Positions 1 to 64,000 of a stretch of 64,000 bases of DNA are shown here, in pieces. How positions within the stretch are numbered: the first letter of the stretch is position 1; every line of letters starts with the position of its first letter. Source of the stretch: Paenibacillus odorifer (GTDB lineage Bacteria > Bacillota > Bacilli > Paenibacillales > Paenibacillaceae). A program made the translations under genes and the position numbers. Below the pieces are notes generated by a model. That model ran no database searches. It was not told the DNA's origin and worked only from the letters and a program-made list of their open reading frames with translations. The DNA lies in NCBI RefSeq assembly GCF_000758725.1, contig NZ_CP009428.1:5766001-5830000 (forward strand), read 5' to 3'.

Positions 1-1
1 A

Positions 2-292
2 GTCGCCAGTATTTTGAACGGTACCGGGCTGCGTTATCTGCCGTTCTTAACTGCACGACTAATACATGCCATACTCGCAGCAGGTCTCGTGGTGGTGCTA
101 TGGAAGCCTGTGATGGGATCAGGATTGTCTTCTGCCTGGGTCTCTCTGCCTGCCTCCACTGCCTTTACACCATCAGCCTCAGGTGTCACTGCCAGTCTAG
201 CTCTACTGAGTCTTATACTAGCCGCTGCTCTTCTAGTGTCACTGCTTATCCCTGCCTTTATGGCAATGCTCCGATTGATGCGCCGAAGTTGA
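2..292 (+). CDS. C-terminal end of a probable sporulation integral membrane protein (YlbJ-like), partial
   Basis: The reading frame is open to the left edge of the window, so only the last 96 or so residues are visible. They contain two hydrophobic segments (about residues 20-38 and 64-88) and end in a short basic tail. The segment GTGLRYLPFLTARLIHAIL resembles my recollection of the YlbJ C-terminus, a multi-pass nucleoside-recognition-type membrane protein needed for sporulation. The next gene, nadK, begins about 75 bases later on the same strand. The identification rests on short similarity only; another polytopic membrane protein is possible. Confidence 0.5.
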   Translation, partial: VASILNGTGLRYLPFLTARLIHAILAAGLVVVLWKPVMGSGLSSAWVSLPASTAFTPSASGVTASLALLSLILAAALLVSLLIPAFMAMLRLMRRS

Positions 293-366
293 TTACATAT
301 TGTGTTCCGGGGCAAGATTGATTATGATCGGTGTATGACGGAATTATATAAAGGAGCTTGTACATC

Positions 367-1170
367 TTGAGATATTATGTTCTGGACCGCGGTGATGAGC
401 TGTCAATCAAACTTGCCGAGCAATTTCACAAGCTGGCGGCGGAGCGGGATTTGCAACTGGATGCCGAGTCTCCGGAAATCGTCATCTCGATAGGTGGAGA
501 CGGCACAATGCTGCACGCTTTTCATACCTTTATCGACCAGATTCCCAACTTAGCCTTTGTAGGTGTGCACACAGGACACCTCGGCTTCTATGCGGACTGG
601 CAAGCAGAAGAGCTGCCCACCTTAATCGATTATATGTGCGGAACCGGTGAATCTGAGCCGCAGAAACCGCGTATTGTGAAATATCCATTAATAGAGCTGG
701 AGATTCACAAAAAATCGGGATCTTCGTCTCACATTGCCCTCAACGAATTTACCCTTAAAGGGGTGGATGGAACTATAATGATCCAAATCGACATCAACGA
801 TGTCACCTTCGAAATGTTCCGGGGCGATGGACTTTGTATTTCAACTCCCTCTGGCAGTACAGCTTATAACAAAAGCCTAGGGGGCGCTATGGTTCACCCT
901 TCAATAGAAGCGCTGCAGATTGCCGAAATCGCGTCTATTAACAACCGTGTATTCCGGACAATGGGCTCGCCGCTACTACTGCCAAAGCATCATCATTGTG
1001 ACATTTTTTCATGTAAAAACCAGCGTTTGCTGCTCACCGTAGATCATAACAACATTCCTGTTGATGACCTGATTTCAGTACGCTGTCAAGTTTCAGACAA
1101 AAAAGTCAGCTTCGCAAGATATCGTCCGTTTCCGTTCTGGAACCGTGTCCGTGAAGCTTTCTTAGTCTGA
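367..1170 (+). CDS. nadK: NAD kinase
   Basis: Cytoplasmic ATP-dependent phosphorylation of NAD to NADP. The protein has 267 residues, normal for Gram-positive NAD kinases. It carries the diagnostic GGDGT motif at residues 43-47, the conserved NE pair at 126-127 and the TPSGSTAYN stretch after it. The TTG at 367 is chosen because AAGGAG at 351-356 lies 10 bases upstream and gives the family-typical N-terminus MRYYVLDRG; the TTG at 358 is too close to the ribosome binding site. A hairpin with a T-run follows the stop codon. Confidence 0.95.
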   Translation: MRYYVLDRGDELSIKLAEQFHKLAAERDLQLDAESPEIVISIGGDGTMLHAFHTFIDQIPNLAFVGVHTGHLGFYADWQAEELPTLIDYMCGTGESEPQKPRIVKYPLIELEIHKKSGSSSHIALNEFTLKGVDGTIMIQIDINDVTFEMFRGDGLCISTPSGSTAYNKSLGGAMVHPSIEALQIAEIASINNRVFRTMGSPLLLPKHHHCDIFSCKNQRLLLTVDHNNIPVDDLISVRCQVSDKKVSFARYRPFPFWNRVREAFLV

Positions 1171-1182
1171 GATCAGGGGATC

Positions 1183-1218
1183 AAAAAGCTGGAGATTTCA
1201 ATATCTCCGGCTCTTTTT
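1183..1218 (+). terminator. Intrinsic terminator of nadK
   Basis: The inverted repeat AGCTGGAGAT / ATATCTCCGGCT encloses a very short loop and is followed by CTTTTTGG. It lies 13 bases after the nadK stop. Confidence 0.8.
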
Positions 1219-1244
1219 GGTGTGACAAAACTAACACCAATTGA

Positions 1245-1274
1245 TAGACATAGAGAGAAATCAAATGGTATAAT
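1245..1274 (+). promoter_or_regulatory. Probable sigma-A promoter of the copper-amine-oxidase-like gene
   Basis: TAGACA at 1245-1250 (one mismatch to TTGACA) and a perfect TATAAT at 1269-1274 are separated by 18 bases. A strong ribosome binding site (AAAGGAGAG, 1301-1309) and a TTG start at 1317 follow. Confidence 0.65.
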
Positions 1275-1316
1275 GAGGCTATTTTACAAAGAGTTACATA
1301 AAAGGAGAGAGTACTG

Positions 1317-2501
1317 TTGAAAAAATTATTATCCCTCTTGAGCATAAGTCTTCTGGCCCTGATACTGGCGGTCCCGGCTTTTGCTGCTTCAAAACCGATT
1401 GATGTTTATATCAACGGCAGTAAGGTTTCCTTTACCGCAGGAACCCCTTACTTAGCGAACAATTCTGTACTTGTCCCTTTCCGGGTCATCTTCGAAAAGC
1501 TTGGACTGCAGGTGCTTTGGGATGCCAAGACTGGAACAGTAACAGGTAAAAGTTCAAATCTGGCGATCAGCCTGAAAATTGGCAGCAACCGTGCAACCGT
1601 TAACGGAACCGTGAAAAAACTGACCACCGCACCAGTCTCCTCAGCTGGCACTACATACATTCCTTTACGTTTTATCGCAGAGGCAACCGGAGGCACAGCC
1701 GTCTGGAATTCAACCAGCAGAAGCGTGCAAATTACCACCCCAGTATCCAAAGATAAGGACGAAGCAGCAATTACAGCATTAATCCGTTTGTCTAATAAGT
1801 ATTTTAATGAAGAAAAAGCGATTAGCTTCTATTCCCTTATGGATTCAGAATCCTCTAATGCGGAGTCAGTGGCGGATCTCAATGCATCCTTTGAGATTTT
1901 TGATATAAAAAATACTATTGAAAGTTTGGAAATCATTGATATTACAGGCGATGACGCTACTGTTTATACATTGGAAAGCTCTCGTCGGACAGGTGGGGCC
2001 TATACGCCAGATACAGAGGACGAATACATGTATACACTTGTCCGCAAGAATGGAAGCTGGAAAATATCATCTGTGGAATCCCAAAGCTCCGTGATACTGC
2101 TGACTCGTGAACAAGCTCTAAAAACAGCAGCTAACATTCCTCAAAATGATGCGGATGCCATCAAAGGTAATATCACCAAATATTATCAAGCTATGAATGA
2201 ACAAAATCCGGCGGCTGTTCTTTCCACCATGACTTCATACGGAGAAGAATATGATACCTCCCTTAAGGAAGATCTGGAAGATTTCTTTACTTCATACGAC
2301 GTCACTTATACTCCAAGCGTTTCAAATATCTACTATTTTAGCGCCAAAGAAGCAGCTATTTATGTGGAAAACAAAGAGAAAGATGCCAGTGAAGAGGAAA
2401 CTTTTGAGCAAGGCACTATCTTCATTTTATCCAAGTCGGATAGCGGGGTATGGACTACTGATAACACCTATAGCGTTTACTACAAACTTGTGAAATCCTA
2501 A
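1317..2501 (+). CDS. Secreted protein with copper-amine-oxidase N-terminal-like domain
   Basis: A 394-residue exported protein. Residues 1-23 form a clear Sec signal peptide ending AFA-AS. Residues about 27-140 match the copper amine oxidase N-domain-like fold (PVRFIAE-type repeats: LVPFRVIFEKLGLQVLWDAKTGTV, then YIPLRFIAEATGGTAVWN), a module very common in secreted Paenibacillus proteins and not an oxidase by itself. The remaining 250 residues look like two related alpha+beta repeats (around 150-260 and 275-390, each with a TREDG/VTY-like pattern), reminiscent of NTF2-like domains, but I cannot name them. It starts with TTG behind AAAGGAGAG. The next gene, an S41 protease, also carries a CAO-like domain, so the two may act together at the cell surface. 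Confidence 0.8.
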   Translation: MKKLLSLLSISLLALILAVPAFAASKPIDVYINGSKVSFTAGTPYLANNSVLVPFRVIFEKLGLQVLWDAKTGTVTGKSSNLAISLKIGSNRATVNGTVKKLTTAPVSSAGTTYIPLRFIAEATGGTAVWNSTSRSVQITTPVSKDKDEAAITALIRLSNKYFNEEKAISFYSLMDSESSNAESVADLNASFEIFDIKNTIESLEIIDITGDDATVYTLESSRRTGGAYTPDTEDEYMYTLVRKNGSWKISSVESQSSVILLTREQALKTAANIPQNDADAIKGNITKYYQAMNEQNPAAVLSTMTSYGEEYDTSLKEDLEDFFTSYDVTYTPSVSNIYYFSAKEAAIYVENKEKDASEEETFEQGTIFILSKSDSGVWTTDNTYSVYYKLVKS

Positions 2502-2581
2502 AACCATACGTCACAGAAAGTTAATTCGTGCAGTGTATACTTTCTTATCTTATAAATTATATAAAAAGGGCGTATGATTCC

Positions 2582-4021
2582 ATGAAATCCAATAAAGTAA
2601 TAAGTGCACTTCTAGGCAGCTGTCTGGCTTTATCCCTAACTTTTGCTCCAGTAGTTTCTGCTGCCGATGCCGCTCAGGCATCTACAGATAACCGTGATCT
2701 TATCAATGAAGTCATGAATATTCTGGAGAACTATAACCTCTCCGGTGTAGATAAGGATACTTTGATTCGTGGAGCCATTGACGGCATGGTGAACACCCTG
2801 GATGATCCTTATAGCCAATACTTCAATACCGAGGAAGCGGCACAATTTGAACATGATGTTGATCTGGAATACGTTGGTATTGGTGTTAGATTGCAATATA
2901 CCGCAACAGAACTCTACATCGAAGACATAACACCCGGTTCGCCTGCAGAACAAGCAGGTCTGAAACGCGGTGATACGATAGTCAAAATTAACGGAATCCC
3001 CGTTGAAGAGACCGAAGGAGACGAGTTAAGCGGAGCCGCAGGCACCAAGGTCACTCTGCAGGTGCTCCGGAATGGAGTGACTAAATCATTTCGTGTAACC
3101 CGAAATGAAATCAGCTCGACTTCTGTTACCGGAACTATTGTTGGACAGAAGATAGCCTACATCACACTGAGTGGTTTCACACAGAATTCCGATGAAGAAT
3201 TTGCCGCTATGCTGAAAAAGATGCGTGCAGCAGGTATGAAATCGATGGTGCTTGATTTGCGTGACAACTTAGGCGGCTATATGGATTCAGCATACAACAT
3301 TGTCTCCAATTTCATGGATAAAGGCATCATGATGTATACCTCCGATCAAACCGGAGCACTTACTCCAGTAACGATTACCAGTGGCAGCAAAATAGGCGTA
3401 CCCGTCGTTATTCTAACGAATGAGTACACTGCCAGCGCTTCTGAGGCGCTTACTGGCGCATTACGCGACAATAAGCTCGCTACCGTCGTAGGCACTCGTT
3501 CTTTCGGCAAAGCACGTATTCAGAGCCTGCTTCCAATGTCCAATGGAGACATGCTGAAGCTGACTACGCAGAAATACCTAACTCCAAATAAAGAAGACTT
3601 TAATCACATCGGGCTTGCACCGGATATTGAGGTTAAAGGCAAAACTGCGCAGCTGATTACCGCTCTACAGATTGCAGGAATGAAAAGCATTGAGGTTTCC
3701 GGTGATCATCATATCTTGAATGTCAACGGGGTTGCCTTTGCTGGTAATGTGGGTCTAATAAAGCAAGGAGATAAGACTTATGCTTCTTCGCTCGTACTAG
3801 GTGCACTGATCGAAGGCGACATCACATGGGATGCCAAGAACAAAAAAGTCATCGTAACGAACGGGACAGGTAAAGCGACCGGCTTTACGTTGTCCTCCAA
3901 AGAGGCGCTTTCTCAGAACGGCGAGACCTTCATTGAATTAAATGCCTTTAAGAAGAAGTTCCCTGCGCTTGTATGGAGTTACAATGCAACACAGAAACAA
4001 TTGAAATTATCTGTAAAATAG
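2582..4021 (+). CDS. Secreted S41-family C-terminal processing peptidase with PDZ and C-terminal CAO-like domain
   Basis: A 479-residue exported serine protease of the CtpA family. Layout: signal peptide 1-28; N-terminal helical cap; PDZ about 95-172 (GIGVRL, SPAEQAGLKRGD); S41 protease core 185-350. DLRDNLGGYMDSAYN is the family substrate-binding strand. The catalytic pair is predicted as Ser287 (in TASASEAL) and Lys310 (in SFGKARIQS); most relatives have GKG, here GKA. The last 110 residues resemble the copper-amine-oxidase-like module seen in the preceding gene. The ATG at 2582 is preferred over upstream GTG 2528 because it has AAAAAGGG upstream and leads straight into the signal peptide. 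It is 80 bases downstream of the preceding gene and may be co-transcribed with it. Confidence 0.88.
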   Translation: MKSNKVISALLGSCLALSLTFAPVVSAADAAQASTDNRDLINEVMNILENYNLSGVDKDTLIRGAIDGMVNTLDDPYSQYFNTEEAAQFEHDVDLEYVGIGVRLQYTATELYIEDITPGSPAEQAGLKRGDTIVKINGIPVEETEGDELSGAAGTKVTLQVLRNGVTKSFRVTRNEISSTSVTGTIVGQKIAYITLSGFTQNSDEEFAAMLKKMRAAGMKSMVLDLRDNLGGYMDSAYNIVSNFMDKGIMMYTSDQTGALTPVTITSGSKIGVPVVILTNEYTASASEALTGALRDNKLATVVGTRSFGKARIQSLLPMSNGDMLKLTTQKYLTPNKEDFNHIGLAPDIEVKGKTAQLITALQIAGMKSIEVSGDHHILNVNGVAFAGNVGLIKQGDKTYASSLVLGALIEGDITWDAKNKKVIVTNGTGKATGFTLSSKEALSQNGETFIELNAFKKKFPALVWSYNATQKQLKLSVK

Positions 4022-4071
4022 ATCCTTAATCTAGCTAATCATTAAGCTGCTGAATCAAGCACCCATGAGTA

Positions 4072-4128
4072 AAAACAGGAGCTGTCACATAAGCCATGAA
4101 ATGGCCGTTGGGACAACTCCTGTTTTTT
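4072..4128 (+). terminator. Intrinsic terminator of the S41 protease gene
   Basis: AACAGGAGCTGTC pairs with GACAACTCCTGTT, followed by TTTTTT. Confidence 0.85.
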
Positions 4129-4175
4129 GTTTAGTTTGATAATATTTGCACCTACGAAACATCTGTAGCACCTAT

Positions 4176-4354
4176 CGGACATGGATGACCCTAATCGCAA
4201 TATTAATCCATATTTGTTATGCTATCGGACCCCATAGTCGCTATTGGTATAAAAGACACCATAATTACTCCCCTCTTTCTAACGAATAGCATCATTGGAG
4301 TCCAAAACCCTGCTCAAAAGGCTGAAAATTCGCAAATAACGGCATCTGGGTCCT
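4176..4354. repeat. Composite intergenic element, locus 1: four phased 20-nt units (++--)
   Basis: Four copies of a 20-nt unit lie at 4176-4195 (+, most diverged), 4226-4245 (+), 4285-4304 (-) and 4335-4354 (-). Start-to-start distances are 50, 59 and 50. Read in the forward sense, units 2-4 are CGGACCCCATAGTCGCTATT, TGGACTCCAATGATGCTATT and AGGACCCAGATGCCGTTATT. The 30-base spacer between units 3 and 4 shares an AAAAGGCT core and a terminal GCA with the equivalent spacer at 42446-42475. No ORF here looks coding. Confidence 0.75.
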
Positions 4355-4408
4355 TAAGCCTCGGGGGATGATGAAACTGCTGGGTCAAGCAGCCAACGAC
4401 TAATAGTA

Positions 4409-4515
4409 TAGAGCAACAGAGCAACAGAGCAACACAGAGTAGCAGAAACACTGAGCAGCATAGCAACACTGAGCAACACCACAACACTGAGCAACACACA
4501 GCAACACTGAGCAGC
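4409..4515. repeat. Minisatellite, about 18-bp period
   Basis: On the minus strand this is a run of about six imperfect units of the form TGCTCAGTGTTGCTNNNN (16-20 bases each). A related unit, TGCTCAATGTTACTTGGAG, forms an array at 42139-42300 on the opposite strand. Both arrays adjoin a copy of the four-unit intergenic element. Confidence 0.7.
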
Positions 4516-4565
4516 GATCTCCAAGTACCGGGAGAAACGGTGCTCTGCTATTTTTTATAAGAAAA

Positions 4566-4610
4566 AAAGCTGGCTCATTCGTAGAAGGACTCTACTTATG
4601 GTTCAGCTTT
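4566..4610 (-). terminator. Intrinsic terminator of yutD; arm shared with a hairpin at 57.2 kb
   Basis: On the minus strand AAAGCTGAACCATAAGTAGAG pairs imperfectly with the other arm and ends in TTTTTTTC. The plus-strand left arm AAAGCTGGCTCATTCGTAG is almost identical to that of the hairpin at 57171-57217. Confidence 0.8.
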
Positions 4611-4615
4611 CATCA

Positions 4616-5350
4616 TTAAGGTTGTGAATTTTCTATGTTTTGATTGTTCTGGTTGTTTTGATTATTTTGATTGTTTTGATTGTTCTGGTTGTTTTGAGCG
4701 CTTTGAGGTTTTGGTGTGTTTTGGGGCTTCTGAGACTGACCTTGTGGCGGTCTGCCTTGGAAATCCTTTTTGGATTTCTTGCCCTGTGAATCCTTGCCCC
4801 GGTGATTTCGGCTCTGATGTTCTCTCACAGGTCTATCCTTCGCCATATTGTCCTTAGAAGAAGTCATCTCTTTAAATGCCAATGAGTGATTCGAGCCTTG
4901 CTTAGAGGATGTTTCTTTAGCAGAAAACTCTTTATCTGCAGCCGCTTCATCACTAGCTTCCGATTCTTGCTCCAAGGCCTCTTCATCACTCGGCTCTGGT
5001 ATTTCTTTGATCAAAATATCCTTGAACATGCCTTCTTGTGGTACCTCTTTCAATTTATGCAGCACAAAATAAGCGCAGCCAAAATTGCAGTATTCATTAA
5101 TATAATCAACCATACCCGAAATCGCTGTATCCCGATTCACCTTAGGATGGTTGTCCCGGTAAAAACCTTTCAAACGCAACTGACTGTAACCCCAGTCACC
5201 GATAATATAGTCGTATCTTTCCAGCACCTCGCTATATCTCCCGCGAAATGCCTCCGGATTCCAACCATCCTTATGATCCAACATAAGTTCATAGCCTTTT
5301 CCGCCTATTACGATCAAACCTTTTGCCGCCTGCCTTTCTTTGGGAATCAT
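4616..5350 (-). CDS. yutD: YutD-family protein with low-complexity Gln/Asn tail
   Basis: The first 100 residues match the YutD (DUF1027) family: GLIVIGGKGYELMLDHKDGWN, RYSEVLERYDYIIGDWGYSQLRLKGFY and EYCNFGCAYFVLHK are hallmark blocks. The function is unknown; the family is conserved next to lipA in Bacilli, as here. The ATG at 5350 is chosen because it begins just before the conserved block, although its ribosome binding site is weak; a TTG at 5452 behind an upstream in-frame stop would add 34 poorly conserved residues. Beyond residue 105 the protein is unlike typical YutD: an acidic stretch, a Lys/Ser-rich part, then a Pro/Gln/Asn-rich tail with repeated QNN (9-base DNA repeats near 4640-4700). 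The tail is probably disordered. Confidence 0.85.
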   Translation of the reverse strand: MIPKERQAAKGLIVIGGKGYELMLDHKDGWNPEAFRGRYSEVLERYDYIIGDWGYSQLRLKGFYRDNHPKVNRDTAISGMVDYINEYCNFGCAYFVLHKLKEVPQEGMFKDILIKEIPEPSDEEALEQESEASDEAAADKEFSAKETSSKQGSNHSLAFKEMTSSKDNMAKDRPVREHQSRNHRGKDSQGKKSKKDFQGRPPQGQSQKPQNTPKPQSAQNNQNNQNNQNNQNNQNNQNIENSQP

Positions 5351-5552
5351 GACGTTGATTATACCACCATCTATGTGGAATATTGGGCTTTCGGTCGCTG
5401 TTCTCGAACCGCTCCTACAGCTCCAATATTCCCCTCCAATGACGCAAATCAACGATTTTTATGGGTAACCTAAGAGCAGAGATTTCAGAACGCTGTCGCT
5501 CTTCCTCCTCTTACTAACATTCTCCGTGAATTAAACCACAGAAAAGCAATAA

Positions 5553-6458
5553 TTAGCTAGAAGAAACCGCACGCTCCTCGCGAGCTTGAGCTGCAGACTT
5601 CACCTGCTCATGCGCATGATAAGAGCTGCGAACTAGCGGGCCTGATTCCACATGGCTGAAGCCACGCTTCATTCCCTCTTCCTTCAACAGTGCAAATTCC
5701 TCCGGTGGATAATATTTCTCGACATTTAAATGTTTTGGAGTGGGTTGCAAATATTGTCCTAAAGTCAATATATCACAATTTACGGCTCGCAAATCATCCA
5801 TTGCTTGTAAAATCTCATTCCACTCTTCACCGACACCAAGCATGATGCTCGATTTGGTTGGAATATTTGGTTTCATTTCCTTGGCTCTGCGCAGCAATTC
5901 CAAGGAACGAGGGTACTTCGCTTTAGCCCGTACACGATCTGACATCCGTTCCACGGTCTCAATATTATGATTAAGAATGTCTGGATTACTGTTCATGACA
6001 ATCTCAAGACTATTCCGGTCTCCTAAAAAGTCTGGAATAAGCACTTCAACACTACATAACGGAAGGCGTTTACGAATCGCCGCGACCGTCTCAGCAAAAA
6101 TCTGAGCGCCACCATCCGCAAGATCATCGCGGGCCACACTAGTCACCACACAGTGACGAAGATTCATTTTCTCTGCAGCTTCAGCTACACGTTCAGGCTC
6201 CTGCAGGTCCAGTTCTGTAGGCATCCCTGTATTTACTGCACAAAAACGGCATGCGCGTGTACAAATATCACCTAAAATCATGAAGGTAGCCGTACGGTTT
6301 GCCCAGCATTCATAAATATTCGGACACCTAGCTTCTTCACATACGGTATGTAAAGTTTTGGAACGCATCATGCTTTTGATTTCCTGATAGTTGTCACCGG
6401 TAGTTAGCTTAATCTTAATCCAATCCGGTTTAGGTTGCTTTGCTGTTTTATTAGACAA
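5553..6458 (-). CDS. lipA: Lipoyl synthase
   Basis: Radical-SAM enzyme that inserts two sulfurs into octanoyl groups on lipoyl domains. The 301-residue protein has both iron-sulfur motifs: the auxiliary cluster Cys40-x4-Cys45-x5-Cys51 and the radical SAM Cys66-x3-Cys70-x2-Cys73. The C-terminal SSYHAHEQ region ([10 protein letters not shown]) is also typical. The start is TTG 6458 with only a weak GCGGGG-type binding site; the stronger GGAGG is too far upstream. The gene is upstream of yutD on the same strand and divergent from the lytH-like gene, matching the B. subtilis neighbourhood. Confidence 0.95.
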
Positions 6459-6712
6459 AATGATAAACCCCGCTTCCTCCTGAATGTGATGCTGCAGATG
6501 AAAGTTGCTGCCTCATATTATAACATGTGCGATTTACAATTGCCTGTTTTTGTGAAATATGCAGGGTGTATCATCTGGAGTTTCCAGCGAGATTTTTCTG
6601 GTACCTTTAGACAAGAACGGATAAAAAGTAGTATTTTGCACCAATCTATAAAAAAGCTTCATCCGAAGTGACTACATTCAATTTAATGCCCGGACAAAAG
6701 GAGGCTGTTATC

Positions 6713-7813
6713 TTGCTGGCCCTATTTAAAAATATTAAAAACCGGAGAACCCTGTTATGCCTGTCCGCGGCCGCTATCCTTTGGGGTGGTTTAAACCTTC
6801 CCGTTGCAGCAGCTGTAGCGCGGCCTACTATCCAACCGGTGATGAGCAGCGGGGATCCCGCTAGTGCTAGCAAAGAAGCGCAATGGTCTGGCCGTAGACA
6901 GATTTATGAGCAAATGAGCGCAGCTACTGGTATCCCTTGGTTTAGGTTCGCAGCCATTGATCAATATGAACGCACGCTCGCCAAAAAGGGAGCCTCAGGG
7001 CAGCCTGTCTCCACGCGCCTTACAGCCATAAAAATCCCGGCACCGGTATGGGCTGGTCCACTTAATCCGGATCAAGGGGATACTTCCCCGAAATCCATTA
7101 GCTTCTTTGATGGTTTTGGCAGTGATGGCTCAGGAGACGGCATTGCTGATCCAGAGAATGATGCGGACGTTCTGTATAGTATGGCTAGACACTTATTGAA
7201 GTATGGACAATCCGCTAGTGATTTCAGTATCGGGGTCTGGGAGTATTATCACAATGGCCGCGCCTCGCAGCGCATCACCCAGTTCGCGAAGTTATATGAA
7301 CATTTTGGACGGCTGGACCTATCCGGCAATGCCTTCCCGCTTCCCCTAAGTAACCTTTATTCTTATCGTAGCACTTGGGGTACTGGAAGAAGCTGGGGCG
7401 GAGCACGTATCCATGAAGGAACAGATTTATTTGCACCTCAAGGAGTGCCAGTACGAAGCACCTGCTTTGGCTTAGTAGAGACAAAAGGCTGGAACCGATA
7501 CGGCGGCTGGAGAATTGGCATTCGCGATATCGAGAACCGTTACCATTATTACGCTCATCTATCTGGATATAACAAAACCATTTCTCGCGGAGATATAGTC
7601 ACCCCCGGTGAGATTATTGGCTGGGTAGGCAGCTCGGGTTACGGCAATCCCGGAACACAAGGAAAATTTCCTCCACATCTACATTTTGGCATTTACCGCG
7701 ATCGCGGAATTACCGAATGGGCTTTTGATCCGTTTCCGTTGCTGAAACAATGGGAGAAACAGGAATATAGAGACTTAAAGAACAAAAGAAGCAAAAAAAG
7801 TGCTGTAAATTAG
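6713..7813 (+). CDS. lytH: M23 metallopeptidase, LytH-like (sporulation L-Ala-D-Glu endopeptidase)
   Basis: Predicted exported peptidoglycan endopeptidase of 366 residues. A signal/anchor segment covers residues 12-35. The C-terminal M23 domain (about 228-350) contains all zinc and catalytic signatures: HEGTDLFAP, HYYAHL and PPHLHFG. TTG 6713 is chosen because AAAAGGAGG at 6696-6704 lies 8 bases before it; the GTG at 6668 has no binding site. In B. subtilis the lipA neighbour yunA/lytH trims cortex peptide side chains in spores and is followed by yunB. Here yunB lies 20 kb away on the other strand. The gene name rests on domain and synteny. Confidence 0.8.
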   Translation: MLALFKNIKNRRTLLCLSAAAILWGGLNLPVAAAVARPTIQPVMSSGDPASASKEAQWSGRRQIYEQMSAATGIPWFRFAAIDQYERTLAKKGASGQPVSTRLTAIKIPAPVWAGPLNPDQGDTSPKSISFFDGFGSDGSGDGIADPENDADVLYSMARHLLKYGQSASDFSIGVWEYYHNGRASQRITQFAKLYEHFGRLDLSGNAFPLPLSNLYSYRSTWGTGRSWGGARIHEGTDLFAPQGVPVRSTCFGLVETKGWNRYGGWRIGIRDIENRYHYYAHLSGYNKTISRGDIVTPGEIIGWVGSSGYGNPGTQGKFPPHLHFGIYRDRGITEWAFDPFPLLKQWEKQEYRDLKNKRSKKSAVN

Positions 7814-7816
7814 AAT

Positions 7817-7852
7817 AAGGTCCCTTTCCTTAGAGAGGGGCCTTTTCTTTTT
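7817..7852 (+). terminator. Intrinsic terminator of the lytH-like gene
   Basis: AAGGTCCCTTT pairs with AGAGGGGCCTT, followed by TTCTTTTTT. It abuts the end of the convergent neopullulanase gene. Confidence 0.8.
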
Positions 7853-9552
7853 TAATACAACATCAAACAGCCAAAAGGTTCAATGCTGACCGTAAGCTTA
7901 TTATTATTTTTAAAAGTTGCTCCAGACAATAAATCAGTTAATTCGTTCTTATCAGCTCGATATGGGCTAAGCTCTAGTTGGTACGGGTTTGGAGAATTAT
8001 TGATAATCAGCCCTATCTTCTCGTGCTCCACACCCCGTATGTAGCCAAACACATTACGAACTTCATCAGTAAACCAAGGACGAAACGAACCTTTGCGCAG
8101 AACTTCATGGCTTTTTCTCAGAGAAATCAATTGTTGATACCACTTATGCAGCACTGCATTCTGAGCTTGTTCTTGCCATATCATAGCTTTTCTACAGTGG
8201 GGGTCTGTCGCCCCTTCCATCCCAACCTCATCCCCGTAATAGATCATTGGAATACCGATATAGGTCATCTGGAAAAAAACAGCCAGCATCATACGTTCAA
8301 CAGCGGTACTCACGTGGTCCCAACCACGCCCACCTTCTTTACATGCCGTAAGAAACCGCAGGGTATCATGGCTGCCAAGCAACTGAAACATTGCCGAATT
8401 CGCCTGGTCATTATACAATGCCTCCTGATGGAGCAATTGCTCCATAAAGCGAATTGGCCCCGTAGATTGTTCCGCAAAAAATTCCAACACTGCATCACGA
8501 AGCACATAATTCATTCCTCCATCGAACTGATCCCCTCTAAGCCATGGCCCAGAAGCATGCATAATCTCACCGATCAGCAGGATTTCAGGATATTCAGATT
8601 TGAGCTCTTGCCGAAACCGGGACCAAAAACGCGGATTAACTTCATTGGCCACATCCAGACGCCAGCCGTCAATCCCTGTCTCGCGCACCCAATACTTCGC
8701 AACCTCAATCATGTAATTCGCCGTATCCGGATTGTCCATGTTCAGCTTTGGCATATGCGCTTCAGCTTTGGCAAACGTTTCATAATTGGGTACGGGCGTC
8801 TGCGTAACCGGAAAGGAATGAATGAAGAACCAATCTTTATACGGAGATAGCTCTCCTTTTGCCAACACATCTTTAAACGCGAAAAAGCGGTCTCCCGAAT
8901 GATTAAACACAGCGTCTAAAATCACTTTGATTCCATGCCTGTGTGCCTGGCTGACCAGCACCTTCAATCCTTCCATATCCCCAAATACTGGATCAACCTT
9001 ATAGTAATCGGAGGTATTATATTTATGCTCTGAAGGAGACTCAAATACAGGCGTCATATAAACAACGTTTACTCCTAACTGTTGCAAGTAGGGCATTTTG
9101 TCAGAAATGCCTTGTAAGGTCCCTTCGTTATAACTGCTAGGATAGATTTGATAGGTTACTGCATCCATGCTCCATGAAGGTAACTTCAACGCCTCAGAAT
9201 GATGGAGATATGCATATTGAAAAGAACCCGCACGTTCGCGGTTCTCCGACGCCCCTCTCTCTCCATACCAGACATATTCACCCGCAGGATTAGTTACATG
9301 GAATAGATATCTGCATTTTTTCGTAGGGTTCTCAATGACCGCTTCATGTATCTCATAAACACCTGCCGACCCAATCCGCTCCATCTGCAAAGGAACTTCA
9401 TGCCCCGGAGAATCATAACGGTCTGAGTAGATGACGGTACAGGATAATTGCTGTCCAGCTTGCGTGAACAGTCTGAGCTTCAAGATGCCCGTACCCACAG
9501 GATAGGCAAACGGATCTTCACTTGTATGATATAAAAACCATGTATGAGGCAT
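7852..9552 (-). CDS. Neopullulanase/cyclomaltodextrinase-type alpha-glycosidase (GH13)
   Basis: Probably intracellular enzyme (no signal peptide, 566 residues) that hydrolyses cyclodextrins, pullulan or imported maltodextrins. The N-terminal 120 residues look like a CBM34-type N domain. The GH13 barrel then shows DAVFNH, the nucleophile Asp300 in GWRLDVANEV, the acid Glu329 in LIGEIMHA and Asp396 in LLGSHDT. ATG 9552 is chosen because AAAAGGAG stands 10 bases upstream; TTG 9561 is too close. The gene diverges from a LacI regulator, which is the obvious local regulator. Exact substrate preference cannot be read from sequence. Confidence 0.88.
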   Translation of the reverse strand: MPHTWFLYHTSEDPFAYPVGTGILKLRLFTQAGQQLSCTVIYSDRYDSPGHEVPLQMERIGSAGVYEIHEAVIENPTKKCRYLFHVTNPAGEYVWYGERGASENRERAGSFQYAYLHHSEALKLPSWSMDAVTYQIYPSSYNEGTLQGISDKMPYLQQLGVNVVYMTPVFESPSEHKYNTSDYYKVDPVFGDMEGLKVLVSQAHRHGIKVILDAVFNHSGDRFFAFKDVLAKGELSPYKDWFFIHSFPVTQTPVPNYETFAKAEAHMPKLNMDNPDTANYMIEVAKYWVRETGIDGWRLDVANEVNPRFWSRFRQELKSEYPEILLIGEIMHASGPWLRGDQFDGGMNYVLRDAVLEFFAEQSTGPIRFMEQLLHQEALYNDQANSAMFQLLGSHDTLRFLTACKEGGRGWDHVSTAVERMMLAVFFQMTYIGIPMIYYGDEVGMEGATDPHCRKAMIWQEQAQNAVLHKWYQQLISLRKSHEVLRKGSFRPWFTDEVRNVFGYIRGVEHEKIGLIINNSPNPYQLELSPYRADKNELTDLLSGATFKNNNKLTVSIEPFGCLMLY

Positions 9553-9675
9553 AACTTCCAAACTCCTTTTTTATGCTTTTATCTTTAAATCTATGAGACT
9601 CTTTGTGATTAGAGAGACTGCTAAATTTGTGTTATTATGGTTACAAATACCGTTCTGGATTATGAGGGGAAGACA

Positions 9676-10704
9676 ATGAAAGTAACCATTTCTGATATTG
9701 CCAAAGCAGCCAATGTGGCTAAATCTACCGTATCCAAAGTATTAAACGATTCCCCAAAAATATCACAGAAAACGAAACACAAAGTTCGCGAAATTATGAA
9801 GCAGATGAACTATACACCAAGCAGTATCGCTACTGGATTAGCCAGACAAAGCAGCTGTAATATTGGTCTCCTGGTCGATATGTCCAAGGAAAGTGAATTT
9901 CTAAACCAGTTTTTCTACAACATCATCGGTGGAATAGAAAGTGTAATTGCGCCTTTAAAATACGAGCTGACTATTTCCAATGTGCAGCATAGTAGTCCGG
10001 AAGGACATTTTCTAAATAGACTTGTATTCAGCAAACGTGTCGACGGAATCATAGCGAATAACTCCGTACTTACGGAAGAGCTTTGCGAAGAACTGAACCG
10101 CTTGGAGTTTCCCTACATCTCCATCGGCGAAATTATGACTCCCGGAAGCTGGGTCGATTTCGATAATGAAGCAGGCGGCAGCATGCTGACCTCACATTTA
10201 ATAAAGCAGGGGTATTCCAAAATAGCCTTCACAGGCGGGCAGCAGCAGGAAAAGATTTATACCCATCGTCTGAGTGGATATTTGCAAGCATTGCAGCAAG
10301 CAGATCTTGCGGATCAGCAGCAATGGATTATCAATTGTAAGGCTGATGAACATGAGAGCTATCATGCTGCACTTGAGCTTCTACAGAGCGAAGATCGACC
10401 AGACTCCGTAGTATGCATGAACAGCTATGTTGCCTTCGGGGTGCTTCAAGCTGCAAAATCACTGGATATTCATGTTCCATCACAGCTCGGCATCGCAGCT
10501 TTTGATGAATATCCTCTGTCCCGTTATACTACGCCACCTCTAACCTCTCTGAATATCGACACGTTCCAGCTGGGGGTATCTTCAGGCGAGCTGCTGATGC
10601 AACGCATTCGTAATAACAACATACCCTCTAGGCATTTGCTTCTCGAGCCAGAACTCATTCCTCGTGAGTCAACTATGAGATCCCAGTTCCCAGCGGGAAC
10701 TTAG
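9676..10704 (+). CDS. LacI-family transcriptional regulator
   Basis: A 342-residue repressor with an N-terminal helix-turn-helix (VTISDIAKAANVAKSTVSKVLND) and a periplasmic-binding-protein-like sugar-sensing domain. ATG 9676 has GAGGGGA at 9664-9670; the upstream ATG at 9637 has none. It is divergent from the neopullulanase, and the large amylase 3.5 kb away carries a perfect LacI-type palindrome over its start site, so a MalR-like role in starch/maltodextrin control is the best guess. The ligand and the operator are inferred. Confidence 0.85.
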   Translation: MKVTISDIAKAANVAKSTVSKVLNDSPKISQKTKHKVREIMKQMNYTPSSIATGLARQSSCNIGLLVDMSKESEFLNQFFYNIIGGIESVIAPLKYELTISNVQHSSPEGHFLNRLVFSKRVDGIIANNSVLTEELCEELNRLEFPYISIGEIMTPGSWVDFDNEAGGSMLTSHLIKQGYSKIAFTGGQQQEKIYTHRLSGYLQALQQADLADQQQWIINCKADEHESYHAALELLQSEDRPDSVVCMNSYVAFGVLQAAKSLDIHVPSQLGIAAFDEYPLSRYTTPPLTSLNIDTFQLGVSSGELLMQRIRNNNIPSRHLLLEPELIPRESTMRSQFPAGT

Positions 10705-10836
10705 TGAAGAGGCAGGAAGCTTGATTGAGCTTGTGTAGCTGACTGAACTTTATTGCGCTGCGTGCTGATTCGGCTTGATTGTCTGGAGTAACTGCTTTAG
10801 CTTGATCGAATTTGAGTAGCTAAAATGGCTACATCG

Positions 10837-11030
10837 GATTTAATTGCATTTTGTGCAATAGAAATCCTTATAAGATGGGTAACATTCGATTTAATTGCAC
10901 TTTGTGCAGTCAAAACTCGTGAAATCGGCAAAAAACAGCCTTTTTCCTGAATTCTACTGCACAAAATACAGTTAAATCTTTCTTCCAGCTTCAAACAGAA
11001 AGTCTAATTGTACTTTCTGCAATTAAAAAA
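10837..11030. repeat. Array of four phased 30-bp palindromic units
   Basis: The 403-base gap between the LacI gene and the amylase holds four imperfect palindromes built on TTTAATTGCACTTTGTGCAATNNAA: 10837-10866 (+), 10888-10917 (+), 10949-10978 (-) and 11001-11030 (+). Distances between starts are 51, 61 and 52. Upstream, at 10719, 10773 and 10800, three GCTTGAT(T/C)G repeats occur. No gene is apparent in this gap. Confidence 0.7.
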
Positions 11031-11045
11031 CTTCATACTGCTAAC

Positions 11046-11078
11046 CAAGGAGCGGCCCCATACGGTAGCCGCTCCTTG
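11046..11078. terminator. Probable terminator hairpin after the amylase gene
   Basis: CAAGGAGCGGC and GCCGCTCCTTG form a perfect 11-bp stem with an 11-base loop. The T-tract is weak on both strands, so termination strength is uncertain. Confidence 0.55.
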
Positions 11079-11107
11079 TTGTGTTTAAGCTGTAGATATT
11101 ATGAAGC

Positions 11108-14100
11108 TTATAGATCCTTCCAGCGCTGAACCGTCAGATTTACGGTTTGTGCACCGCCTGATGGCGTAAGGGTTCGATTGGAAAGATCCGATCCATTCGA
11201 ATTCACCTCCACATTAGTCCAAGCGCCTCGTGTAACTTTGTATTGAATTGCTGTTCCCGCCGGTAGACTTAGTGTGATGGAGTAAATACCATCACTGCCC
11301 TTCGTCAGTTGGTAGTTCGGATCTGCCACATTCCAGCTATTGAAAGAGCCGGAGAGATAAACGGGACCACTCACAGGAGTAGACGCAGGAACAGTTACTC
11401 GGAATGTAACACTATCCGCTTGTGGTTCTCCTGCGGTGATGTTGCCATTCACCATACTCCAGGTGCCCGCAGCAAAATGATAGTTATTGCCGCCATTGTT
11501 ATCCCATGTGCCACTGCCATTATTAAAGGCTGCGGTCAGCCCAGCTGCCGTGCCCAGCTGAATCGTAACCGCCTTATATCCTGTAAAAGCAGAAGCTTGG
11601 AGCTGCTCGCCTGGAGACGTCGTCCAGACCGTTGAACCATCGAGCTTATAATGGATATAAGAGCTGCTATAAGCCGCATTCTTATAATAGATCGTTGCCG
11701 TGCTGCCGACAGGTGTTGCCGTTGGCGTTGGTGTAGGCGTTACGGTCGGTGTCGGAGTTGCCGTTGGCGTTGGCGTTGGCGTTGGCGTTGGTGTCGGCGT
11801 TAGCGTTGGTGTCGGTGTTGACGTTGGCGATACCGTTGGCGTCGGTGTCGGTGTTGGCGTTACGGTTGGCGTCGGTGTCGGCGTTACCGTCGGTGTAGGC
11901 GTTACGGTTGGTGATGGTGTCGGTGTTACCGTTGGTGTCGGCGTCACTGGTCCACCCGATTGAATATTGCCAGTTGGTGTATAAGTCCAGGTGCCGGCAC
12001 TAAATAAATAGTTGCTGCCCCCGTTACTGTCCCAAGTACCGCTGCCATTGTTAAAGCAAGCTTCAAGCTGGCTGGCTGAGCCGATATTAATCGTTATTTT
12101 GTTGTAGCCTGCTACATCAGAGACAGGTATCGCCACACCTGGTGATGTCGTCCAAGTTCCTCCTACAGGGCGATAATGAATATAAGGCGAGGTATAGCCC
12201 TGCTTATAGTAAATAGTGACACTGTTCCCCGCTGGTGTTGTCACTGAAGCAATCGCGCTAAGGAGGGATAGATTGCCTGCTGCATCCATTGCTTTTACCG
12301 TATAGTCATACGTAGTACTGGCGGATAATCCGTTATCCGTATATGAAGTAGTTGCGGATGTACCCACTTTGACGCCGTTGCGATAAATTTCATATCCGGT
12401 CACACCTACATTGTCGGTGGAAGCGGTCCAGCTTACTAAAGCACTGGATGCATTTTGAACAGTTGCGGTCACGTTAGTTGGTACAGTTGGAGCCACTGTA
12501 TCTGTAGGAAGCTGTTGTTTTGCATAAATTTTGGCTGCATTTGCACCCACGGTTACAGTGATCTGCTTGCCAGTTGCTCCACCCGATTGTACAGTTACCG
12601 TATCCGAAGTGTTCAACTGGTTATAAAGAACCGTCCCGACTGCCAAGCTGCTCTCTGCACGCAGTGGAATGGTAACGGTCTGCGAGCCGCTGGATTTATT
12701 ACTAAATACGGAGATAACTTCCTGCCCCAGATTAGTTCCAGTGTCGATACGACGTGAAAAAGCATATAAGTTCTGTGCAGACCACATTTCACGTTGAGTG
12801 CCTGTACGGAGTGCCGGATTATTTTTCCGAATCTCATTAAGTTTGGCTACGTGCTTGTAGGTGCTGGCATTCTCATTAAAATAATTCTCTAATACATTGC
12901 CGTTTGCATCCCGTTTCACCATTGACCAGCGGTTCCAGGTATCGGCGATGCCTCCCGTCATAATCTGTCCATTACCATTGCCTTTGTTCTGTTCCGTACC
13001 TTGGAAGACTACGGGTGTTCCACGCACTGTAAAAATAAAAGTCAAAGCGTTCTGCAGCTTATCTACGCTTCCTCCAGCTTCTGTGAGAAAACGATTGCGG
13101 TCATGATTGTCGATAAAGGTAACCATGTGATTGGCATTTCCGTTGTAGTAGGAATCCTGTGCCAAGGTGCTTTTAATATTGGAGTCAAAAGACTGCCCAT
13201 ATGCGAAGCTATTTAGAACGGAGAAGAACATTGGGAAATCAAGCATGCCCCACTCCTTGTTGTTGCCGACCCAGCGTGAGACAAATTCAGCATTGCCGTC
13301 AAAATTCTCGCCAAAGGTATTAACCCCCAGATAATTTTGCAGTTCACCAATATCAGTCGGCTTCATCAGCTTGGCTGCGTCTACACGTGCACCATCTGCT
13401 CCTGTATAGTCAAACCAGCCTTTAATCGAATCAAATACGGCTTTTTTAGCGGCAGGGACATCGAAGTCAATGTCATCCAGTCCGCCTAGATCATGATTTT
13501 CTAAGTAATCCTGTGCCCATTGATCGTATCTTCCGTCTGCCAAAGACCAGTTGATATCTCCATTATGGTGATACCAAGCCGGGTTATTAAAAGGAGCTGC
13601 TGGCTGCAGACTAGGGATATCATAGTAGGCTTGGGTACCCAGCATATAATCCCCGATATGGTTCGGCACAACGTCGATCACTACCTTGATGCCAACCGCA
13701 TGTGCGGAATCCACTAACTCCTTAAGCTTCTCCTTTGTACCAAAGTAGGGATTGGCTGCGTTAGGGTCCTTAACATTGTACCCGTGATACGCTGTATTTT
13801 TACCGCTGCCATTGTTCTCCCGATTCGTCATTTGCGGCTCCGCCACTGGGGAAATCCAGATCGCGGTGTAGCCCATATTTTTAATATAAGACAGCTTGTC
13901 GATCACCCCTTGCCAATCTCCGCCTTTCATATAACGGAAATCTTCTTCAGAGTTCTCGCCATAGCGAATTGCCGCTCCCGTAGCATTGTTGGAAGAGTCC
14001 CCGTCATTAAACCGGTCAACCATAATCTGATAAATGGTATCATTCTCGTTAATCGTACCGATGCTGGCCGCATCTGCCTGTTGTGGCGCTAAGATGAATA

Positions 14101-14167
14101 AATTAATCACAGTAGAAAGAAGAATAGATGTAATCAGAACGGGCACGTACCATAACTTACGTTTCAT
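11108..14167 (-). CDS. Secreted modular alpha-amylase: GH13 - Fn3 - CBM25 - TP linker - CBM25 - CBM20
   Basis: An extracellular starch-degrading enzyme of 1,019 residues. Order: signal peptide 1-33; GH13 catalytic domain about 37-470 with [13 protein letters not shown] (nucleophile Asp), FGENFDGN (acid Glu) and [10 protein letters not shown] (third Asp); C-terminal beta domain to about 555; Fn3 about 563-645; starch-binding CBM25-like 650-735 ([26 protein letters not shown]); a Thr-Pro linker 740-815; a second CBM25-like 820-900; a CBM20-like module 915-1015 ([11 protein letters not shown]). ATG 14167 is chosen because GAGAGGGAG lies 8-9 bases upstream; ATG 14176 abuts it. A predicted promoter with a palindromic operator lies about 110 bases upstream. 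Product profile (endo-acting or maltogenic) is undetermined. Confidence 0.9.
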
Positions 14168-14280
14168 CGCGCGCATCTCCCTCTCTTATTAAAGCGTATT
14201 CATAACACACTAAAACCTACTTCTTGGATTAAAAACGACCTTTCCAGCGATGTTTTTGGCATAGAAACAAACGAATTTTA

Positions 14281-14332
14281 GGGAAACCGGTTTCCCTACT
14301 AAAAATTACCATGACACCAGACGCGTTGTCAA
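14281..14332 (-). promoter_or_regulatory. Amylase promoter with overlapping LacI-type operator
   Basis: On the minus strand TTGACA (14327-14332) is followed after 17-18 bases by GTAATT/TAATTT and then immediately by the perfect 16-bp palindrome GGGAAACCGGTTTCCC (14281-14296), which would cover the transcription start. This is the standard position for a repressor that blocks initiation. The core GAAACCGGTTTC differs in one base from the palindrome in front of the laminarinase gene. Confidence 0.75.
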
Positions 14333-14353
14333 GCCTTAAAATTGAAATGCACA

Positions 14354-14385
14354 ACAAAAAAAGAGCTCCTATTTCGGAAGCTCTT
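14354..14385 (-). terminator. Intrinsic terminator of the esterase gene
   Basis: On the minus strand AAGAGCT - 11-base loop - AGCTCTT is followed by seven T residues. It separates the esterase transcript from the amylase promoter. Confidence 0.85.
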
Positions 14386-14410
14386 GGGGTTGAATATTTA
14401 GTGTTTGAGT

Positions 14411-15079
14411 TCAACGTCCTGTACTCTGAATAAACTGCAAGACTTCATTCATAATTCGGTCCTTCTCTTCACAATGGCACACCATATGACCACTGTTGTC
14501 GACCATCAGCACCTGTTTTTGGGTCGCCTTGATCATATGATGACGTAGGTAATCGGCGCTTCTAGTCTTCACTAGATGATCCCGTTTCCCTTGCACGATC
14601 AGGGTTGGAGTCTCAATATGCGGATAAACAGAAAAGCTTTCACGAACCAGTCGCTGGAACTCTCGAGTTGCTTTTGGAGGCGTTGAACTGAATTTACTAA
14701 TATAAGTTTTTAGCATGGAAAAGCTCGCAAGGGTCTTAATAATTTCTACAGGATTCAGCGGAAACACAGGGGTAGACAACAAAGTGAGAGATTTAATCCA
14801 AGGTTTATAGCGCACTGAGAGATGTGAAGCAATAAGAGCACCGGTTGAAAAACCGATCAGATGAACTCCGTCATTTGTCTTTAACAGCTCTGTTAATTCA
14901 TCCTCAGCACTTTGCTGCCAATCATGTCGATCCGAATGCAGTAAATCATTCCTGCTGCCCCCGTGCCCCTTTAGGGTAAATGTTCTGGAACGATAATTAT
15001 GCTGCTCCATAAACTGGGACAAGGGAGAGATTTCATGCTCACCTCCGGTAAAGCCATGAATAAATAAACAACTTTCCAT
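14411..15079 (-). CDS. Alpha/beta hydrolase, carboxylesterase (Est30-like)
   Basis: A 222-residue cytoplasmic esterase with a complete catalytic triad: Ser78 in GFSTGA, Asp167 in QGKRDHLV and His198 in NSGHMV. The oxyanion motif HGFTGG at 8-13 is typical of the short carboxylesterases related to Geobacillus Est30. ATG 15079 is chosen because AAGAGGGAC precedes it by 6 bases; the GTG at 15097 overlaps no binding site. Natural substrate unknown. Confidence 0.82.
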   Translation of the reverse strand: MESCLFIHGFTGGEHEISPLSQFMEQHNYRSRTFTLKGHGGSRNDLLHSDRHDWQQSAEDELTELLKTNDGVHLIGFSTGALIASHLSVRYKPWIKSLTLLSTPVFPLNPVEIIKTLASFSMLKTYISKFSSTPPKATREFQRLVRESFSVYPHIETPTLIVQGKRDHLVKTRSADYLRHHMIKATQKQVLMVDNSGHMVCHCEEKDRIMNEVLQFIQSTGR

Positions 15080-15173
15080 AATTGTCCCTCTTTTCACATT
15101 CCAAACTGAATTCCATCTTTATTGTATAATGCCAATCCCCTTTATTTTCTATTCATTCCAACCTTCTATGTAA

Positions 15174-15199
15174 AACCTTAACCAAATGATGTCAAGGTT
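15174..15199 (-). terminator. Possible terminator after the small surface-protein pair
   Basis: On the minus strand AACCTTGAC - ATCATTTG - GTTAAGGTT is followed by TTAC. One mismatch in a 9-bp stem and a short T-tract make this moderate. Confidence 0.45.
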
Positions 15200-15234
15200 C
15201 ACCACCGTTATAGGTTCAAAATAAAATATATATT

Positions 15235-15816
15235 CTATTGTTCCCACCAAAGAAGACCGAGTGCAGAAGTAATCGTTAAACCTACGGCCGAGCTAGATGA
15301 AGTTACGTTAGCACAAATAGCAGTCCCCGGCGGAACGATGATGCTGCCCGTAAAGTTCTGTGAGAAAGCGCCTGGGGCTAATTGATAATTGTAAAGCGTC
15401 GTCCCCCCGCTAATTGCCGCTGTTGAAGATTGAACGGTCATCGCACTTGTAGCCGCGCTTCCGAGATTATTATTTGTTGGTGTCAAGGTTGCAGGAGAGG
15501 TTAACGTCCCCCCTTTGACAATTGTAAAGCTTCCAGACATAGCCGATAGCAGAGAAGATCCGCCGATACTGCCGCTTATACGAGATATATATACGGTTTT
15601 TCCGCTGCCAGCAGCATTACTAATCCGAATAGAAGTAATTGCAGAAATAAGACTAAGTACGACCAAACTAGACACGGATGTGTTGGTAGAATACAAGACC
15701 GCAGCCTTCGAAGCACTTATTTCAGGTGGCGCGCTGATATCCGGAGCTTGGAAGGTATTGACCATATCCACATAAAGAGGTTGATCATTGTCGTTAAACA
15801 CATATTGATTAGGCAT
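15235..15816 (-). CDS. Hypothetical protein, paralog of the next gene (Ser/Thr/Ala-rich, beta-type)
   Basis: 193 residues, no signal peptide, not recognised as a named family. It starts MPNQYVFNDNDQPLYVDMVNTFQAPDI and ends LLWWEQ. It shares with the neighbour at 15835-16371 the same N-terminal block (MPN-VFN--QPL----VNT--AP-I), an ISN-AGSG-T-Y-SR motif, a central glycine/serine-rich beta region and a terminal WWE. The tandem pair looks like structural surface proteins, and their position beside the DUF6385 genes and glycosyltransferases supports a spore-surface or envelope role; that is inference. Binding site GGAGGGGAT precedes the ATG. Confidence 0.7.
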   Translation of the reverse strand: MPNQYVFNDNDQPLYVDMVNTFQAPDISAPPEISASKAAVLYSTNTSVSSLVVLSLISAITSIRISNAAGSGKTVYISRISGSIGGSSLLSAMSGSFTIVKGGTLTSPATLTPTNNNLGSAATSAMTVQSSTAAISGGTTLYNYQLAPGAFSQNFTGSIIVPPGTAICANVTSSSSAVGLTITSALGLLWWEQ

Positions 15817-15834
15817 GATTATCCCCTCCCAGTT

Positions 15835-16371
15835 CTAATATTCCCACCAGCTGATAGATGTTGTCGCTGCTGAAGTTCCCGATGCAATCGTGATGGACGT
15901 GGTTATGGAATTTCCGGGAGGAACAACGATTTGTCCAGTAAAGTCAACAATGGCGGGACCCGCTGCCAGTAATAAAGATACTAGAGTGGCCGGACCTCCC
16001 GTAGGGGCAGCAGTCGAGGTTCTGGCCGTCATCACACTGGTTAACGCACTTCCAAAATTAAAATTTATCGGTGTAACGGTGGTTCCGGTGACCGTAGCGT
16101 TCCGAAGTAGAGATAACGTAACCGCAGCTGTTGCCGAGCTAGCTGCAACACGGGATACATACAATGTACGTCCGCTGCCTGCCGGATTACTAATCTGAAC
16201 AACTAACGGTGCAGCAGTCGTTACCGTAGAAGTAAAAGGGATTCCAAACAATAGCCCCGCCTTAGCCGCTCCTCCCTCCGGAGCTGAATCTATACCAGGT
16301 GCAACATACGTGTTGACTTGTTCTGTAAAGAGTGGCTGGCTACTCTGATTAAATACTGAATCGTTTGGCAT
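15835..16371 (-). CDS. Hypothetical protein, paralog of the preceding gene
   Basis: 178 residues with the same layout as the downstream paralog (18 bases apart, same operon): MPNDSVFNQSSQPLFTEQVNTYVAPGI at the start, ISNPAGSGRTLYVSR in the middle, TSISWWEY at the end. The composition is rich in Thr, Ala and Val with hardly any charged residues, as in repetitive beta-rich structural proteins. GGGGAGGAT precedes the ATG by 6 bases. It is transcribed away from the DUF6385 genes. Confidence 0.7.
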   Translation of the reverse strand: MPNDSVFNQSSQPLFTEQVNTYVAPGIDSAPEGGAAKAGLLFGIPFTSTVTTAAPLVVQISNPAGSGRTLYVSRVAASSATAAVTLSLLRNATVTGTTVTPINFNFGSALTSVMTARTSTAAPTGGPATLVSLLLAAGPAIVDFTGQIVVPPGNSITTSITIASGTSAATTSISWWEY

Positions 16372-16625
16372 GCGCTATCCTCCCCGTACTTGAGCTTATC
16401 TTATTTTATGCCGCTCTAAGTAACAGGTTGTTTGGGAAGGTGCGTATTTTTGCTTTTGCAGCCCAATCACCTCTTATTTTTCACCATATATTATTATCAC
16501 CATTCGAATGGCTAAGGATTGTCCCTAACGGTTCGCGGCTTATTGGACTGCGGTTTATTGATGCTCAGGGCTCAAACGACGGTTAGGGTCCTTTTATGGA
16601 TAGGGTTCCAGAAAACCCGTAGGAG

Positions 16626-17093
16626 GTGAATGAAATCCATAACGGTCTGGAACTAAAAAAGCGCAGCAAAATAAAACACAAAAAAACACAGGGGAATCGC
16701 TCTCGAAATCCGCAACCTTTTCTACCTCCAAATGGTCGAAGAAACCGCCGTAAGGTCACGATCAGTCCTTTATTTTCCGAGCATCAATTTATCGGATTCC
16801 CCGTTTCCAGCTCCATTTCGCCTCTGCCTTGGCAAAAAAGCGGAACTAAAACGATGATCTCTTACGCAGTTATGAACCAAGGAGACCACCCTGTTAGCGT
16901 CCGCTTGGAGATTAGTCCGAACAGTCTTGATTCTTTTATAGATTCAGAAGAGATCGTGGCCGCAAAAGAAATGAAGGTGCTAGTGCCAAGCAGATTTTTA
17001 AAGTGGACTCGGATATCCGCCTCCACGCAACAGCCAACGGGTTTAGGCAAAATTGATGTATACGTCCAAGCCCAGTCTATAGGTATGAGTTAA
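16626..17093 (+). CDS. DUF6385-type surface protein, short, with basic N-terminus; start unclear
   Basis: 155 codons. Residues 10-55 are strongly basic (KKRSKIKHKKTQGNRSRN, RRNRRK). The C-terminal half (about 75-150) is homologous to the C-terminus of the next gene: shared pattern NxGxxPVxxRxEIS - VPxRFLKxTRxS - IxVxxxAQ, which I associate with DUF6385. The start is odd: GTG 16626 lies inside the strong AGGAGGTG, whereas ATG 16630, which that site would serve, is in another frame and stops after 8 codons. An unusual start codon, translation coupling or a frameshift are possible. It is 28 bases upstream of the repeat protein gene. Confidence 0.65.
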   Translation: MNEIHNGLELKKRSKIKHKKTQGNRSRNPQPFLPPNGRRNRRKVTISPLFSEHQFIGFPVSSSISPLPWQKSGTKTMISYAVMNQGDHPVSVRLEISPNSLDSFIDSEEIVAAKEMKVLVPSRFLKWTRISASTQQPTGLGKIDVYVQAQSIGMS

Positions 17094-17121
17094 CAATTTT
17101 ATAAGAGAGGGACGAGGAATT

Positions 17122-18537
17122 TTGCCTAACTACAGCTCTTTTCAAGCTAATCCCGATAATCTACGAACGCTTATTTTTGGCCGGGATGCCTCGCTGATTG
17201 ATCATCCGCTTACTACAGATCCAGGCGGAAATCTAACGACAATTATCCTAGATGGTACGATTTCCAATATACTCGGAGCTACCATCACTGCGGGTACTTT
17301 GTCCTCAGCAGGAACAGTTACTAACATTCTTAACGGGACTATCACTAGCGTACTCGGGGCTACCATCACAGCGGGTACCTTGTCTTCCGCAGGTACGGTT
17401 ACCAACATTCTTAACGGGACTATTACTAGCGTACTCGGAGCTACCATCACAGCTGGTACTTTGTCCTCCGCAGGAACCATTACTAACATTCTCGATGGCA
17501 CGATTACCAGCGTGCTCGGAGCTACGATCACTGCCGGGACTATTACTAGTGTACTAGGCGCAACCATTACCGCTGGTACTTTGTCCTCCGCAGGAACCAT
17601 TACTAACATTCTCGATGGCACGATTACCAGCGTGCTCGGAGCTACGATCACTGCCGGGACTATTACTAGTGTACTAGGCGCAACCATTACCGCTGGTACT
17701 TTGTCCTCAGCAGGAACAGTTACCAATATCCTTAATGGGACCATTACTAGTGTGCTAGGAGCTACAATCACTGCGGGTACCTTGTCTTCCGCAGGTACCA
17801 TTACTAACATTCTCGATGGCACGATTACTAACGTACTTGGAGCTACCATCACTGCCGGTACTTTGTCTTCGGCTGGTACGGTAACCAATCTCTTAAACGG
17901 GACCATTACCAGCGTGCTCGGAGCCACCATTACGGCTGGTACTTTGTCTTCCGCAGGTACGGTCACCAACCTCTTAAACGGGACCATTACCAGCGTGCTC
18001 GGAGCTACGATCACTGCGGGTACTCTGTCCTCAGCAGGTACCATTACTAACATTCTCGATGGCACGATTACTAACGTACTTGGAGCCACCATCACAGCTG
18101 GTACTTTGTCTTCAGCAGGTACGGTTACCAACCTCTTAAACGGCACCATTACCAGCGTGCTCGGAGCCACCATCACAGCCGGTACACTCAGTAGTGTGAC
18201 CTCTATTTCACAACGCAGCTTTATCGAACAGACGACGACGGGTATTGCAACTGCTAATGCCTATACTCCACTGCCAGCAGTGACTACGAGCGTATTGGGG
18301 ACCTATTCCTTTTTCATCAATAACACTGGAGCTAACCCAGTCAACACACGAGTTGAAATCAGTGCTGACGGAACGAACTATTTCGTCGATACCACAGGAG
18401 ATAATCCTTTAGCAGCAGGTTCTATCGATGTCATAGTTCCGGCAAGATTCCTGAAATATACACGCTTATCCTATCAATCAACGAATGCAGGAGCCGCCTC
18501 AACAATCAATGTAAGTTTCAACGCGCAGGGAACGTAA
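17122..18537 (+). CDS. Thr/Ser-rich repeat protein with C-terminal DUF6385-type domain
   Basis: 471 residues from TTG 17122 (GACGAGGAAT upstream). Residues 1-45 are non-repetitive. Residues about 45-355 consist of a 27-residue repeat, GTITSVLGATITAGTLSSAGTVTNILN, with 13 copies of the core GATITAGT; some copies are the short 13-residue form. The alternation of T/I/V with G suggests a beta-solenoid. The C-terminal 110 residues match the DUF6385-type domain of the preceding gene. The repeats offer dozens of Ser/Thr, and three glycosyltransferase genes follow directly, so this protein is their likely acceptor (inference). No signal peptide is visible, as usual for spore-coat or exosporium proteins made in the mother cell. 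Confidence 0.75.
   Translation: MPNYSSFQANPDNLRTLIFGRDASLIDHPLTTDPGGNLTTIILDGTISNILGATITAGTLSSAGTVTNILNGTITSVLGATITAGTLSSAGTVTNILNGTITSVLGATITAGTLSSAGTITNILDGTITSVLGATITAGTITSVLGATITAGTLSSAGTITNILDGTITSVLGATITAGTITSVLGATITAGTLSSAGTVTNILNGTITSVLGATITAGTLSSAGTITNILDGTITNVLGATITAGTLSSAGTVTNLLNGTITSVLGATITAGTLSSAGTVTNLLNGTITSVLGATITAGTLSSAGTITNILDGTITNVLGATITAGTLSSAGTVTNLLNGTITSVLGATITAGTLSSVTSISQRSFIEQTTTGIATANAYTPLPAVTTSVLGTYSFFINNTGANPVNTRVEISADGTNYFVDTTGDNPLAAGSIDVIVPARFLKYTRLSYQSTNAGAASTINVSFNAQGT
17461..17700. repeat. Perfect 120-bp tandem duplication inside the repeat gene
   Basis: Bases 17461-17580 and 17581-17700 are identical. Other 81-bp repeat units in the gene differ by many silent changes, so this copy pair is recent. 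Confidence 0.95.
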
Positions 18538-18565
18538 TGCAGATGCCCATCATATGTTGTAACGA

Positions 18566-18596
18566 AAGAGTGCATGGATATCCATGTGCTTTTTCT
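18566..18596 (+). terminator. Possible terminator/attenuator between the repeat gene and the glycosyltransferases
   Basis: GTGCATGG - ATAT - CCATGTGC hairpin followed by TTTTTCTTTT, 30 bases after the stop of the repeat gene and about 55 bases before the first glycosyltransferase. It may lower glycosyltransferase expression relative to the acceptor protein. Confidence 0.55.
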
Positions 18597-18650
18597 TTTG
18601 ATAGCAAAAGCTGATTTCTACTTCTACATATGTAACAAGGAGGAAACAAC

Positions 18651-20696
18651 GTGAACAATATTACGCTTGGCGTCCACCTCATCGTTAACAATGAAGCTGA
18701 TCTTCTGCCCCACTGTCTCACAAGCGTAGCAGGTGTTGACGAGATTGTGGTCATAGATACAGGCTCTACTGACGAATCCATAGCTATTTCCCAAGCGCAC
18801 GGGGCTAGAGTATTCCAACGGGAATGGACAGAAAACTTTGCTGCAGCACGTAACGAAGGTCTCGATCAGGCGGATACCGATTGGATTCTAGTCCTTGATG
18901 CCGATGAACGCCTACAAACTCCACTTCCGGAACTCCGCAGCCTCCTGCAAAACACGCAAGCTCAGGCTTTTACAGTACACATTGATAATTGGCTTGGCGT
19001 TCGGCCTGAAGATAAGGTAAAGCACAGTGCGGTTCGTTTATTCCGAAATGGACAGGGTTATCGATATAGCGGAAGAATTCATGAAGGAATTGACGCTGCA
19101 ATCCTTAAATCACATAACATCTCGGCGATTGAGCATAGTGATATTGAGATTGAACACTTCGGATATATGCCGGAAATCATGGCACGAAAAAATAAAATCA
19201 AACGCAATGAACAGCTGCTGCGACTCGCTTTAGCCGAACAACCGGAAGATCCTTTTCACTCGTATAATTTAGCAGTCACCTGCTGTCAGGACGGTCGTCT
19301 TCTGGAAGCAGAGACATTACTTCGCCAGACCCTTCACCATGTGCCACTTGAAGCTTCCTACCGTCCTACGATGATTAGAGATCTCTGTAAAATTTATCTG
19401 GCTCAAGGAAAAACCAATATCATAGATCCCTTGCTGTTGCCTGAATTGGAGCGTTATGAGGATTACTCTGACCTGCATTTTTTATTAGGCCAATCTTTGG
19501 AGAGTCAAGGTTTGTTAGAACGTGCTTTTCAAGCTTATCAGCGTGCAGCATCCATTTCTGGAGATCAGGTTAATCAAAAATATGTATCTGAGCAAGGGAT
19601 GAACACCTTCCGCCCACTTTATCGACTAGGATTAATCTCAGAGCGGCTTGAGCTTCAGGAGGACGCTGCGAGATTCTACCACCGTGCGCTTCAACACCAC
19701 TCTTTATATAGGCCTGCCTTGCAGGGAATAGCTTCTGCTTTTCAACGCTTAGCTGTAACCGATGAGGAGATTGCCACCTTGCTGATACAACTCGTCCCCC
19801 CAACTAATGCTGCCCAACGAGCTGCGATTATTGACAGTTTATTTGCGATAAATGCTAATGAGGCCATCACTAACTTATCCCGAGACACTTTTCCCTTGGA
19901 ATTAGAGACGGCAAATTGGATGATCTCTTCGCTCATCATTACCGGCAAGCTGGAAGACGCCTATACAACGATAAGACAAATGGCCTCCTTAGCTACGCAA
20001 GATAACCATGATTTAGAATATCTGAAAAAGTGGGCTACCCTCTGGGCTATTTGCTCTTGGTCGCTTTTTGGAGAATTCCACAATGACCTGCTAACCTATG
20101 TACCAGACGAACTTCGCTTCGGACTGCAATACATTCAGAAGTGCCACCAGCAACAAAAGGTAGATCCCGTCGAAGCAGAGGTAGATCCATTAACATTACA
20201 TTCCTCATTCATTTCAGATTTGATCGAACAATCAGTAAAACTACACCAGCCCGCGTTAAGCGAAGCTTTGGTAAATTTGTTCCCTACCTTTCGGTCTGAA
20301 TTAGCCGCAGCATTATATAAAGAAGGGAATAGGAATGCGGCAGGCGAGCATTTTATCAGGTTAGTTAGCGATCAAGCGGCTGATGCGAAGGTTCTTTTTT
20401 ATATAGGTGAGATGGTCTTTGACAAGGGGCATTACACGGAAGCCAGTGAATGGTTTCAACAAGCGCTGGAGCAAATGCCTGAGCATGAGGCTGCCCGAGT
20501 GGTTTTAGCACTCTGTTACCTTCAGCAAGCGAAGCTTAGCATGGAGGATGCTCTGAACAGCTTGGATGCAGCTAACGTCCACGGTCCACTGCAAACGGAT
20601 ATTGGTGCCATCCATAAATCCATCTTTTTACTAAATCGTACACCGTGGCACACACAGTGGAGCTTCCGCCAGAGCGAGGGGAGGGCAGCCAAATGA
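18651..20696 (+). CDS. GT2 glycosyltransferase fused to TPR repeats (SunS-like)
   Basis: 681 residues. The N-terminal GT-A domain (1 to about 230) contains the GT2 start LGVHLIVNNEADLLPHCL, IDTGSTDES and the metal-binding DAD at 83-85, then the characteristic RNKIKRNEQLLR junction (ARKNKIKRNEQLL). The rest is helical with tetratricopeptide-like repeats (EDPFHSYNLAV, AFQAYQRAASIS, ASEWFQQALEQMPEHEAARVVLALCYL). This architecture resembles SunS-type enzymes that glycosylate proteins. Start GTG behind AAGGAGGAAA. The next gene overlaps by ATGA, so the three enzymes form an operon. Sugar donor and acceptor are unknown. Confidence 0.82.
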   Translation: MNNITLGVHLIVNNEADLLPHCLTSVAGVDEIVVIDTGSTDESIAISQAHGARVFQREWTENFAAARNEGLDQADTDWILVLDADERLQTPLPELRSLLQNTQAQAFTVHIDNWLGVRPEDKVKHSAVRLFRNGQGYRYSGRIHEGIDAAILKSHNISAIEHSDIEIEHFGYMPEIMARKNKIKRNEQLLRLALAEQPEDPFHSYNLAVTCCQDGRLLEAETLLRQTLHHVPLEASYRPTMIRDLCKIYLAQGKTNIIDPLLLPELERYEDYSDLHFLLGQSLESQGLLERAFQAYQRAASISGDQVNQKYVSEQGMNTFRPLYRLGLISERLELQEDAARFYHRALQHHSLYRPALQGIASAFQRLAVTDEEIATLLIQLVPPTNAAQRAAIIDSLFAINANEAITNLSRDTFPLELETANWMISSLIITGKLEDAYTTIRQMASLATQDNHDLEYLKKWATLWAICSWSLFGEFHNDLLTYVPDELRFGLQYIQKCHQQQKVDPVEAEVDPLTLHSSFISDLIEQSVKLHQPALSEALVNLFPTFRSELAAALYKEGNRNAAGEHFIRLVSDQAADAKVLFYIGEMVFDKGHYTEASEWFQQALEQMPEHEAARVVLALCYLQQAKLSMEDALNSLDAANVHGPLQTDIGAIHKSIFLLNRTPWHTQWSFRQSEGRAAK

Positions 20697-22114
20697 ACAT
20701 GCCAAGCCAAAAACCTCTGATTTCGCTATGCATGATCGTTAAGAACGAAGCAGATAGCTTAAGCCAATGTTTAAAAAGCGTACGTGGTGTCGCCGATGAG
20801 ATCATAGTAGTCGACACTGGCTCTACCGACTCCACGCTACAAATTGCTCTAAGCTTTGGAGCTAAAGTTGTTCACCATCCTTGGAATGGCGATTTTGCCG
20901 CTGCCCGCAACGCGGGTCTTCAGCAAGCCCACGGACAATGGATTCTCATTCTGGATGGAGATGAGGAACTGGATGCGAAAAGTAAGGGGGAGCTGTTGCT
21001 GTGTGCGGAGCATTTGGAGTATGAAGCTTTTTTTCTGCGCATTCATAATCATAAAGGTTTAACCGAAGCTTCACAGACCATTACTGTTAATCCGATTATC
21101 CGGCTATTCCGTAACCGCCCGCAGTACCGTTTCAGCGGCATCATCCACGAACAGATTGCAGAAACGATCGTAAAAGCTACACCCAAAGCAGCTATGCATT
21201 TAAGCACCGTAGTCATCCATCATTACGGTTATGCAGACGGCGTAGTAGCAAAAAAAGATAAGATCAAACGAAATGTCGGGCTACTCAAGGAACAGCTAAA
21301 GTTAAATCCCAATGACCCCTTTCACCATTTCAATATGGCTGTTGAATATATGCGGCTTAGTGAATATCAACCGGCTCTAGAGCATATCAAAAGATCACTT
21401 AACGAAGCTCCGCCCGACACAAGTTACGTTCATCTGCTGCACAAATATCAAATCCGCTGCCTGGCAGAATTAAAAGATTTCAACGCGGCGCTGGAAGCTT
21501 GCGATTTAGGGATAACCCTACATCCAGATTATCCTGACTTGGCTCATATCAAAGGTGTGCTGCTGTTTCAAATGGGAGCCCTAGCTGAGGCCAAAACAGC
21601 ATTGCTGCAAGCCTTAGTCATTGGAGAAGCCCCTTCCGGTTACCATACCGAGTCTGGATTCGGATCTTATTTGACATTTTATTTGCTGGGACAGTTATGC
21701 GAAGAAATAGGCGATCAGACCGAGGCCTGTGCCTGTTATACCAAAGCTGCTCAGCTTCATCCCGATCCAACGCCCATTATAACCCGACTGATCCGAGCCT
21801 TAAAATGTGCTGAGCGCGAAAATGAAATTTCGGGCTGGCTTCACGCTCATCTACCCGAATACACAGCTGCTAAAAGCGGACTTCTCTTAGATTTATTGCA
21901 GATTGAGGGATGTGATAAGGCAGCAAAACAGCTGATGAAGACCACAGGGCAGCCCTCATCTAATGACTCGTTATTCAACCCAGCCTATCACCCAGGGCGT
22001 TCGGAGCTTTTGTTGGCGGATCGTCTGCTTGCCTCCCTCTCTTCTTCAACCCCCTATTCTCCAGCGGCTAAAAGAGTGCGGCTCGCACTTCCACTGCCCA
22101 GAGTTTCAGATTAG
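20693..22114 (+). CDS. GT2 glycosyltransferase with TPR repeats, second of three
   Basis: 473 residues. ISLCMIVKNEADSLSQCL, VDTGSTDST and the metal-binding DGD at 88-90 define the GT2 domain; KKDKIKRNVGLLKEQL marks the end of the catalytic part; TPR-like repeats fill the rest (DPFHHFNMAVEYM, YPDLAHIKGVLLFQMG). ATG 20693 overlaps the stop of the preceding gene (ATGA), indicating translational coupling. Shorter than its two neighbours by about 180 residues, the difference being in the TPR part. Confidence 0.82.
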   Translation: MNMPSQKPLISLCMIVKNEADSLSQCLKSVRGVADEIIVVDTGSTDSTLQIALSFGAKVVHHPWNGDFAAARNAGLQQAHGQWILILDGDEELDAKSKGELLLCAEHLEYEAFFLRIHNHKGLTEASQTITVNPIIRLFRNRPQYRFSGIIHEQIAETIVKATPKAAMHLSTVVIHHYGYADGVVAKKDKIKRNVGLLKEQLKLNPNDPFHHFNMAVEYMRLSEYQPALEHIKRSLNEAPPDTSYVHLLHKYQIRCLAELKDFNAALEACDLGITLHPDYPDLAHIKGVLLFQMGALAEAKTALLQALVIGEAPSGYHTESGFGSYLTFYLLGQLCEEIGDQTEACACYTKAAQLHPDPTPIITRLIRALKCAERENEISGWLHAHLPEYTAAKSGLLLDLLQIEGCDKAAKQLMKTTGQPSSNDSLFNPAYHPGRSELLLADRLLASLSSSTPYSPAAKRVRLALPLPRVSD

Positions 22115-22129
22115 GAAGGACGTATTCCT

Positions 22130-24079
22130 ATGACCACACCGGATATTACACTTTGCATGATCATTAAGAACGAGGCAAACCATCTGGAGAAATGCTTATC
22201 CTCTGTGTGCGGGCTAGTATCTGAGATTATCATTGCGGATACAGGTTCAGAGGATAACAGTAAAGAAATCGCTCAGAGGTTCGGTGCAAAGATTATCGAC
22301 ATTCCTTGGGAAAATGATTTTACCAAAGCTCGGAATATAAGCCTAGAGTATGCAACTTCTGCTTGGGTTCTGGTGCTGGATGCCGATGAGGCTGTGGATC
22401 ATTGGAGTGAGAATCTGCTCCAGCCCTTGCTTGGTGCCGAGTATATTCATGGGTATTGGCTGCCCATTATCCACTATGTCGGTGATATACCTAAAGCGGA
22501 TTTTGTTACAGATCATGTCTGTCGATTATTCAGAAATGACAAAAGAATTATTTTTCGCGGAAGTATTCATGAGGAGATTGCCAGCAGCATTTGGGAGCTT
22601 CCAGCGGGGGAGATCGCTTATGCAGATTTGCGTATTTTGCACTACGGATATTTAGAAGATGAATTGATGCGTAAAAATAAATATAACCGCAATTTAGCAC
22701 TTATCAACAACGGTCTGCGGCTTCAACCAAACCATCTTTTTCTTCGTTATGCGTTAGGGGCAGAGTATTATCAGCAGGGACAATATAAAGAAGCGGCAGA
22801 GATCCTCCTTCCGCTGCTCACCTCCACTCCAGCCCCTTCCGGTTATGTCTCAGATATTTACCTTAAGACGGCTTACGCCTTACAACTATGTGGCCGAAAG
22901 CAGGAAGCTGAGGAAGTTTTTCGTACGGGGAGCGGTCTTTTTCCCGATTTCACGGATTTATTAGAAAGCTATGCCCTCCTGTTACTGGAACAAGGGAAGC
23001 TCAGCTCAGCCAAGCACTACTTGGAGCAAGCACTTCAGAGCGGGAATACAGCACATAAATACCCTTCTTCCTCGGGCAGTGGAACGTATCGAACAGAACT
23101 ACTAGCCGGGAGAGTGTGTGAGAAGTTATACCAATACCCGGATGCGTGGAGACATTACGAGGCTTCCATACAACATAAGCCTGATTATACCGAAGCGTGG
23201 AAAGAATTTGTCCCACTAAGCCTTTTTTCTGGGGAGAAGGTGATGCTACGAGCATTGACCCACAACCATCTGCACTCTTTATCCCCTGATACTTTGAGTT
23301 ATCTTCTGCCCGCAGCGCTCAATGCCCGCGATCCGGAATGGCAAGCTGAGCTTTCTACAGCCAGCCAGTTACCCTTATCTGTTCAGGTTGCATTGCAGGC
23401 GATTCTGGAAATAAACAATCAACCAGAACATCTTCAGACACTCGCACCGCTTGAACAGCTGCTTCATGATCCTTCCCATCTTTCCAACCGATCCTTTGTA
23501 CTTGGCTACCTGTGGGCTTTCTCTTGCCGTATTGGAGATACTGAGTCTGCCATGCGCTGGCTTGTCTGTCTATTGCCTTACAGACCGGGGATTTTATCGA
23601 TCCATCATCTTTTAGCGGGGAATTATAGGCTTAAAGCTGATCTTTCGGATCTCAACTATGCAGCACAATTGCTGCTTCAGACTGGTGCTTGGAATAGTTT
23701 ATTAGCACTTTATCGGCATTCGCAAGGTTCTTCCTTTCAATGGTCCAGTCTGCCGCAGCCTTTACTTTACGGTTTACTCGAAGCCCCCACCTCCATAAAA
23801 AAACAATGGTGCTCTATTTATGTCAGCAAGCCTCCTCAATATCAAACGCCTGCGGACTGTACCGAGTGGCAATTATACGCTGCGATAGCCTACTCCTGCG
23901 GAGAGGTGCCCATCCTTCATATAGAAGATGAAGCCGCTTTGCGTAGAGTCGGGGGGGCTACCGCAGCCGTGAGCCTCGCTTATTACAAGCTGCAGCTCGC
24001 AGCAGAAGTTTATCCGCAAGGGATACCGTCAGCTCATATCTCTTCTGCGCTGCTTCTGAGATCTGCCAGCCGGACTTAG
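22130..24079 (+). CDS. GT2 glycosyltransferase with TPR repeats, third of three
   Basis: 649 residues, 15 bases after the previous gene. GT2 signatures: ITLCMIIKNEANHLEKCL, ADTGSEDNS and metal-binding DAD at 84-86, followed by LMRKNKYNRNLALI and TPR-like helices. The three paralogs differ most in their TPR parts, which fits different acceptor sites or protein partners. The gene converges on the minus-strand operon with only 25 bases between them. Confidence 0.82.
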   Translation: MTTPDITLCMIIKNEANHLEKCLSSVCGLVSEIIIADTGSEDNSKEIAQRFGAKIIDIPWENDFTKARNISLEYATSAWVLVLDADEAVDHWSENLLQPLLGAEYIHGYWLPIIHYVGDIPKADFVTDHVCRLFRNDKRIIFRGSIHEEIASSIWELPAGEIAYADLRILHYGYLEDELMRKNKYNRNLALINNGLRLQPNHLFLRYALGAEYYQQGQYKEAAEILLPLLTSTPAPSGYVSDIYLKTAYALQLCGRKQEAEEVFRTGSGLFPDFTDLLESYALLLLEQGKLSSAKHYLEQALQSGNTAHKYPSSSGSGTYRTELLAGRVCEKLYQYPDAWRHYEASIQHKPDYTEAWKEFVPLSLFSGEKVMLRALTHNHLHSLSPDTLSYLLPAALNARDPEWQAELSTASQLPLSVQVALQAILEINNQPEHLQTLAPLEQLLHDPSHLSNRSFVLGYLWAFSCRIGDTESAMRWLVCLLPYRPGILSIHHLLAGNYRLKADLSDLNYAAQLLLQTGAWNSLLALYRHSQGSSFQWSSLPQPLLYGLLEAPTSIKKQWCSIYVSKPPQYQTPADCTEWQLYAAIAYSCGEVPILHIEDEAALRRVGGATAAVSLAYYKLQLAAEVYPQGIPSAHISSALLLRSASRT

Positions 24080-24090
24080 CCGGTTGGCAG
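24063..24090. terminator. Hairpin between convergent glycosyltransferase operons
   Basis: CTGCCAGCCGG and CCGGTTGGCAG form an 11-bp stem (one G-U pair) whose loop holds the stop codon of the plus-strand gene. No T-run follows, so it may only block or protect transcript ends. Confidence 0.5.
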
Positions 24091-24104
24091 GGCAGATGCG
24101 GATT

Positions 24105-24842
24105 TCAATGCTCCTCTTGCCATTCTACCAGATGGGGCTGCTCATCAAGGATAGATTCGTACTGCTCCAGACTACCCCAGCGCCCCTCTGGATCAAGCTC
24201 CAGGTAACGCGAGTATTTTCGCCGAAGCTCCTCAGGGGATATCGCCCAACCATAATGTTTCACACGCAGCTCGGTAAGAAAACCCGGCAATACCGAATAA
24301 GAGAGCGGAAGCCTTGGCACATGATGATCCATTTTCGGAAAAAAATAATGAAAGGTCGGCAAATAGCGGACTAGTGTACGGGTATGTTTCGTGTGGATAT
24401 TCCAATGCTCATCTTCACGGTAATGTGTGGTGCCGCCCCAAAAATCAAATAATCGGAAGGATACCCAGTCATACACATCCTGATCGATGAGTCGCCTCAT
24501 CTCCCGTTTAGCAGACTCTTCATAGAACTCATCGGCGTCCACAGACAGCAGCCAATCCGGATTCGTAGATACCGCCAGCTCCCACAATGTTTGCCGCAGC
24601 TCCCATTCACGGTTAAACAAAGAGCTTTGCAGGGTTACGAGCTTCTTAACTTTGGCAAAAGAGAGACATAACTGAGCCGTATTATCTGTACTTCCATCAT
24701 CCACGATCACAATATCATCCACGAACTCACTTAATTCCTCCAGCACCTGCTCTAAATACCTTCCGGCTTCGTTCCTAACCTGCATTATAGCAGTCAGACG
24801 ATTGCCAGATGTTTTGCGGAGTGGCCCTCTATGACTACTCAT
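24105..24842 (-). CDS. GT2-family glycosyltransferase
   Basis: 245 residues, a single GT-A domain without TPR. LTAIMQVRNEAGRYLEQVL, IVDDGSTDNT and the metal-binding DAD at 102-104 (SVDADEFYEE) are clear, followed by aromatic-rich HYREDEHW and a basic HVP/KHYGW part typical of this subgroup. The start overlaps the stop of the preceding gene by 8 bases. It is the last gene of the yunB-side operon and may act on the same glycan or acceptor as the plus-strand enzymes. Confidence 0.82.
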   Translation of the reverse strand: MSSHRGPLRKTSGNRLTAIMQVRNEAGRYLEQVLEELSEFVDDIVIVDDGSTDNTAQLCLSFAKVKKLVTLQSSLFNREWELRQTLWELAVSTNPDWLLSVDADEFYEESAKREMRRLIDQDVYDWVSFRLFDFWGGTTHYREDEHWNIHTKHTRTLVRYLPTFHYFFPKMDHHVPRLPLSYSVLPGFLTELRVKHYGWAISPEELRRKYSRYLELDPEGRWGSLEQYESILDEQPHLVEWQEEH

Positions 24843-26040
24843 CCTCCACTCTCCTTCTCAATCGTCTTACAGCCTCTTCGAGATCTGCCATCTCTGACAA
24901 AAGTGGCCATGCCTGATTGTCTTGCCCTCCCGCATTTAAAAAGCTGCGGATGGCCTCGTGCCGCCTGCCATACAGCAAGTGTATGGTGCCTTCCATGGCT
25001 TCATCCACATTTTCTTCCTGCTCATGTTGCAGCACTATTGCCTTTTCCCATTGAAAAGTCCGCACATAATTTTGCACCAGCAACGCTTTTGCCTCGGAAG
25101 AAGTTAGCGGACTTAAAATTCTAACCGCCGCTGCCTCATCCTCATTCAGGTGGAACAACTCCGCGCGAACCAGTTCATCCTGCCCGGAATGGAGCCAGCC
25201 CTCCATCCTTTCTACTGCTTGCTTCTCCTCTGCGGTAAATGCTGTAATCGCAAATTGGCGGACTGCCGTTTCCAGATTCCCTGTCTTGGCTTCTATTGCA
25301 GAAAAAAAACGGAAGTGTGAAATAAGGCAATCCAAATATTCATACAACACCATTAACTCAAAGGATTGCGCCAGATATCGATTCGCTGTGGAGTCCCCAA
25401 GCAAATACAAATAAGATGCTGCCAAATAATGTACAACAGGCTGGCTGGGCAGCTTGGCGCACATTGAGGTATAATAATCAGCCCTAAGCTGTAGTTGAAT
25501 CCTAAACCAGTCCGTAGAAAGGAGGGGCTCCTCCTGCCATAAGTTCTCAATCGCCTTACTCCACAACATCTCATAATCTGTCAGAAAATAAATCCGCTCG
25601 CGCTGAAATACAACTCCATAGGATTCCTGCTGATCCCCGTCGAGATAAATAACACTCTCCCTGCACAAGCTCTGCTCCAGATAGATCCGTTCTGACCGGG
25701 TTCCTACTAGATCAGCCTTTGCTCCAAGCAAGCCGCTGTATTTATCCCATAAGACCTTATTTTCTTCTTCCGGACAGCGCTCTAACAAAGCCACTATATA
25801 CCCTGCTTGCAAAGAAAGAACCTCGGGCAGCCAATAAGGAGAGGAGACCAGAAATGTGTACTCCCTCGCCTTGAGAGTATGAATATCCGCGATCATTACC
25901 GGCTTGATCTGGCTGTTAATCTGCTGCTCAAGAGTCATTCTTCCGGCAAAACAAACCTCTTCCCGCTCGGGAAGAAGATCCAACAGTCTTTTATATTCGT
26001 ATTCCTCCCAGGAGCCTCTGCTCAGAATTAAATATTTCAT
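24835..26040 (-). CDS. Unknown protein of the glycosyltransferase operon
   Basis: 401 residues, not recognised. The start MKYLILSRGSWEEYEYKRLLDLL resembles the first strand of a GT-B-like or NAD-binding fold. The rest is largely helical with many Leu/Glu, perhaps TPR-like (VHYLAASYLYLLGD, YGRRHEAIRSFLNAGG). It overlaps both neighbours (4 bases upstream, 8 downstream), so it is translated with the two GT2 genes and is probably a partner or scaffold of them. CAGGGAGGCG precedes the ATG. Confidence 0.65.
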   Translation of the reverse strand: MKYLILSRGSWEEYEYKRLLDLLPEREEVCFAGRMTLEQQINSQIKPVMIADIHTLKAREYTFLVSSPYWLPEVLSLQAGYIVALLERCPEEENKVLWDKYSGLLGAKADLVGTRSERIYLEQSLCRESVIYLDGDQQESYGVVFQRERIYFLTDYEMLWSKAIENLWQEEPLLSTDWFRIQLQLRADYYTSMCAKLPSQPVVHYLAASYLYLLGDSTANRYLAQSFELMVLYEYLDCLISHFRFFSAIEAKTGNLETAVRQFAITAFTAEEKQAVERMEGWLHSGQDELVRAELFHLNEDEAAAVRILSPLTSSEAKALLVQNYVRTFQWEKAIVLQHEQEENVDEAMEGTIHLLYGRRHEAIRSFLNAGGQDNQAWPLLSEMADLEEAVRRLRRRVEDE

Positions 26041-27521
26041 GAGTGCGCCTCCCTGCCCCTGCTGCTATCTGCCTTCTTCCCCTGCGGTTCGGACAAATCC
26101 CCCACATAACCTATAGTTAGTGAAGCTTCAGGGTGAAGCTGCAATTGGTGCGAAGTGGACGCCTTACAGGTAATCACTCCAGGCACATTCCCGCCTTTAT
26201 GAGCAACTCGCTCTAGCGGAAAAACAATTCCCGAAGGGTCTCCCTTAAGCAAATGCCCCACCTCTTCGTCCATATCCGTAGATAAACTAACGATCAGATC
26301 CGCGGAACCTTGGGTGATCGCTTTCACTACCCGTTCAACGTAATATTTCTCATACCTGATAGAGTCTGATAAATACACAGTTATCTCACTCTCAAATAAT
26401 GCAGATGCATTCTTCAAAGCCCGCAGCCAAGCCTCTTGACCACGAACTGTAATCACTACATCCTGTTCATTTACTGGCAAGCCGGAAGCTGTGTTCATCC
26501 AGCTGTCCTTGATCCAGATCCAGCGAATATTCTTGTAGCTCTGCTGCTCCTGTGTAGCTGCCCATTCCTGCGGAAGATGGTCCCCATTCCCATCCTCTTC
26601 ACAATAAACAATCGCCGTCACTAATGGCGTTGCCAAGGTTGCCTTACCGAGTGGAATAACAGGTTGTGTTGATTGTAAGAATCCATTCTGCGGTACAAGA
26701 TGTTCTTCGTCTTCTAAGACATCTTCCAGCGCCCATTTTGTACTGTACGCCCGCCAGCCATCCGCAAGTGTTGGTCCGTTCAGCCTACTCTGGCCTCTAT
26801 CAAGTGAATGTATAGCATGGACATACACAGCATCACTTAGCGCCAGCTTAGCTCCAGACTGCCGCGCTCGAAGACACCAATCGGCAATCATAAGAGGCCG
26901 CGCATGAAGCGAGGTGTCCAACCCTCCAATACGCTGAAGCAGCTCTTTAGAGAACAGGAGGCAAGAACCCGTTAGTACATCCATCTCTCGCCATTCTCCT
27001 TGGTGCCGGCTAAGACTATAGCTCACATGCGCAGCAAACTCATCATAGGTGCCGAAGTGAAGACGTTTCTTCCCTTCCCCTCTTTCGGTTGAAGAGCGAG
27101 GGGCAACCACCTTAATAGAAGCGTCATCAAAAGGAACCCACAATAGCTCATTTAGCCAGCCAGACGATACCATGGTCGAATCTTCAAGTAAAACCGCGAA
27201 ACTGGTTTCGATCTGTGCCAGAGCCTGGTTAGGCATGTACTCCTCTTTCTCATAAGGAACAAAGAGAATCGACTGCTCCTGTGAGAACTGTCCGGCTAAT
27301 GTATCCATAGAAAAATCAGGAGTCATTGCCACAGCAATAATGCGCACAGACTCTCCAGAATGGAGCAGCAGCAAGGGTAAGCAAGCCGCGGCACAATCCG
27401 GGCGGCTTAGCTCAACTACAAGGGTGATCCCATCTATACTCGGCAGTGGAAGTAGTCCCGTGCGTTCCAAGAACCCATACCTTCCCGCCAAGCGTTCCAC
27501 ATTCAGAGATTCTTGCGACAT
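26037..27521 (-). CDS. GT2-like glycosyltransferase, with a degenerate second GT-A-like half
   Basis: 494 residues. Residues 30-270 look like a GT2 domain: DGITLVVELSRPDCAAACLPLLL, FAVLLEDSTMVSSGWLNELL and GSCLLFSKELLQRIGGLDTS (the usual GGFDE-type acceptor loop). From about 290 a second, weaker GT-A-like beginning appears (TPLVTAIVYCEE, LPQEWAATQEQQSYKNIRWIWIKD) without a convincing metal-binding motif. It is the first gene after yunB on the minus strand and is followed by two overlapping genes. Binding site TGGAGCGTG lies 8 bases before the ATG. Confidence 0.7.
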   Translation of the reverse strand: MSQESLNVERLAGRYGFLERTGLLPLPSIDGITLVVELSRPDCAAACLPLLLLHSGESVRIIAVAMTPDFSMDTLAGQFSQEQSILFVPYEKEEYMPNQALAQIETSFAVLLEDSTMVSSGWLNELLWVPFDDASIKVVAPRSSTERGEGKKRLHFGTYDEFAAHVSYSLSRHQGEWREMDVLTGSCLLFSKELLQRIGGLDTSLHARPLMIADWCLRARQSGAKLALSDAVYVHAIHSLDRGQSRLNGPTLADGWRAYSTKWALEDVLEDEEHLVPQNGFLQSTQPVIPLGKATLATPLVTAIVYCEEDGNGDHLPQEWAATQEQQSYKNIRWIWIKDSWMNTASGLPVNEQDVVITVRGQEAWLRALKNASALFESEITVYLSDSIRYEKYYVERVVKAITQGSADLIVSLSTDMDEEVGHLLKGDPSGIVFPLERVAHKGGNVPGVITCKASTSHQLQLHPEASLTIGYVGDLSEPQGKKADSSRGREAHS

Positions 27522-27590
27522 TAGGATTCACGCTCCATTTATTAAAGCTGTTCTACCTATAGTCTATGAGCGCTGAAGCGTGATATCCCC

Positions 27591-28670
27591 TTAATTTCCT
27601 CCGCCCGCTCCTTTATCTTCTTCCGTATGGTCTGCACCCGTACTCGCGGGATCAGTTGCCGCTGGAGACGGGTTGTTATCTTTCTGACTGTTGCTGGAGG
27701 TATCCTTACCCTGATCCACTGCTCCACTCTTATCCCCACCTACAGCTGGAGCAGGAATAGCAATTCCCGGAGCACTGCTGCCGTTCGCCCCCACAGGTTG
27801 ACCTTGATTATCGTAGTAATACATAGGTACATCTCCAACAACCATCAGATAAGACACAGGAATTTCTGTATCCACTACCTGCGGCTCCATATCAAAAGGA
27901 ATGACGACTGCAACCTCTGTCACAATATGAATATATACCTCGACCAGAATCATATTGATCCCAGCGTTTTGCTGGCGAGTACTGAGTTCAACCTTAACCG
28001 CACCTTGTGGTTCAATCTTGATCGGAATATCGGGTCCATAAGAAGCGATAAGGGGACTGCCCAGCGCCTGCCCCAGCGGAATATATTCTGTTCGATTATG
28101 CAATTCCTGCAGCGTAGACTGAATGACCTGTGCCGCTTGCGAAGTAATACGCATATGCTCCGCGTAGTTGAGCATGAACCCTGATATTTTCCCGTTCTTA
28201 TCCGTCTTCCAATCAATTAGCTCTTCCGCATTCCCTCCATTCGCAACCTGAGAGGTAATCGCCTTATTAATCGATTCCGTAGCGATTTGCTTCACACGTA
28301 TTTGTGCTAAATGCAGGATGGGCGGCTTCATATGCAGCTCCACATAGCGAAGTGACTGCAGCACCAGCACAAGTATTACTAAAGATGCTATCAGCCAAAA
28401 TTTGCGTCGGCTTCTTGGCTTATGTGTTTTTCCGCCTGCAACCGTTACCTTACTCTCTGGCCGGCTGGATAACCTAAAGCGGCCTTTGCTACGTTTGGCT
28501 TCAAAGCGCGTACGCTGCGGCCTAACCGCTGCCCGGCTGGGTTTTGACTTGAATGCGGAGCTTCTTGCTGAGAATCTCCGATTCGTGTCCCCATTTATTT
28601 TTGGCAGCCGAAAATGGCCTAGATCAGGTATTCTCAGCCTTCGGTTCCCCCATTTTTTCAATCTGCCCAT
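27591..28670 (-). CDS. yunB: Sporulation protein YunB
   Basis: 359 residues. A long basic N-terminal region (1-90), one membrane segment (about 90-110, FWLIASLVILVLVLQSLRYVE) and the conserved YunB domain follow: ATESINKAI, ISGFMLNYAEHMRI, LGSPLIASYGPDIPIKIEP and QQNAGINMILVEVYIHI. YunB is a sporulation (sigma-E) protein in B. subtilis, located next to lytH there. The C-terminal 60 residues are Gly/Ser/Pro-rich and look disordered. GGGAGGGAC precedes the ATG. The glycosyltransferase operon begins 69 bases downstream with no visible terminator, so mother-cell co-expression is possible. Confidence 0.88.
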   Translation of the reverse strand: MGRLKKWGNRRLRIPDLGHFRLPKINGDTNRRFSARSSAFKSKPSRAAVRPQRTRFEAKRSKGRFRLSSRPESKVTVAGGKTHKPRSRRKFWLIASLVILVLVLQSLRYVELHMKPPILHLAQIRVKQIATESINKAITSQVANGGNAEELIDWKTDKNGKISGFMLNYAEHMRITSQAAQVIQSTLQELHNRTEYIPLGQALGSPLIASYGPDIPIKIEPQGAVKVELSTRQQNAGINMILVEVYIHIVTEVAVVIPFDMEPQVVDTEIPVSYLMVVGDVPMYYYDNQGQPVGANGSSAPGIAIPAPAVGGDKSGAVDQGKDTSSNSQKDNNPSPAATDPASTGADHTEEDKGAGGGN

Positions 28671-28742
28671 TGCAATAGTCCCTCCCGCCTTACGCAGAGG
28701 TCAAGCCACCTCCACTTAATTTAAGGTATTCGCTAAGAGGAC

Positions 28743-28793
28743 AAAAAAGAAGAACGTTCCCTCCGGCAAACTACGCCTGAAGAAACGTTCTTC
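28743..28793 (-). terminator. Intrinsic terminator of the TVP38-type gene
   Basis: On the minus strand GAAGAACGTTTCTTC...GGAACGTTCTTC is followed by TTTTTTG. Confidence 0.85.
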
Positions 28794-28824
28794 ATCCTTT
28801 AGATCATGAACTGGGAATATGATA

Positions 28825-29436
28825 TTAGTGCATTCTGCTCCGCTTATCCTCCTGCAAATGGTCCCAATGACGCCGAATAAAGATGCCAATGAGAATAGCA
28901 ATAAACACCGCATACCAGGTAAGATAACCATTCCATTCTTCACGCGGAACAATTAAAGTTGATCCAATCGTACCGAATAACCATATATAAGATAAATTAC
29001 CAAGCACGGTTCCCCATATAAAGGATGAGGCTTTAATCGGTGAAACAGCAGACATGAAATTGATTACATTGTTCGGAATAATCGGAATCGTACGCAATAG
29101 TACCAGCGTCCAAATCCCGTATCGATCCAAGTAACGTTGCCATTTATCATAGCGCTTCAGTTTGGTTCTCCATTTTCGGTCAAACCAGTTATACAGATAT
29201 CTCCGAATAAGAAAATACATCAGTATTCCGCCTAGATTGCAGGCCAGCCAACTGATCAGCATGCCTCCAATTACGTTAAAAACAGAGACATGCAGCACGA
29301 TCAAAATTACGAATGGAAAAAATCCTAATATACTCTGCAAAAGTGCGAGCGGGATGGTCACGAATAAAATAGATGGCCCGCTAAGGCCCAGCGTTTGCAG
29401 CAGCCAATCAATCCAGGTATTTATGGTCTCTGTCAT
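28825..29436 (-). CDS. TVP38/TMEM64-family (VTT domain) membrane protein
   Basis: 203 residues with about five hydrophobic segments. The signature LLRTIPIIPNNVINFMSAVSPIKASSFIWGTVLGNLSYIWLFGTIG matches the VTT/SNARE-associated domain of the TVP38/DedA-related family (YtxB/YdjZ type), polytopic inner-membrane proteins implicated in lipid scrambling or envelope homeostasis. AGAGAGGAGA precedes the ATG. It is a single-gene unit between yunB and the betaine transporter, flanked by terminators. Confidence 0.82.
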   Translation of the reverse strand: MTETINTWIDWLLQTLGLSGPSILFVTIPLALLQSILGFFPFVILIVLHVSVFNVIGGMLISWLACNLGGILMYFLIRRYLYNWFDRKWRTKLKRYDKWQRYLDRYGIWTLVLLRTIPIIPNNVINFMSAVSPIKASSFIWGTVLGNLSYIWLFGTIGSTLIVPREEWNGYLTWYAVFIAILIGIFIRRHWDHLQEDKRSRMH

Positions 29437-29589
29437 GAAGCAGTCTCCTCTCTTGACTCCTTGCAGCAGCTGCCTCCTGATTTACTTTGACAAAGCATAA
29501 GTCTAAGTGTGTAAACTAGGTATCCATTCTTATTGAAATATAAGCACAGTACATTAAGAGCTTGTAATACTTTGCTTATATTCCCAAGA

Positions 29590-29613
29590 AAAACACCCCT
29601 TACGGGGTGTTTT
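29590..29613. terminator. Bidirectional terminator after the OpuA operon
   Basis: AAAACACCCC - TTAC - GGGGTGTTTT, a perfect 10-bp stem with T-rich ends on both strands. Confidence 0.85.
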
Positions 29614-29723
29614 ATTGAATGAGCTTGCTTATGAAGTGTAATGTGTAAAGAACAGTAGTTAGCGTACAAGTTACATTTTTGTTTCCATTTATTCTTCACA
29701 TCATAACACAGTTTTTAATTTAC

Positions 29724-30593
29724 TTACAATTCTATACCTGCAACCCAAGCATTCACTTTATCCGGATTGCTCTCAACCCAAGTTTTAGCGGCTTCTTCTG
29801 GTGACTTACCACCCTGAACCTCAATCATTACTTTAGCCATATCTTCCGCTGTCCATTCGAATTGATCCAGGAATTTGTAGACATTCGGCATGTCATCTTT
29901 CAGACCTTGGCGGACCATCGTGTGGATCTGTTCATCCGCACCATAAACCCCTTTTGGATCTTCCAGATACTTCAGATCCATATTGGCGAACATCCAGTGT
30001 GGTGTCCAACCTGTAACAACGATTGGCTCGTTGTTGTCATAAGCCTTTTGCAGTTCCTGAGCCATCGCTGCGGATGAGCTTTCAAGAAGTGTGTAATCGC
30101 TAAGATCATATTCCGCAATAGCCTTTTCTGTGGTTGTCATAATGCCAGCACCTGGCTCAATGCCGATAATGCGATTGTTCAGCTTTGCTGCCATATCACT
30201 GTTCTTCAAGTCTTCAATAGAATTAATATCCATATAGGCTGGAACAGCCAAGCCAACCTTAGTTCCGTTTAGATTCGCACCCAAATCTTCAATTTTTGCA
30301 CCATACTTTTCTAGATAAGCCGCATGGGTGCTTGGCAGCCAAGCTGCAACCATTCCATCCGCACTACCGTCTGCAACCCCAGCCCACATTGGGCCAGCAT
30401 CTACCTGCAGCATTTCAACGGTAGCTCCAAGCTTAGTTTCAAGTACTTCCTTTACTACATAAGTACTCGCAATTTCCGAATCCCATGCTACATATGCTAA
30501 TTTTACCTTCTCTTTACTTGATGAAGAACATCCAGCAATAACAGCAATCATCATAATAACTAACAGGAATACCCCTATATTTTTCTTCTTCAT
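29724..30593 (-). CDS. opuAC: Glycine betaine/proline-betaine ABC transporter, substrate-binding lipoprotein
   Basis: 289 residues; lipoprotein signal with lipobox IAGC (Cys22). The body is an OpuAC-type solute-binding domain: VKLAYVAWDSEIASTYVVKEVLE, the MWAGVADGSADG segment, AWLPSTHAAYLEKYG and the Trp-rich GWTPHWMF cage region expected for quaternary-ammonium ligands. Third gene of the operon after permease and ATPase. It imports osmoprotectant (glycine betaine or similar). Confidence 0.92.
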   Translation of the reverse strand: MKKKNIGVFLLVIMMIAVIAGCSSSSKEKVKLAYVAWDSEIASTYVVKEVLETKLGATVEMLQVDAGPMWAGVADGSADGMVAAWLPSTHAAYLEKYGAKIEDLGANLNGTKVGLAVPAYMDINSIEDLKNSDMAAKLNNRIIGIEPGAGIMTTTEKAIAEYDLSDYTLLESSSAAMAQELQKAYDNNEPIVVTGWTPHWMFANMDLKYLEDPKGVYGADEQIHTMVRQGLKDDMPNVYKFLDQFEWTAEDMAKVMIEVQGGKSPEEAAKTWVESNPDKVNAWVAGIEL

Positions 30594-30606
30594 TTATTTA
30601 AAACTC

Positions 30607-31440
30607 CTATCTTTGTTTTGGTTTTAGTGCGTTCTGTGTCAAACGGTCCAGCAGAATGGCAATAATAACGATCGCAATCCCTGCTTCGAATCCGTCTCCT
30701 GTCTTAGCCTGTGATACCGCACGGTATACATAGGCACCCACGCCCTGTGCACCAATCATCGATGAGATAACAACCATTGACAGTGACAACATAATTGTCT
30801 GGTTCACACCTGCCATAATTGTTGGTAAAGCGATTGGAAGCTGCAATTTAACTAATTTCTGAGTAGGTGTCGATCCGAAAGCATCTGCTGCCTCTACCAG
30901 TTCCTCCGAAACCTGACGAATTCCGAGATTGGTCAAGCGAATCGTTGGCGGAATTGCAAAAATAATCGAAGCTATAACCCCTGGAACTACGCCCAGTGAG
31001 AAAAAGGATACCGCTGGCAATAAATATACAAAAGCCGGCATCGTCTGCATAAAGTCCAAAATAGGCGTAACTATATTTCTAACGGTATTTCTCTGCGCAC
31101 ATAAAATACCAATCGGCACACCAATTACTACAGCCAATATCGAGGCGGTTAGAACAAGGGCCAAGGACTGCATAGAAGGTCCCCATAATCCAAGATTATC
31201 AATCAGAAGCAGCCCAATGACCGCAAATAGTGCCATGCGCCATTTACCGATCCAATAAGACAAAGCTGCAATAATCACGATAAGTACTAGTGCTGGCAGG
31301 AAGGTAAGTGCATTTTCAATGCCAGCCACCATACCACCGATAATCGAATGGATGAAGTCAAACAGGGGCCCACAATAAGTCGTCAGCCAATTTTCCAACC
31401 ACTCGAGTGCCTTTCCCAAAGGCAGTTTAGGAATGTCCAT
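30607..31440 (-). CDS. opuAB: Glycine betaine ABC transporter permease
   Basis: 277 residues with about six membrane segments. It contains the typical LLDFMQTMPAFVYLLPAVSFFSLGVVPGVIASIIFAIPPTIRLTNLG block and the EAA-loop GSTPTQKLVKLQLPIALPTIMAG that docks on the ATPase. The ATG overlaps the stop of the ATPase gene (TAATG). The binding protein follows 13 bases later. Confidence 0.93.
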   Translation of the reverse strand: MDIPKLPLGKALEWLENWLTTYCGPLFDFIHSIIGGMVAGIENALTFLPALVLIVIIAALSYWIGKWRMALFAVIGLLLIDNLGLWGPSMQSLALVLTASILAVVIGVPIGILCAQRNTVRNIVTPILDFMQTMPAFVYLLPAVSFFSLGVVPGVIASIIFAIPPTIRLTNLGIRQVSEELVEAADAFGSTPTQKLVKLQLPIALPTIMAGVNQTIMLSLSMVVISSMIGAQGVGAYVYRAVSQAKTGDGFEAGIAIVIIAILLDRLTQNALKPKQR

Positions 31441-32633
31441 TATAATCCTCCTTCCGGTACCGCGTTGCCGGCGAGTGCGGAAAGAACGGCTCCTTTAATC
31501 ACAATACCCTTCAATTTATCCGCTTCATCTACGACGGCTACAGGCAAATGTGTCTCAGATATTAATTCAAAGAAATCATTGAGTAGCGTTTCCGGTTGTA
31601 CACGTGGGATTTCTCTCCGCGTTACTTCCAGAATAGATTTATTATCATTCAGTGCCTTAAGGGCATCCTCAGCTGTAATAACACCCAGAAGCTTATTTTC
31701 CTTGTCCACTACATACAGACTGAATATACCACTGTCACGCATTAATTGAAGCGCTACCCGAGGCCCGCGTTCAGGTCTGACTGTTTCCGGCTGACGCATT
31801 ACATGAGCTGCAGTCAACACCTTGGACAAGTCCACATCCTCCACGAATCGCTCTACATATTTATTGGCAGGTTGGATGAGGATTTCTTCCGGTGTACCAA
31901 TTTGCACAATGACTCCGTCCTTCATCAGTGCGATCCGATCTCCAATCCGCAAAGCTTCGTCTAGATCATGAGTGATGAACACGATGGTTTTCTTCACTCT
32001 GGCCTGTAATTCCAGCAGCTCTTGCTGCATGTCTTTACGAATAAGCGGATCCAGTGCACTAAATGCCTCATCCATAAGCAGGATATCCGGGTCGTTGGCA
32101 AGGCCCCGTGCCAGTCCAACACGCTGCTGCATCCCTCCACTGAGTTGATCAGGACGATGATTCTCCCAACCTTTCAGACCTACCAGATGCAAAGCTTCCG
32201 TTGCCAGTTCAGTTCTTTTCTTTTTATCTACGCCCTGAACTTCAAGTCCGTATGCTGCATTCTCCAGTACGCTTCGATGTGGAAATAATGCGAACTTCTG
32301 AAACACCATACCGATGTTCTTCCGTCTGAATTGGCGCAGCTGCTCCGGATTCATTTTCACAACATCTTTCCCTTTAAAAAGAACTTGCCCCCCTGTAGGC
32401 TCAATCAAGCGGTTCAACAAACGAACCAGCGTCGACTTACCGCTGCCGGACAAACCCATAATGACGAATATTTCTCCTTCTTCAATGCTGAATTCGGCTT
32501 TGTTGACTCCGACTGTCAACTTCAATTCCTGAGCAATTTTTTCCTTCGACATCCCTTGCTCTAATAAAGGAATCGCGCGTCCCGCATCATGACCGAATAC
32601 TTTGGTTAGTTGTTTCACCTCTATAATAGCCAT
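31440..32633 (-). CDS. opuAA: Glycine betaine ABC transporter ATP-binding protein with two CBS domains
   Basis: 397 residues. Walker A GLSGSGKST, signature LSGGMQQRVGLARG and Walker B DILLMDEAFSALDP are intact. The C-terminal 120 residues form a CBS pair (VRPERGPRVALQLMRDSGIFSLYVVD...LLNDFFELISETHLPVAVVD) that in OpuA-type transporters senses ionic strength or c-di-AMP. First gene of the operon, with GGAGGACGGC before the ATG. A GbsR-type regulator diverges from it. Confidence 0.94.
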   Translation of the reverse strand: MAIIEVKQLTKVFGHDAGRAIPLLEQGMSKEKIAQELKLTVGVNKAEFSIEEGEIFVIMGLSGSGKSTLVRLLNRLIEPTGGQVLFKGKDVVKMNPEQLRQFRRKNIGMVFQKFALFPHRSVLENAAYGLEVQGVDKKKRTELATEALHLVGLKGWENHRPDQLSGGMQQRVGLARGLANDPDILLMDEAFSALDPLIRKDMQQELLELQARVKKTIVFITHDLDEALRIGDRIALMKDGVIVQIGTPEEILIQPANKYVERFVEDVDLSKVLTAAHVMRQPETVRPERGPRVALQLMRDSGIFSLYVVDKENKLLGVITAEDALKALNDNKSILEVTRREIPRVQPETLLNDFFELISETHLPVAVVDEADKLKGIVIKGAVLSALAGNAVPEGGL

Positions 32634-32889
32634 GCCGTCCTCCTTCTCCCGAAATGTTATCCGGGTTTAGTTCACTTATAGTAGTTTACCGGACTATTGA
32701 AAATTCATGCAAACACCATATACGGATAAAATTTAGTGTACAGTTTTAACTTTACGAACTTTATGTATGGAATACTCTGTTTTACGCCAAATTCCTTTCT
32801 TCATGAATTCTTTACTTATGGAGGGGGATTTGATTACAATACATTGTATAAGGTTGCAGTCTATCGACCTATTCCTCAGGAGGGACATC

Positions 32890-33447
32890 ATGAACGATTT
32901 AGAAGGGCTTACGCCCGAACAAATAGAGAAGATTAGTAAAGCCCGTGAACGTGTGATCGATTCTATCGGCAAAAACATGGATCTGTATGGCATTACCTTG
33001 TCTATTGGACATTTATACGGTTATATGTACTTCAATCAAGGTCCAGTGACACTGGATGAGCTCAGCAAAACAATGGGAATGAGTAAAACGTCCATGAGTA
33101 CGGGAGTCCGTACCCTTCTAGATCTGAAAATGATCGACAAAGTATGGGGGAGAGGGACGCGCAAAGACTTGTTCACCACTGTGCCTGACTGGCATCAGAA
33201 CTTCAGTGATTACTTCTCTATTAAATGGAGAAAAGCCGTCGAAGGTAATATGATCTCACTAGCGAAATCACTTGCAGAAATTAACGATATGAAAAAAGAG
33301 TATAGTGACGATAGTAAACTTATGCAGCTCTTAAATACAGATGAAGAAAAAATAACTGAATCCATTAACTACTACCGCTGGTTGCTGAAACTAATAGAAT
33401 CTTTTGAGAGTGGCAAAATTTTTGAATTTATCCCTAAAGAAACTTAA
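32890..33447 (+). CDS. GbsR-type MarR-family regulator (probable OpcR-like regulator of the OpuA operon)
   Basis: 185 residues. GITLSIGHLYGYMYFNQGPVTLDELSKTMGMSKTSMSTGVRTLLDLKMIDKVWGRGTRKDLF is the winged helix of GbsR proteins, which in B. subtilis repress choline/betaine uptake and synthesis genes. ATG 32890 has CAGGAGGGA at 7 bases; the longer ATG 32767 lacks a binding site. It is divergent from opuAA, so it most likely controls that transporter. No choline oxidation genes (gbsAB) are nearby. Confidence 0.88.
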   Translation: MNDLEGLTPEQIEKISKARERVIDSIGKNMDLYGITLSIGHLYGYMYFNQGPVTLDELSKTMGMSKTSMSTGVRTLLDLKMIDKVWGRGTRKDLFTTVPDWHQNFSDYFSIKWRKAVEGNMISLAKSLAEINDMKKEYSDDSKLMQLLNTDEEKITESINYYRWLLKLIESFESGKIFEFIPKET

Positions 33448-33470
33448 ATCTAACCCACAAAAAACACACA

Positions 33471-33521
33471 CAAAAAAACGACAGTGCTCCTGTAAAAAGG
33501 AAAACACTGCCGTTTTTTTCG
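33471..33521. terminator. Bidirectional terminator between gbsR-type gene and laminarinase
   Basis: AAAAAACGACAGTG - loop - CACTGCCGTTTTTTT; T-runs on both strands serve the two convergent genes. Confidence 0.85.
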
Positions 33522-33522
33522 T

Positions 33523-36500
33523 TTACCCTTCGATCAAGCTTACATCATCCAAATAAATTGTACTGCCCGCGCTAATTTCACTATTCGTCTCCGAACCGTT
33601 CCCATCTATAAGCCCTAGCAAAAACACCAGATGAACACCTGCGTCTGTTGCCCCATTCATCGTAAATGTGTAGCTGTATTCGTCCATATTTTGGGTCAAG
33701 GCTACAAGCTCAGCTTCCATATATTTGGTGTAATCCCCGCCTTTATGCTCCACAGCTACCTGAATATTGCGGTTTACTGTAGAACGAGCTTTAAACTTCA
33801 AGGTGTACGTTTTTCCCTGAACAAGTTTCAGATTTTCGTAATCCACCTGTGCGCTAAAAGGGGCTTGCCCGGTACCTGTTAAGTTGATAGCAAATTCCCC
33901 CTCTTGAACAGAGGCAGATCCGATTCCGTCAAAGTACTGGCTCCAGCCCGTTGCATCTACATCGAAGGTTCCATTATCCAGCGTACCGCTTGGCGGTATT
34001 ACTGGTGGACCCCCTTGTACCTCCCTGACCACAATATCGTCAAAAGAAATCGTATGCGGCGTACTGTTAGCCGCAGGATCAGCGCCCAGCGTTTTGCCGA
34101 TCAGATAATTAAGCTTCAGCGGATTGCTGTTCGACACCGTAAATTGTGCTGTATAAGTAGCCCAATCCGCATGAATATCAAACTTAGCTTGTGCGGAAGC
34201 AGCTGAAGTATTGGAGTATTCTAACACAATTTGCCGCGGAACCGTTGATTTCGCCTTGAAGCTCACCTCATACGTTTTTCCGCCCTCCAGTGGAATACCC
34301 TCTTGGAAAAATTGTGTATGCCACGCTTCCCATCCGGCCGACGTAATCAGGATTTCAGCTACGCCATCCTTCACATTAAACGCGGAGACGCCACCTTCTC
34401 CGGACCAGGTAGTCCAGCCCGTCTTATCGCTGCCAAACGAACCATTGATGACTAGATTGTTATCATTAGCTAGAATAGTCTGCGTGACAGTTGCAGTAAC
34501 ATAATGTTCAGCCTCAACAGTAATGGCATAACTTCCTTCGTCCGGAAATACTGCTGCTTCAATTGTGATTTTTCCCGGTTCAATAGTGTACTGCTCTGCA
34601 TTAAGTATTGTACCGTTAACCTTTACCGCCATGATTTGATTCCGCCAATTTGCATTGTCGATAAAAGTAAGCTCAATCGGCTGCGAAACTCTGTTATTGC
34701 TGCTGTCGCTTAGCAGCTCCTGCGGTTTGGCCGGTGCATTTTTGATCTCAAATTTCACATTGTCAATGATAATATCATGGTTTTGAGGAATACTAATCCC
34801 CTCAACCTTCCCAAGCAGGAATTTTAGAGACAATGTATCCTTGCTTCCTTGCCGGAATTCGAATCTGTAATGATTCGTCTCCGGCGTTACCTCCACAATA
34901 TTGCTGAACGAGGCCTGATACGTACCATTTTCTACTTTCACCCCGATTTTGCGGATTACGGTTGAACTGGCGTCAAATTCAACCACATAATCCATTCCAG
35001 CAGCAGCTTTCAAGTTGTTCTGAAACAACATTACAGAATACGCCTGACTGCCGGTATTCGTAATGCTAAATTTCGCTGCTCCATCTGCAACCGTAGCGCT
35101 GCTCTGACCACCCTGCTCTGTCAACAGGCGGTCCCAGGCGCTAAACCCAAAGTTAAATTCACCATTCAAGAGTGGGTAGTATATTAGCGATGGATCAAAA
35201 TAGAAGCTAGTACGCAGCATCTGGAAATTATCCAGAATGACTGTATCCGCAGCACCGTTTAACAGTAATACGAATTGTCCTTCATGATCGGTTGCACCTG
35301 CAAGATTGATAAAGGTAGCTTTAATTTTTTGCTCACCTTCGCTTAAGTTAACCGGTTGTTCTGCCTGTACACTGCCGTCTTTCCCTAGTAGTTGAACCGT
35401 TCCTGTGCGTGCAGAGGAGACTGAAGCATTGAACGTAACCTCATAGTCCTGCCCTTGAATGAGCTGAATTCCCTTCTGAAGTAACCGAACCTCACCATTT
35501 TCACTGCCGCCAATCTGCAGCTTTAACTGGCCATTGTCATTAACGCTTGATTCTACCATGGCACCACCAGTTGCTTCCGTATGCCAATAACTCATCCGAT
35601 TGGGTTCCCCAATATCGAAAGTACCATTGTACAGATGATTACCGTTGGCCAGCGGTTCCTTCACACTATCATGCGGGAATTGAATATTCTCAATCTCTTC
35701 TAATCTGACATTACCAAACCATACCGGTGAAGTATTGGTACCCACGTTGAACTCGACGCGTGCAGCAATATCTGAGTTTTCCTTCATTTGAAACATCGTC
35801 TCGTAATGGGTCATCGCTGAAGTTAGATCTACCTTAAGCGATGGAGAATACGCTGCAAATCCACGAGATTCTCCACCTGTTAACCGGACGCTCATACTGC
35901 GGGACATATCGGTTTTGGCATCGAAGCTGAGTTTATAGAACCTGCCTTTAGCTATAGATACGATAGCTTGGGGTTGAATCGAATAAAAATTGCCGCCACC
36001 ACTGCTGATATCTACCTTCACATAATTGCGCTCCCCAATAGGAACGGTAGAAACCGTAGCTTCAGCCCCTGCTTCTTTATAAAGTACCCAATGTGCGGTA
36101 TTCGGGATTCCCATACCGTCATCCCCCGGCACCTGCTCCGAATAATTGTTGTTATAGACCATGTTGCCGTCTGCCAGTGCAAGCTTGGAGCCTTCTGGAT
36201 AGGCTTCCTTCTCCAGTGTAACTGGAATAGGCTCGCGGTACTCACGACCTGTCAGCTCATAGACTCTAACGTAATCGATCTCCATCGATTTTGGAAATAC
36301 GGTTTCGCTAGTCGGATCACCATCAAAGTTACCGCCTACGGCCAGATTTATCAGCAAGTGGAACTTCTGATTAAACGGCGCTGGATACACATTATTGGCA
36401 GGCTGCCCATTGCTGATGCTATACCAGTCATTTTTGGTCGAATATAATTCACCATCCACATACCAGCGAATTTCGCCCGGCTCCCACTCAATAGAGTACG

Positions 36501-38616
36501 TATGGAACTGCTCAATCGTAGCGTTATCCGGAAATACATACTCTTTGCCGGAGTATACATTGTTCGGCGCCATACCGCCGTAATGAATCGTCCCCGCTAC
36601 CGTGTTTGGACGACTGCCCCAGCCTTCCATAATATCAAGCTCACCGGAAGCAGCCCAAGTCCCGTACACATCGTTCTCCGGCAGCATCCAGATCGCCGGC
36701 CAGTACCCTTTTCCAGTAGGTGCTTTGGCCCGAATTTCAAATTTGCCATATTTTTTACTAAACAACCCTTTAGTCTTAATCCGTGTAGAAGTATATTGTT
36801 TGCCAGCTTTTTCTTCTTTGTGGGCCGTAATGATCAGGTTACCGTCCTGTTCCTTTACATTCTTCTCATCGTTGGTATACCACTGCTTCTCATTGTTTCC
36901 CCAACCTGGATTGTTGTATTGCGAACCATCTCCAAGGTCATAGGTCCACTTTGTAGCATCAATGTCTCCATCATCAAACTCATCCCCCCACACCAGTGTC
37001 CACGGATCAGTGGTCGGTGTTGGCGTCGCTGTTGGTGTCGGTGTTTCGGTTGGTGTTGGTGTCGCTGTTGGTGTCGGTGTTTCGGTTGGTGTTGGCGTTG
37101 CTGTTGGTGTCGGTGTTTCGGTTGGTGTTGGCGTTGCTGTTGGTGTCGGTGTTTCGGTTGGTGTTGGCGTTGCTGTAGGTGCCGCCGTTGCTTCAGGTGT
37201 GGCGCTTGGCGTCGTTATTGGACCTACATTCCCCGAACTGCTTGGCGCTGAGCTTGCTATTGGCAATGTTGTTTTGCCAGTGTTTCCTTTTTTCATTGCT
37301 ACACCGCCAATCGTCACTCCATCGGCTTTGTTATCTATTGTGGTTACGCTTCCGCTGCCTTGAATTGCTGTAGCTCCAGCGCTCGCAGATAGGATTAGTG
37401 CCGCCACTTGTGAATTGTTCTCCAATGTTAAATGGGTCGGACTTCCCAGAGTAAGGCTGCCGACAGTTCCAAGGATTCTTAACAAAGAACCGCTGACTGC
37501 TGAGTCTGCTGAACGAACCGCTCCAAATGTTCCGCGAAGCGAAATATTGTGAGGAACGACATCCATCTCAACATCCCCAAACCCTGCCCCGGTAAGATCG
37601 CTGCTTTCTTCCAAGATTGACCCAGATAGCAGCTGCACAGTACCCACAGCTGTCGACCCGCTGGCATAAATCCGAACCTTACCATTAGGCTTGGCTACTT
37701 GAAGCAGTCCAAGAGAAGTATGGTGTAAGCCGATACTTTGCTCGCCGCCTCCCCGTACAAAAGTAGTCCCTGTTACCTTTACACCTTCAAGCTTTGCATT
37801 CCCTTCAGCTATCCCCTCGGTTAGATAAAGATTACCTTGGATGACCGTGTCTTTAAGAATCACATCAGCCCGATTAATGACTACATTGCCCTTTACTGTT
37901 CCTAGTGAAATCTCTCCTGATTTCAGGAGGAGTCCCGAAACCATTCGATCAGCCAACTGAGCTAACTCTGCACGGGTGATCCCACCATCAGGCTTAAACA
38001 AACCTCCAGGATAACCTTTTACATAACCTGCACTCGATAGAACGGCTATTGCTTTTGCGGTTTCATCGCTGACTCCGTTCAGATCGGTGAATGCTGTTGT
38101 ACTGCTTTTGTCTGCATTGAAACGAAACACTTTCTCCAATGCTAACGCTGCCTCCGCGCGCGAAAGTGCTTTTGAAGGATAAATATTGTTCTTCTGATCA
38201 CTGCTTAAATAACCAGCTGCAATCCCTTTGGCTATATCATTTTTATACCAGTCTGTGGTCTGGACATCAGCGGGAACCTTATCCGATTGCTCCTGATAAT
38301 TAAATATACGATTCATAATAGCAGCGAATTCTGCCTTCGTGACTTCCTTACCCGGACGAAACGACCCGTCGTCATATCCGCTTATGATCCCATTTGTGCT
38401 CCAACGCTGTAATGGACCTGCGGCCCAATGATTTGGAGATACATCGGTAAACGCTTTCAATCCATTGATTGGTTCATTTTCCACTTTCGTTGCCGCTGAA
38501 TCAGGTGAGTTTTCCTTTAACGCCTCTGCCGCTGAAGCATTCATGCTCCCAACCGGTGATAGCAGCCCGGTGACAAGGAGCATAGCAGCAAGTGCTGCTG
38601 TGAAATTCCTTTTCAT
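33523..38616 (-). CDS. SLH-anchored laminarinase: 3xSLH - beta region - TP linker - GH16 - five CBM4/9-type modules
   Basis: 1,697 residues, cell-surface endo-beta-1,3(4)-glucanase. Signal peptide 1-30; three SLH domains about 55-225 (FTDVSPNHWAAGPLQRW, GYDDGSFRPGKEVTKAEFAAIMNRIF) for binding to pyruvylated wall polymer; a repetitive beta region 230-420; a Thr-Pro-Glu linker; GH16 about 545-790 with the catalytic GELDIMEGWG (E-x-D-x-x-E). Beyond it come five weakly similar modules beginning NMVYNNNYS, NHLYNGTFD, LNGEFNFGFSAWD, LVINGSFGSDKTGW and LDNGTFDVDATGW, of carbohydrate-binding CBM4/9 type, plus a DUF1533-like insert. The start is ATG 38616 or 38625; upstream ATG/TTG codons lack a binding site. 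A divergent LacI gene and a palindrome at the promoter indicate local repression. Confidence 0.9.
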   Translation of the reverse strand: MKRNFTAALAAMLLVTGLLSPVGSMNASAAEALKENSPDSAATKVENEPINGLKAFTDVSPNHWAAGPLQRWSTNGIISGYDDGSFRPGKEVTKAEFAAIMNRIFNYQEQSDKVPADVQTTDWYKNDIAKGIAAGYLSSDQKNNIYPSKALSRAEAALALEKVFRFNADKSSTTAFTDLNGVSDETAKAIAVLSSAGYVKGYPGGLFKPDGGITRAELAQLADRMVSGLLLKSGEISLGTVKGNVVINRADVILKDTVIQGNLYLTEGIAEGNAKLEGVKVTGTTFVRGGGEQSIGLHHTSLGLLQVAKPNGKVRIYASGSTAVGTVQLLSGSILEESSDLTGAGFGDVEMDVVPHNISLRGTFGAVRSADSAVSGSLLRILGTVGSLTLGSPTHLTLENNSQVAALILSASAGATAIQGSGSVTTIDNKADGVTIGGVAMKKGNTGKTTLPIASSAPSSSGNVGPITTPSATPEATAAPTATPTPTETPTPTATPTPTETPTPTATPTPTETPTPTATPTPTETPTPTATPTPTTDPWTLVWGDEFDDGDIDATKWTYDLGDGSQYNNPGWGNNEKQWYTNDEKNVKEQDGNLIITAHKEEKAGKQYTSTRIKTKGLFSKKYGKFEIRAKAPTGKGYWPAIWMLPENDVYGTWAASGELDIMEGWGSRPNTVAGTIHYGGMAPNNVYSGKEYVFPDNATIEQFHTYSIEWEPGEIRWYVDGELYSTKNDWYSISNGQPANNVYPAPFNQKFHLLINLAVGGNFDGDPTSETVFPKSMEIDYVRVYELTGREYREPIPVTLEKEAYPEGSKLALADGNMVYNNNYSEQVPGDDGMGIPNTAHWVLYKEAGAEATVSTVPIGERNYVKVDISSGGGNFYSIQPQAIVSIAKGRFYKLSFDAKTDMSRSMSVRLTGGESRGFAAYSPSLKVDLTSAMTHYETMFQMKENSDIAARVEFNVGTNTSPVWFGNVRLEEIENIQFPHDSVKEPLANGNHLYNGTFDIGEPNRMSYWHTEATGGAMVESSVNDNGQLKLQIGGSENGEVRLLQKGIQLIQGQDYEVTFNASVSSARTGTVQLLGKDGSVQAEQPVNLSEGEQKIKATFINLAGATDHEGQFVLLLNGAADTVILDNFQMLRTSFYFDPSLIYYPLLNGEFNFGFSAWDRLLTEQGGQSSATVADGAAKFSITNTGSQAYSVMLFQNNLKAAAGMDYVVEFDASSTVIRKIGVKVENGTYQASFSNIVEVTPETNHYRFEFRQGSKDTLSLKFLLGKVEGISIPQNHDIIIDNVKFEIKNAPAKPQELLSDSSNNRVSQPIELTFIDNANWRNQIMAVKVNGTILNAEQYTIEPGKITIEAAVFPDEGSYAITVEAEHYVTATVTQTILANDNNLVINGSFGSDKTGWTTWSGEGGVSAFNVKDGVAEILITSAGWEAWHTQFFQEGIPLEGGKTYEVSFKAKSTVPRQIVLEYSNTSAASAQAKFDIHADWATYTAQFTVSNSNPLKLNYLIGKTLGADPAANSTPHTISFDDIVVREVQGGPPVIPPSGTLDNGTFDVDATGWSQYFDGIGSASVQEGEFAINLTGTGQAPFSAQVDYENLKLVQGKTYTLKFKARSTVNRNIQVAVEHKGGDYTKYMEAELVALTQNMDEYSYTFTMNGATDAGVHLVFLLGLIDGNGSETNSEISAGSTIYLDDVSLIEG

Positions 38617-38666
38617 CCTAAACATCACTCCTCGAATTTCGTAATATTCGTAATTCAAGCGAAAAA

Positions 38667-38718
38667 TCGAAATCGGTTTCGACAATGCTATTGTTGCTTA
38701 GTTTTCTATTTTTGTAAA
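38667..38718 (-). promoter_or_regulatory. Laminarinase promoter with overlapping LacI-type operator
   Basis: On the minus strand TTTACA (38713-38718) and AACAAT (38690-38695) are 17 bases apart. Directly downstream lies TCGAAATCGGTTTCGA (38667-38682), a 16-bp palindrome with one mismatched pair, placed over the predicted start of transcription. Its core GAAATCGGTTTC differs by one base from the amylase operator core. Confidence 0.65.
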
Positions 38719-38922
38719 GATGTAATTTTGAATTTTTTTACATAGATTATTTTGGAGTAAATCTGCATAGTGAAATATATATTTGACTTGTTTCGGCAAT
38801 AATAATAGACTGAAAATAATTGAATTTTCATTCACCCTATTCATAATAACTCGCAAATAACCGCTCTAGAACAGTCTTTTTCTCAAATTTCAACGATTTA
38901 GCGGAGGGTGGCATTATTAACT

Positions 38923-39939
38923 ATGAATATCAAAATGATTGCCGAAATGGCCGGCGTTTCTGTCTCGACTGTTTCGAAAATTATGAACAATTACAGTGAT
39001 GTTTCCGAAAAGACCAAGCAAAGAGTTTTGGAAATCATCGAACAAACCGGATATTCACCTTCCAACTCCGCCAAGACACTCGCAACTAAGAAGTCGAATC
39101 TGATCGGGGTTATTTTTGCTGGCGAGCTTAATGTCGAATTTACACATCCCTTTTTCGTAGAAGTGCTAAATTCTTTTAAAAAGCAGATGGGCGTTCTGGG
39201 CTACGATCTCATTTTCTTTTCCAACGAGAAATTCATCAGCAGCGGCGATTATTTCGCTCGATCTGTTCATTTTAATGTGGATGGATGTGTTATTATTTCC
39301 GGACAAAAGATGGAGCCTACCATCCGCGATCTGGATATGAGCAGTATTCCTTGTATCGGGGTCGACCTTGAGCTAAAGGGCAAAAAATCCGGCTTTGTGA
39401 TGTCAGATAACTTTCAGGTTTCTTCCAAGGTCGTGGAGCATTTTTATCTGCTTGGCTATAGAGAACTTGGATTTATCGGAAGTGCAGCGGATTCAGATAT
39501 TTCTAACCTGCGGGAATCCGGATATGTCAAAGCTATTGAAAGCTTCGGCCTCACTTTGAACCGTCAGTGGTTTGTTCATGGCGACGATTTCTTTGAGCCC
39601 AGCGGTTATACGGCTATGCAGCAATTAATTCAAGCCGGAAATTTACCAAAAGCCATTTTTGCGGCTTCTGATTTGCTGGCTCTGGGAGCCATCCGGGCTT
39701 TGAAAGAACACGGTCTCAGCGTGCCTGAAGATATTGCCATTATCGGATGTGACGACATTGAAGCCTGTAAATATACCAGTCCAAAACTGTCGACCATCCG
39801 CCAGAACAAAGAACGGCTTGGCATCCTCGCTGCCCATATGCTCTATGACTTGATTAACAATCAGTCTGGCGGTGGATCATTTGTAGTGGAGCCTGTGCTT
39901 ATTGTGCGTGAATCCTGTGGCAGTCAATTAAATACTTAG
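38923..39939 (+). CDS. LacI-family transcriptional regulator beside the laminarinase
   Basis: 338 residues; helix-turn-helix MIAEMAGVSVSTVSKIMNNYSDVS and a sugar-binding-protein-like effector domain. ATG 38923 is chosen over GTG 38908, which overlaps the GGAGGG binding site; the spacing of 14 is long. Divergent from the laminarinase, the likely target. The promoter candidate TTGACT (38783-38788) / TAGACT (38806-38811) lies in the shared 300-base region. Confidence 0.85.
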   Translation: MNIKMIAEMAGVSVSTVSKIMNNYSDVSEKTKQRVLEIIEQTGYSPSNSAKTLATKKSNLIGVIFAGELNVEFTHPFFVEVLNSFKKQMGVLGYDLIFFSNEKFISSGDYFARSVHFNVDGCVIISGQKMEPTIRDLDMSSIPCIGVDLELKGKKSGFVMSDNFQVSSKVVEHFYLLGYRELGFIGSAADSDISNLRESGYVKAIESFGLTLNRQWFVHGDDFFEPSGYTAMQQLIQAGNLPKAIFAASDLLALGAIRALKEHGLSVPEDIAIIGCDDIEACKYTSPKLSTIRQNKERLGILAAHMLYDLINNQSGGGSFVVEPVLIVRESCGSQLNT

Positions 39940-39950
39940 TTAATCAACAA

Positions 39951-40002
39951 AAAAAGACAACGGCTTATGTAAGCGGGTTTCCGCAAACGGCGTTGTCTTT
40001 TT
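39951..40002. terminator. Bidirectional terminator between LacI gene and fabH
   Basis: AAAAGACAACG and CGTTGTCTTTT form an 11-bp stem around a loop with its own partial hairpin (GGCTTATGTAAGC); T-runs on both strands. Confidence 0.85.
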
Positions 40003-40066
40003 ATTGATTATCGAAAATGTTTCGTTATCTATCTTCATTGGTCTCTAGCTGGCCGAACTCCACCTC

Positions 40067-41077
40067 TTAATATGGAGTAGGTATCCCTACCTGATGATCC
40101 AAATTCAACTCAATCAATTGTCCTGCCTGGGTTAATCCGGCACCAAAACCATACATCAGGATCTTTTGTCCATTTTGTACCTTGCCCTCGCGGATGCCCA
40201 AATCAAGTGCTAAAGGAATCGTGGCAGCCGAAGTATTCCCGAAATTCACAAGACTGTGCAGCACCTGCTCCAGCGGATAATTTAATCGCTCGCATATTGG
40301 CTCAATCATTCGCATATTAGCGCTGTGTGGAATAAACCAGTCTACTTCCTCCAGACCTACCTCCGCTTTTTCTAGCAGCTGTTGCACACCTAAAGGAACC
40401 GTTCTGACCGCCCAGCGAAACACTTCTCGTCCGTTCTGTACCAGCATTTGTGTATCTACCAGCTCAATATTGTTTACAGTATGGGCAAGCCCCGTACGGT
40501 AAACATGATGTGCCCCACCGCCATCACTTGCCAGCTGGAAGCCTAAAAATCCCGTCGTCTGCTCATCACTTTCCACAAGCACTGCTCCAGCGCCATCCCC
40601 AAAAAGAATACATGTACTGCGGTCAGTATAATCCGTAATCCTGGAGATCGTATCCGCACCAATAACCAGTACCTTGCGATGCATTCCTGAAGCCACATAA
40701 CTGTGAGCAGTATGCAGTGCATAGACAAAACCTGCGCATGCTGCACTCAAATCCATAGCACCAGCAGTCTGCGGAATGTTAAAACGATTTTGAATCAAAG
40801 AAGCTACTGAGGGAAAGGAAAAGTCAGGTGTACTCGTAGCTACCAGGACCATATCGACATCCTGAACGCTTTTTCCATAACGAGTCATAAGATCCTGCAC
40901 AGCTGCTGCACATAAATCACTTGTATACTCATCCTGCCGACTAATTCGGCGCTCACGGATTCCGGTCCGTTGCACAATCCATTCATTATTTGTATCTACG
41001 ATCTGCTCCAGATCGGCATTAGTCAGTCTTTTGGCTGGGACATAGGTTCCGATAGCGGTAATTTTTGCACCTGTCAT
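40067..41077 (-). CDS. fabH: Beta-ketoacyl-ACP synthase III
   Basis: Condenses acyl-CoA primer with malonyl-ACP to start fatty acid synthesis. 336 residues with the full triad: Cys114 (SAACAGFVY), His251 (FIPHSANMRM) and Asn281 (VNFGNTSAATIP). ATG 41077 is preferred because AGAGGTGA stands 5 bases upstream; GTG 41086 lies inside that site. The gene stands alone, with a FapR box over its promoter. The rest of the fab cluster is not in the window, so this may be one of two fabH paralogs. Confidence 0.95.
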   Translation of the reverse strand: MTGAKITAIGTYVPAKRLTNADLEQIVDTNNEWIVQRTGIRERRISRQDEYTSDLCAAAVQDLMTRYGKSVQDVDMVLVATSTPDFSFPSVASLIQNRFNIPQTAGAMDLSAACAGFVYALHTAHSYVASGMHRKVLVIGADTISRITDYTDRSTCILFGDGAGAVLVESDEQTTGFLGFQLASDGGGAHHVYRTGLAHTVNNIELVDTQMLVQNGREVFRWAVRTVPLGVQQLLEKAEVGLEEVDWFIPHSANMRMIEPICERLNYPLEQVLHSLVNFGNTSAATIPLALDLGIREGKVQNGQKILMYGFGAGLTQAGQLIELNLDHQVGIPTPY

Positions 41078-41106
41078 TCCAATCACCTCTTCAATTAGTA
41101 TCTGAT

Positions 41107-41153
41107 ATTAGTACTTGGTACTAATTATAACTCTGTGCCTGCTAAAAAGTAAA
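41107..41153 (-). promoter_or_regulatory. fabH promoter with FapR operator
   Basis: ATTAGTACTTGGTACTAAT (41107-41125) matches the FapR palindrome (consensus near TTAGTACCTNNTACTAA). It overlaps a promoter on the minus strand with TTTACT (41148-41153), 18 bases, TATAAT (41124-41129). FapR binding here would block initiation until malonyl-CoA accumulates. Confidence 0.88.
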
Positions 41154-41208
41154 GAAGGCCGGTAAAGCATCCTAGCTTCCCGGCACTTCCGTAACTTTAC
41201 GAACCCAC

Positions 41209-41949
41209 TTAGAAACGTTTTCTATTACGCTGCTTTCTTTTTCTGACGAACAATATAATCGCAGTTACAACAACCACCACTAAAATGATAAGCACAATCA
41301 CGATATTCCATACATTAGGCACATAAACCTGCATTTGAATTGGCTCTGTATCCGCTAGTGTAACATTCCAAGTAAGGGTTCTGCCGTCCTCCACATTTGC
41401 ATTATTGTCTCCATATAGATCCACAGGTAACGTTAATTTAAAGTCGAAAGCCATGTTTTGCAAAAAAGCCCGAATAATCGGCTTCGATAAACTGAGCGAT
41501 CCCATATTATCCATTATGGTGTCTATGTAGCTATTTAATTTGGGCTTCGCCTCAACGTCATATTTGGTATAAAACCAATTATCTTTGGTATCTAATTTCA
41601 GGTCCACAATATCCAAGTCACCAGAGAGTGCTTTCATATCCTCAAAAGAGGCATAAGATTTCACGAATTCATAGACTGTAGATTTTCCATCTTGGCTTTT
41701 CTCTAGCTCAATCCCCTGATCCTTAAGTTTGTTTACCAGAGCATCTTCCATTTTTCCGCTAACCAACGCTTCTGCACGCGAATTCACTTTCATGTTCACT
41801 GCAATATCTACGCTTCCATTCTTATTCACTGTGACATGAGCAGTGCCTTTAGAACAGCCTGATAATAGTACAAGCATTAAGAGCAGCCCTAGTAACGAAA
41901 ACCCTCTCCATTTTGACAACAACATTTCCCTCAAACCCTTCAGTAACAT
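41209..41949 (-). CDS. Membrane lipoprotein, LppM/DUF3153-like
   Basis: 246 residues with a lipoprotein signal ending in LLSGC. The body (TAHVTVNKNGSVDIAVNMKVNSRAEALVSG...) resembles DUF3153/LppM-type secreted lipoproteins of unknown function. A second hydrophobic helix at about 212-235 followed by RKRKQRNRKRF tethers the C-terminus, so the domain is held to the membrane at both ends. The start is uncertain: ATG 41949, or ATG 41925 and the TTGs after it, which lie behind TTGAGGGAA. It follows fabH's promoter on the same strand and has its own upstream region. Confidence 0.75.
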   Translation of the reverse strand: MLLKGLREMLLSKWRGFSLLGLLLMLVLLSGCSKGTAHVTVNKNGSVDIAVNMKVNSRAEALVSGKMEDALVNKLKDQGIELEKSQDGKSTVYEFVKSYASFEDMKALSGDLDIVDLKLDTKDNWFYTKYDVEAKPKLNSYIDTIMDNMGSLSLSKPIIRAFLQNMAFDFKLTLPVDLYGDNNANVEDGRTLTWNVTLADTEPIQMQVYVPNVWNIVIVLIILVVVVVTAIILFVRKRKQRNRKRF

Positions 41950-42067
41950 GTATTTATATAACGGCTACCCATTCTATAAAGGCTAACTCATTTATATCAT
42001 AGAATCAAACTCTATATGAATGAATAATCAAATTTGAGAACCGTCAAACTTAAACTTTATACGCGCA

Positions 42068-42121
42068 TAAAAAAGAGGCCCTCACAGAAGTAATCATTTC
42101 TACTCATGAGGTAACCTCTTT
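42068..42121 (-). terminator. Intrinsic terminator downstream of the MATE gene region
   Basis: On the minus strand AAAGAGGTTACCTCA...TGAGGGCCTCTTTTTT forms a stem with a T-run. Confidence 0.7.
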
Positions 42122-42138
42122 CATAAAAACAGCACACG

Positions 42139-42300
42139 TAATGTTACTTCGAACGCTAGTTGTTCATACGATGCTCAATGTTACTTGGAGTGCCTATTGT
42201 TACTCAAGATGCTCATTGTTACTTGGAGTGCTCGACGTTACTCGGGATGCTCAATATTATTCGGAGTGCTTATTGTCGCTTGGGTGCACGGTGTTACTTG
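42139..42300. repeat. Minisatellite, 19-bp period, about eight to nine units
   Basis: Imperfect tandem units of TGCTCAATGTTACTTGGAG (19 bases, e.g. starting at 42172, 42191, 42210, 42229, 42248), alternating GGAG/AAGA-type ends. The core TGCTCANTGTTRCT is shared with the 4.4-kb array on the opposite strand. It directly precedes copy 2 of the four-unit element. Confidence 0.75.
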
Positions 42301-42318
42301 GACTTTCAAAGTCGCTTT

Positions 42319-42495
42319 CGGACTCCAGAGCCGTTATTTCCGCACAAACGTCTCTTTTCATAAGCTATCGGACTCCAGAGTCACTATTGGTGCAAAACGC
42401 CCCCATTAGGAGCCATTTTACGAGGAATAGCGCCCCTCCAGTCCGAAACTACCCGCAAAAGGCTCTGAACCGGCAAATAGCGGCATCTGAGTCCG
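42319..42495. repeat. Composite intergenic element, locus 2: four phased 20-nt units (++--), best copy
   Basis: Units at 42319-42338 (+), 42369-42388 (+), 42426-42445 (-), 42476-42495 (-); start distances 50, 57, 50. In the forward sense they read CGGACTCCAGAGCCGTTATT, CGGACTCCAGAGTCACTATT, CGGACTGGAGGGGCGCTATT and CGGACTCAGATGCCGCTATT. The whole 177-bp block is an inverted repeat of a 50-bp dimer. The remaining bases to the MATE gene (42496-42620) show no other feature. Confidence 0.85.
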
Positions 42496-42620
42496 AAAGC
42501 ACCTGTCCTCCCGTAACCGCCCAACTACCGCTCTCCTGCAGCCGCCCTACTGCCGCAACAAACAACGTCCGACTCTTAAACCACTCCATTGCCCATCAAG
42601 CTAGGCTTATAGAGTCCCGC

Positions 42621-44018
42621 TTATGTGGTTAACGAGGTGCTTCTTTTCCCGGCTCCATGTAGTGAAGCATTCTCTTCACTCAAGCCGATATCCGCTTGGC
42701 GGAGAACCTTTCGCCCCCTCCAGCGCGCCAGAACAAGCAAGCCTCTCACCAATTCGTCGGCTATCATACAACAATAGATACCCATAAGTCCCCAGCCGAC
42801 GCTGATTCCTAACCAATAGGAGCAGCCCACGCCAATTAGGGACATAGACACGATGGAAGTATACATCGTATAACGCGTATCCCCGATAGCGTTCAGCGCG
42901 TTGCCGAGGGCCATATTCAGCATTTTGGAGGGCTGGAGCAATAGATTTAGAGCTAACAAAGAAACCCCGATCGCAATAATCTTCGGATCAGATGTGAAAT
43001 AACCGAGCAGCTGTTTTCCGAACAGGAATAGTAACAGCATGTTAGCTGACACAATGCTCAAACCAATAAAGAGTGTACGATACGCACTGCGATAAGCTTC
43101 TTTCAATTTGCCTGCTCCAAATAAATGAGCAATCTGTATCTGCCCCGCCAGCGCAAAAGCATAACCAAGTGTGAAGCAAAAGGACTCCAAGGTATTAAGA
43201 TACGTGCGTGCTGCTAACGCTTCGGCTCCAAGTGCAGCCAGAAAGGAATACACAATAAGCTGGGAGAATACCCAACAGGAAGAATTGATCCCGAGAGGCC
43301 AGGCAATCTTCAAAATTTGCTTGAACAGCTTGCCATTGAATATGCGGAAATCTCTAAGTCTAACCTTGATCTCGAAAGAACGCCGGAATAAGGAGTAGAG
43401 AATAATCACTCCGACCAGTCTACTGATAATACTGGAGATCGCGATGCCCGCAAGGCCTAGCTGTGGCAGACCGAATACACCAAATATAAAAATATAGTTC
43501 AGAATAATATGAATGACATTGATTATAATCCCTGTGTACATCGGTCCTTTGGTATTCCCTGTGTTACGGATAGCGGTACCGAGGGAAGCGATCATCCCGA
43601 CCATAAAAAGTCCACCGCCGACGTAGGAGATATAGACATTGGAAAGTGACAATAGCTCAGGTGCTATATTTAGAACCCCACCAATAGGGCCCGCATAGAA
43701 AAACAACACAATACTCACGACAATCCCCAACACGAGGCTAACCGATACTCCCATAATAGCAATCGTGCGCGCTTCACCAAAACGTTTGGAGCCCATTCTC
43801 TGCGCGATCAGAATCCCCGCTCCACCCGCAAATGTTGTGAAAAGCGTGGTCAATGCACCGAACAATTGATTGGAAATGCCGACTACGGCGACTGCATCAT
43901 CAGAGATACGGCTGACCATTAATGTATCTACCGTACCCAGCAGAGTCTGTAGAAATACCTCTATAAATATAGGCCAAGCCAATACCCAGAGTCCAAAAAC
44001 CTGTCTTTCTTTTTTCAC
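42621..44018 (-). CDS. MATE-family multidrug/sodium antiporter
   Basis: 465 residues, twelve predicted membrane segments. It has the duplicated MATE layout with VDTLMVSRISDDAVAVVGISNQLF near the N-terminus and ALGAEALAARTYLNTLESFCFTLGYAFALAGQIQIAHLFGAGKLKEAYR in the second half. Start GTG behind GAGGAGGG. Divergent from an AraC regulator. Substrate unknown. Confidence 0.9.
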   Translation of the reverse strand: MKKERQVFGLWVLAWPIFIEVFLQTLLGTVDTLMVSRISDDAVAVVGISNQLFGALTTLFTTFAGGAGILIAQRMGSKRFGEARTIAIMGVSVSLVLGIVVSIVLFFYAGPIGGVLNIAPELLSLSNVYISYVGGGLFMVGMIASLGTAIRNTGNTKGPMYTGIIINVIHIILNYIFIFGVFGLPQLGLAGIAISSIISRLVGVIILYSLFRRSFEIKVRLRDFRIFNGKLFKQILKIAWPLGINSSCWVFSQLIVYSFLAALGAEALAARTYLNTLESFCFTLGYAFALAGQIQIAHLFGAGKLKEAYRSAYRTLFIGLSIVSANMLLLFLFGKQLLGYFTSDPKIIAIGVSLLALNLLLQPSKMLNMALGNALNAIGDTRYTMYTSIVSMSLIGVGCSYWLGISVGWGLMGIYCCMIADELVRGLLVLARWRGRKVLRQADIGLSEENASLHGAGKRSTSLTT

Positions 44019-44181
44019 TATACAAACCCTCCTCGTAAACCATGCCTACAGACTTAGCCTAAAAAAATAACATCTTTATTCATTAGGTCAGACTAAATTA
44101 TAGATGATATACTTTAGATGATGGTACAGATTTCAAACCAATTATTACATTATTCCAACCTCACTAAAAGGAGCTTCTGAC

Positions 44182-45063
44182 ATGAACATCTTGAACTTCA
44201 CCGTTCCTCCGTTGCTGTACTACATTGTAAGCGGATTCCATACTTTCTCCCCCGGCCATTATCATATGAGCCGCCATAATACCCGGGTGTTCGATTTGCT
44301 TGTAGTTAAACAAGGCTGTTTATATATGAGTGAAGGCGGCCTCCCCTTTCAAGTAAAAGCGGGTCAGGCGCTCTTGCTTCGTCCAGACAGCCATCATTTC
44401 AGTACGGACAGCTGCAAGGAATCCACCTCTTATTATTGGCTGCATTTTCAAACGGTGGGTGAATGGAATATGACCGAGGATACGGCTGCTGCGCTTGAGA
44501 AGGACAACGTCAAAATAGAGAACTCCCTGCAATCTGACGAATTTGATATCCGGCCGTTTAGCTTACGCCTGCCTCAGTATACGACTCTGCTGCAGCCGTC
44601 CAAGATAGAAGAGCTGCTCTCACAGCTGAATCAGCTTGTGCCTAATTCCCATTTAAGCGATACTCCATTTCAGCAGCAGCTGTTGTTTCAGGAGGTTATT
44701 CAGCAGTTATCCGCCTCCCTCAGCCATGAGCGCCCCTCGCCCTCCAAAACATGTGCAGAGCAAGCGGCCTCCTATTTACGCAGCCATTTTCGTGAGCACA
44801 TCACTGCGCAACAGCTAGGGGAAAGCCTAAGCTTTCACCCTGTATATATCGCTCGTTGCATGAAGAAGGAATACGGCTGTGCGCCGATGGAATATCTGCT
44901 GCATTATCGAATTCAGCAAAGTAAACTTTTGCTGATGCAGACCAGCTACACGATTGCCCGTATAGCCGAGGAAGTCGGCTTCAATCAGGCCCCTTACTTC
45001 AGCTCCAGCTTTATTCGAATAGAAGGGACCACTCCGCGGGAATTCCGCCAACGCTTTTCGTAG
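44182..45063 (+). CDS. AraC-family transcriptional regulator
   Basis: 293 residues. An N-terminal cupin-like sensing domain (GCLYMSEGGLPFQVKAGQALLLRPDSHHFS) and two C-terminal helix-turn-helix units (ITAQQLGESLSFHPVYIARCMKKEYGCAPMEYLLHYRIQQSKLLL...IARIAEEVGFNQAPYFSSSFIRIEGTTPREFRQ). AAAAGGAGC precedes the ATG. It lies between the MATE gene and the ABC transporter, so either could be a target; the cupin type usually senses sugars. Confidence 0.88.
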   Translation: MNILNFTVPPLLYYIVSGFHTFSPGHYHMSRHNTRVFDLLVVKQGCLYMSEGGLPFQVKAGQALLLRPDSHHFSTDSCKESTSYYWLHFQTVGEWNMTEDTAAALEKDNVKIENSLQSDEFDIRPFSLRLPQYTTLLQPSKIEELLSQLNQLVPNSHLSDTPFQQQLLFQEVIQQLSASLSHERPSPSKTCAEQAASYLRSHFREHITAQQLGESLSFHPVYIARCMKKEYGCAPMEYLLHYRIQQSKLLLMQTSYTIARIAEEVGFNQAPYFSSSFIRIEGTTPREFRQRFS

Positions 45064-45087
45064 ATCCTGAAGACTCTAAAAAACACA

Positions 45088-45128
45088 AAAAAAAGGATGC
45101 TCCCCATTTGGCTTAGGGAACAACCCTT
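45088..45128 (-). terminator. Intrinsic terminator of the sugar ABC operon
   Basis: On the minus strand AAGGGTTGTTCCC and GGGGAGCATCCTT pair around a short loop and are followed by TTTTTT. Confidence 0.8.
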
Positions 45129-45138
45129 GCTACTTTTA

Positions 45139-46743
45139 TTATTTCAAACCCTTCTCCTGCACATAAGCGTCCCATTGCTTGATATATTCGGTCTGGATTT
45201 TCTCAAGGCCTGCTTGCTTAGCCTTTTCCATAAAGGTGGCTAAACCCGCATCAACATCCTCTACTAATCCAGCTTGCAATGGATACAGGTATTGCTTTTC
45301 CACCTGCTCTAGTGCTGCTTTTTCCGCCTGATAGGAGGTATAATCCTCAGCAAAACCTGTGAAAATATCCGGTTTCTGAATTTTGTCGAGCTCAGCGAAG
45401 ATTTCCTTCACGCCGTCATAGGATTTATCAAACAACATGAACTCCGGATTCCGCCAAGCCCAGCCATTCATTCCCTCGCGTGTAAAACCGTTTGTTGAAG
45501 CATCACCAATAAGTTCATAGTAGCCGTTCGCATCAATTTTATAGTTCTTTCCTTCCACACCGTATTGTGTGAGTTGGTTGTAACGTTTATCCATGACCAT
45601 CTTTTCATAGAAGGCCAGCGCACGTTCAGGGTTCTTGCTGCTCTTCGGAATGGCGAAACCATTATGAATAGGATGAACAGGTGTTGCATAACCAATGGTA
45701 TTGCCATAAGGATAGTAACCTAGATCCCAATCCGGATGTGCTGCTTTCACCTTCATCAACGTATCGTTGAAGCGAGTCGGATTATCTCCGAAGATGCTTG
45801 CTGCCTTGCCCGCGATAATCGGCGCCTGGATGGTATCCTTCAAGTTCAGGACGTTTTTGGAAATCAATCCGTTTTCCTGCCAGCGTCTCATCGTCAGCAG
45901 CTCTTCTTTATGTTCCTCCGAGCCCCAATAGAGATAAGCTTTTGAAGGATCATCGTACTTAATACCAATACCGTAAGGCAGCGGACTGCCGACCTGTGCG
46001 GTAAGTGTTGAATATACATCATGAATGTTACCTCTTACATCACTGTTAAAAGAAGCCGGCGACATCTGCGGTTCATTTTTCTTGATTCCTTCCATGTATG
46101 CTTCATAGCTAGCCAGATCTGTCGGCTGAGGCAGATTGTATTTCTTGCGCAGATCCTCACGCCATACGAAGCCATTCGTTACATACTCCTTATAAGTCGC
46201 AGGAACGGTGTAAATCTTGCCATCAATCTTCACGGCATCCCACATTTCCTGTGGTACGAATTTCTGGAGCTCTGGGGCAGCTTTTGGCAACAGATCATCT
46301 ATAGCCAAAAAAGCTCCCTTTTTCGCATAAGCCTGATATTGTGTCCAGTCCGCAGTGAAGATCAGATCGATCGATTGACCCGACGACAGCAGCAGCTTAT
46401 ATTTCTGATCCCAATCTGTCCAGGTTGTATAATTGAATTTAACGGTTGCATTCAGATCCTCTTCAGCCATTTTGTTAATTTCGGCTTCAATGCTTGAGAG
46501 ATCCTTCGGCGCATCGCCTAGCATATAGAATTGCAGCTCGACCTTTTTGGAAGTGTCCAGTCCGGTCTTCTCCTCAGTAACTGCGTTCGTACTTTGTGCT
46601 GTGTTTCCTCCGCTATTGCTCTCTTTTACCGCCGAATTGTCTCCGTTTGCAGAATTAGAATTCCCCCCGCAGCCTGCCAGCAGCGTCAAGCCCAATACTG
46701 ACGTAAGCAGAATAGACATACGTTTGCCCCGTTGTTTATTCAT
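45139..46743 (-). CDS. Oligosaccharide ABC transporter, substrate-binding lipoprotein (LplA-like)
   Basis: 534 residues; lipoprotein signal with LLAGC (Cys25), then a Ser/Asn-rich tether and a large solute-binding domain (VELQFYMLGDAPKDLSSIEAEINKMAEEDLNATVKFNYTTWTDWDQKYKLLLSSGQSIDLIF) of the LplA/YtcQ type that binds complex oligosaccharides. Last gene of an operon with two permeases; no ATPase is encoded, so a shared MsmX-like ATPase is expected. Substrate unknown; neighbourhood would suit glucan or xylan fragments. Confidence 0.9.
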   Translation of the reverse strand: MNKQRGKRMSILLTSVLGLTLLAGCGGNSNSANGDNSAVKESNSGGNTAQSTNAVTEEKTGLDTSKKVELQFYMLGDAPKDLSSIEAEINKMAEEDLNATVKFNYTTWTDWDQKYKLLLSSGQSIDLIFTADWTQYQAYAKKGAFLAIDDLLPKAAPELQKFVPQEMWDAVKIDGKIYTVPATYKEYVTNGFVWREDLRKKYNLPQPTDLASYEAYMEGIKKNEPQMSPASFNSDVRGNIHDVYSTLTAQVGSPLPYGIGIKYDDPSKAYLYWGSEEHKEELLTMRRWQENGLISKNVLNLKDTIQAPIIAGKAASIFGDNPTRFNDTLMKVKAAHPDWDLGYYPYGNTIGYATPVHPIHNGFAIPKSSKNPERALAFYEKMVMDKRYNQLTQYGVEGKNYKIDANGYYELIGDASTNGFTREGMNGWAWRNPEFMLFDKSYDGVKEIFAELDKIQKPDIFTGFAEDYTSYQAEKAALEQVEKQYLYPLQAGLVEDVDAGLATFMEKAKQAGLEKIQTEYIKQWDAYVQEKGLK

Positions 46744-46817
46744 CTGAATCCTCCCTTTTCACTATGCTTCTATGTTAGCCGACTGTACCTTAACCCGGTA
46801 GTGGGCAGGTTGCGGTT

Positions 46818-47711
46818 CTAACCTTTCACAGCGCCGATGGTTAGGCCTTTGACAAAATAACGCTGAACGAACGGGTACAGAAAAAGAATAGGTCCCGTCA
46901 CGACAATTGCCATCGCCATTTTGGTAGACTCAGCAGGGACCTCCGTAGCCAGTGACACCCCGGTTCCCGCCCCCATCTGTGCGATAAACTGTGCTGAATT
47001 AATAACATTGTACAGATAGAACTGCAGCTGATATTTATGCGTATCATTGATGAACAGTGAAGAGGTGAACCAGTCATTCCAGTAATACAAAGCCAGAAAC
47101 AAACCGACTGTAGCGATGCCCGGCATGGAAAGCTTGAGTACAATCTGCCAGTAAATCCGGAAATCACCAGCCCCGTCTATTTTGCCAGAATCGAATAATT
47201 CCTCAGGAACTGCAGATTTGATGAAGTTTTTCATTAAAATGATCAAAAATGGCGTCATCAGACCTGGAAGCACCAGTACCGCATAGGAATCCAGCAGACC
47301 GAGGTATTTCGTAATCATGATGTACCACGGGACAAGTCCTCCCCCAAACAAAGTCGTAAAGTATATATAGAAGGAAAAGCTATTTCGATATTTGAAATCT
47401 TTACGCGCCAGTACATAACCGGCCATAGTCATGAAAAAAAGTCCCATTACCGTTCCAATCGCAGTTGTGCTGACTGTGACCGCATATGCCCGCAGCACCT
47501 CATCCGGGAAGATGAATACCGTCTTGTAGCCCTCCAGTGAGAACTGTGCCGGAATCAGATGATAGCCATCGCGGATAATGGACTCATTGCTGGTCAAAGA
47601 CGCAGAGATAATTAGCAAAAAGGGCAGCAGGCAAGCGATCGACAGGCCAATAATGACCACATAGGCAATCCAATGAAGCATTCGCGTATATTTATCCTTT
47701 TGAATTTTCAT
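46818..47711 (-). CDS. Carbohydrate ABC transporter permease (LplC/YtcP-like)
   Basis: 297 residues, six membrane segments, typical second-permease start (MLHWIAYVVIIGLSIACLLPFLLIISASLTSNESI) and EAA loop FDSGKIDGAGDFRIYWQIVLKLSMPGIATVGLF. Ends VKRYFVKGLTIGAVKG-like (VQRYFVKGLTIGAVKG), the family hallmark. AGGAGGATAAGG precedes the ATG. Eleven bases after the other permease gene. Confidence 0.93.
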   Translation of the reverse strand: MKIQKDKYTRMLHWIAYVVIIGLSIACLLPFLLIISASLTSNESIIRDGYHLIPAQFSLEGYKTVFIFPDEVLRAYAVTVSTTAIGTVMGLFFMTMAGYVLARKDFKYRNSFSFYIYFTTLFGGGLVPWYIMITKYLGLLDSYAVLVLPGLMTPFLIILMKNFIKSAVPEELFDSGKIDGAGDFRIYWQIVLKLSMPGIATVGLFLALYYWNDWFTSSLFINDTHKYQLQFYLYNVINSAQFIAQMGAGTGVSLATEVPAESTKMAMAIVVTGPILFLYPFVQRYFVKGLTIGAVKG

Positions 47712-47722
47712 TCCTTATCCTC

Positions 47723-48724
47723 CTAGAACAGGGCGTAGTCATCGTTTATTTTGCGGATTATATAGTTGACCGTCATAATGAGGACGAAGCCGAACAGGGA
47801 TTGATAAACCCCGGCAGCCGTTGCCATGCCCACATCAAAGGTTACTTTAAGCGAACGGTATACATAGGTATCAAGGATATCCGTCGTATTGTAGAGCAGC
47901 CCGTTATTGCCTATTAATTGATAGAAAAGATCAAACTGGCCCTTCATAATACTGCCGAGCGCAAAGAGCAGCAGCACCACAAAGGTTGATTTCAGCATCG
48001 GCAGCGTTATATACCAAATCCGCTGGAAAATATTAGCGCCATCAATTTTGGCCGCTTCATAATATTCGTCACTAATCCCCGTAATCGCCGCCAGATAAAT
48101 CACCATGCTGTAGCCAAGATTTTTCCATAGATAAAAGATAATGATCAGAAAGATCCATGCCCAAGGTTTACTGTAAACGTCGACCGGATCAAGGCCAAAT
48201 TGGGTAAGTATTGTATTCAAGAAACCGCTGTCATAATTAAACAAGTTGTAGACAATTACACTGAGAATTACAAAAGATACGAAGTAAGGCAAAAACATTA
48301 CCGATTGGCTAATCTTTTTAAACCATTTTCCATTGAGCTCACTCAGCAGGATCGCACAGACAATTGCCAGCACATTCCCTAGTACAATAAAAGCAATATT
48401 GTATCCTATCGTGTTCATCGTGAGCTTCACCAGCGTACCGGATCTCCAGAGGAACTCGAAATTCTGCAACCCGACAAACTTGGAATTGAACATACTGCTG
48501 TTGAAGTCGAATTGAGTGAACGCATAATAAATGCCTACCATTGGAAAATAGGAATTCACCAGAAAAAAGACCAAGGTGGGCAGCAGCATCAGAAACATTA
48601 CCCGATTGTGCACCAGCTCATACAACAATCCTTTCTTCTTTCTTGTCGTTCGTAAGCGTGCTCTACCATCAGCCTGGATGCCAAGTTCGACGTTTGAAAT
48701 TCCTTTGGATGAGGTTTGGCTCAA
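47723..48724 (-). CDS. Carbohydrate ABC transporter permease (LplB/YteP-like)
   Basis: 333 residues with a basic cytoplasmic N-terminus (residues 1-35) and six membrane segments. EAA loop: YEAAKIDGANIFQRIWYITLPMLKSTFVVLLLFALG. The start is TTG 48724 with GGGGAGTGAG 8 bases upstream. First gene of the operon, divergent from the membrane-bound AraC regulator, which is its probable controller. The upstream 377-base gap has an inverted repeat CTTCTGAACACAGAAG (48778-48793) that could be an operator. Confidence 0.93.
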   Translation of the reverse strand: MSQTSSKGISNVELGIQADGRARLRTTRKKKGLLYELVHNRVMFLMLLPTLVFFLVNSYFPMVGIYYAFTQFDFNSSMFNSKFVGLQNFEFLWRSGTLVKLTMNTIGYNIAFIVLGNVLAIVCAILLSELNGKWFKKISQSVMFLPYFVSFVILSVIVYNLFNYDSGFLNTILTQFGLDPVDVYSKPWAWIFLIIIFYLWKNLGYSMVIYLAAITGISDEYYEAAKIDGANIFQRIWYITLPMLKSTFVVLLLFALGSIMKGQFDLFYQLIGNNGLLYNTTDILDTYVYRSLKVTFDVGMATAAGVYQSLFGFVLIMTVNYIIRKINDDYALF

Positions 48725-49101
48725 GATCTCTCACTCCCCTTAATATAGAAACTGCATAATTCCACTATAGGGGGATTCTTCTGAACACAGAAGTGAAGCT
48801 TACAAGCCTTACTGCACAAACTGGCGAAACAGGAACTGAACAATCAGGATGTTTATGTAAAAGTCTTCGGAGACCCACAGAGCTTCTCAAGCTTCGCTAA
48901 CCCCGTATAATCCTTGTAGAAAAGGCTGTTTTGTACATGAATATTTAATTTGTTCACTCCCTTCAGATTGGAAAAATGCAGGATTATAAGGTTGCTCCAC
49001 TGTTCCGTTCACTCTTGGGGACTTATAATAAAGGAACTTCATAATATGAATTCATCCAGAGTCTTGTCCGAGTAAGTCATATGATGATCAGGGGGGACGG
49101 T
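48725..49101. other. Divergent regulatory gap between sugar ABC operon and AraC sensor gene
   Basis: No ORF. It contains the inverted repeat at 48778-48793 and a TATAAT at 49024-49029 that could serve the plus-strand regulator, though no good -35 box stands at the right distance. Otherwise nothing recognisable. Confidence 0.4.
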
Positions 49102-51336
49102 ATGAAGAATAATGATCTACGGAGAAAAAGACTACTGTATGGCAAGCTGCTCACTACCATAACCCTGTGCATATCGTTAACCCTTCTTATCTCTACTTTT
49201 GTTTACTATACGTACTACATCGGTGTCGAGAAGACGCAAACCTTCCGCTCCGATCTAAGGGACCTGACCCAGACCGGCAAAAAAGTAGTCAACATGGCTG
49301 AAGTCGCGCAAACGCTTTCATTTCAACTGTATCGAACCAGCACGATTTCTCATCTGTTGTTCTACAACAAGCCTTCTATTTATGAGGTAACCGCAGCGAT
49401 GTCCGATCTCGGAAACTACTTAAATTCCATGCCCTATATTGAATCCATCTATGTATATAATCCGAATAATGACACGGTTTATATTTCGGCAGCACAGGGC
49501 CAGAATGGCGTATTCACCACCCGCGAACTGGTGGACACTGAAATTATTCAGATGCTGAATCATTATCAGGATTACAAAACATTCACGCCGATTCCGCGAA
49601 CCTATTCCATAAATGAACCTGAGAAGAAAACCATCTCAGTCTATACTTACCTCTGCTATGATGCCATCAATTGGGACCGCTCTATTAACTCTGCGGTTAT
49701 TGTTAACATATCCGCGGCTTGGATCAATAAAGAACTGGCTAACGGCAATACACCCGGTAGTGGCAGTACCTACATTTTAGATGACCAAGGCCGTTTTCTG
49801 TCGGGGAATAAGCTGACACTGGAGAAGCTCTCCGGGGATGAAAACAGTTGGCTGGAGCATCAAGTAAAAGCACGCTCTGCCGGCTATTTCACTGCCCCTT
49901 TTAGAGGGAATAAATCACTGGTGTCCTATACTTCGCCCGATTCGCTTGGCTGGCAATATGTGCGCATTACTCCTTATGAGGTGATTACTGAACAGACCAA
50001 TCATATCCGCAATACTACACTTCTGATTTCTATAATTATTCTATTGTTCGGTCTTGTTATTTCTAGAGTACTGTCCAAACGGCTTTATCTGCCGATTGAT
50101 TCGATCGTAAGCCGAATGAATACCCTTGAGGCGGATAAGCGCAACAGCATGTTCACGATCAGGCAGAATTCATTACGCAATCTGGTGCTTGGCATTAAAT
50201 CTCCTCATAACAACCGGCAAAATGATGTTCAACAGCTGGGTATTTCTTTTAATTTAAACGAGGGCTACCGGCTAGTATTACTACGCATTGATGAGTACGA
50301 AGCTCTGCGAAAGGAACGAGGCTCTTATCTCCTTCCGTACAAGTTTGCCATCATGAATATTGCCTCAGAGATCTGTGGACAGACTTATCAGGTGGAAACT
50401 GTAGATATGAATGACGATAGCGTGGTCATGTTGCTTAGCAGCATGACCTCCACTGAACATCTGGATACCGAGCTGATTGAAGTGCTACTGCGGCAGATCC
50501 GCGTGGCCTGCTGTGATTATCTAAAAATCGGACTGTCGTTAGTGTACAGCCCCATCAGTGATAATCCAGATGTACTAAACCGGCTGTACAGTCAGGCCAG
50601 AGAAGCTTCCAAACATAGACTGTTTTATGGTCATGGCAGCTTGATCAATGCTGAGCGCATTAGCGAGCTTCAGAACAATCTTTACTCCTATCCGGCTGAC
50701 AGCGAGAAAAAGCTGGTCGATGCGCTCACAAGTGGCAGAACAGACGAAGCCCGCAGTCACTTCTCCGAAATGGTACGTGAAATGGAGCAATATCCCTATC
50801 ATGTGCTGGAACTTACTGTTTCAAGGGTGACGCTAACGATTAAACGAATCGTCGATAACATCAAGAAGCTTAGTCCTACCTCCACCGAAGGGATGATGGT
50901 GATGCCTTCGCTTGAACAGTATGAAACGATAGAAGAATTTGAAGCGGCTTTTTACCAGCTTTTCGATCATATTCAGGAATTCCAAGCGGATAAGCGCAGC
51001 TCCAAGCAAAGCGATCTAATCCGGCAAATCAACCAAACCATTCAGCAATCTTACATGGACCCTTGCCTAAGTCTGAACCAAATCGCGGATGAACTTAATA
51101 TGTCTCCGATTTATGTCAGCAGACTTTATAAGCAGCAGACCCTAACCACTATTGTGGATGTCATTATGGAGGTACGGATGAAGGAAGTATGCCGCCTGCT
51201 TGTAGAGAGTGATTTGTCGGTATCGGATATTGCTGAAGTAACTGGCTTCACCAGCAGTTCTTATCTCCACCGGATGTTCAAACGCAACTTCAGCCTTACA
51301 CCAATTGAATTCAGACGGACCAAAAACAGTTCATAA
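49102..51336 (+). CDS. Membrane-bound AraC-family sensor-regulator
   Basis: 744 residues. Two membrane segments (about 18-38 and 306-326) enclose an extracellular sensory domain of roughly 265 residues resembling dCACHE/CHASE-type ligand sensors (YIESIYVYNPNNDTVYIS). The cytoplasmic part ends in a double AraC helix-turn-helix (SLNQIADELNMSPIYVSRLYKQQTLTTIVDVIMEVRMKEVCRLLVESDLSVSDIAEVTGFTSSSYLHRMFKRNFSLTPIEFRR). It thus combines sensing and DNA binding in one chain. ATG 49102 lies 5 bases after AGGGGGGA. It probably senses the oligosaccharide imported by the divergent ABC system. Confidence 0.88.
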   Translation: MKNNDLRRKRLLYGKLLTTITLCISLTLLISTFVYYTYYIGVEKTQTFRSDLRDLTQTGKKVVNMAEVAQTLSFQLYRTSTISHLLFYNKPSIYEVTAAMSDLGNYLNSMPYIESIYVYNPNNDTVYISAAQGQNGVFTTRELVDTEIIQMLNHYQDYKTFTPIPRTYSINEPEKKTISVYTYLCYDAINWDRSINSAVIVNISAAWINKELANGNTPGSGSTYILDDQGRFLSGNKLTLEKLSGDENSWLEHQVKARSAGYFTAPFRGNKSLVSYTSPDSLGWQYVRITPYEVITEQTNHIRNTTLLISIIILLFGLVISRVLSKRLYLPIDSIVSRMNTLEADKRNSMFTIRQNSLRNLVLGIKSPHNNRQNDVQQLGISFNLNEGYRLVLLRIDEYEALRKERGSYLLPYKFAIMNIASEICGQTYQVETVDMNDDSVVMLLSSMTSTEHLDTELIEVLLRQIRVACCDYLKIGLSLVYSPISDNPDVLNRLYSQAREASKHRLFYGHGSLINAERISELQNNLYSYPADSEKKLVDALTSGRTDEARSHFSEMVREMEQYPYHVLELTVSRVTLTIKRIVDNIKKLSPTSTEGMMVMPSLEQYETIEEFEAAFYQLFDHIQEFQADKRSSKQSDLIRQINQTIQQSYMDPCLSLNQIADELNMSPIYVSRLYKQQTLTTIVDVIMEVRMKEVCRLLVESDLSVSDIAEVTGFTSSSYLHRMFKRNFSLTPIEFRRTKNSS

Positions 51337-51351
51337 CATGAATCACCTATC

Positions 51352-51403
51352 CCCCAAAAAGAAGGGTGTTCCAGCAGCCATTAACCCAGCCTTTGGAACA
51401 CCC
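51352..51403 (-). terminator. Intrinsic terminator of the sucrose phosphorylase gene
   Basis: GGGTGTTCCA and TGGAACACCC form a 10-bp stem; on the minus strand CTTCTTTTT follows. Confidence 0.8.
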
Positions 51404-51422
51404 ATCGATATCCTATGAAATA

Positions 51423-52865
51423 TTAAAATACCTTCGCAATATTTGCTTCATTCTCACCTGCAAGAATGGTGTATTCTTTGGTCAACAGATTCGCTTCAAG
51501 CTTCGCCACACTGTTCTCATTTTTCCAAGTGATGTTCAGCTCATTCTCACTACCTTGTTCAATCTTGATCTCACCATCAAAAGCTGGACAGCTATTTCTG
51601 AATTTTAACAATGCGAACAGCTTTTGAACAACAGGACGTTGTACCTCAGCAGCAATTTCATCTTTAGAATAATAATGGCGGTTAATATTGCGTCCTTCTT
51701 TTGTGCTTTCGAGCAGCTCAATATCATTCTCGCCAGCCAATAGACCTACATAATAAATCTGTGGAATACCAGGGGCGAAGCACTGAATAGCTCTGGCCAA
51801 AAGATATGCCTGATCATCATTGCCAAGTGCAGAATAATAAGTGCAGTTAATTTGATAAATATCCAGATTATTATAAGCGGCGGAGCTATATTTTTTCTTA
51901 ACATTCGCTCCTTGGCTATATAGGCTTTCTCTGGTCATTTCAGCTTCTTCGTCGGTCATCAGGTCCTTAACATCCACTACGCCGATGCCGTCATGCGTAT
52001 CCAGGGTAGTGAATTGTTTTCTCGGACAGATTTCCAGCCAATGCGCAAGCCGATTTACTTTTCCACTATACAGAGCATGTAATACCAACATTGGCAGGGC
52101 AAAATCATAGACATAATAATCCTTGTCTGCAATCTTCAATTGAATGCTGTAATGCTCATGGATTTCCGGAAGAACAGTTACGCCATAAGGTGCTACTACT
52201 TCTTTAGACAAATTCAACATTTCCCAAATATCCGGTTCTACGAAAAAGCAGTTGGTACCGATCTTTTTGTTGGCATAGGCAAAAGCGTCCAGCCGGATAA
52301 TCGATGCTCCTTTATCAGCAAGAAAGGTCAGATTGTCTTTCACGAATTTCTTCGTAGTTTCCATAGTCACGTCCAGATCAATCTGCTGCTCATCAAACGT
52401 ACACCAAACCTTTTCCTTCGTCCCATCTTTAAAAGTAACCTCTACGTATGGCGCCCGCGGTTTACGTTTATAAATTAAATCCACATCAACCTCAGTTGGT
52501 TCACCGTTAGGCCAGAAATCCTTGTAACGAATGAATAAATCCTTATATTCCGATTCATCCTTCTTCTCAAGGAAATCTTGAAAATATGGAGACTGCTGTG
52601 AAATGTGATTGATCATGAAATCATACATCATGTAGAACTTCTGGCTCATCTGTTCAATTTCCGCCCAGTCGCCAAAAGCTGAGTCAACCTTGGTGTAATC
52701 CATCGGGGCAAATCCCCGGTCGCCCGAAGAGGGGTAAAACGGCAATAAATGAACCCCACCCACGACTCCTTGCAAGTGTGTATCCAGTACTTCGTTTAGT
52801 TCTTTTAAATTGTTTCCCATGCTATCTGCGTAAGTGATAAGCATAGCTTCATTTTTAATCTGCAT
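51423..52865 (-). CDS. gtfA: Sucrose phosphorylase (GH13_18)
   Basis: Cytoplasmic enzyme converting sucrose plus phosphate to glucose-1-phosphate and fructose. 480 residues, typical for the family. [15 protein letters not shown]-like ([20 protein letters not shown]) start of the barrel, nucleophile Asp193 ([10 protein letters not shown]), acid/base Glu234 (LPEIHEHY) and Asp292 (TLDTHDGIG) are all present. AGAAGGAGAACT precedes the ATG. Alternative members of this subfamily act on sucrose-6-phosphate or glucosylglycerol, which cannot be excluded. The LacI gene diverges from it; a strong CcpA-like cre lies upstream. Confidence 0.9.
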
Positions 52866-52942
52866 ATTGGAGTTCTCCTTCTATTTCAATTTATACACTC
52901 TTGCTTCATAAGTCAGAGAAATCATCAAACTAATGTAATTTA

Positions 52943-52957
52943 ATGAAAGCGTTCTCC
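52943..52957. promoter_or_regulatory. Catabolite-responsive element (cre) upstream of sucrose phosphorylase
   Basis: ATGAAAGCGTTCTCC fits the cre consensus WTGNAANCGNWNNCW at 14 of 15 positions. It is about 80 bases upstream of the ATG of the minus-strand gene. Confidence 0.65.
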
Positions 52958-53023
52958 TAAGGATCCTGTTCCTCCCTAGATGAACGTTTATTCAAAACCA
53001 ATTTTATAGATGTGCAAATAATA

Positions 53024-53038
53024 TGTCAAACGTTTTCA
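53024..53038. promoter_or_regulatory. LacI/CcpA-type operator in the divergent region
   Basis: TGTCAAACGTTTTCA is a near-palindrome centred on AAACGTTT. Further AACGTT cores occur at 52984-52989 and 53191-53196, so the 374-base gap (52866-53239) carries several LacI-family half or full sites. The rest of the gap is A/T-rich without other features. Confidence 0.6.
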
Positions 53039-53239
53039 TATAATTATATTCATATAATATAGACAAAATTATTGATATTTAATATTATACCTGAATATTT
53101 TGTGGTAACGTATAACATACCTATTATAACTATCAAAAACAATCTATGCTTTTACAATTGTTAGTCTTGATTAGTGTCAACAATCCAAGAAACGTTGTAG
53201 AATATAGATTAGAGCATTTTATGAAACGGGGATGAGGGT

Positions 53240-54232
53240 ATGGCAAGTATTAAAGATGTTGCCAAGGAAGCGGGCGTTGCTGTAGCTACCGTGTCCAGAG
53301 TAATGAACAACCGGGGATATATCAGCAAAGAGACGCGTAAAAAAGTTGAACAAGCGATGGACGCCTTAGATTATCATCCTAATCAAATCGCCAGAGCCTT
53401 ACAGAAGAATCAATCCTTTTTTATTGGGATTATTGTTCCAGATTCGAACCACCCTTTCTTTTCCGATCTCATCAAGTATGTTGAAATGAGTGCTAATGAA
53501 AAAAACTATAAATTGCTAATATGCAATTCTCTTGACGATCCTGAGAAAGAAGCCAACTATATTAGCATGCTTCGCCAGAATCAAGTAGATGGCATTATCA
53601 TGTGCAGCCACACCATGAATATTGAAAGCTATAAAAAGGTCCCTTTCCCTATTGTCTCTTTTGACCGTTTTATTTCCTCCAACATTCCTTGTGTGGGATC
53701 GGATAATTACCGCGGTGGTGAGCTAGCTACCGAACATTTGATACAGCTGGGCTGTAAACGGTTGCTACATATCTCCGGCCCGCTAGATCTGGATATTCTA
53801 GCGAATCGTCGTCGGGATGCTTTTGTCATCACTAGTATGAAACATGGTGTAACCTACGATATTATCGAAGGTGCGCACAATAAGCTTACCTTTGATTATT
53901 TTTGGTCCTTTGTCACCGAAAATATCTCTCCAGCCCAACTTCGAGAATATGATGGAGTATTTTGCAGTAATGATATTGTGGCTTATGCTTTATACATTTA
54001 TGCTGAACAGCAAGGCATTCGAGTGCCCGAGCAACTGAAAATCATCGGTTATGATTACCACAGCTTTACCCGCATGCTTCAGAGTCCTAAATTGACTACC
54101 ATTATGCAACCTAGTGATCGGATCGGGGTCATGCTGACCAATACTCTCCTGCAAATGATCGAAAGTGCTGACGGAGAGCTAATCAACAACACTACTGTAG
54201 ACGTAACTCTTATTAAAGGAGAGACTACTTAA
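53240..54232 (+). CDS. LacI-family repressor, ScrR-like
   Basis: 330 residues; helix-turn-helix SIKDVAKEAGVAVATVSRVMNNRGYIS with the recognition sequence ATVSRV typical of repressors that bind AAACGTTT-type operators, and a standard effector domain (FFIGIIVPDSNHPFFSDLIK). ATG 53240 follows GATGAGGGT. Sucrose or a phosphorylated sugar is the likely effector because of the adjacent phosphorylase. Confidence 0.88.
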   Translation: MASIKDVAKEAGVAVATVSRVMNNRGYISKETRKKVEQAMDALDYHPNQIARALQKNQSFFIGIIVPDSNHPFFSDLIKYVEMSANEKNYKLLICNSLDDPEKEANYISMLRQNQVDGIIMCSHTMNIESYKKVPFPIVSFDRFISSNIPCVGSDNYRGGELATEHLIQLGCKRLLHISGPLDLDILANRRRDAFVITSMKHGVTYDIIEGAHNKLTFDYFWSFVTENISPAQLREYDGVFCSNDIVAYALYIYAEQQGIRVPEQLKIIGYDYHSFTRMLQSPKLTTIMQPSDRIGVMLTNTLLQMIESADGELINNTTVDVTLIKGETT

Positions 54233-54242
54233 CGTATCTATT

Positions 54243-54286
54243 AAAAAGGTAGACTACCGTAATTAGCGGTGGCCTGCCTTTTTTTT
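54243..54286 (+). terminator. Intrinsic terminator of the ScrR-like gene
   Basis: AAAGGTAGACTACCG pairs with CGGTGGCCTGCCTTT, followed by TTTTTTT. Confidence 0.85.
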
Positions 54287-54434
54287 GTATTGCTTCATTA
54301 ATAACGACTTTCAGGAATAACGGCTTTCAGGGCAATTATTGTAACAACTTCCGCTTCTCAGAATATGCTGATTGGGCAGGTTCCCATTTTTTAAAGGAAT
54401 GAACAGGAGAAGTTCAAGGAGGAGATATAGAAAT

Positions 54435-56249
54435 ATGCCTGATTACAGACCATTTAAAGGCGATGCTATCCTAAACAAGCATGGAAGGATCAGCAGTCCT
54501 ATTAGAAAGAGGGAGTGTAACGCACTATTAAAAATAGTCACTGATCTCTCTGCAGTGGTACCCCCCGTACTTACGAATCCCACAACACTTCATATTGTCA
54601 ATCTCCAAAGAGTGTTAAGAGAGCTATTGGAATTCTTGCATACTTCTAAGTTATGCAGCCCTTTTAGAACTGAGCTACTTTCTGTAGTAGAGATAACCAT
54701 TGTATCGACCGAAGTCAGTCCCTTCTCAGTCGTAAGCGTTGGCACTAATCTTCAACTGCTATTAGCTGAGTTATTATCTTTTATTCTCGCCACGAAGATT
54801 GACCCTAATTGCAAAGATCAGCTGATTATTCAGATCAGACATATTCAGGCTTCTATTACACAAGCAATTGGATTACCTATTAAAGGTGTGACTGGACCTC
54901 AAGGGCCACAGGGACCACAGGGACCTCAGGGGCCGCAAGGATCTCAGGGGGTTCCGGGAGCAACGGGAACTACAGGGGCAGGGCTGCAAGGAATTGTTGC
55001 TTTTAATCCTGCATTAAGCCCTACTTATCCTGCCGGTCAAGTAGTAACCTTCAATGGTAGTACCTATATAGCTACTGTTGCGGGACCAACGGGAACACCT
55101 GGAAGTTCACCAGATTATTTATTAATTGCTGGGGGCTCCACAGGCCCCCAAGGACCTCAAGGCCCTCAAGGAACACCGGGACTTCAAGGACCTCAGGGGC
55201 CGCAAGGGGTAGGGCTGCAAGGGATTGTAATCTTTAATCCTGCACAAAGTCCTACTTATCCAGCAGGTCAAGTAGTAACCTTCAATGGCAGCACCTATAT
55301 TGCTACCGTTTCTGGACCTACTGGAATACCCGGGAGTTCACCAGATTACTTGTTAATCGCTGGTGGCGCGATGGGACCTCAAGGACCACAGGGTGTGCAG
55401 GGGATTCAAGGGCCAACAGGTGCGCAAGGACCAGCAGGTCCAGGCGTAGGAGCAACTGGAGCGACTGGCTCGACTGGCGCTGCAGGCTTGGCAGGCCCTG
55501 CTGGTGCAACGGGCGCGACTGGCGACCCCGGCGCGGTCGGCGTTGCCGGAGCTACGGGTGCAACGGGTGCGACTGGTGATCCCGGTGTGGTCGGCGTTGC
55601 CGGAGCTACGGGTGCAACGGGTGCGACTGGTGATCCCGGTGCGGTCGGCGTTGCCGGAGCTACGGGTGCAACGGGTGATCCCGGCGCGGTTGGAGCTACT
55701 GGCATTACCGGAGTCACTGGTGCAACCGGTAACGGTGCAATTATTCCGCTGGCATCCGGAGGACCTATTATTATGACCACGGTTTTAGGTGGTTTGGTTG
55801 GAACAACAAGCCTTGTAGGCTTCGGAAGTTCAGCCACAGGCATTTCTCTTGTTGGCGGTAATATTGATTTAACAGGTACTCTCCTTGGACCGCTTATCAA
55901 CTTTGCATTCTCGACTCCTCGTGCAGGGGTGATAACATCCCTTGCTGCTTATTTCAGTAATACCATAGCTTTATCGCTGCTTGGTACTACAATAAATGTA
56001 ACAGCACAGTTGTACCAATCGGCCACACCAAATAACACATTTACTGCTATTCCAGGGGCATTAGTAGCGCTCCCACCTATCACAGGTACTATTAATCTAG
56101 GAACTTTTGTCAATGGAATTACAAATGATATCAATTTTGCTGTAACACCACAGACACGTCTGCTTATGGTATTCTCAGCCACTGCTACAGGCCTCTCCCT
56201 TGTAAATACAGTCACTGGTTATGCAAGTGCTGGCTTTACGATTGTATAA
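54435..56249 (+). CDS. Collagen-like exosporium glycoprotein with BclB C-terminal domain
   Basis: 604 residues. ATG 54435 follows AAGGAGGAGA; the upstream ATG at 54372 has no site. Residues 1-150 form a helical, non-collagen head. Collagen-like GPQ/GAT triplets then occur in three blocks interrupted by two nearly identical 50-residue modules ([32 protein letters not shown]...[11 protein letters not shown]) that look like small carbohydrate-binding beta domains. The last 165 residues match the BclB C-terminal domain ([32 protein letters not shown]...[29 protein letters not shown]). Such proteins form hair-like filaments on spores and their GAT triplets are O-glycosylated. No exosporium leader of the BclA type was identified. 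Confidence 0.9.
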
Positions 56250-56265
56250 TCATTAAAACAAATTC

Positions 56266-56315
56266 AAAAAAAGGCATCTGCCATTCCTTCTAAGGAGTGA
56301 TAGATGCTTTTTTGG
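56266..56315 (+). terminator. Intrinsic terminator of the bclB-like gene
   Basis: GGCATCTGCCATTCCTT pairs imperfectly with AAGGAGTGATAGATGCT, flanked by A- and T-runs. Confidence 0.85.
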
Positions 56316-56343
56316 TAATATACGGTACACTTACTTGATCTTT

Positions 56344-56520
56344 CGGACTCAACTGCCGCTATTCGTTAATTTATCCCTGTTTAGAGAGATCATCGGACCT
56401 GAGAGGCGCTATTGGGCAGAAATGGTGCTCAATAGCGTCTATTTTGTACAAATAACGCCTATGGGGTCCAATAGCAACTCAAAAATAGGAAAATATTGCA
56501 AATAAGAGCGCTTGAGTCCG
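56344..56520. repeat. Composite intergenic element, locus 3: four phased 20-nt units (++--)
   Basis: Units at 56344-56363 (+), 56394-56413 (+), 56451-56470 (-), 56501-56520 (-); start distances 50, 57, 50, exactly as at locus 2. Forward readings: CGGACTCAACTGCCGCTATT, CGGACCTGAGAGGCGCTATT, TGGACCCCATAGGCGTTATT, CGGACTCAAGCGCTCTTATT. An additional half-like AATAGCGTCT sits at 56431. Confidence 0.85.
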
Positions 56521-56634
56521 ATAGTCTGTCAATGTCACTCCCCGCTCTTCTTCTCTCCTACTCATGTCCGGAGGCTGAATCCCTATTACCGAAACCTTCC
56601 TTTCCTTTGGTCTCGATCAGGAGCTGCAGATACG

Positions 56635-57074
56635 CTGCTTATTACACCTCCTTCTATACACTTACAATCACTACTTAGAGTCTACTGTTTCTTTCCCACG
56701 TCGGATGAGCTGCTTACTATGCCTCCCTCTATACACTTACCTTAACTACTTAGGTCTACCGTACTCTCCCACGTCGGATGAGCTGCTTACTACGCCTCCT
56801 TCTATACACTTACCTTCACTACTTAGGGTCTACCGTTCTTTCCCACGTCGGGTGAGCCGCTTACTATGCCTTCCTCTATACAATTACCTTAACTACTTAG
56901 GTCTACCGTACTCTCCCACGTCGGGTGAGCTGCTTACTACGCCCCTTCTATACTCTTACCTTCACTACTTAGAGACTACTGTTCTTTCCCACGTCGGGTG
57001 AACCGCTTACTACGCCCCTTCTATACTCTTACCTTCACTACTTAGAGTCTACTGTTCTTTCCCACGTCGGGTGA
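56635..57074. repeat. Tandem array, six units of 73-74 bp
   Basis: Units begin at 56635, 56709, 56782, 56856, 56929 and 57002, each starting G/A-C-C/T-GCTTA and ending with CCCACGTCGG(G/A)TGA. Two subtypes alternate (TTCACTACTTAGGGTC...CGTTCTTTC and TTAACTACTTAGGTC...CGTACTCTC), so part of the array grew by a 147-bp dimer. It has no terminator and no plausible coding sense. Confidence 0.9.
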
Positions 57075-57170
57075 GCTATATTTGATGCTGTGGTAGGGTA
57101 GGGACATTAAGTGGCGTTCTAGGTACAATATGCTTGTAAATGTTCAACATCCACCGGTTAGTAAAATACC

Positions 57171-57217
57171 AAAGGCTGGCTCATTCGTAGATTTCACTAC
57201 TGATGAGCCAGCCTTTA
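57171..57217. terminator. Hairpin related to the yutD terminator
   Basis: AAAGGCTGGCTCAT pairs with ATGAGCCAGCCTTT, with an inner GTAG/CTAC pair. Left arm almost identical to that at 4566-4584. No gene ends near it, so it is a displaced copy rather than a working terminator. Confidence 0.6.
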
Positions 57218-57234
57218 GTTAGATATCCATTATA

Positions 57235-57468
57235 TTAGGGAAATCCTCCCTAATATTCATCGATAATCGCTTTAAAATAAGGTTTTTAGGGAAATCCTCC
57301 CTAAAAATTCATGCAAATACCCATTTATGGCTAAAAACATCCTATTATTAGGGAGGATTTCCCTAATCCACGTTCTAGGAGCCATAATTCCCTTCACTTT
57401 AGGGAGAATTTCCCTAATTCACGTGCTAGAAGCCATAATCCCCTTCACTTTAGGGAGAATTTCCTTAA
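57235..57468. repeat. Array of five phased 19-bp palindromes
   Basis: TTAGGGAAATCCTCCCTAA at 57235-57253 and 57286-57304, then its inverted form TTAGGGAGGATTTCCCTAA at 57348-57366 and variants TTAGGGAGAATTTCCCTAA at 57399-57417 and TTAGGGAGAATTTCCTTAA at 57450-57468. Start distances are 51, 62, 51, 51. Between copies 3-4 and 4-5 the 32-base spacers are also alike (CACGTNCTAGNAGCCATAAT). Confidence 0.9.
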
Positions 57469-57480
57469 AGTTCTACCCAG

Positions 57481-57533
57481 AAAGACGTCCCATAGCCAGC
57501 TCATTCCCCCTGGCTATGGGACGTCTTTTTCCA
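57481..57533. terminator. Strong bidirectional terminator after the hydrolase gene
   Basis: A perfect 19-bp stem, AAAGACGTCCCATAGCCAG with CTGGCTATGGGACGTCTTT, encloses a 10-base loop (CTCATTCCCC) and ends in TTTTT on the plus strand. Confidence 0.9.
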
Positions 57534-57568
57534 CTTAAACGCTTCGCTTGTAAAGGTCTCCCTATAGA

Positions 57569-58378
57569 TCAGCTAATCTGCTGACTGCCCTGCTGCTTCT
57601 CCAAGAAACGCTGAAGAATCGCATTGAATTGCTCCGGCTGGCACAGATTACTTGGATCTAATGCGTTCGGAATAATCGCCAACTGCGCATGTGGCAGCTG
57701 GGACACCATTTCCTTCATACAATTCACTCCAAATTCATTAAAGTCCCCTACAATACATAAAGCAGGACGTTTAAAAGCCTTTAAGCATCTGGTGTAATCA
57801 ACATGGCTCGTAGCCAGCCTTTGCCGATAAAGCTCCCGGGGACGTTTGTCCAGCAGCCCTCTTCTAATCTCATTGTAGGCCAGACTCCAGCGCTCTCGGT
57901 ACATCATCCGAATCGAAGGCAACACCAGCTCGCTTGGGAGATAATACATTAGCAAACTGCAATATGCTGCCATAGTTTGTATTTTCCCTACAATTGTTGA
58001 TCCGTGAGTCCTACAGAAGCTGTCTGCGACCACAATTGCTTTTACACGCTCAGGATATTGTTTGGCAATATGCTGAACGACTAAGCCACCATAGGCGATT
58101 CCTACAAAAACTGCTTCACGGATACCTAGGTCATTCAACAGCATAATCAAATCCAGACATTGCGTCTCAATAATCTCATGTGGGGCCTCCAGCAGTTTAC
58201 CAGACTTACCATTCCCCCGTAAATCGCACAAAATCACTTTATATTTATCGGAAAAATACTCCAGCTGTGGTTTGAACATACTGTGTGTTAATCCATGTCC
58301 ATGGATAAACACAACCGGAGTGCCAGTTCCATTGATTTCATAATAGAGCGAAGTTCCGTTCAGTTTAGCGATAGGCAA
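57569..58378 (-). CDS. Alpha/beta-hydrolase-fold protein lacking catalytic residues
   Basis: 269 residues of clear alpha/beta-hydrolase fold (PVVFIHGHGLTHSMFKPQLEYFSDKYKVILCDLRGNGKS; VFVGIAYGGLVVQHIAKQYPERV; RPALCIVGDFNEFGVNC). The nucleophile elbow, normally GxSxGG, reads GIAYGG: the serine is Ala95 (codon GCC). The acid loop reads GDFNEFG and the histidine block, usually GHxxxxEQP, reads ALDPSNLCQPEQFN, so the His is Asp241. All three triad positions are altered, so it is probably a binding or regulatory protein rather than an enzyme. TTG 58378 is chosen because AAAGAGGTG lies 6 bases upstream; ATG 58396 has no site. It lies directly behind a c-di-AMP riboswitch and terminator. Confidence 0.82.
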   Translation of the reverse strand: MPIAKLNGTSLYYEINGTGTPVVFIHGHGLTHSMFKPQLEYFSDKYKVILCDLRGNGKSGKLLEAPHEIIETQCLDLIMLLNDLGIREAVFVGIAYGGLVVQHIAKQYPERVKAIVVADSFCRTHGSTIVGKIQTMAAYCSLLMYYLPSELVLPSIRMMYRERWSLAYNEIRRGLLDKRPRELYRQRLATSHVDYTRCLKAFKRPALCIVGDFNEFGVNCMKEMVSQLPHAQLAIIPNALDPSNLCQPEQFNAILQRFLEKQQGSQQIS

Positions 58379-58433
58379 AGGTAACACCTCTTTCATAATA
58401 AATTCTACGACTATATCTGCTTAAAAACGCAGC

Positions 58434-58460
58434 AAAAAACCACAGAGGGATTCTCTGTGG
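58434..58460 (-). terminator. Riboswitch expression-platform terminator
   Basis: On the minus strand CCACAGAG - AATCC - CTCTGTGG is followed by TTTTTTGC. It stands between the riboswitch aptamer and the hydrolase start, the usual place of a transcription-off switch. Confidence 0.85.
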
Positions 58461-58483
58461 CTATTCATCACTAAACACGCCAT

Positions 58484-58663
58484 TCATCCTCTCTCCATAC
58501 GCTTACGAGGTTAGCTGTCGGATTCGGGCAGTGAGAGTTGCCCTACCTGCAGGGATGCATGTTATGCACCCGGAACAGGATTCACCCCATAACCAGTGCC
58601 GACTCTCACATCGGCTGCCAGTTGTTGGTTCCCCCGCTTTCCAGAAACGGAAATTAAGCGGAT
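58484..58663 (-). ncRNA. c-di-AMP riboswitch (ydaO/yuaA type)
   Basis: On the minus strand the aptamer shows all landmark blocks of the ydaO motif in order: CCGCTTAATTTCCG, AAAGCGGGGGAACCA, TGGGGTGAATCC, AGGTAGGGCAACTCTC and CCGAATCCGACAGCTAACC, then TCGTAAGCGT closing the structure. It binds c-di-AMP; family members usually switch transcription off at high ligand and control cell-wall hydrolases or potassium transport. Here the only downstream gene is the alpha/beta-hydrolase-fold protein, through the terminator at 58434-58460. Confidence 0.95.
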
Positions 58664-58928
58664 TGCTTATGTAATTGTAAATTTAAGATAATTGTCAGTT
58701 CTGAGATGAATCATACTCTTGTAAGGTTTGCTTGTAAAGGAGGGCTCTGGTCAAAATAATGTTGAAAGCAATGCTTTTCATTTCATATTGAGCATACTCT
58801 TCATTTTCTCTTTCTTTTGCTCTTGTTTACTCGTTTTATTTAAGAAAATGGCTCTGAACCAAGCCAAACGGAGGTTAAAACACCAGTACTTTCTATATAA
58901 AGGCCATCCTTTTCACTGGAGATATGAA

Positions 58929-58974
58929 AAAAGCTAAGCAGAATCAGAGATATTCCCCTGTCCACTTAGCTTCC
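58929..58974 (-). terminator. Probable terminator of the small HNR-type gene
   Basis: On the minus strand GAAGCTAAG and CTTAGCTTTTTTC frame a partially paired loop; T-run present. Confidence 0.6.
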
Positions 58975-58990
58975 TCTTACAATACTATGG

Positions 58991-59164
58991 CTACAAAAGA
59001 TCGGCGTTTTTCAATGCATGCTCCCAGCTTGGAAAAAAGAACAGCGCACTTCTCATAAGCTCAGGATCGCTCTGCTTTACTTGTTTTTTACTGATCGAGC
59101 TTCCGTCGCTTTGCAGCTTTTTGATCCGACTTAATACTTCATCAGCCTCCAAAGGAATTTCCAT
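58991..59164 (-). CDS. Small protein with a homing-endonuclease-associated-type repeat
   Basis: 57 residues, MEIPLEADEVLSRIKKLQSDG to FFFPSWEHALKNADLL. The pattern IxRIxxLxxxGxSISKKxVKxxDPELxxxALxxFPSWExALxxA resembles a single homing-endonuclease-associated repeat (HNR), a short helical DNA-binding unit that also occurs as small free-standing proteins. ATG 59164 has GAAAGGAGTG 6 bases upstream and a terminator-like hairpin follows, so it looks like a real gene. Function unknown. Confidence 0.7.
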   Translation of the reverse strand: MEIPLEADEVLSRIKKLQSDGSSISKKQVKQSDPELMRSALFFFPSWEHALKNADLL

Positions 59165-59248
59165 TGAAACACTCCTTTCTCAGTGACCTGTTTCCCTTCA
59201 TTTTCTCCATAATATGTTTATTTATTCCGTACTCTTTATTTCCCCAGA

Positions 59249-60043
59249 TTAAACCATCTGATAGATGGGTTGTTCAGCAATGAACCGGCTAGGAAGCATG
59301 GGATATTTGTCTGCTAAGATTTCAGCTAAATATTTCATTCCCGGCGCTTCACTCTCCGCATGACCTAACATGATGAGCGCTTTAGATCTGCCTTGGTGCC
59401 CTGCATCCCGCACATATTCCGGAGTCTCCCACTCTGGTCCCTCTCCAGCAATAATTAAATCAAGATTGTGATCATTAAAATGCGGAATAGCCATCGTCCC
59501 GCCTCCTCTGTAACCTACTAATATCCCTACGCGTTTGCAGGACAGAGACAGGTCACCAGCAGCGCGTACATAAGAGATCCCTAGCTTACTTTTAATATAC
59601 TGAGCAGCTTCCAGTACAGTCATAGCAGGAATAGTGAGAATCGTAGCAGCTGCTTGCTGCTCTTCCACGTATGCGGACCAATCTAGTTCTCCCAGCAAAC
59701 CCACCATAATTCCATCCGGCTTTTGCCGATGCCAATAATCATGATAACGAAAAATAGCAATTTGGGAATGTTCGATCAGACTTTTTTTCGCATGATAAAC
59801 CGGATCACCTTCTAACCACTCGCTCGCCGCATGATGGCTATAAAATACACCTTCATGCGTGATCAGCAAATTGGCTCCTAACGCTATTGCTTGCTCCACA
59901 ACATTTTGTGTGGCAGAGAAGGCCGTAATAATCCCTGTGACTTCAGTTTCCGGTTCCCCTGGGTTCAGAATATCGACAGTGCCTTCTACCTGTTCCACAG
60001 TTCCCATTAAATCTTCCATAATCGCTCTAATCGTGAGGCTCAC
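59249..60043 (-). CDS. Nif3-like dinuclear metal-centre protein
   Basis: 264 residues (about 260 is normal for the short class). Conserved metal-binding blocks: LLITHEGVFY, VGILVGYRGGG and MLGHAESE. Family members are hexameric di-metal proteins of unsettled function (GTP cyclohydrolase I-like or hydrolase activity has been proposed). The start is uncertain: GTG 60043 lies 10 bases after GAGGGA, ATG 60049 and 60052 lie closer. It follows the GH67 gene by 24 bases or fewer and would be transcribed with the xylan operon. Confidence 0.82.
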   Translation of the reverse strand: MSLTIRAIMEDLMGTVEQVEGTVDILNPGEPETEVTGIITAFSATQNVVEQAIALGANLLITHEGVFYSHHAASEWLEGDPVYHAKKSLIEHSQIAIFRYHDYWHRQKPDGIMVGLLGELDWSAYVEEQQAAATILTIPAMTVLEAAQYIKSKLGISYVRAAGDLSLSCKRVGILVGYRGGGTMAIPHFNDHNLDLIIAGEGPEWETPEYVRDAGHQGRSKALIMLGHAESEAPGMKYLAEILADKYPMLPSRFIAEQPIYQMV

Positions 60044-60067
60044 TATCATCATCCCTCGATTCGAAAT

Positions 60068-62122
60068 CTAATAAATCTTTCTGCCTTTAAGATCCTCAAT
60101 TCCGCTCTTGCGGTAAAAATACGTATTGATCCGATCTCTCCATTCCTGCGCATGCTCTGCTTGCTCTTCAAGACGTTGCTTCACTTGCATATACAATCCA
60201 CTATCCACGCTGCCTTCAAGTGATTCCCATGTCGCTAGAAGCTGTGCAGCCTGCTCTGCCCCCTCGAAATGAGTATCGTAAATATGTTGTATAACCGTTT
60301 GCCCCGATTGCAGAACATGCGTGTATGGAACATGATGAAAGAACAGCAACAGCTCTTCTGGACAAGACGCTAGATTCTCATAGTTTGATGCATTAAGACC
60401 CATATACTGTCCACTATAACCCGTTCCCGATTTGACTGAACGATCCACACCAATGCCTTTATGATCCGCATAATGGTACGTTCCCCACTTGGCGTATTCA
60501 TACCCATCCACATTCGGCCCATAATGATGATCCGGATTAACCATCCAACCCACACCTAATGGAGCTGTGTAAGATTCGTAAATCCTCCATGAGTCCATCA
60601 ACATCCCGCGAATAGCAGCCACTAGACCTTCATCAGTGCCAAAGGTAAGCCGAATCCATTCCTCAGCTATTTCTTTTGCCGTCAGCTCCGGATTCCAAAT
60701 TAATCTTCCATATCCATACAGATTAGCTTGAGCTAACCCATGCCCCGTCCAGTTCATGTCATCTCCAACATTAGTTACAGCAGCCACACCATTATACTTA
60801 TTTCCCCACACCGATCCGTCCACAATATGTTTCACAAGCGTAGTTTGCCCTTTGGCATAAGTATTGAAATCAAGGACTTCTTTCCACTGTGGAACAAGAT
60901 AACAGAGATGCCGCTGCTGCCCCGTATATTCTTGAGCAATCTGAAACTCCATCAGATGATTGGTATGTTCCAGTGCGCCAAACAGCGGAGATACCGGTTC
61001 TCTAACTTGAAAATCCATCGGTCCATTCTTGATTTGCAGCACTACATTATCATTAAACCGGCCATCCAATGGTTTGAAATGATCATATGCCGCTCTGGCC
61101 CGATCTGTCTTACGGTCACGCCAATCCTGCTTGCAGTTATATACGAAACAACGCCAAATCACGATTCCGCCAAACGGCTCCAGTGCTTCTCCCAGCATGT
61201 TGGCGCCATCTGCATGGTCACGTCCGTAAGTGAATGGTCCTGGTCGATTTTCTGAATCCGCTTTGACCACAAACCCGCCAAAATCAGGTATCGCCCGATA
61301 AACCTCACTAGCCTTATCTTTCCACCATTTCCGCACCGCTGGGTCCAGAGGATCAGCTGTGTCCAATGCTCCGATCTGTATCGGGCTGGCGAAGTTAGCA
61401 CTGAGGAATAGCTTAATCCCGTATACGCGGAATATTCCTGCAATCAACGCGATATCAGGCAAATATTGCTCCGTTATAAATAGAGATTCAAGCTCATGAA
61501 CATTCACATTGTTAATCGAAATCGCGTTGATCCCCACAGAGGACATTAATCTGGCATAATCACGTAGCCGCTTTGTATCGTTAAGAAATTGATTGGACTC
61601 GTAAAAAAAGGAGCGTCCAGCATAGCCACGTTCAATACTGCCATCAAAATTATCCCAGTGATTAATCATTCGCAGGCCGTTCACCGGATTCATAGATAAA
61701 TCTAGAGCGTCTATCTCGCTTTCTGTTCCTATCAGCCGTAAAAGATGGAATACACCATACAAAATTCCAACAGACGTTAAAGCACCGATAGCGATACATC
61801 GCTCAGTAGCGTTTGTACGTATAAGGAAACCTTCAGGACCTAGTGAATCGGTTCGCTCTCCTCCGAATACTCTACCAATTAACGGATTCCCCCCTTGGAA
61901 GGTTCCTATAACGATACACGGTCCTTCTGGTTGCGCTGTGAGCAGTGGCGCTTTGCCCAGCATAGAGGTCATCCCCTGTATGAATTCCGCGGCTGCTGCC
62001 TGAATCGTCTCGTTGTCCTCCGTTACAACCAACTCACCACACCAATTTAAATATTGATTGTATAGAGATCCAGATTTCAGCTTGCCATAGTTGAGCCAAG
62101 CCTCATAAGCGGTATTTGTCAT
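60068..62122 (-). CDS. Alpha-glucuronidase (GH67)
   Basis: 684 residues, intracellular (no signal peptide). It removes 4-O-methyl-glucuronic acid from the non-reducing-end xylose of aldouronic acids. GH67 hallmarks are present along the chain: [51 protein letters not shown] and the catalytic-region [25 protein letters not shown]-like segment ([20 protein letters not shown]). ATG 62122 follows GGGAGGAAT; the longer ATG 62329 would overlap the xylanase gene and is rejected. Second-to-last gene of the xylan operon. Confidence 0.95.
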
Positions 62123-62146
62123 GTATATTCCTCCCGTATAAATAAC

Positions 62147-62173
62147 CCGCCCTGGATTAAAAAGGACGGGTTC
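62147..62173 (-). other. Hairpin between GH10 and GH67 genes
   Basis: AACCCGCCCT and AGGACGGGTT pair with one mismatch around a short loop. No T-run follows, so it is probably an mRNA processing or stability element that lets the two genes be expressed at different levels. Confidence 0.55.
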
Positions 62174-62204
62174 AAAATTCGCAAGCTTGAGCAGATTACC
62201 CGCT

Positions 62205-63224
62205 CTATAATTTGGTGACAGCGTTAAGCAATTGATGATAAGCCGGCTTAGGATTATGCTGCTCATCGAATAGAAATGGCCAATTTTTCCGTCCCCGAAC
62301 AGGGAAGCCGTCCAGCCATGTATAGTCATCCGCTGCTCCCCAGAAAGTGACTGAGCTAATCACGTCGCGGTATTCTTTCAACAGAGCAAACATCGCTTCA
62401 TACCGCTCTGCCTGCAGCTCGAGCAGTTCGGCAGGTGCAACCTTTAAATCCATTCGTTTGTCATCGAAACGGAACATGGACACATCCAGCTCTGTCAATT
62501 GGAGCTGAAGCCCTAAAGATGCATACTTCTCAATAGCAGCACGTATTTCATCTAAGTCCGGATCGTATAGATTCCAGTGCGCTTGCAATCCGACGCCATG
62601 GATCGGTACTTCCTGTTCCAGCAGCGACTTCACCATTTTATAGATTTTGTCGCGCTTAAGGGGATTAGACTCGTTATAGTCGTTGTAGAATAACAAAGCC
62701 TTTGGATCGGCTTCATGAGCGAATTCAAACGCTTTGCCGATAAACTCCGGTCCGACAATATCCAGCCACTTTGACTGGCGAAGAAGTTCTTCTCCTTCAT
62801 CTGCAATAACTTCATTTACAACATCCCAAGCATAGATATCTTCCTTGTAACGCCCAACCACGGTCTGAATATGTGATTTGAGCCGTGCAAGCAATGTCTC
62901 TTTGCTTACACGCCCGCCCATCTTATCCTCAAACAACCAGTCCGTAGTCTGGTTATGCCAGACTAAAGTATGCCCACGCATAGCCATATGATGTTTTCGG
63001 GCGAAGGCAACCAACTGATCTGCTAGTTTAAAGTTATAAATGTCTTCAAGCGGATGCAGACTTTCAAACTTCATCTCATTCTCAGCGGTAATGCTATTGA
63101 AATGATAGGCGAGCAAATGCTCCTGTGATTGTATCGTCAACGGGTTAACGGCTGCGCCAATTTTGAAATCCTCAGCAAATATTGTTTTTAGAACAGGTTC
63201 TGTGTAATCACTAGCTTGTCTCAA
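62205..63224 (-). CDS. Endo-1,4-beta-xylanase, intracellular (GH10)
   Basis: 339 residues, a bare GH10 barrel without signal peptide, matching the cytoplasmic xylanases that trim imported aldouronates and xylo-oligomers. General acid/base Glu138 (AWDVVNEV) and nucleophile Glu245 (LTELDVS) are present, with [12 protein letters not shown] and WHNQT ([11 protein letters not shown]) in the substrate site. TTG 63224 (or 63227) is chosen because AGGAGGGAA stands just upstream; the ATG 63248 is 5' of that site and would be unsupported. It acts together with GH67 on decorated xylan fragments. Confidence 0.93.
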
Positions 63225-63268
63225 CAAGTTCCCTCCTGACAAACGCATTTATATCAGTATTCTAATAA

Positions 63269-64000
63269 TTAAGACTGATAATCGAACCAATCGAAGTAGG
63301 CAGGCACCTCAGCTACCTTGCCATGACCTGTCGCATATAAGCCGATAAGAACACCCGTAAATCCATTTCCTTTTACGGCTTGGGGGGATAATGGATAAGC
63401 TGCCGCTGTTGATAGCGTATTCCACTCCTGCCCATCCAAAGAATACAGGAAGCTGTATTCGTTAAGCTCAGCCTTAGCTTTCAAATAAATTCGCTCGGCA
63501 GTAGTTGGAATCTCTGCCGCTGTATGGGTTATTCCATCCATGGTCACATGAGCTGTAATCACTCTTTGGCCGTTTTTTTGAACAAGTCCAATTTCATAAT
63601 GAGCGTTCTCATCTAATCTGGCGCAAAGTCCAGCCTCCACATCAGCAATAGATGAAGGCATTTCAAGCAGTGTGCTCCATTCTGCTGAAGTATGCTGCTG
63701 TCTTCTGCCTACAAAAGCCACTTGGCCTACTTCACTGAGACCTTTCGGTTGTCCTCGAAGAGATAACCATCCCTGCCGTTCGTTTAAGGACCAGCTTCCC
63801 TCAGCCGGATTCCGCAGAAAGGCTAATCCCAGCGGCAATACATGTTCATCAAAATCATATCTTCCACTAGTCTCAGGTTTTGGTGATTGACCAGGTACAC
63901 GTGAAACCTTCATTTCCAGTCCGACAGTGTCTTCATTATTATCGATCATCGGCCATCCGTCTTCAGTCCAGCTTACGGGAGCAAGGAAAGTCTCTCTTCC
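63269..64000 (-). CDS. GH43-family xylosidase/arabinofuranosidase, C-terminal part
   Basis: The frame is open to the right edge of the window; 243 codons are visible. The first visible residues, GRETFLAPVSWTEDGWPMI, are the typical end of the GH43 (subfamily 11-like) five-bladed catalytic domain. The following 200 residues form the beta-sandwich accessory domain (GLAFLRNPAEGSWSLNERQGWLSLRGQPKGLSEVGQVAFVGRRQQH...). It probably removes xylose or arabinose from short xylo-oligosaccharides. First visible gene of the xylan operon; the catalytic residues lie outside the window. Confidence 0.9.
   Translation of the reverse strand, partial: GRETFLAPVSWTEDGWPMIDNNEDTVGLEMKVSRVPGQSPKPETSGRYDFDEHVLPLGLAFLRNPAEGSWSLNERQGWLSLRGQPKGLSEVGQVAFVGRRQQHTSAEWSTLLEMPSSIADVEAGLCARLDENAHYEIGLVQKNGQRVITAHVTMDGITHTAAEIPTTAERIYLKAKAELNEYSFLYSLDGQEWNTLSTAAAYPLSPQAVKGNGFTGVLIGLYATGHGKVAEVPAYFDWFDYQS

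Follow-up and report, generated by a model that had tools for sequence, protein, structure and literature searches.

Why does a riboswitch for c-di-AMP stand directly in front of a single gene whose product has the shape of a hydrolase and, as far as alignment can tell, none of its catalytic residues? The question is raised by a locus on the minus strand of the window, by which we mean the whole 64,000-nt stretch of Paenibacillus odorifer DNA that was analysed. c-di-AMP is an essential messenger, and its main task in these bacteria is the control of potassium. Based on the comparisons described below, the pseudo-hydrolase probably contributes to potassium control as a non-enzymatic component not described before; more specifically, we give somewhat better than an even chance to a non-catalytic cytosolic partner of cation transport that would be induced by K+ limitation and switched off by c-di-AMP.

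Organization of the locus

The features of the locus, in window coordinates and in order of transcription, are as follows.

58710..58738, minus strand, promoter-like site TTTACA-17-TATGAT upstream of the aptamer (10/12 matches, a consensus match only)
58484..58670, minus strand, c-di-AMP aptamer RF00379 (100.7 bits, E 9.8e-23, gathering cut-off 38, model positions 1-134, i.e. full length)
58438..58462, minus strand, intrinsic terminator serving as expression platform (10 pairs, then a T run)
57569..58396, minus strand, pseudo-alpha/beta-hydrolase ORF as listed (275 aa)
58385..58393, minus strand, Shine-Dalgarno-like AAAGAGGTG, which the listed ORF translates as K-E-V (codons 2-4)
58094..58096, minus strand, codon 101 (GCC), Ala in the elbow G-I-A-Y-G-G where the nucleophile would be
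57656..57658, minus strand, codon 247 (GAT), Asp where the catalytic His is canonically found

An earlier note on this DNA had proposed a complete aptamer and its terminator in line with one gene. The covariance-model check confirmed this, since the full-length match (100.7 bits against 38) is followed by the terminator at 58462-58438 and then, next on the same strand, by the pseudo-hydrolase gene; only the span given there, 57569-58663, fell 7 nt short of the aptamer 5' end at 58670. The 87-nt leader 3' of the aptamer had a fold z of -3.2, beating 200/200 shuffles, and the TTTACA-17-TATGAT site was conserved by eye in all seven aligned sequences, the window's own among them. A promoter-like site was also looked for on the minus strand between the terminator and the gene and none was listed, in agreement with the proposal that the switch controls the gene.

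Use of the first ATG as start codon was dropped in favour of codon 7, given the start-codon column of the homologous loci: in 71 of the 73 loci of the family set (G078 and G297 were left out), the codon-7 column contained ATG, TTG or GTG in every case, and a Shine-Dalgarno-like word preceded it in 68/71. The true start is thus probably the TTG at 58378, judged from this column, and the first six codons of the listed ORF, with K-E-V encoded by AAAGAGGTG, look like a translated ribosome-binding site.

Several other elements were noticed around the gene. A DUF34/NIF3 gene (59249-60052, minus strand) lies before the riboswitch and is upstream in 8/8 genomes of the window clade. Just 3' of the pseudo-hydrolase gene, a perfect 19-nt inverted repeat with a 10-nt loop (57481-57528) is a possible terminator, and directly behind the gene a 19-nt near-palindrome (TTAGGGA..TCCCTAA) occurs five times at a spacing of 51 or 62 nt (57234-57468). 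About six tandem copies of a 73-nt unit (87% matches; 56634-57077) separate the gene from an ORF for a collagen-like glycine-repeat protein (54372-56249, plus strand); two other loci of the window clade (L091 and L092) also have similar ORFs downstream of the hydrolase, on the other strand.

Homologues and their conservation

The family set comprised 73 homologous loci in 72 genomes, including that of G078 (L018/L133), in which the orthologue is split by a frameshift, yet the riboswitch is intact (102.1 bits). Relatives with E at most 1e-30 were present in 41/100 genomes of the genus, the two named ones, at 92 and 97% identity, being Paenibacillus. Searches with profile A1 found relatives in 35/295 genomes of the family, 30/296 of the order and 7/299 of the class, these samples overlapping and including genus genomes, with at most eight candidates per genome scored.

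Among seven close orthologues, dN/dS was 0.034-0.059 in 21/21 pairs, indicating that the protein is kept by purifying selection despite the missing triad, and 52 columns were invariant over 26 diverse members. These values, together with the repeated linkage described below, make it extremely improbable that a decaying gene has been kept by chance beside a riboswitch, an explanation that the single frameshift-split orthologue of G078 would fit.

Predicted fold and loss of the catalytic triad

Membership in the alpha/beta-hydrolase fold, which the earlier note had predicted together with an Ala in GIAYGG, was found both in the Pfam match of the window protein to Abhydrolase_1 (PF00561; 60.1 bits, cut-off 25.8) and in its AlphaFold2 model (pLDDT 81, pTM 0.85), and the Ala is residue 101. 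The best structural matches of the model were esterases, the predicted fold superposing on 4uhd with a VIA Z of 29.4 and an rmsd of 2.7 over 259 residues. The best NCBIfam match was pcaD (90.9 bits), and no NCBIfam equivalog (PcaD, RutD, MenH, BioH and others) exceeded its curated cut-off among the best 25 of 31 matches.

Alignment to solved esterases placed Ala101 at the nucleophile, Asn220 in the acid column and Asp247 in the His column; by this alignment, all three triad residues are gone from the window protein. Position 250 is Asn. Of the marks of an active serine hydrolase, namely a Ser in G-x-S-x-G, a His after the last strand and an acid in the canonical column, the window protein has none. 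Across the family, the nucleophile column held Ser in 54, Ala in 12, Asp in 5 and Gly in 1 of 72 members, with at least eight changes on a tree that was quick, tested by SH-aLRT only and long-branched, the rows of G078, G213, G297 and G063 (fragments or truncated frames) having been dropped. The canonical His column contained His in a single member of 71 (G220, which itself has Asp101), the canonical acid column contained Asp or Glu in 0/72, and the combination of Ser101 with His247, sought in 71 members, was found in none.

The earlier note had attributed a catalytically dead product to the Ala. Loss of catalysis remains likely, and Ala as the defining loss was rejected, because it is lineage-specific: when the orthologs were checked, Ala was conserved in only 12/72 members, with Ser in 54, whereas the His is missing in 70/71 and the acid in 72/72. 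On the aligned residues, Ala101 is thus only a late step in the loss of the triad, and the product most likely no longer does serine-hydrolase chemistry.

Other residues are kept, namely Asp125 in 72/72, Cys252 in 71/71 and His250 in 34/71 members, and Glu221, beside the acid column, is present in 48/72 and may, by its position, be a shifted catalytic acid. Many proteins with the alpha/beta-hydrolase fold are not hydrolases. With Ser101 in 54/72, these residues would suit a working enzyme with a non-canonical active site, making or breaking a metabolite needed in K+ limitation. We consider such an enzyme unlikely, since the nucleophile position varies among Ser, Ala, Asp and Gly, the His and acid columns are not kept, and the window protein itself combines Ala101, Asp247 and Asn250.

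Riboswitches in front of the family members

The pseudo-hydrolase had been regarded as an unusual target; it is no isolated case, the association being a repeated one, with RF00379 standing directly in front of the gene at 39/73 loci (35/42 in the genus, 1/18 in other genera of the family, 3/9 in the next family and 0/4 at class level). Distances from aptamer to start were measured for 32 of these 39 and revealed three layouts: 1) in the window clade (seven loci), the distance from the aptamer end to the start is 105-106 nt and a T run is present; 2) in 15 loci, the distance is 5-8 nt and there is no T run; and 3) in 10 loci, the distance is 117-187 nt and T runs are present. The second layout places the ribosome-binding site at the aptamer 3' end, so that control there is probably translational. 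Tandem aptamers were present at 12 loci, and the direct-aptamer label changed at least eight times on the tree. The differing layouts and scattered tree positions suggest several acquisitions or several losses of the aptamer.

Matches to RF00379 near the gene in L079, L081, L084 and L098 were on the opposite strand and were not counted as controlling it; nor was that in L083, which is on the opposite strand ahead of another gene. In three genomes, RF00379 lies about 70 nt past the 3' end of a gene for a ClC-TrkA_C chloride channel and on the strand opposite to it (L079 3937-4076, minus; L084 1485-1623, minus; L081 6720-6860, plus), and it is possible that these are antisense c-di-AMP switches. 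Two further RNA matches were noticed. Downstream of the pseudo-hydrolase gene of L180, on the opposite strand, is a match to RF02449 (ncr1015 sRNA; 7557-7675, minus strand, 69.6 bits, cut-off 60) with the same sequence as in L041; and in L104 a fluoride riboswitch (RF01734; 12416-12475, minus strand, 62.9 bits) is at the start of a chloride-channel-like gene, which sits upstream of a family member without a c-di-AMP riboswitch.

A sister switch at the kdp operon

The genome of the window contains nine copies of RF00379. Measured over the longer sequence, the window aptamer shares 85% identity with that of the kdp operon leader (G000 597810-597999) and at most 66% with the seven others, and the likeness to the kdp leader extends through the terminator (247 columns, 81% identical). 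Behind this sister aptamer come a 174-aa ORF, kdpA, kdpB, kdpC and a 777-aa KdpD-KdpD/Usp protein; a hydrolase was sought among the genes of this operon and none was found. The operon is at about 598-606 kb and the pseudo-hydrolase gene at 5824 kb. The short KdpD protein is a tandem duplicate of about 780 aa with two PF02702 domains and Usp and no kinase domain, as judged by Pfam for the two copies tested:

L113 9371-11704, plus strand, KdpD/Usp tandem duplicate
L093 5786-8125, minus strand, KdpD/Usp tandem duplicate

The small ORF between the aptamer and kdpA of this genome (L113 4145-4669, plus strand) has a homologue without Pfam match in another genus (L097 13562-13975, minus strand), 53% identical over 132 aa and likewise located ahead of kdpA; it is perhaps another undescribed kdp gene. 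It was also noticed that another RF00379 (G000 597226-597390, minus strand; L003) points away from the kdp switch, ahead of two ORFs of 184 and 173 aa without Pfam match.

Other RF00379 targets in this genome are TrkH, radical-SAM, AA_permease_2, G5/3D and two NlpC/P60 proteins, so that three of nine targets (two NlpC/P60, one G5/3D) are of wall type. By analogy, the pseudo-hydrolase might have a cell-wall or general osmotic role unrelated to cation transport; this is very unlikely, as no wall gene was seen among the annotated recurrent neighbour clusters, which are a subset, while transport genes recur there, and no signal peptide is apparent by eye at the N terminus.

Transport genes beside the family members

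A role as a partner of cation transport is suggested by the neighbourhoods. With transport labels given by blastp matches above 60 bits to Pfam-named representatives, and operons inferred from strand and spacing, a K+/Na+ transport operon adjoined or enclosed the gene at 41/73 loci: 21 kdp, 12 Mrp antiporter, 3 MnhE alone, 2 TrkA_C with Na_H_Exchanger, 2 TrkH and 1 AA_permease_2. Pfam itself gave the names TrkA_C, Na_H_Exchanger, AA_permease_2 and TrkH; these neighbours presumably correspond to KhtT/KhtU, KimA and Ktr. The gene follows the Mrp operons, MnhE and TrkA_C with Na_H_Exchanger, and precedes TrkH or AA_permease_2, a family also found behind RF00379 in the window's genome; besides the two TrkH loci, three more with the gene before TrkH were counted under Mrp. 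Two weaker matches, kinase-like in G042 (99 bits) and chloride-channel-like in G197 (80 bits), were left out of the transport count. The earlier note had suggested a binding or regulatory role in osmotic or wall homeostasis; the osmotic part, now narrowed to K+ and other cations, agrees with these 41/73 transport neighbours, and the wall part finds no backing, no link to the wall having been found.

Transport neighbours (41 loci) and direct aptamers (39 loci) coincided at 12 loci, and one or the other was present at 68/73; after clustering at 80% identity, 33/38 clusters had an aptamer or a transport context. As controls, 20 other Abhydrolase_1 loci, taken from the best of the matches listed in nine genomes of genus and order, were scanned. 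An aptamer was found in 0/20, and two kdp loci in the same search gave matches. The scanning model R1 had been built from 13 aptamers including the kdp copy of this genome, so that the match in L113 is no independent test and that in L114 is. One control locus of 20 had a transport-type neighbour, a weak 77-bit kinase-like match. The difference between family and controls gave a Fisher p of 2.8e-14, a value that is too small because the relatives are not independent. Neither a direct aptamer nor a counted transport neighbour was present at 5/73 loci (G062, G197, G526, G568 and G655); four of these five are drawn as one clade with long branches and are also without the triad, so that triad loss may predate the K+ link.

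The kdp context was confined to loci outside the genus (21/31, against 0/42 inside), and in 21/21 of them a KdpD-like gene adjoined the pseudo-hydrolase gene. The latter lies between kdpC and the KdpD/Usp gene in 14 loci, behind the KdpD/Usp gene in 5 (G329, G314, G399, G474 and G733) and before a full-length KdpD kinase gene in 2 (G178 and G208); in 19/21, the neighbour best matches the KdpD/Usp representative and not the full-length kinase. A four-base stop/start overlap joined the gene and the KdpD-like gene in 5 of 7 junctions inspected. RF00379 was found ahead of the gene-holding kdp operon in 6/20 stretches scanned; of the 14 others, 8 stop short of the kdpA start. An apparent hydrolase-KdpD fusion in G290 was rejected as proof of contact, because the single frame depends on a G-run length difference and the KdpD-like frame is itself interrupted at a later point.

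These positions favour KdpD/Usp as partner. In the available part of PMC11018627, the N-terminal domain of KdpD is described as a serine kinase whose phosphorylation of KdpB is inhibitory, and c-di-AMP as a stimulator of the short KdpD/Usp form. A Kdp-specific adaptor could thus bind the short KdpD/Usp protein and hold back this phosphorylation, keeping the pump active at low K+; the KdpD-like neighbour in every kdp locus, the overlapping junctions and the sister riboswitch at the kdp operon are all in its favour. Nevertheless, KdpD/Usp was not matched in the Mrp, TrkH, TrkA_C/antiporter and AA_permease_2 stretches, and G081, a one-contig genome, has the riboswitch and the gene without a kdpA match. 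Within the genus, co-occurrence with kdpA was not beyond chance (39/41 carriers of the gene against 52/59 non-carriers, p = 0.30), i.e. 52 genomes without the gene have kdpA. We therefore regard such an adaptor as possible, if rather doubtful.

Proposed role of the pseudo-hydrolase

Our preferred reading remains the non-catalytic partner of cation transport, for which the following sequence of events is proposed. c-di-AMP, as messenger of high K+, would bind the aptamer, and the terminator would then stop transcription, the direction being that given in papers on this riboswitch class. When K+ and c-di-AMP drop, the pseudo-hydrolase gene would be read along with the kdp operon, which has the sister switch; in other genera, the protein would be made from the kdp operon itself, mostly from between kdpC and the KdpD/Usp gene. 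The product would be a binding partner, either a regulator or a ligand-sensing adaptor, of cation transport under K+ limitation, a role read from its neighbourhood only. It may bind the KdpD/Usp kinase, a subunit of a transporter or a small ligand.

In favour of a role broader than Kdp are the loci at Mrp, TrkH and antiporter genes, and G081, which has the gene without a kdpA match. Some of the partner transport systems are exporters by their known role, and partners that span importers and exporters point to no single mechanism. In its widest form, the proposal is of a new regulator class, in which a pseudo-hydrolase serves unrelated Kdp, Mrp, TrkH-type, KimA-like and antiporter systems, either as a ligand sensor or as a subunit without catalytic function, and c-di-AMP control over it has been gained repeatedly, once via a shared copy of the kdp riboswitch and elsewhere via translational or tandem switches; we hold the chances of this form to be evenly balanced.

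If the proposal is true, a conserved, riboswitch-controlled, enzyme-shaped protein would be a missing part of the c-di-AMP/K+ network. The proposal also offers a function that can be tested for a group probably labelled hydrolase by automatic annotation, and the kdp link makes a test of that function direct.

Comparison with known systems

The literature searched yielded no description of this family of proteins in connection with the control of c-di-AMP responses or of K+, although a mention in the target tables of Nelson 2013 or Block 2010 is possible. In fold, the window protein resembles PcaD/4uhc-type esterases and lactonases (4uhd Z 29.4 for the predicted model; pcaD 90.9 bits), and it differs from them in being without the Ser, Asp and His of the triad and in remaining below the curated cut-offs among the best 25 of 31 matches. 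The same fold is used in signalling by RsbQ and by the strigolactone and karrikin receptors D14 and KAI2, and chains of D14 and KAI2-like proteins were among the fold matches. RsbQ, D14 and KAI2 keep an intact triad.

The closest regulatory parallel is the c-di-AMP switch of Bacillus thuringiensis, which, in the accessible portion of PMC6488665, opens kdpFABC when c-di-AMP falls under K+ limitation. Both cases involve a c-di-AMP riboswitch of a kdp operon with a terminator and a K+ limitation response, whereas here a second copy of the switch fronts a solitary gene whose counterparts in other genera are part of the kdp operon. Since c-di-AMP switches of this class are considered off-switches in the consulted sections of PMC9960051, the pseudo-hydrolase gene would, by analogy with the B. 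thuringiensis switch, be made with Kdp when K+ is scarce. The short KdpD/Usp protein of Deinococcus geothermalis, as described in the part of PMC11018627 available, has its likeness in the KdpD/Usp-type neighbour of 19/21 kdp loci; unlike there, the KdpD domain here is duplicated and an extra pseudo-hydrolase gene lies beside it.

As to the riboswitch itself, the full-length match far above the gathering score and the terminator platform, like that of the kdp leader in the same genome, place the window element in the ydaO/yuaA class (RF00379). The tandem aptamers of 12 relatives resemble the doublets of PMC9481103, of which 77 tandem c-di-AMP riboswitch doublets are counted in the part seen, and the relatives with the aptamer 5-8 nt from the start are probably controlled in translation, as is reported for C. 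glutamicum nlpC in the corresponding section of PMC9960051. In the excerpt of PMC5670726, one RF00379 in a Paenibacillus is placed ahead of a cell-wall hydrolase, and the present target differs in being a triad-less alpha/beta hydrolase. The riboswitch class, its use at kdp and its tandem copies are thus already known, and it is the kind of target that seems new.
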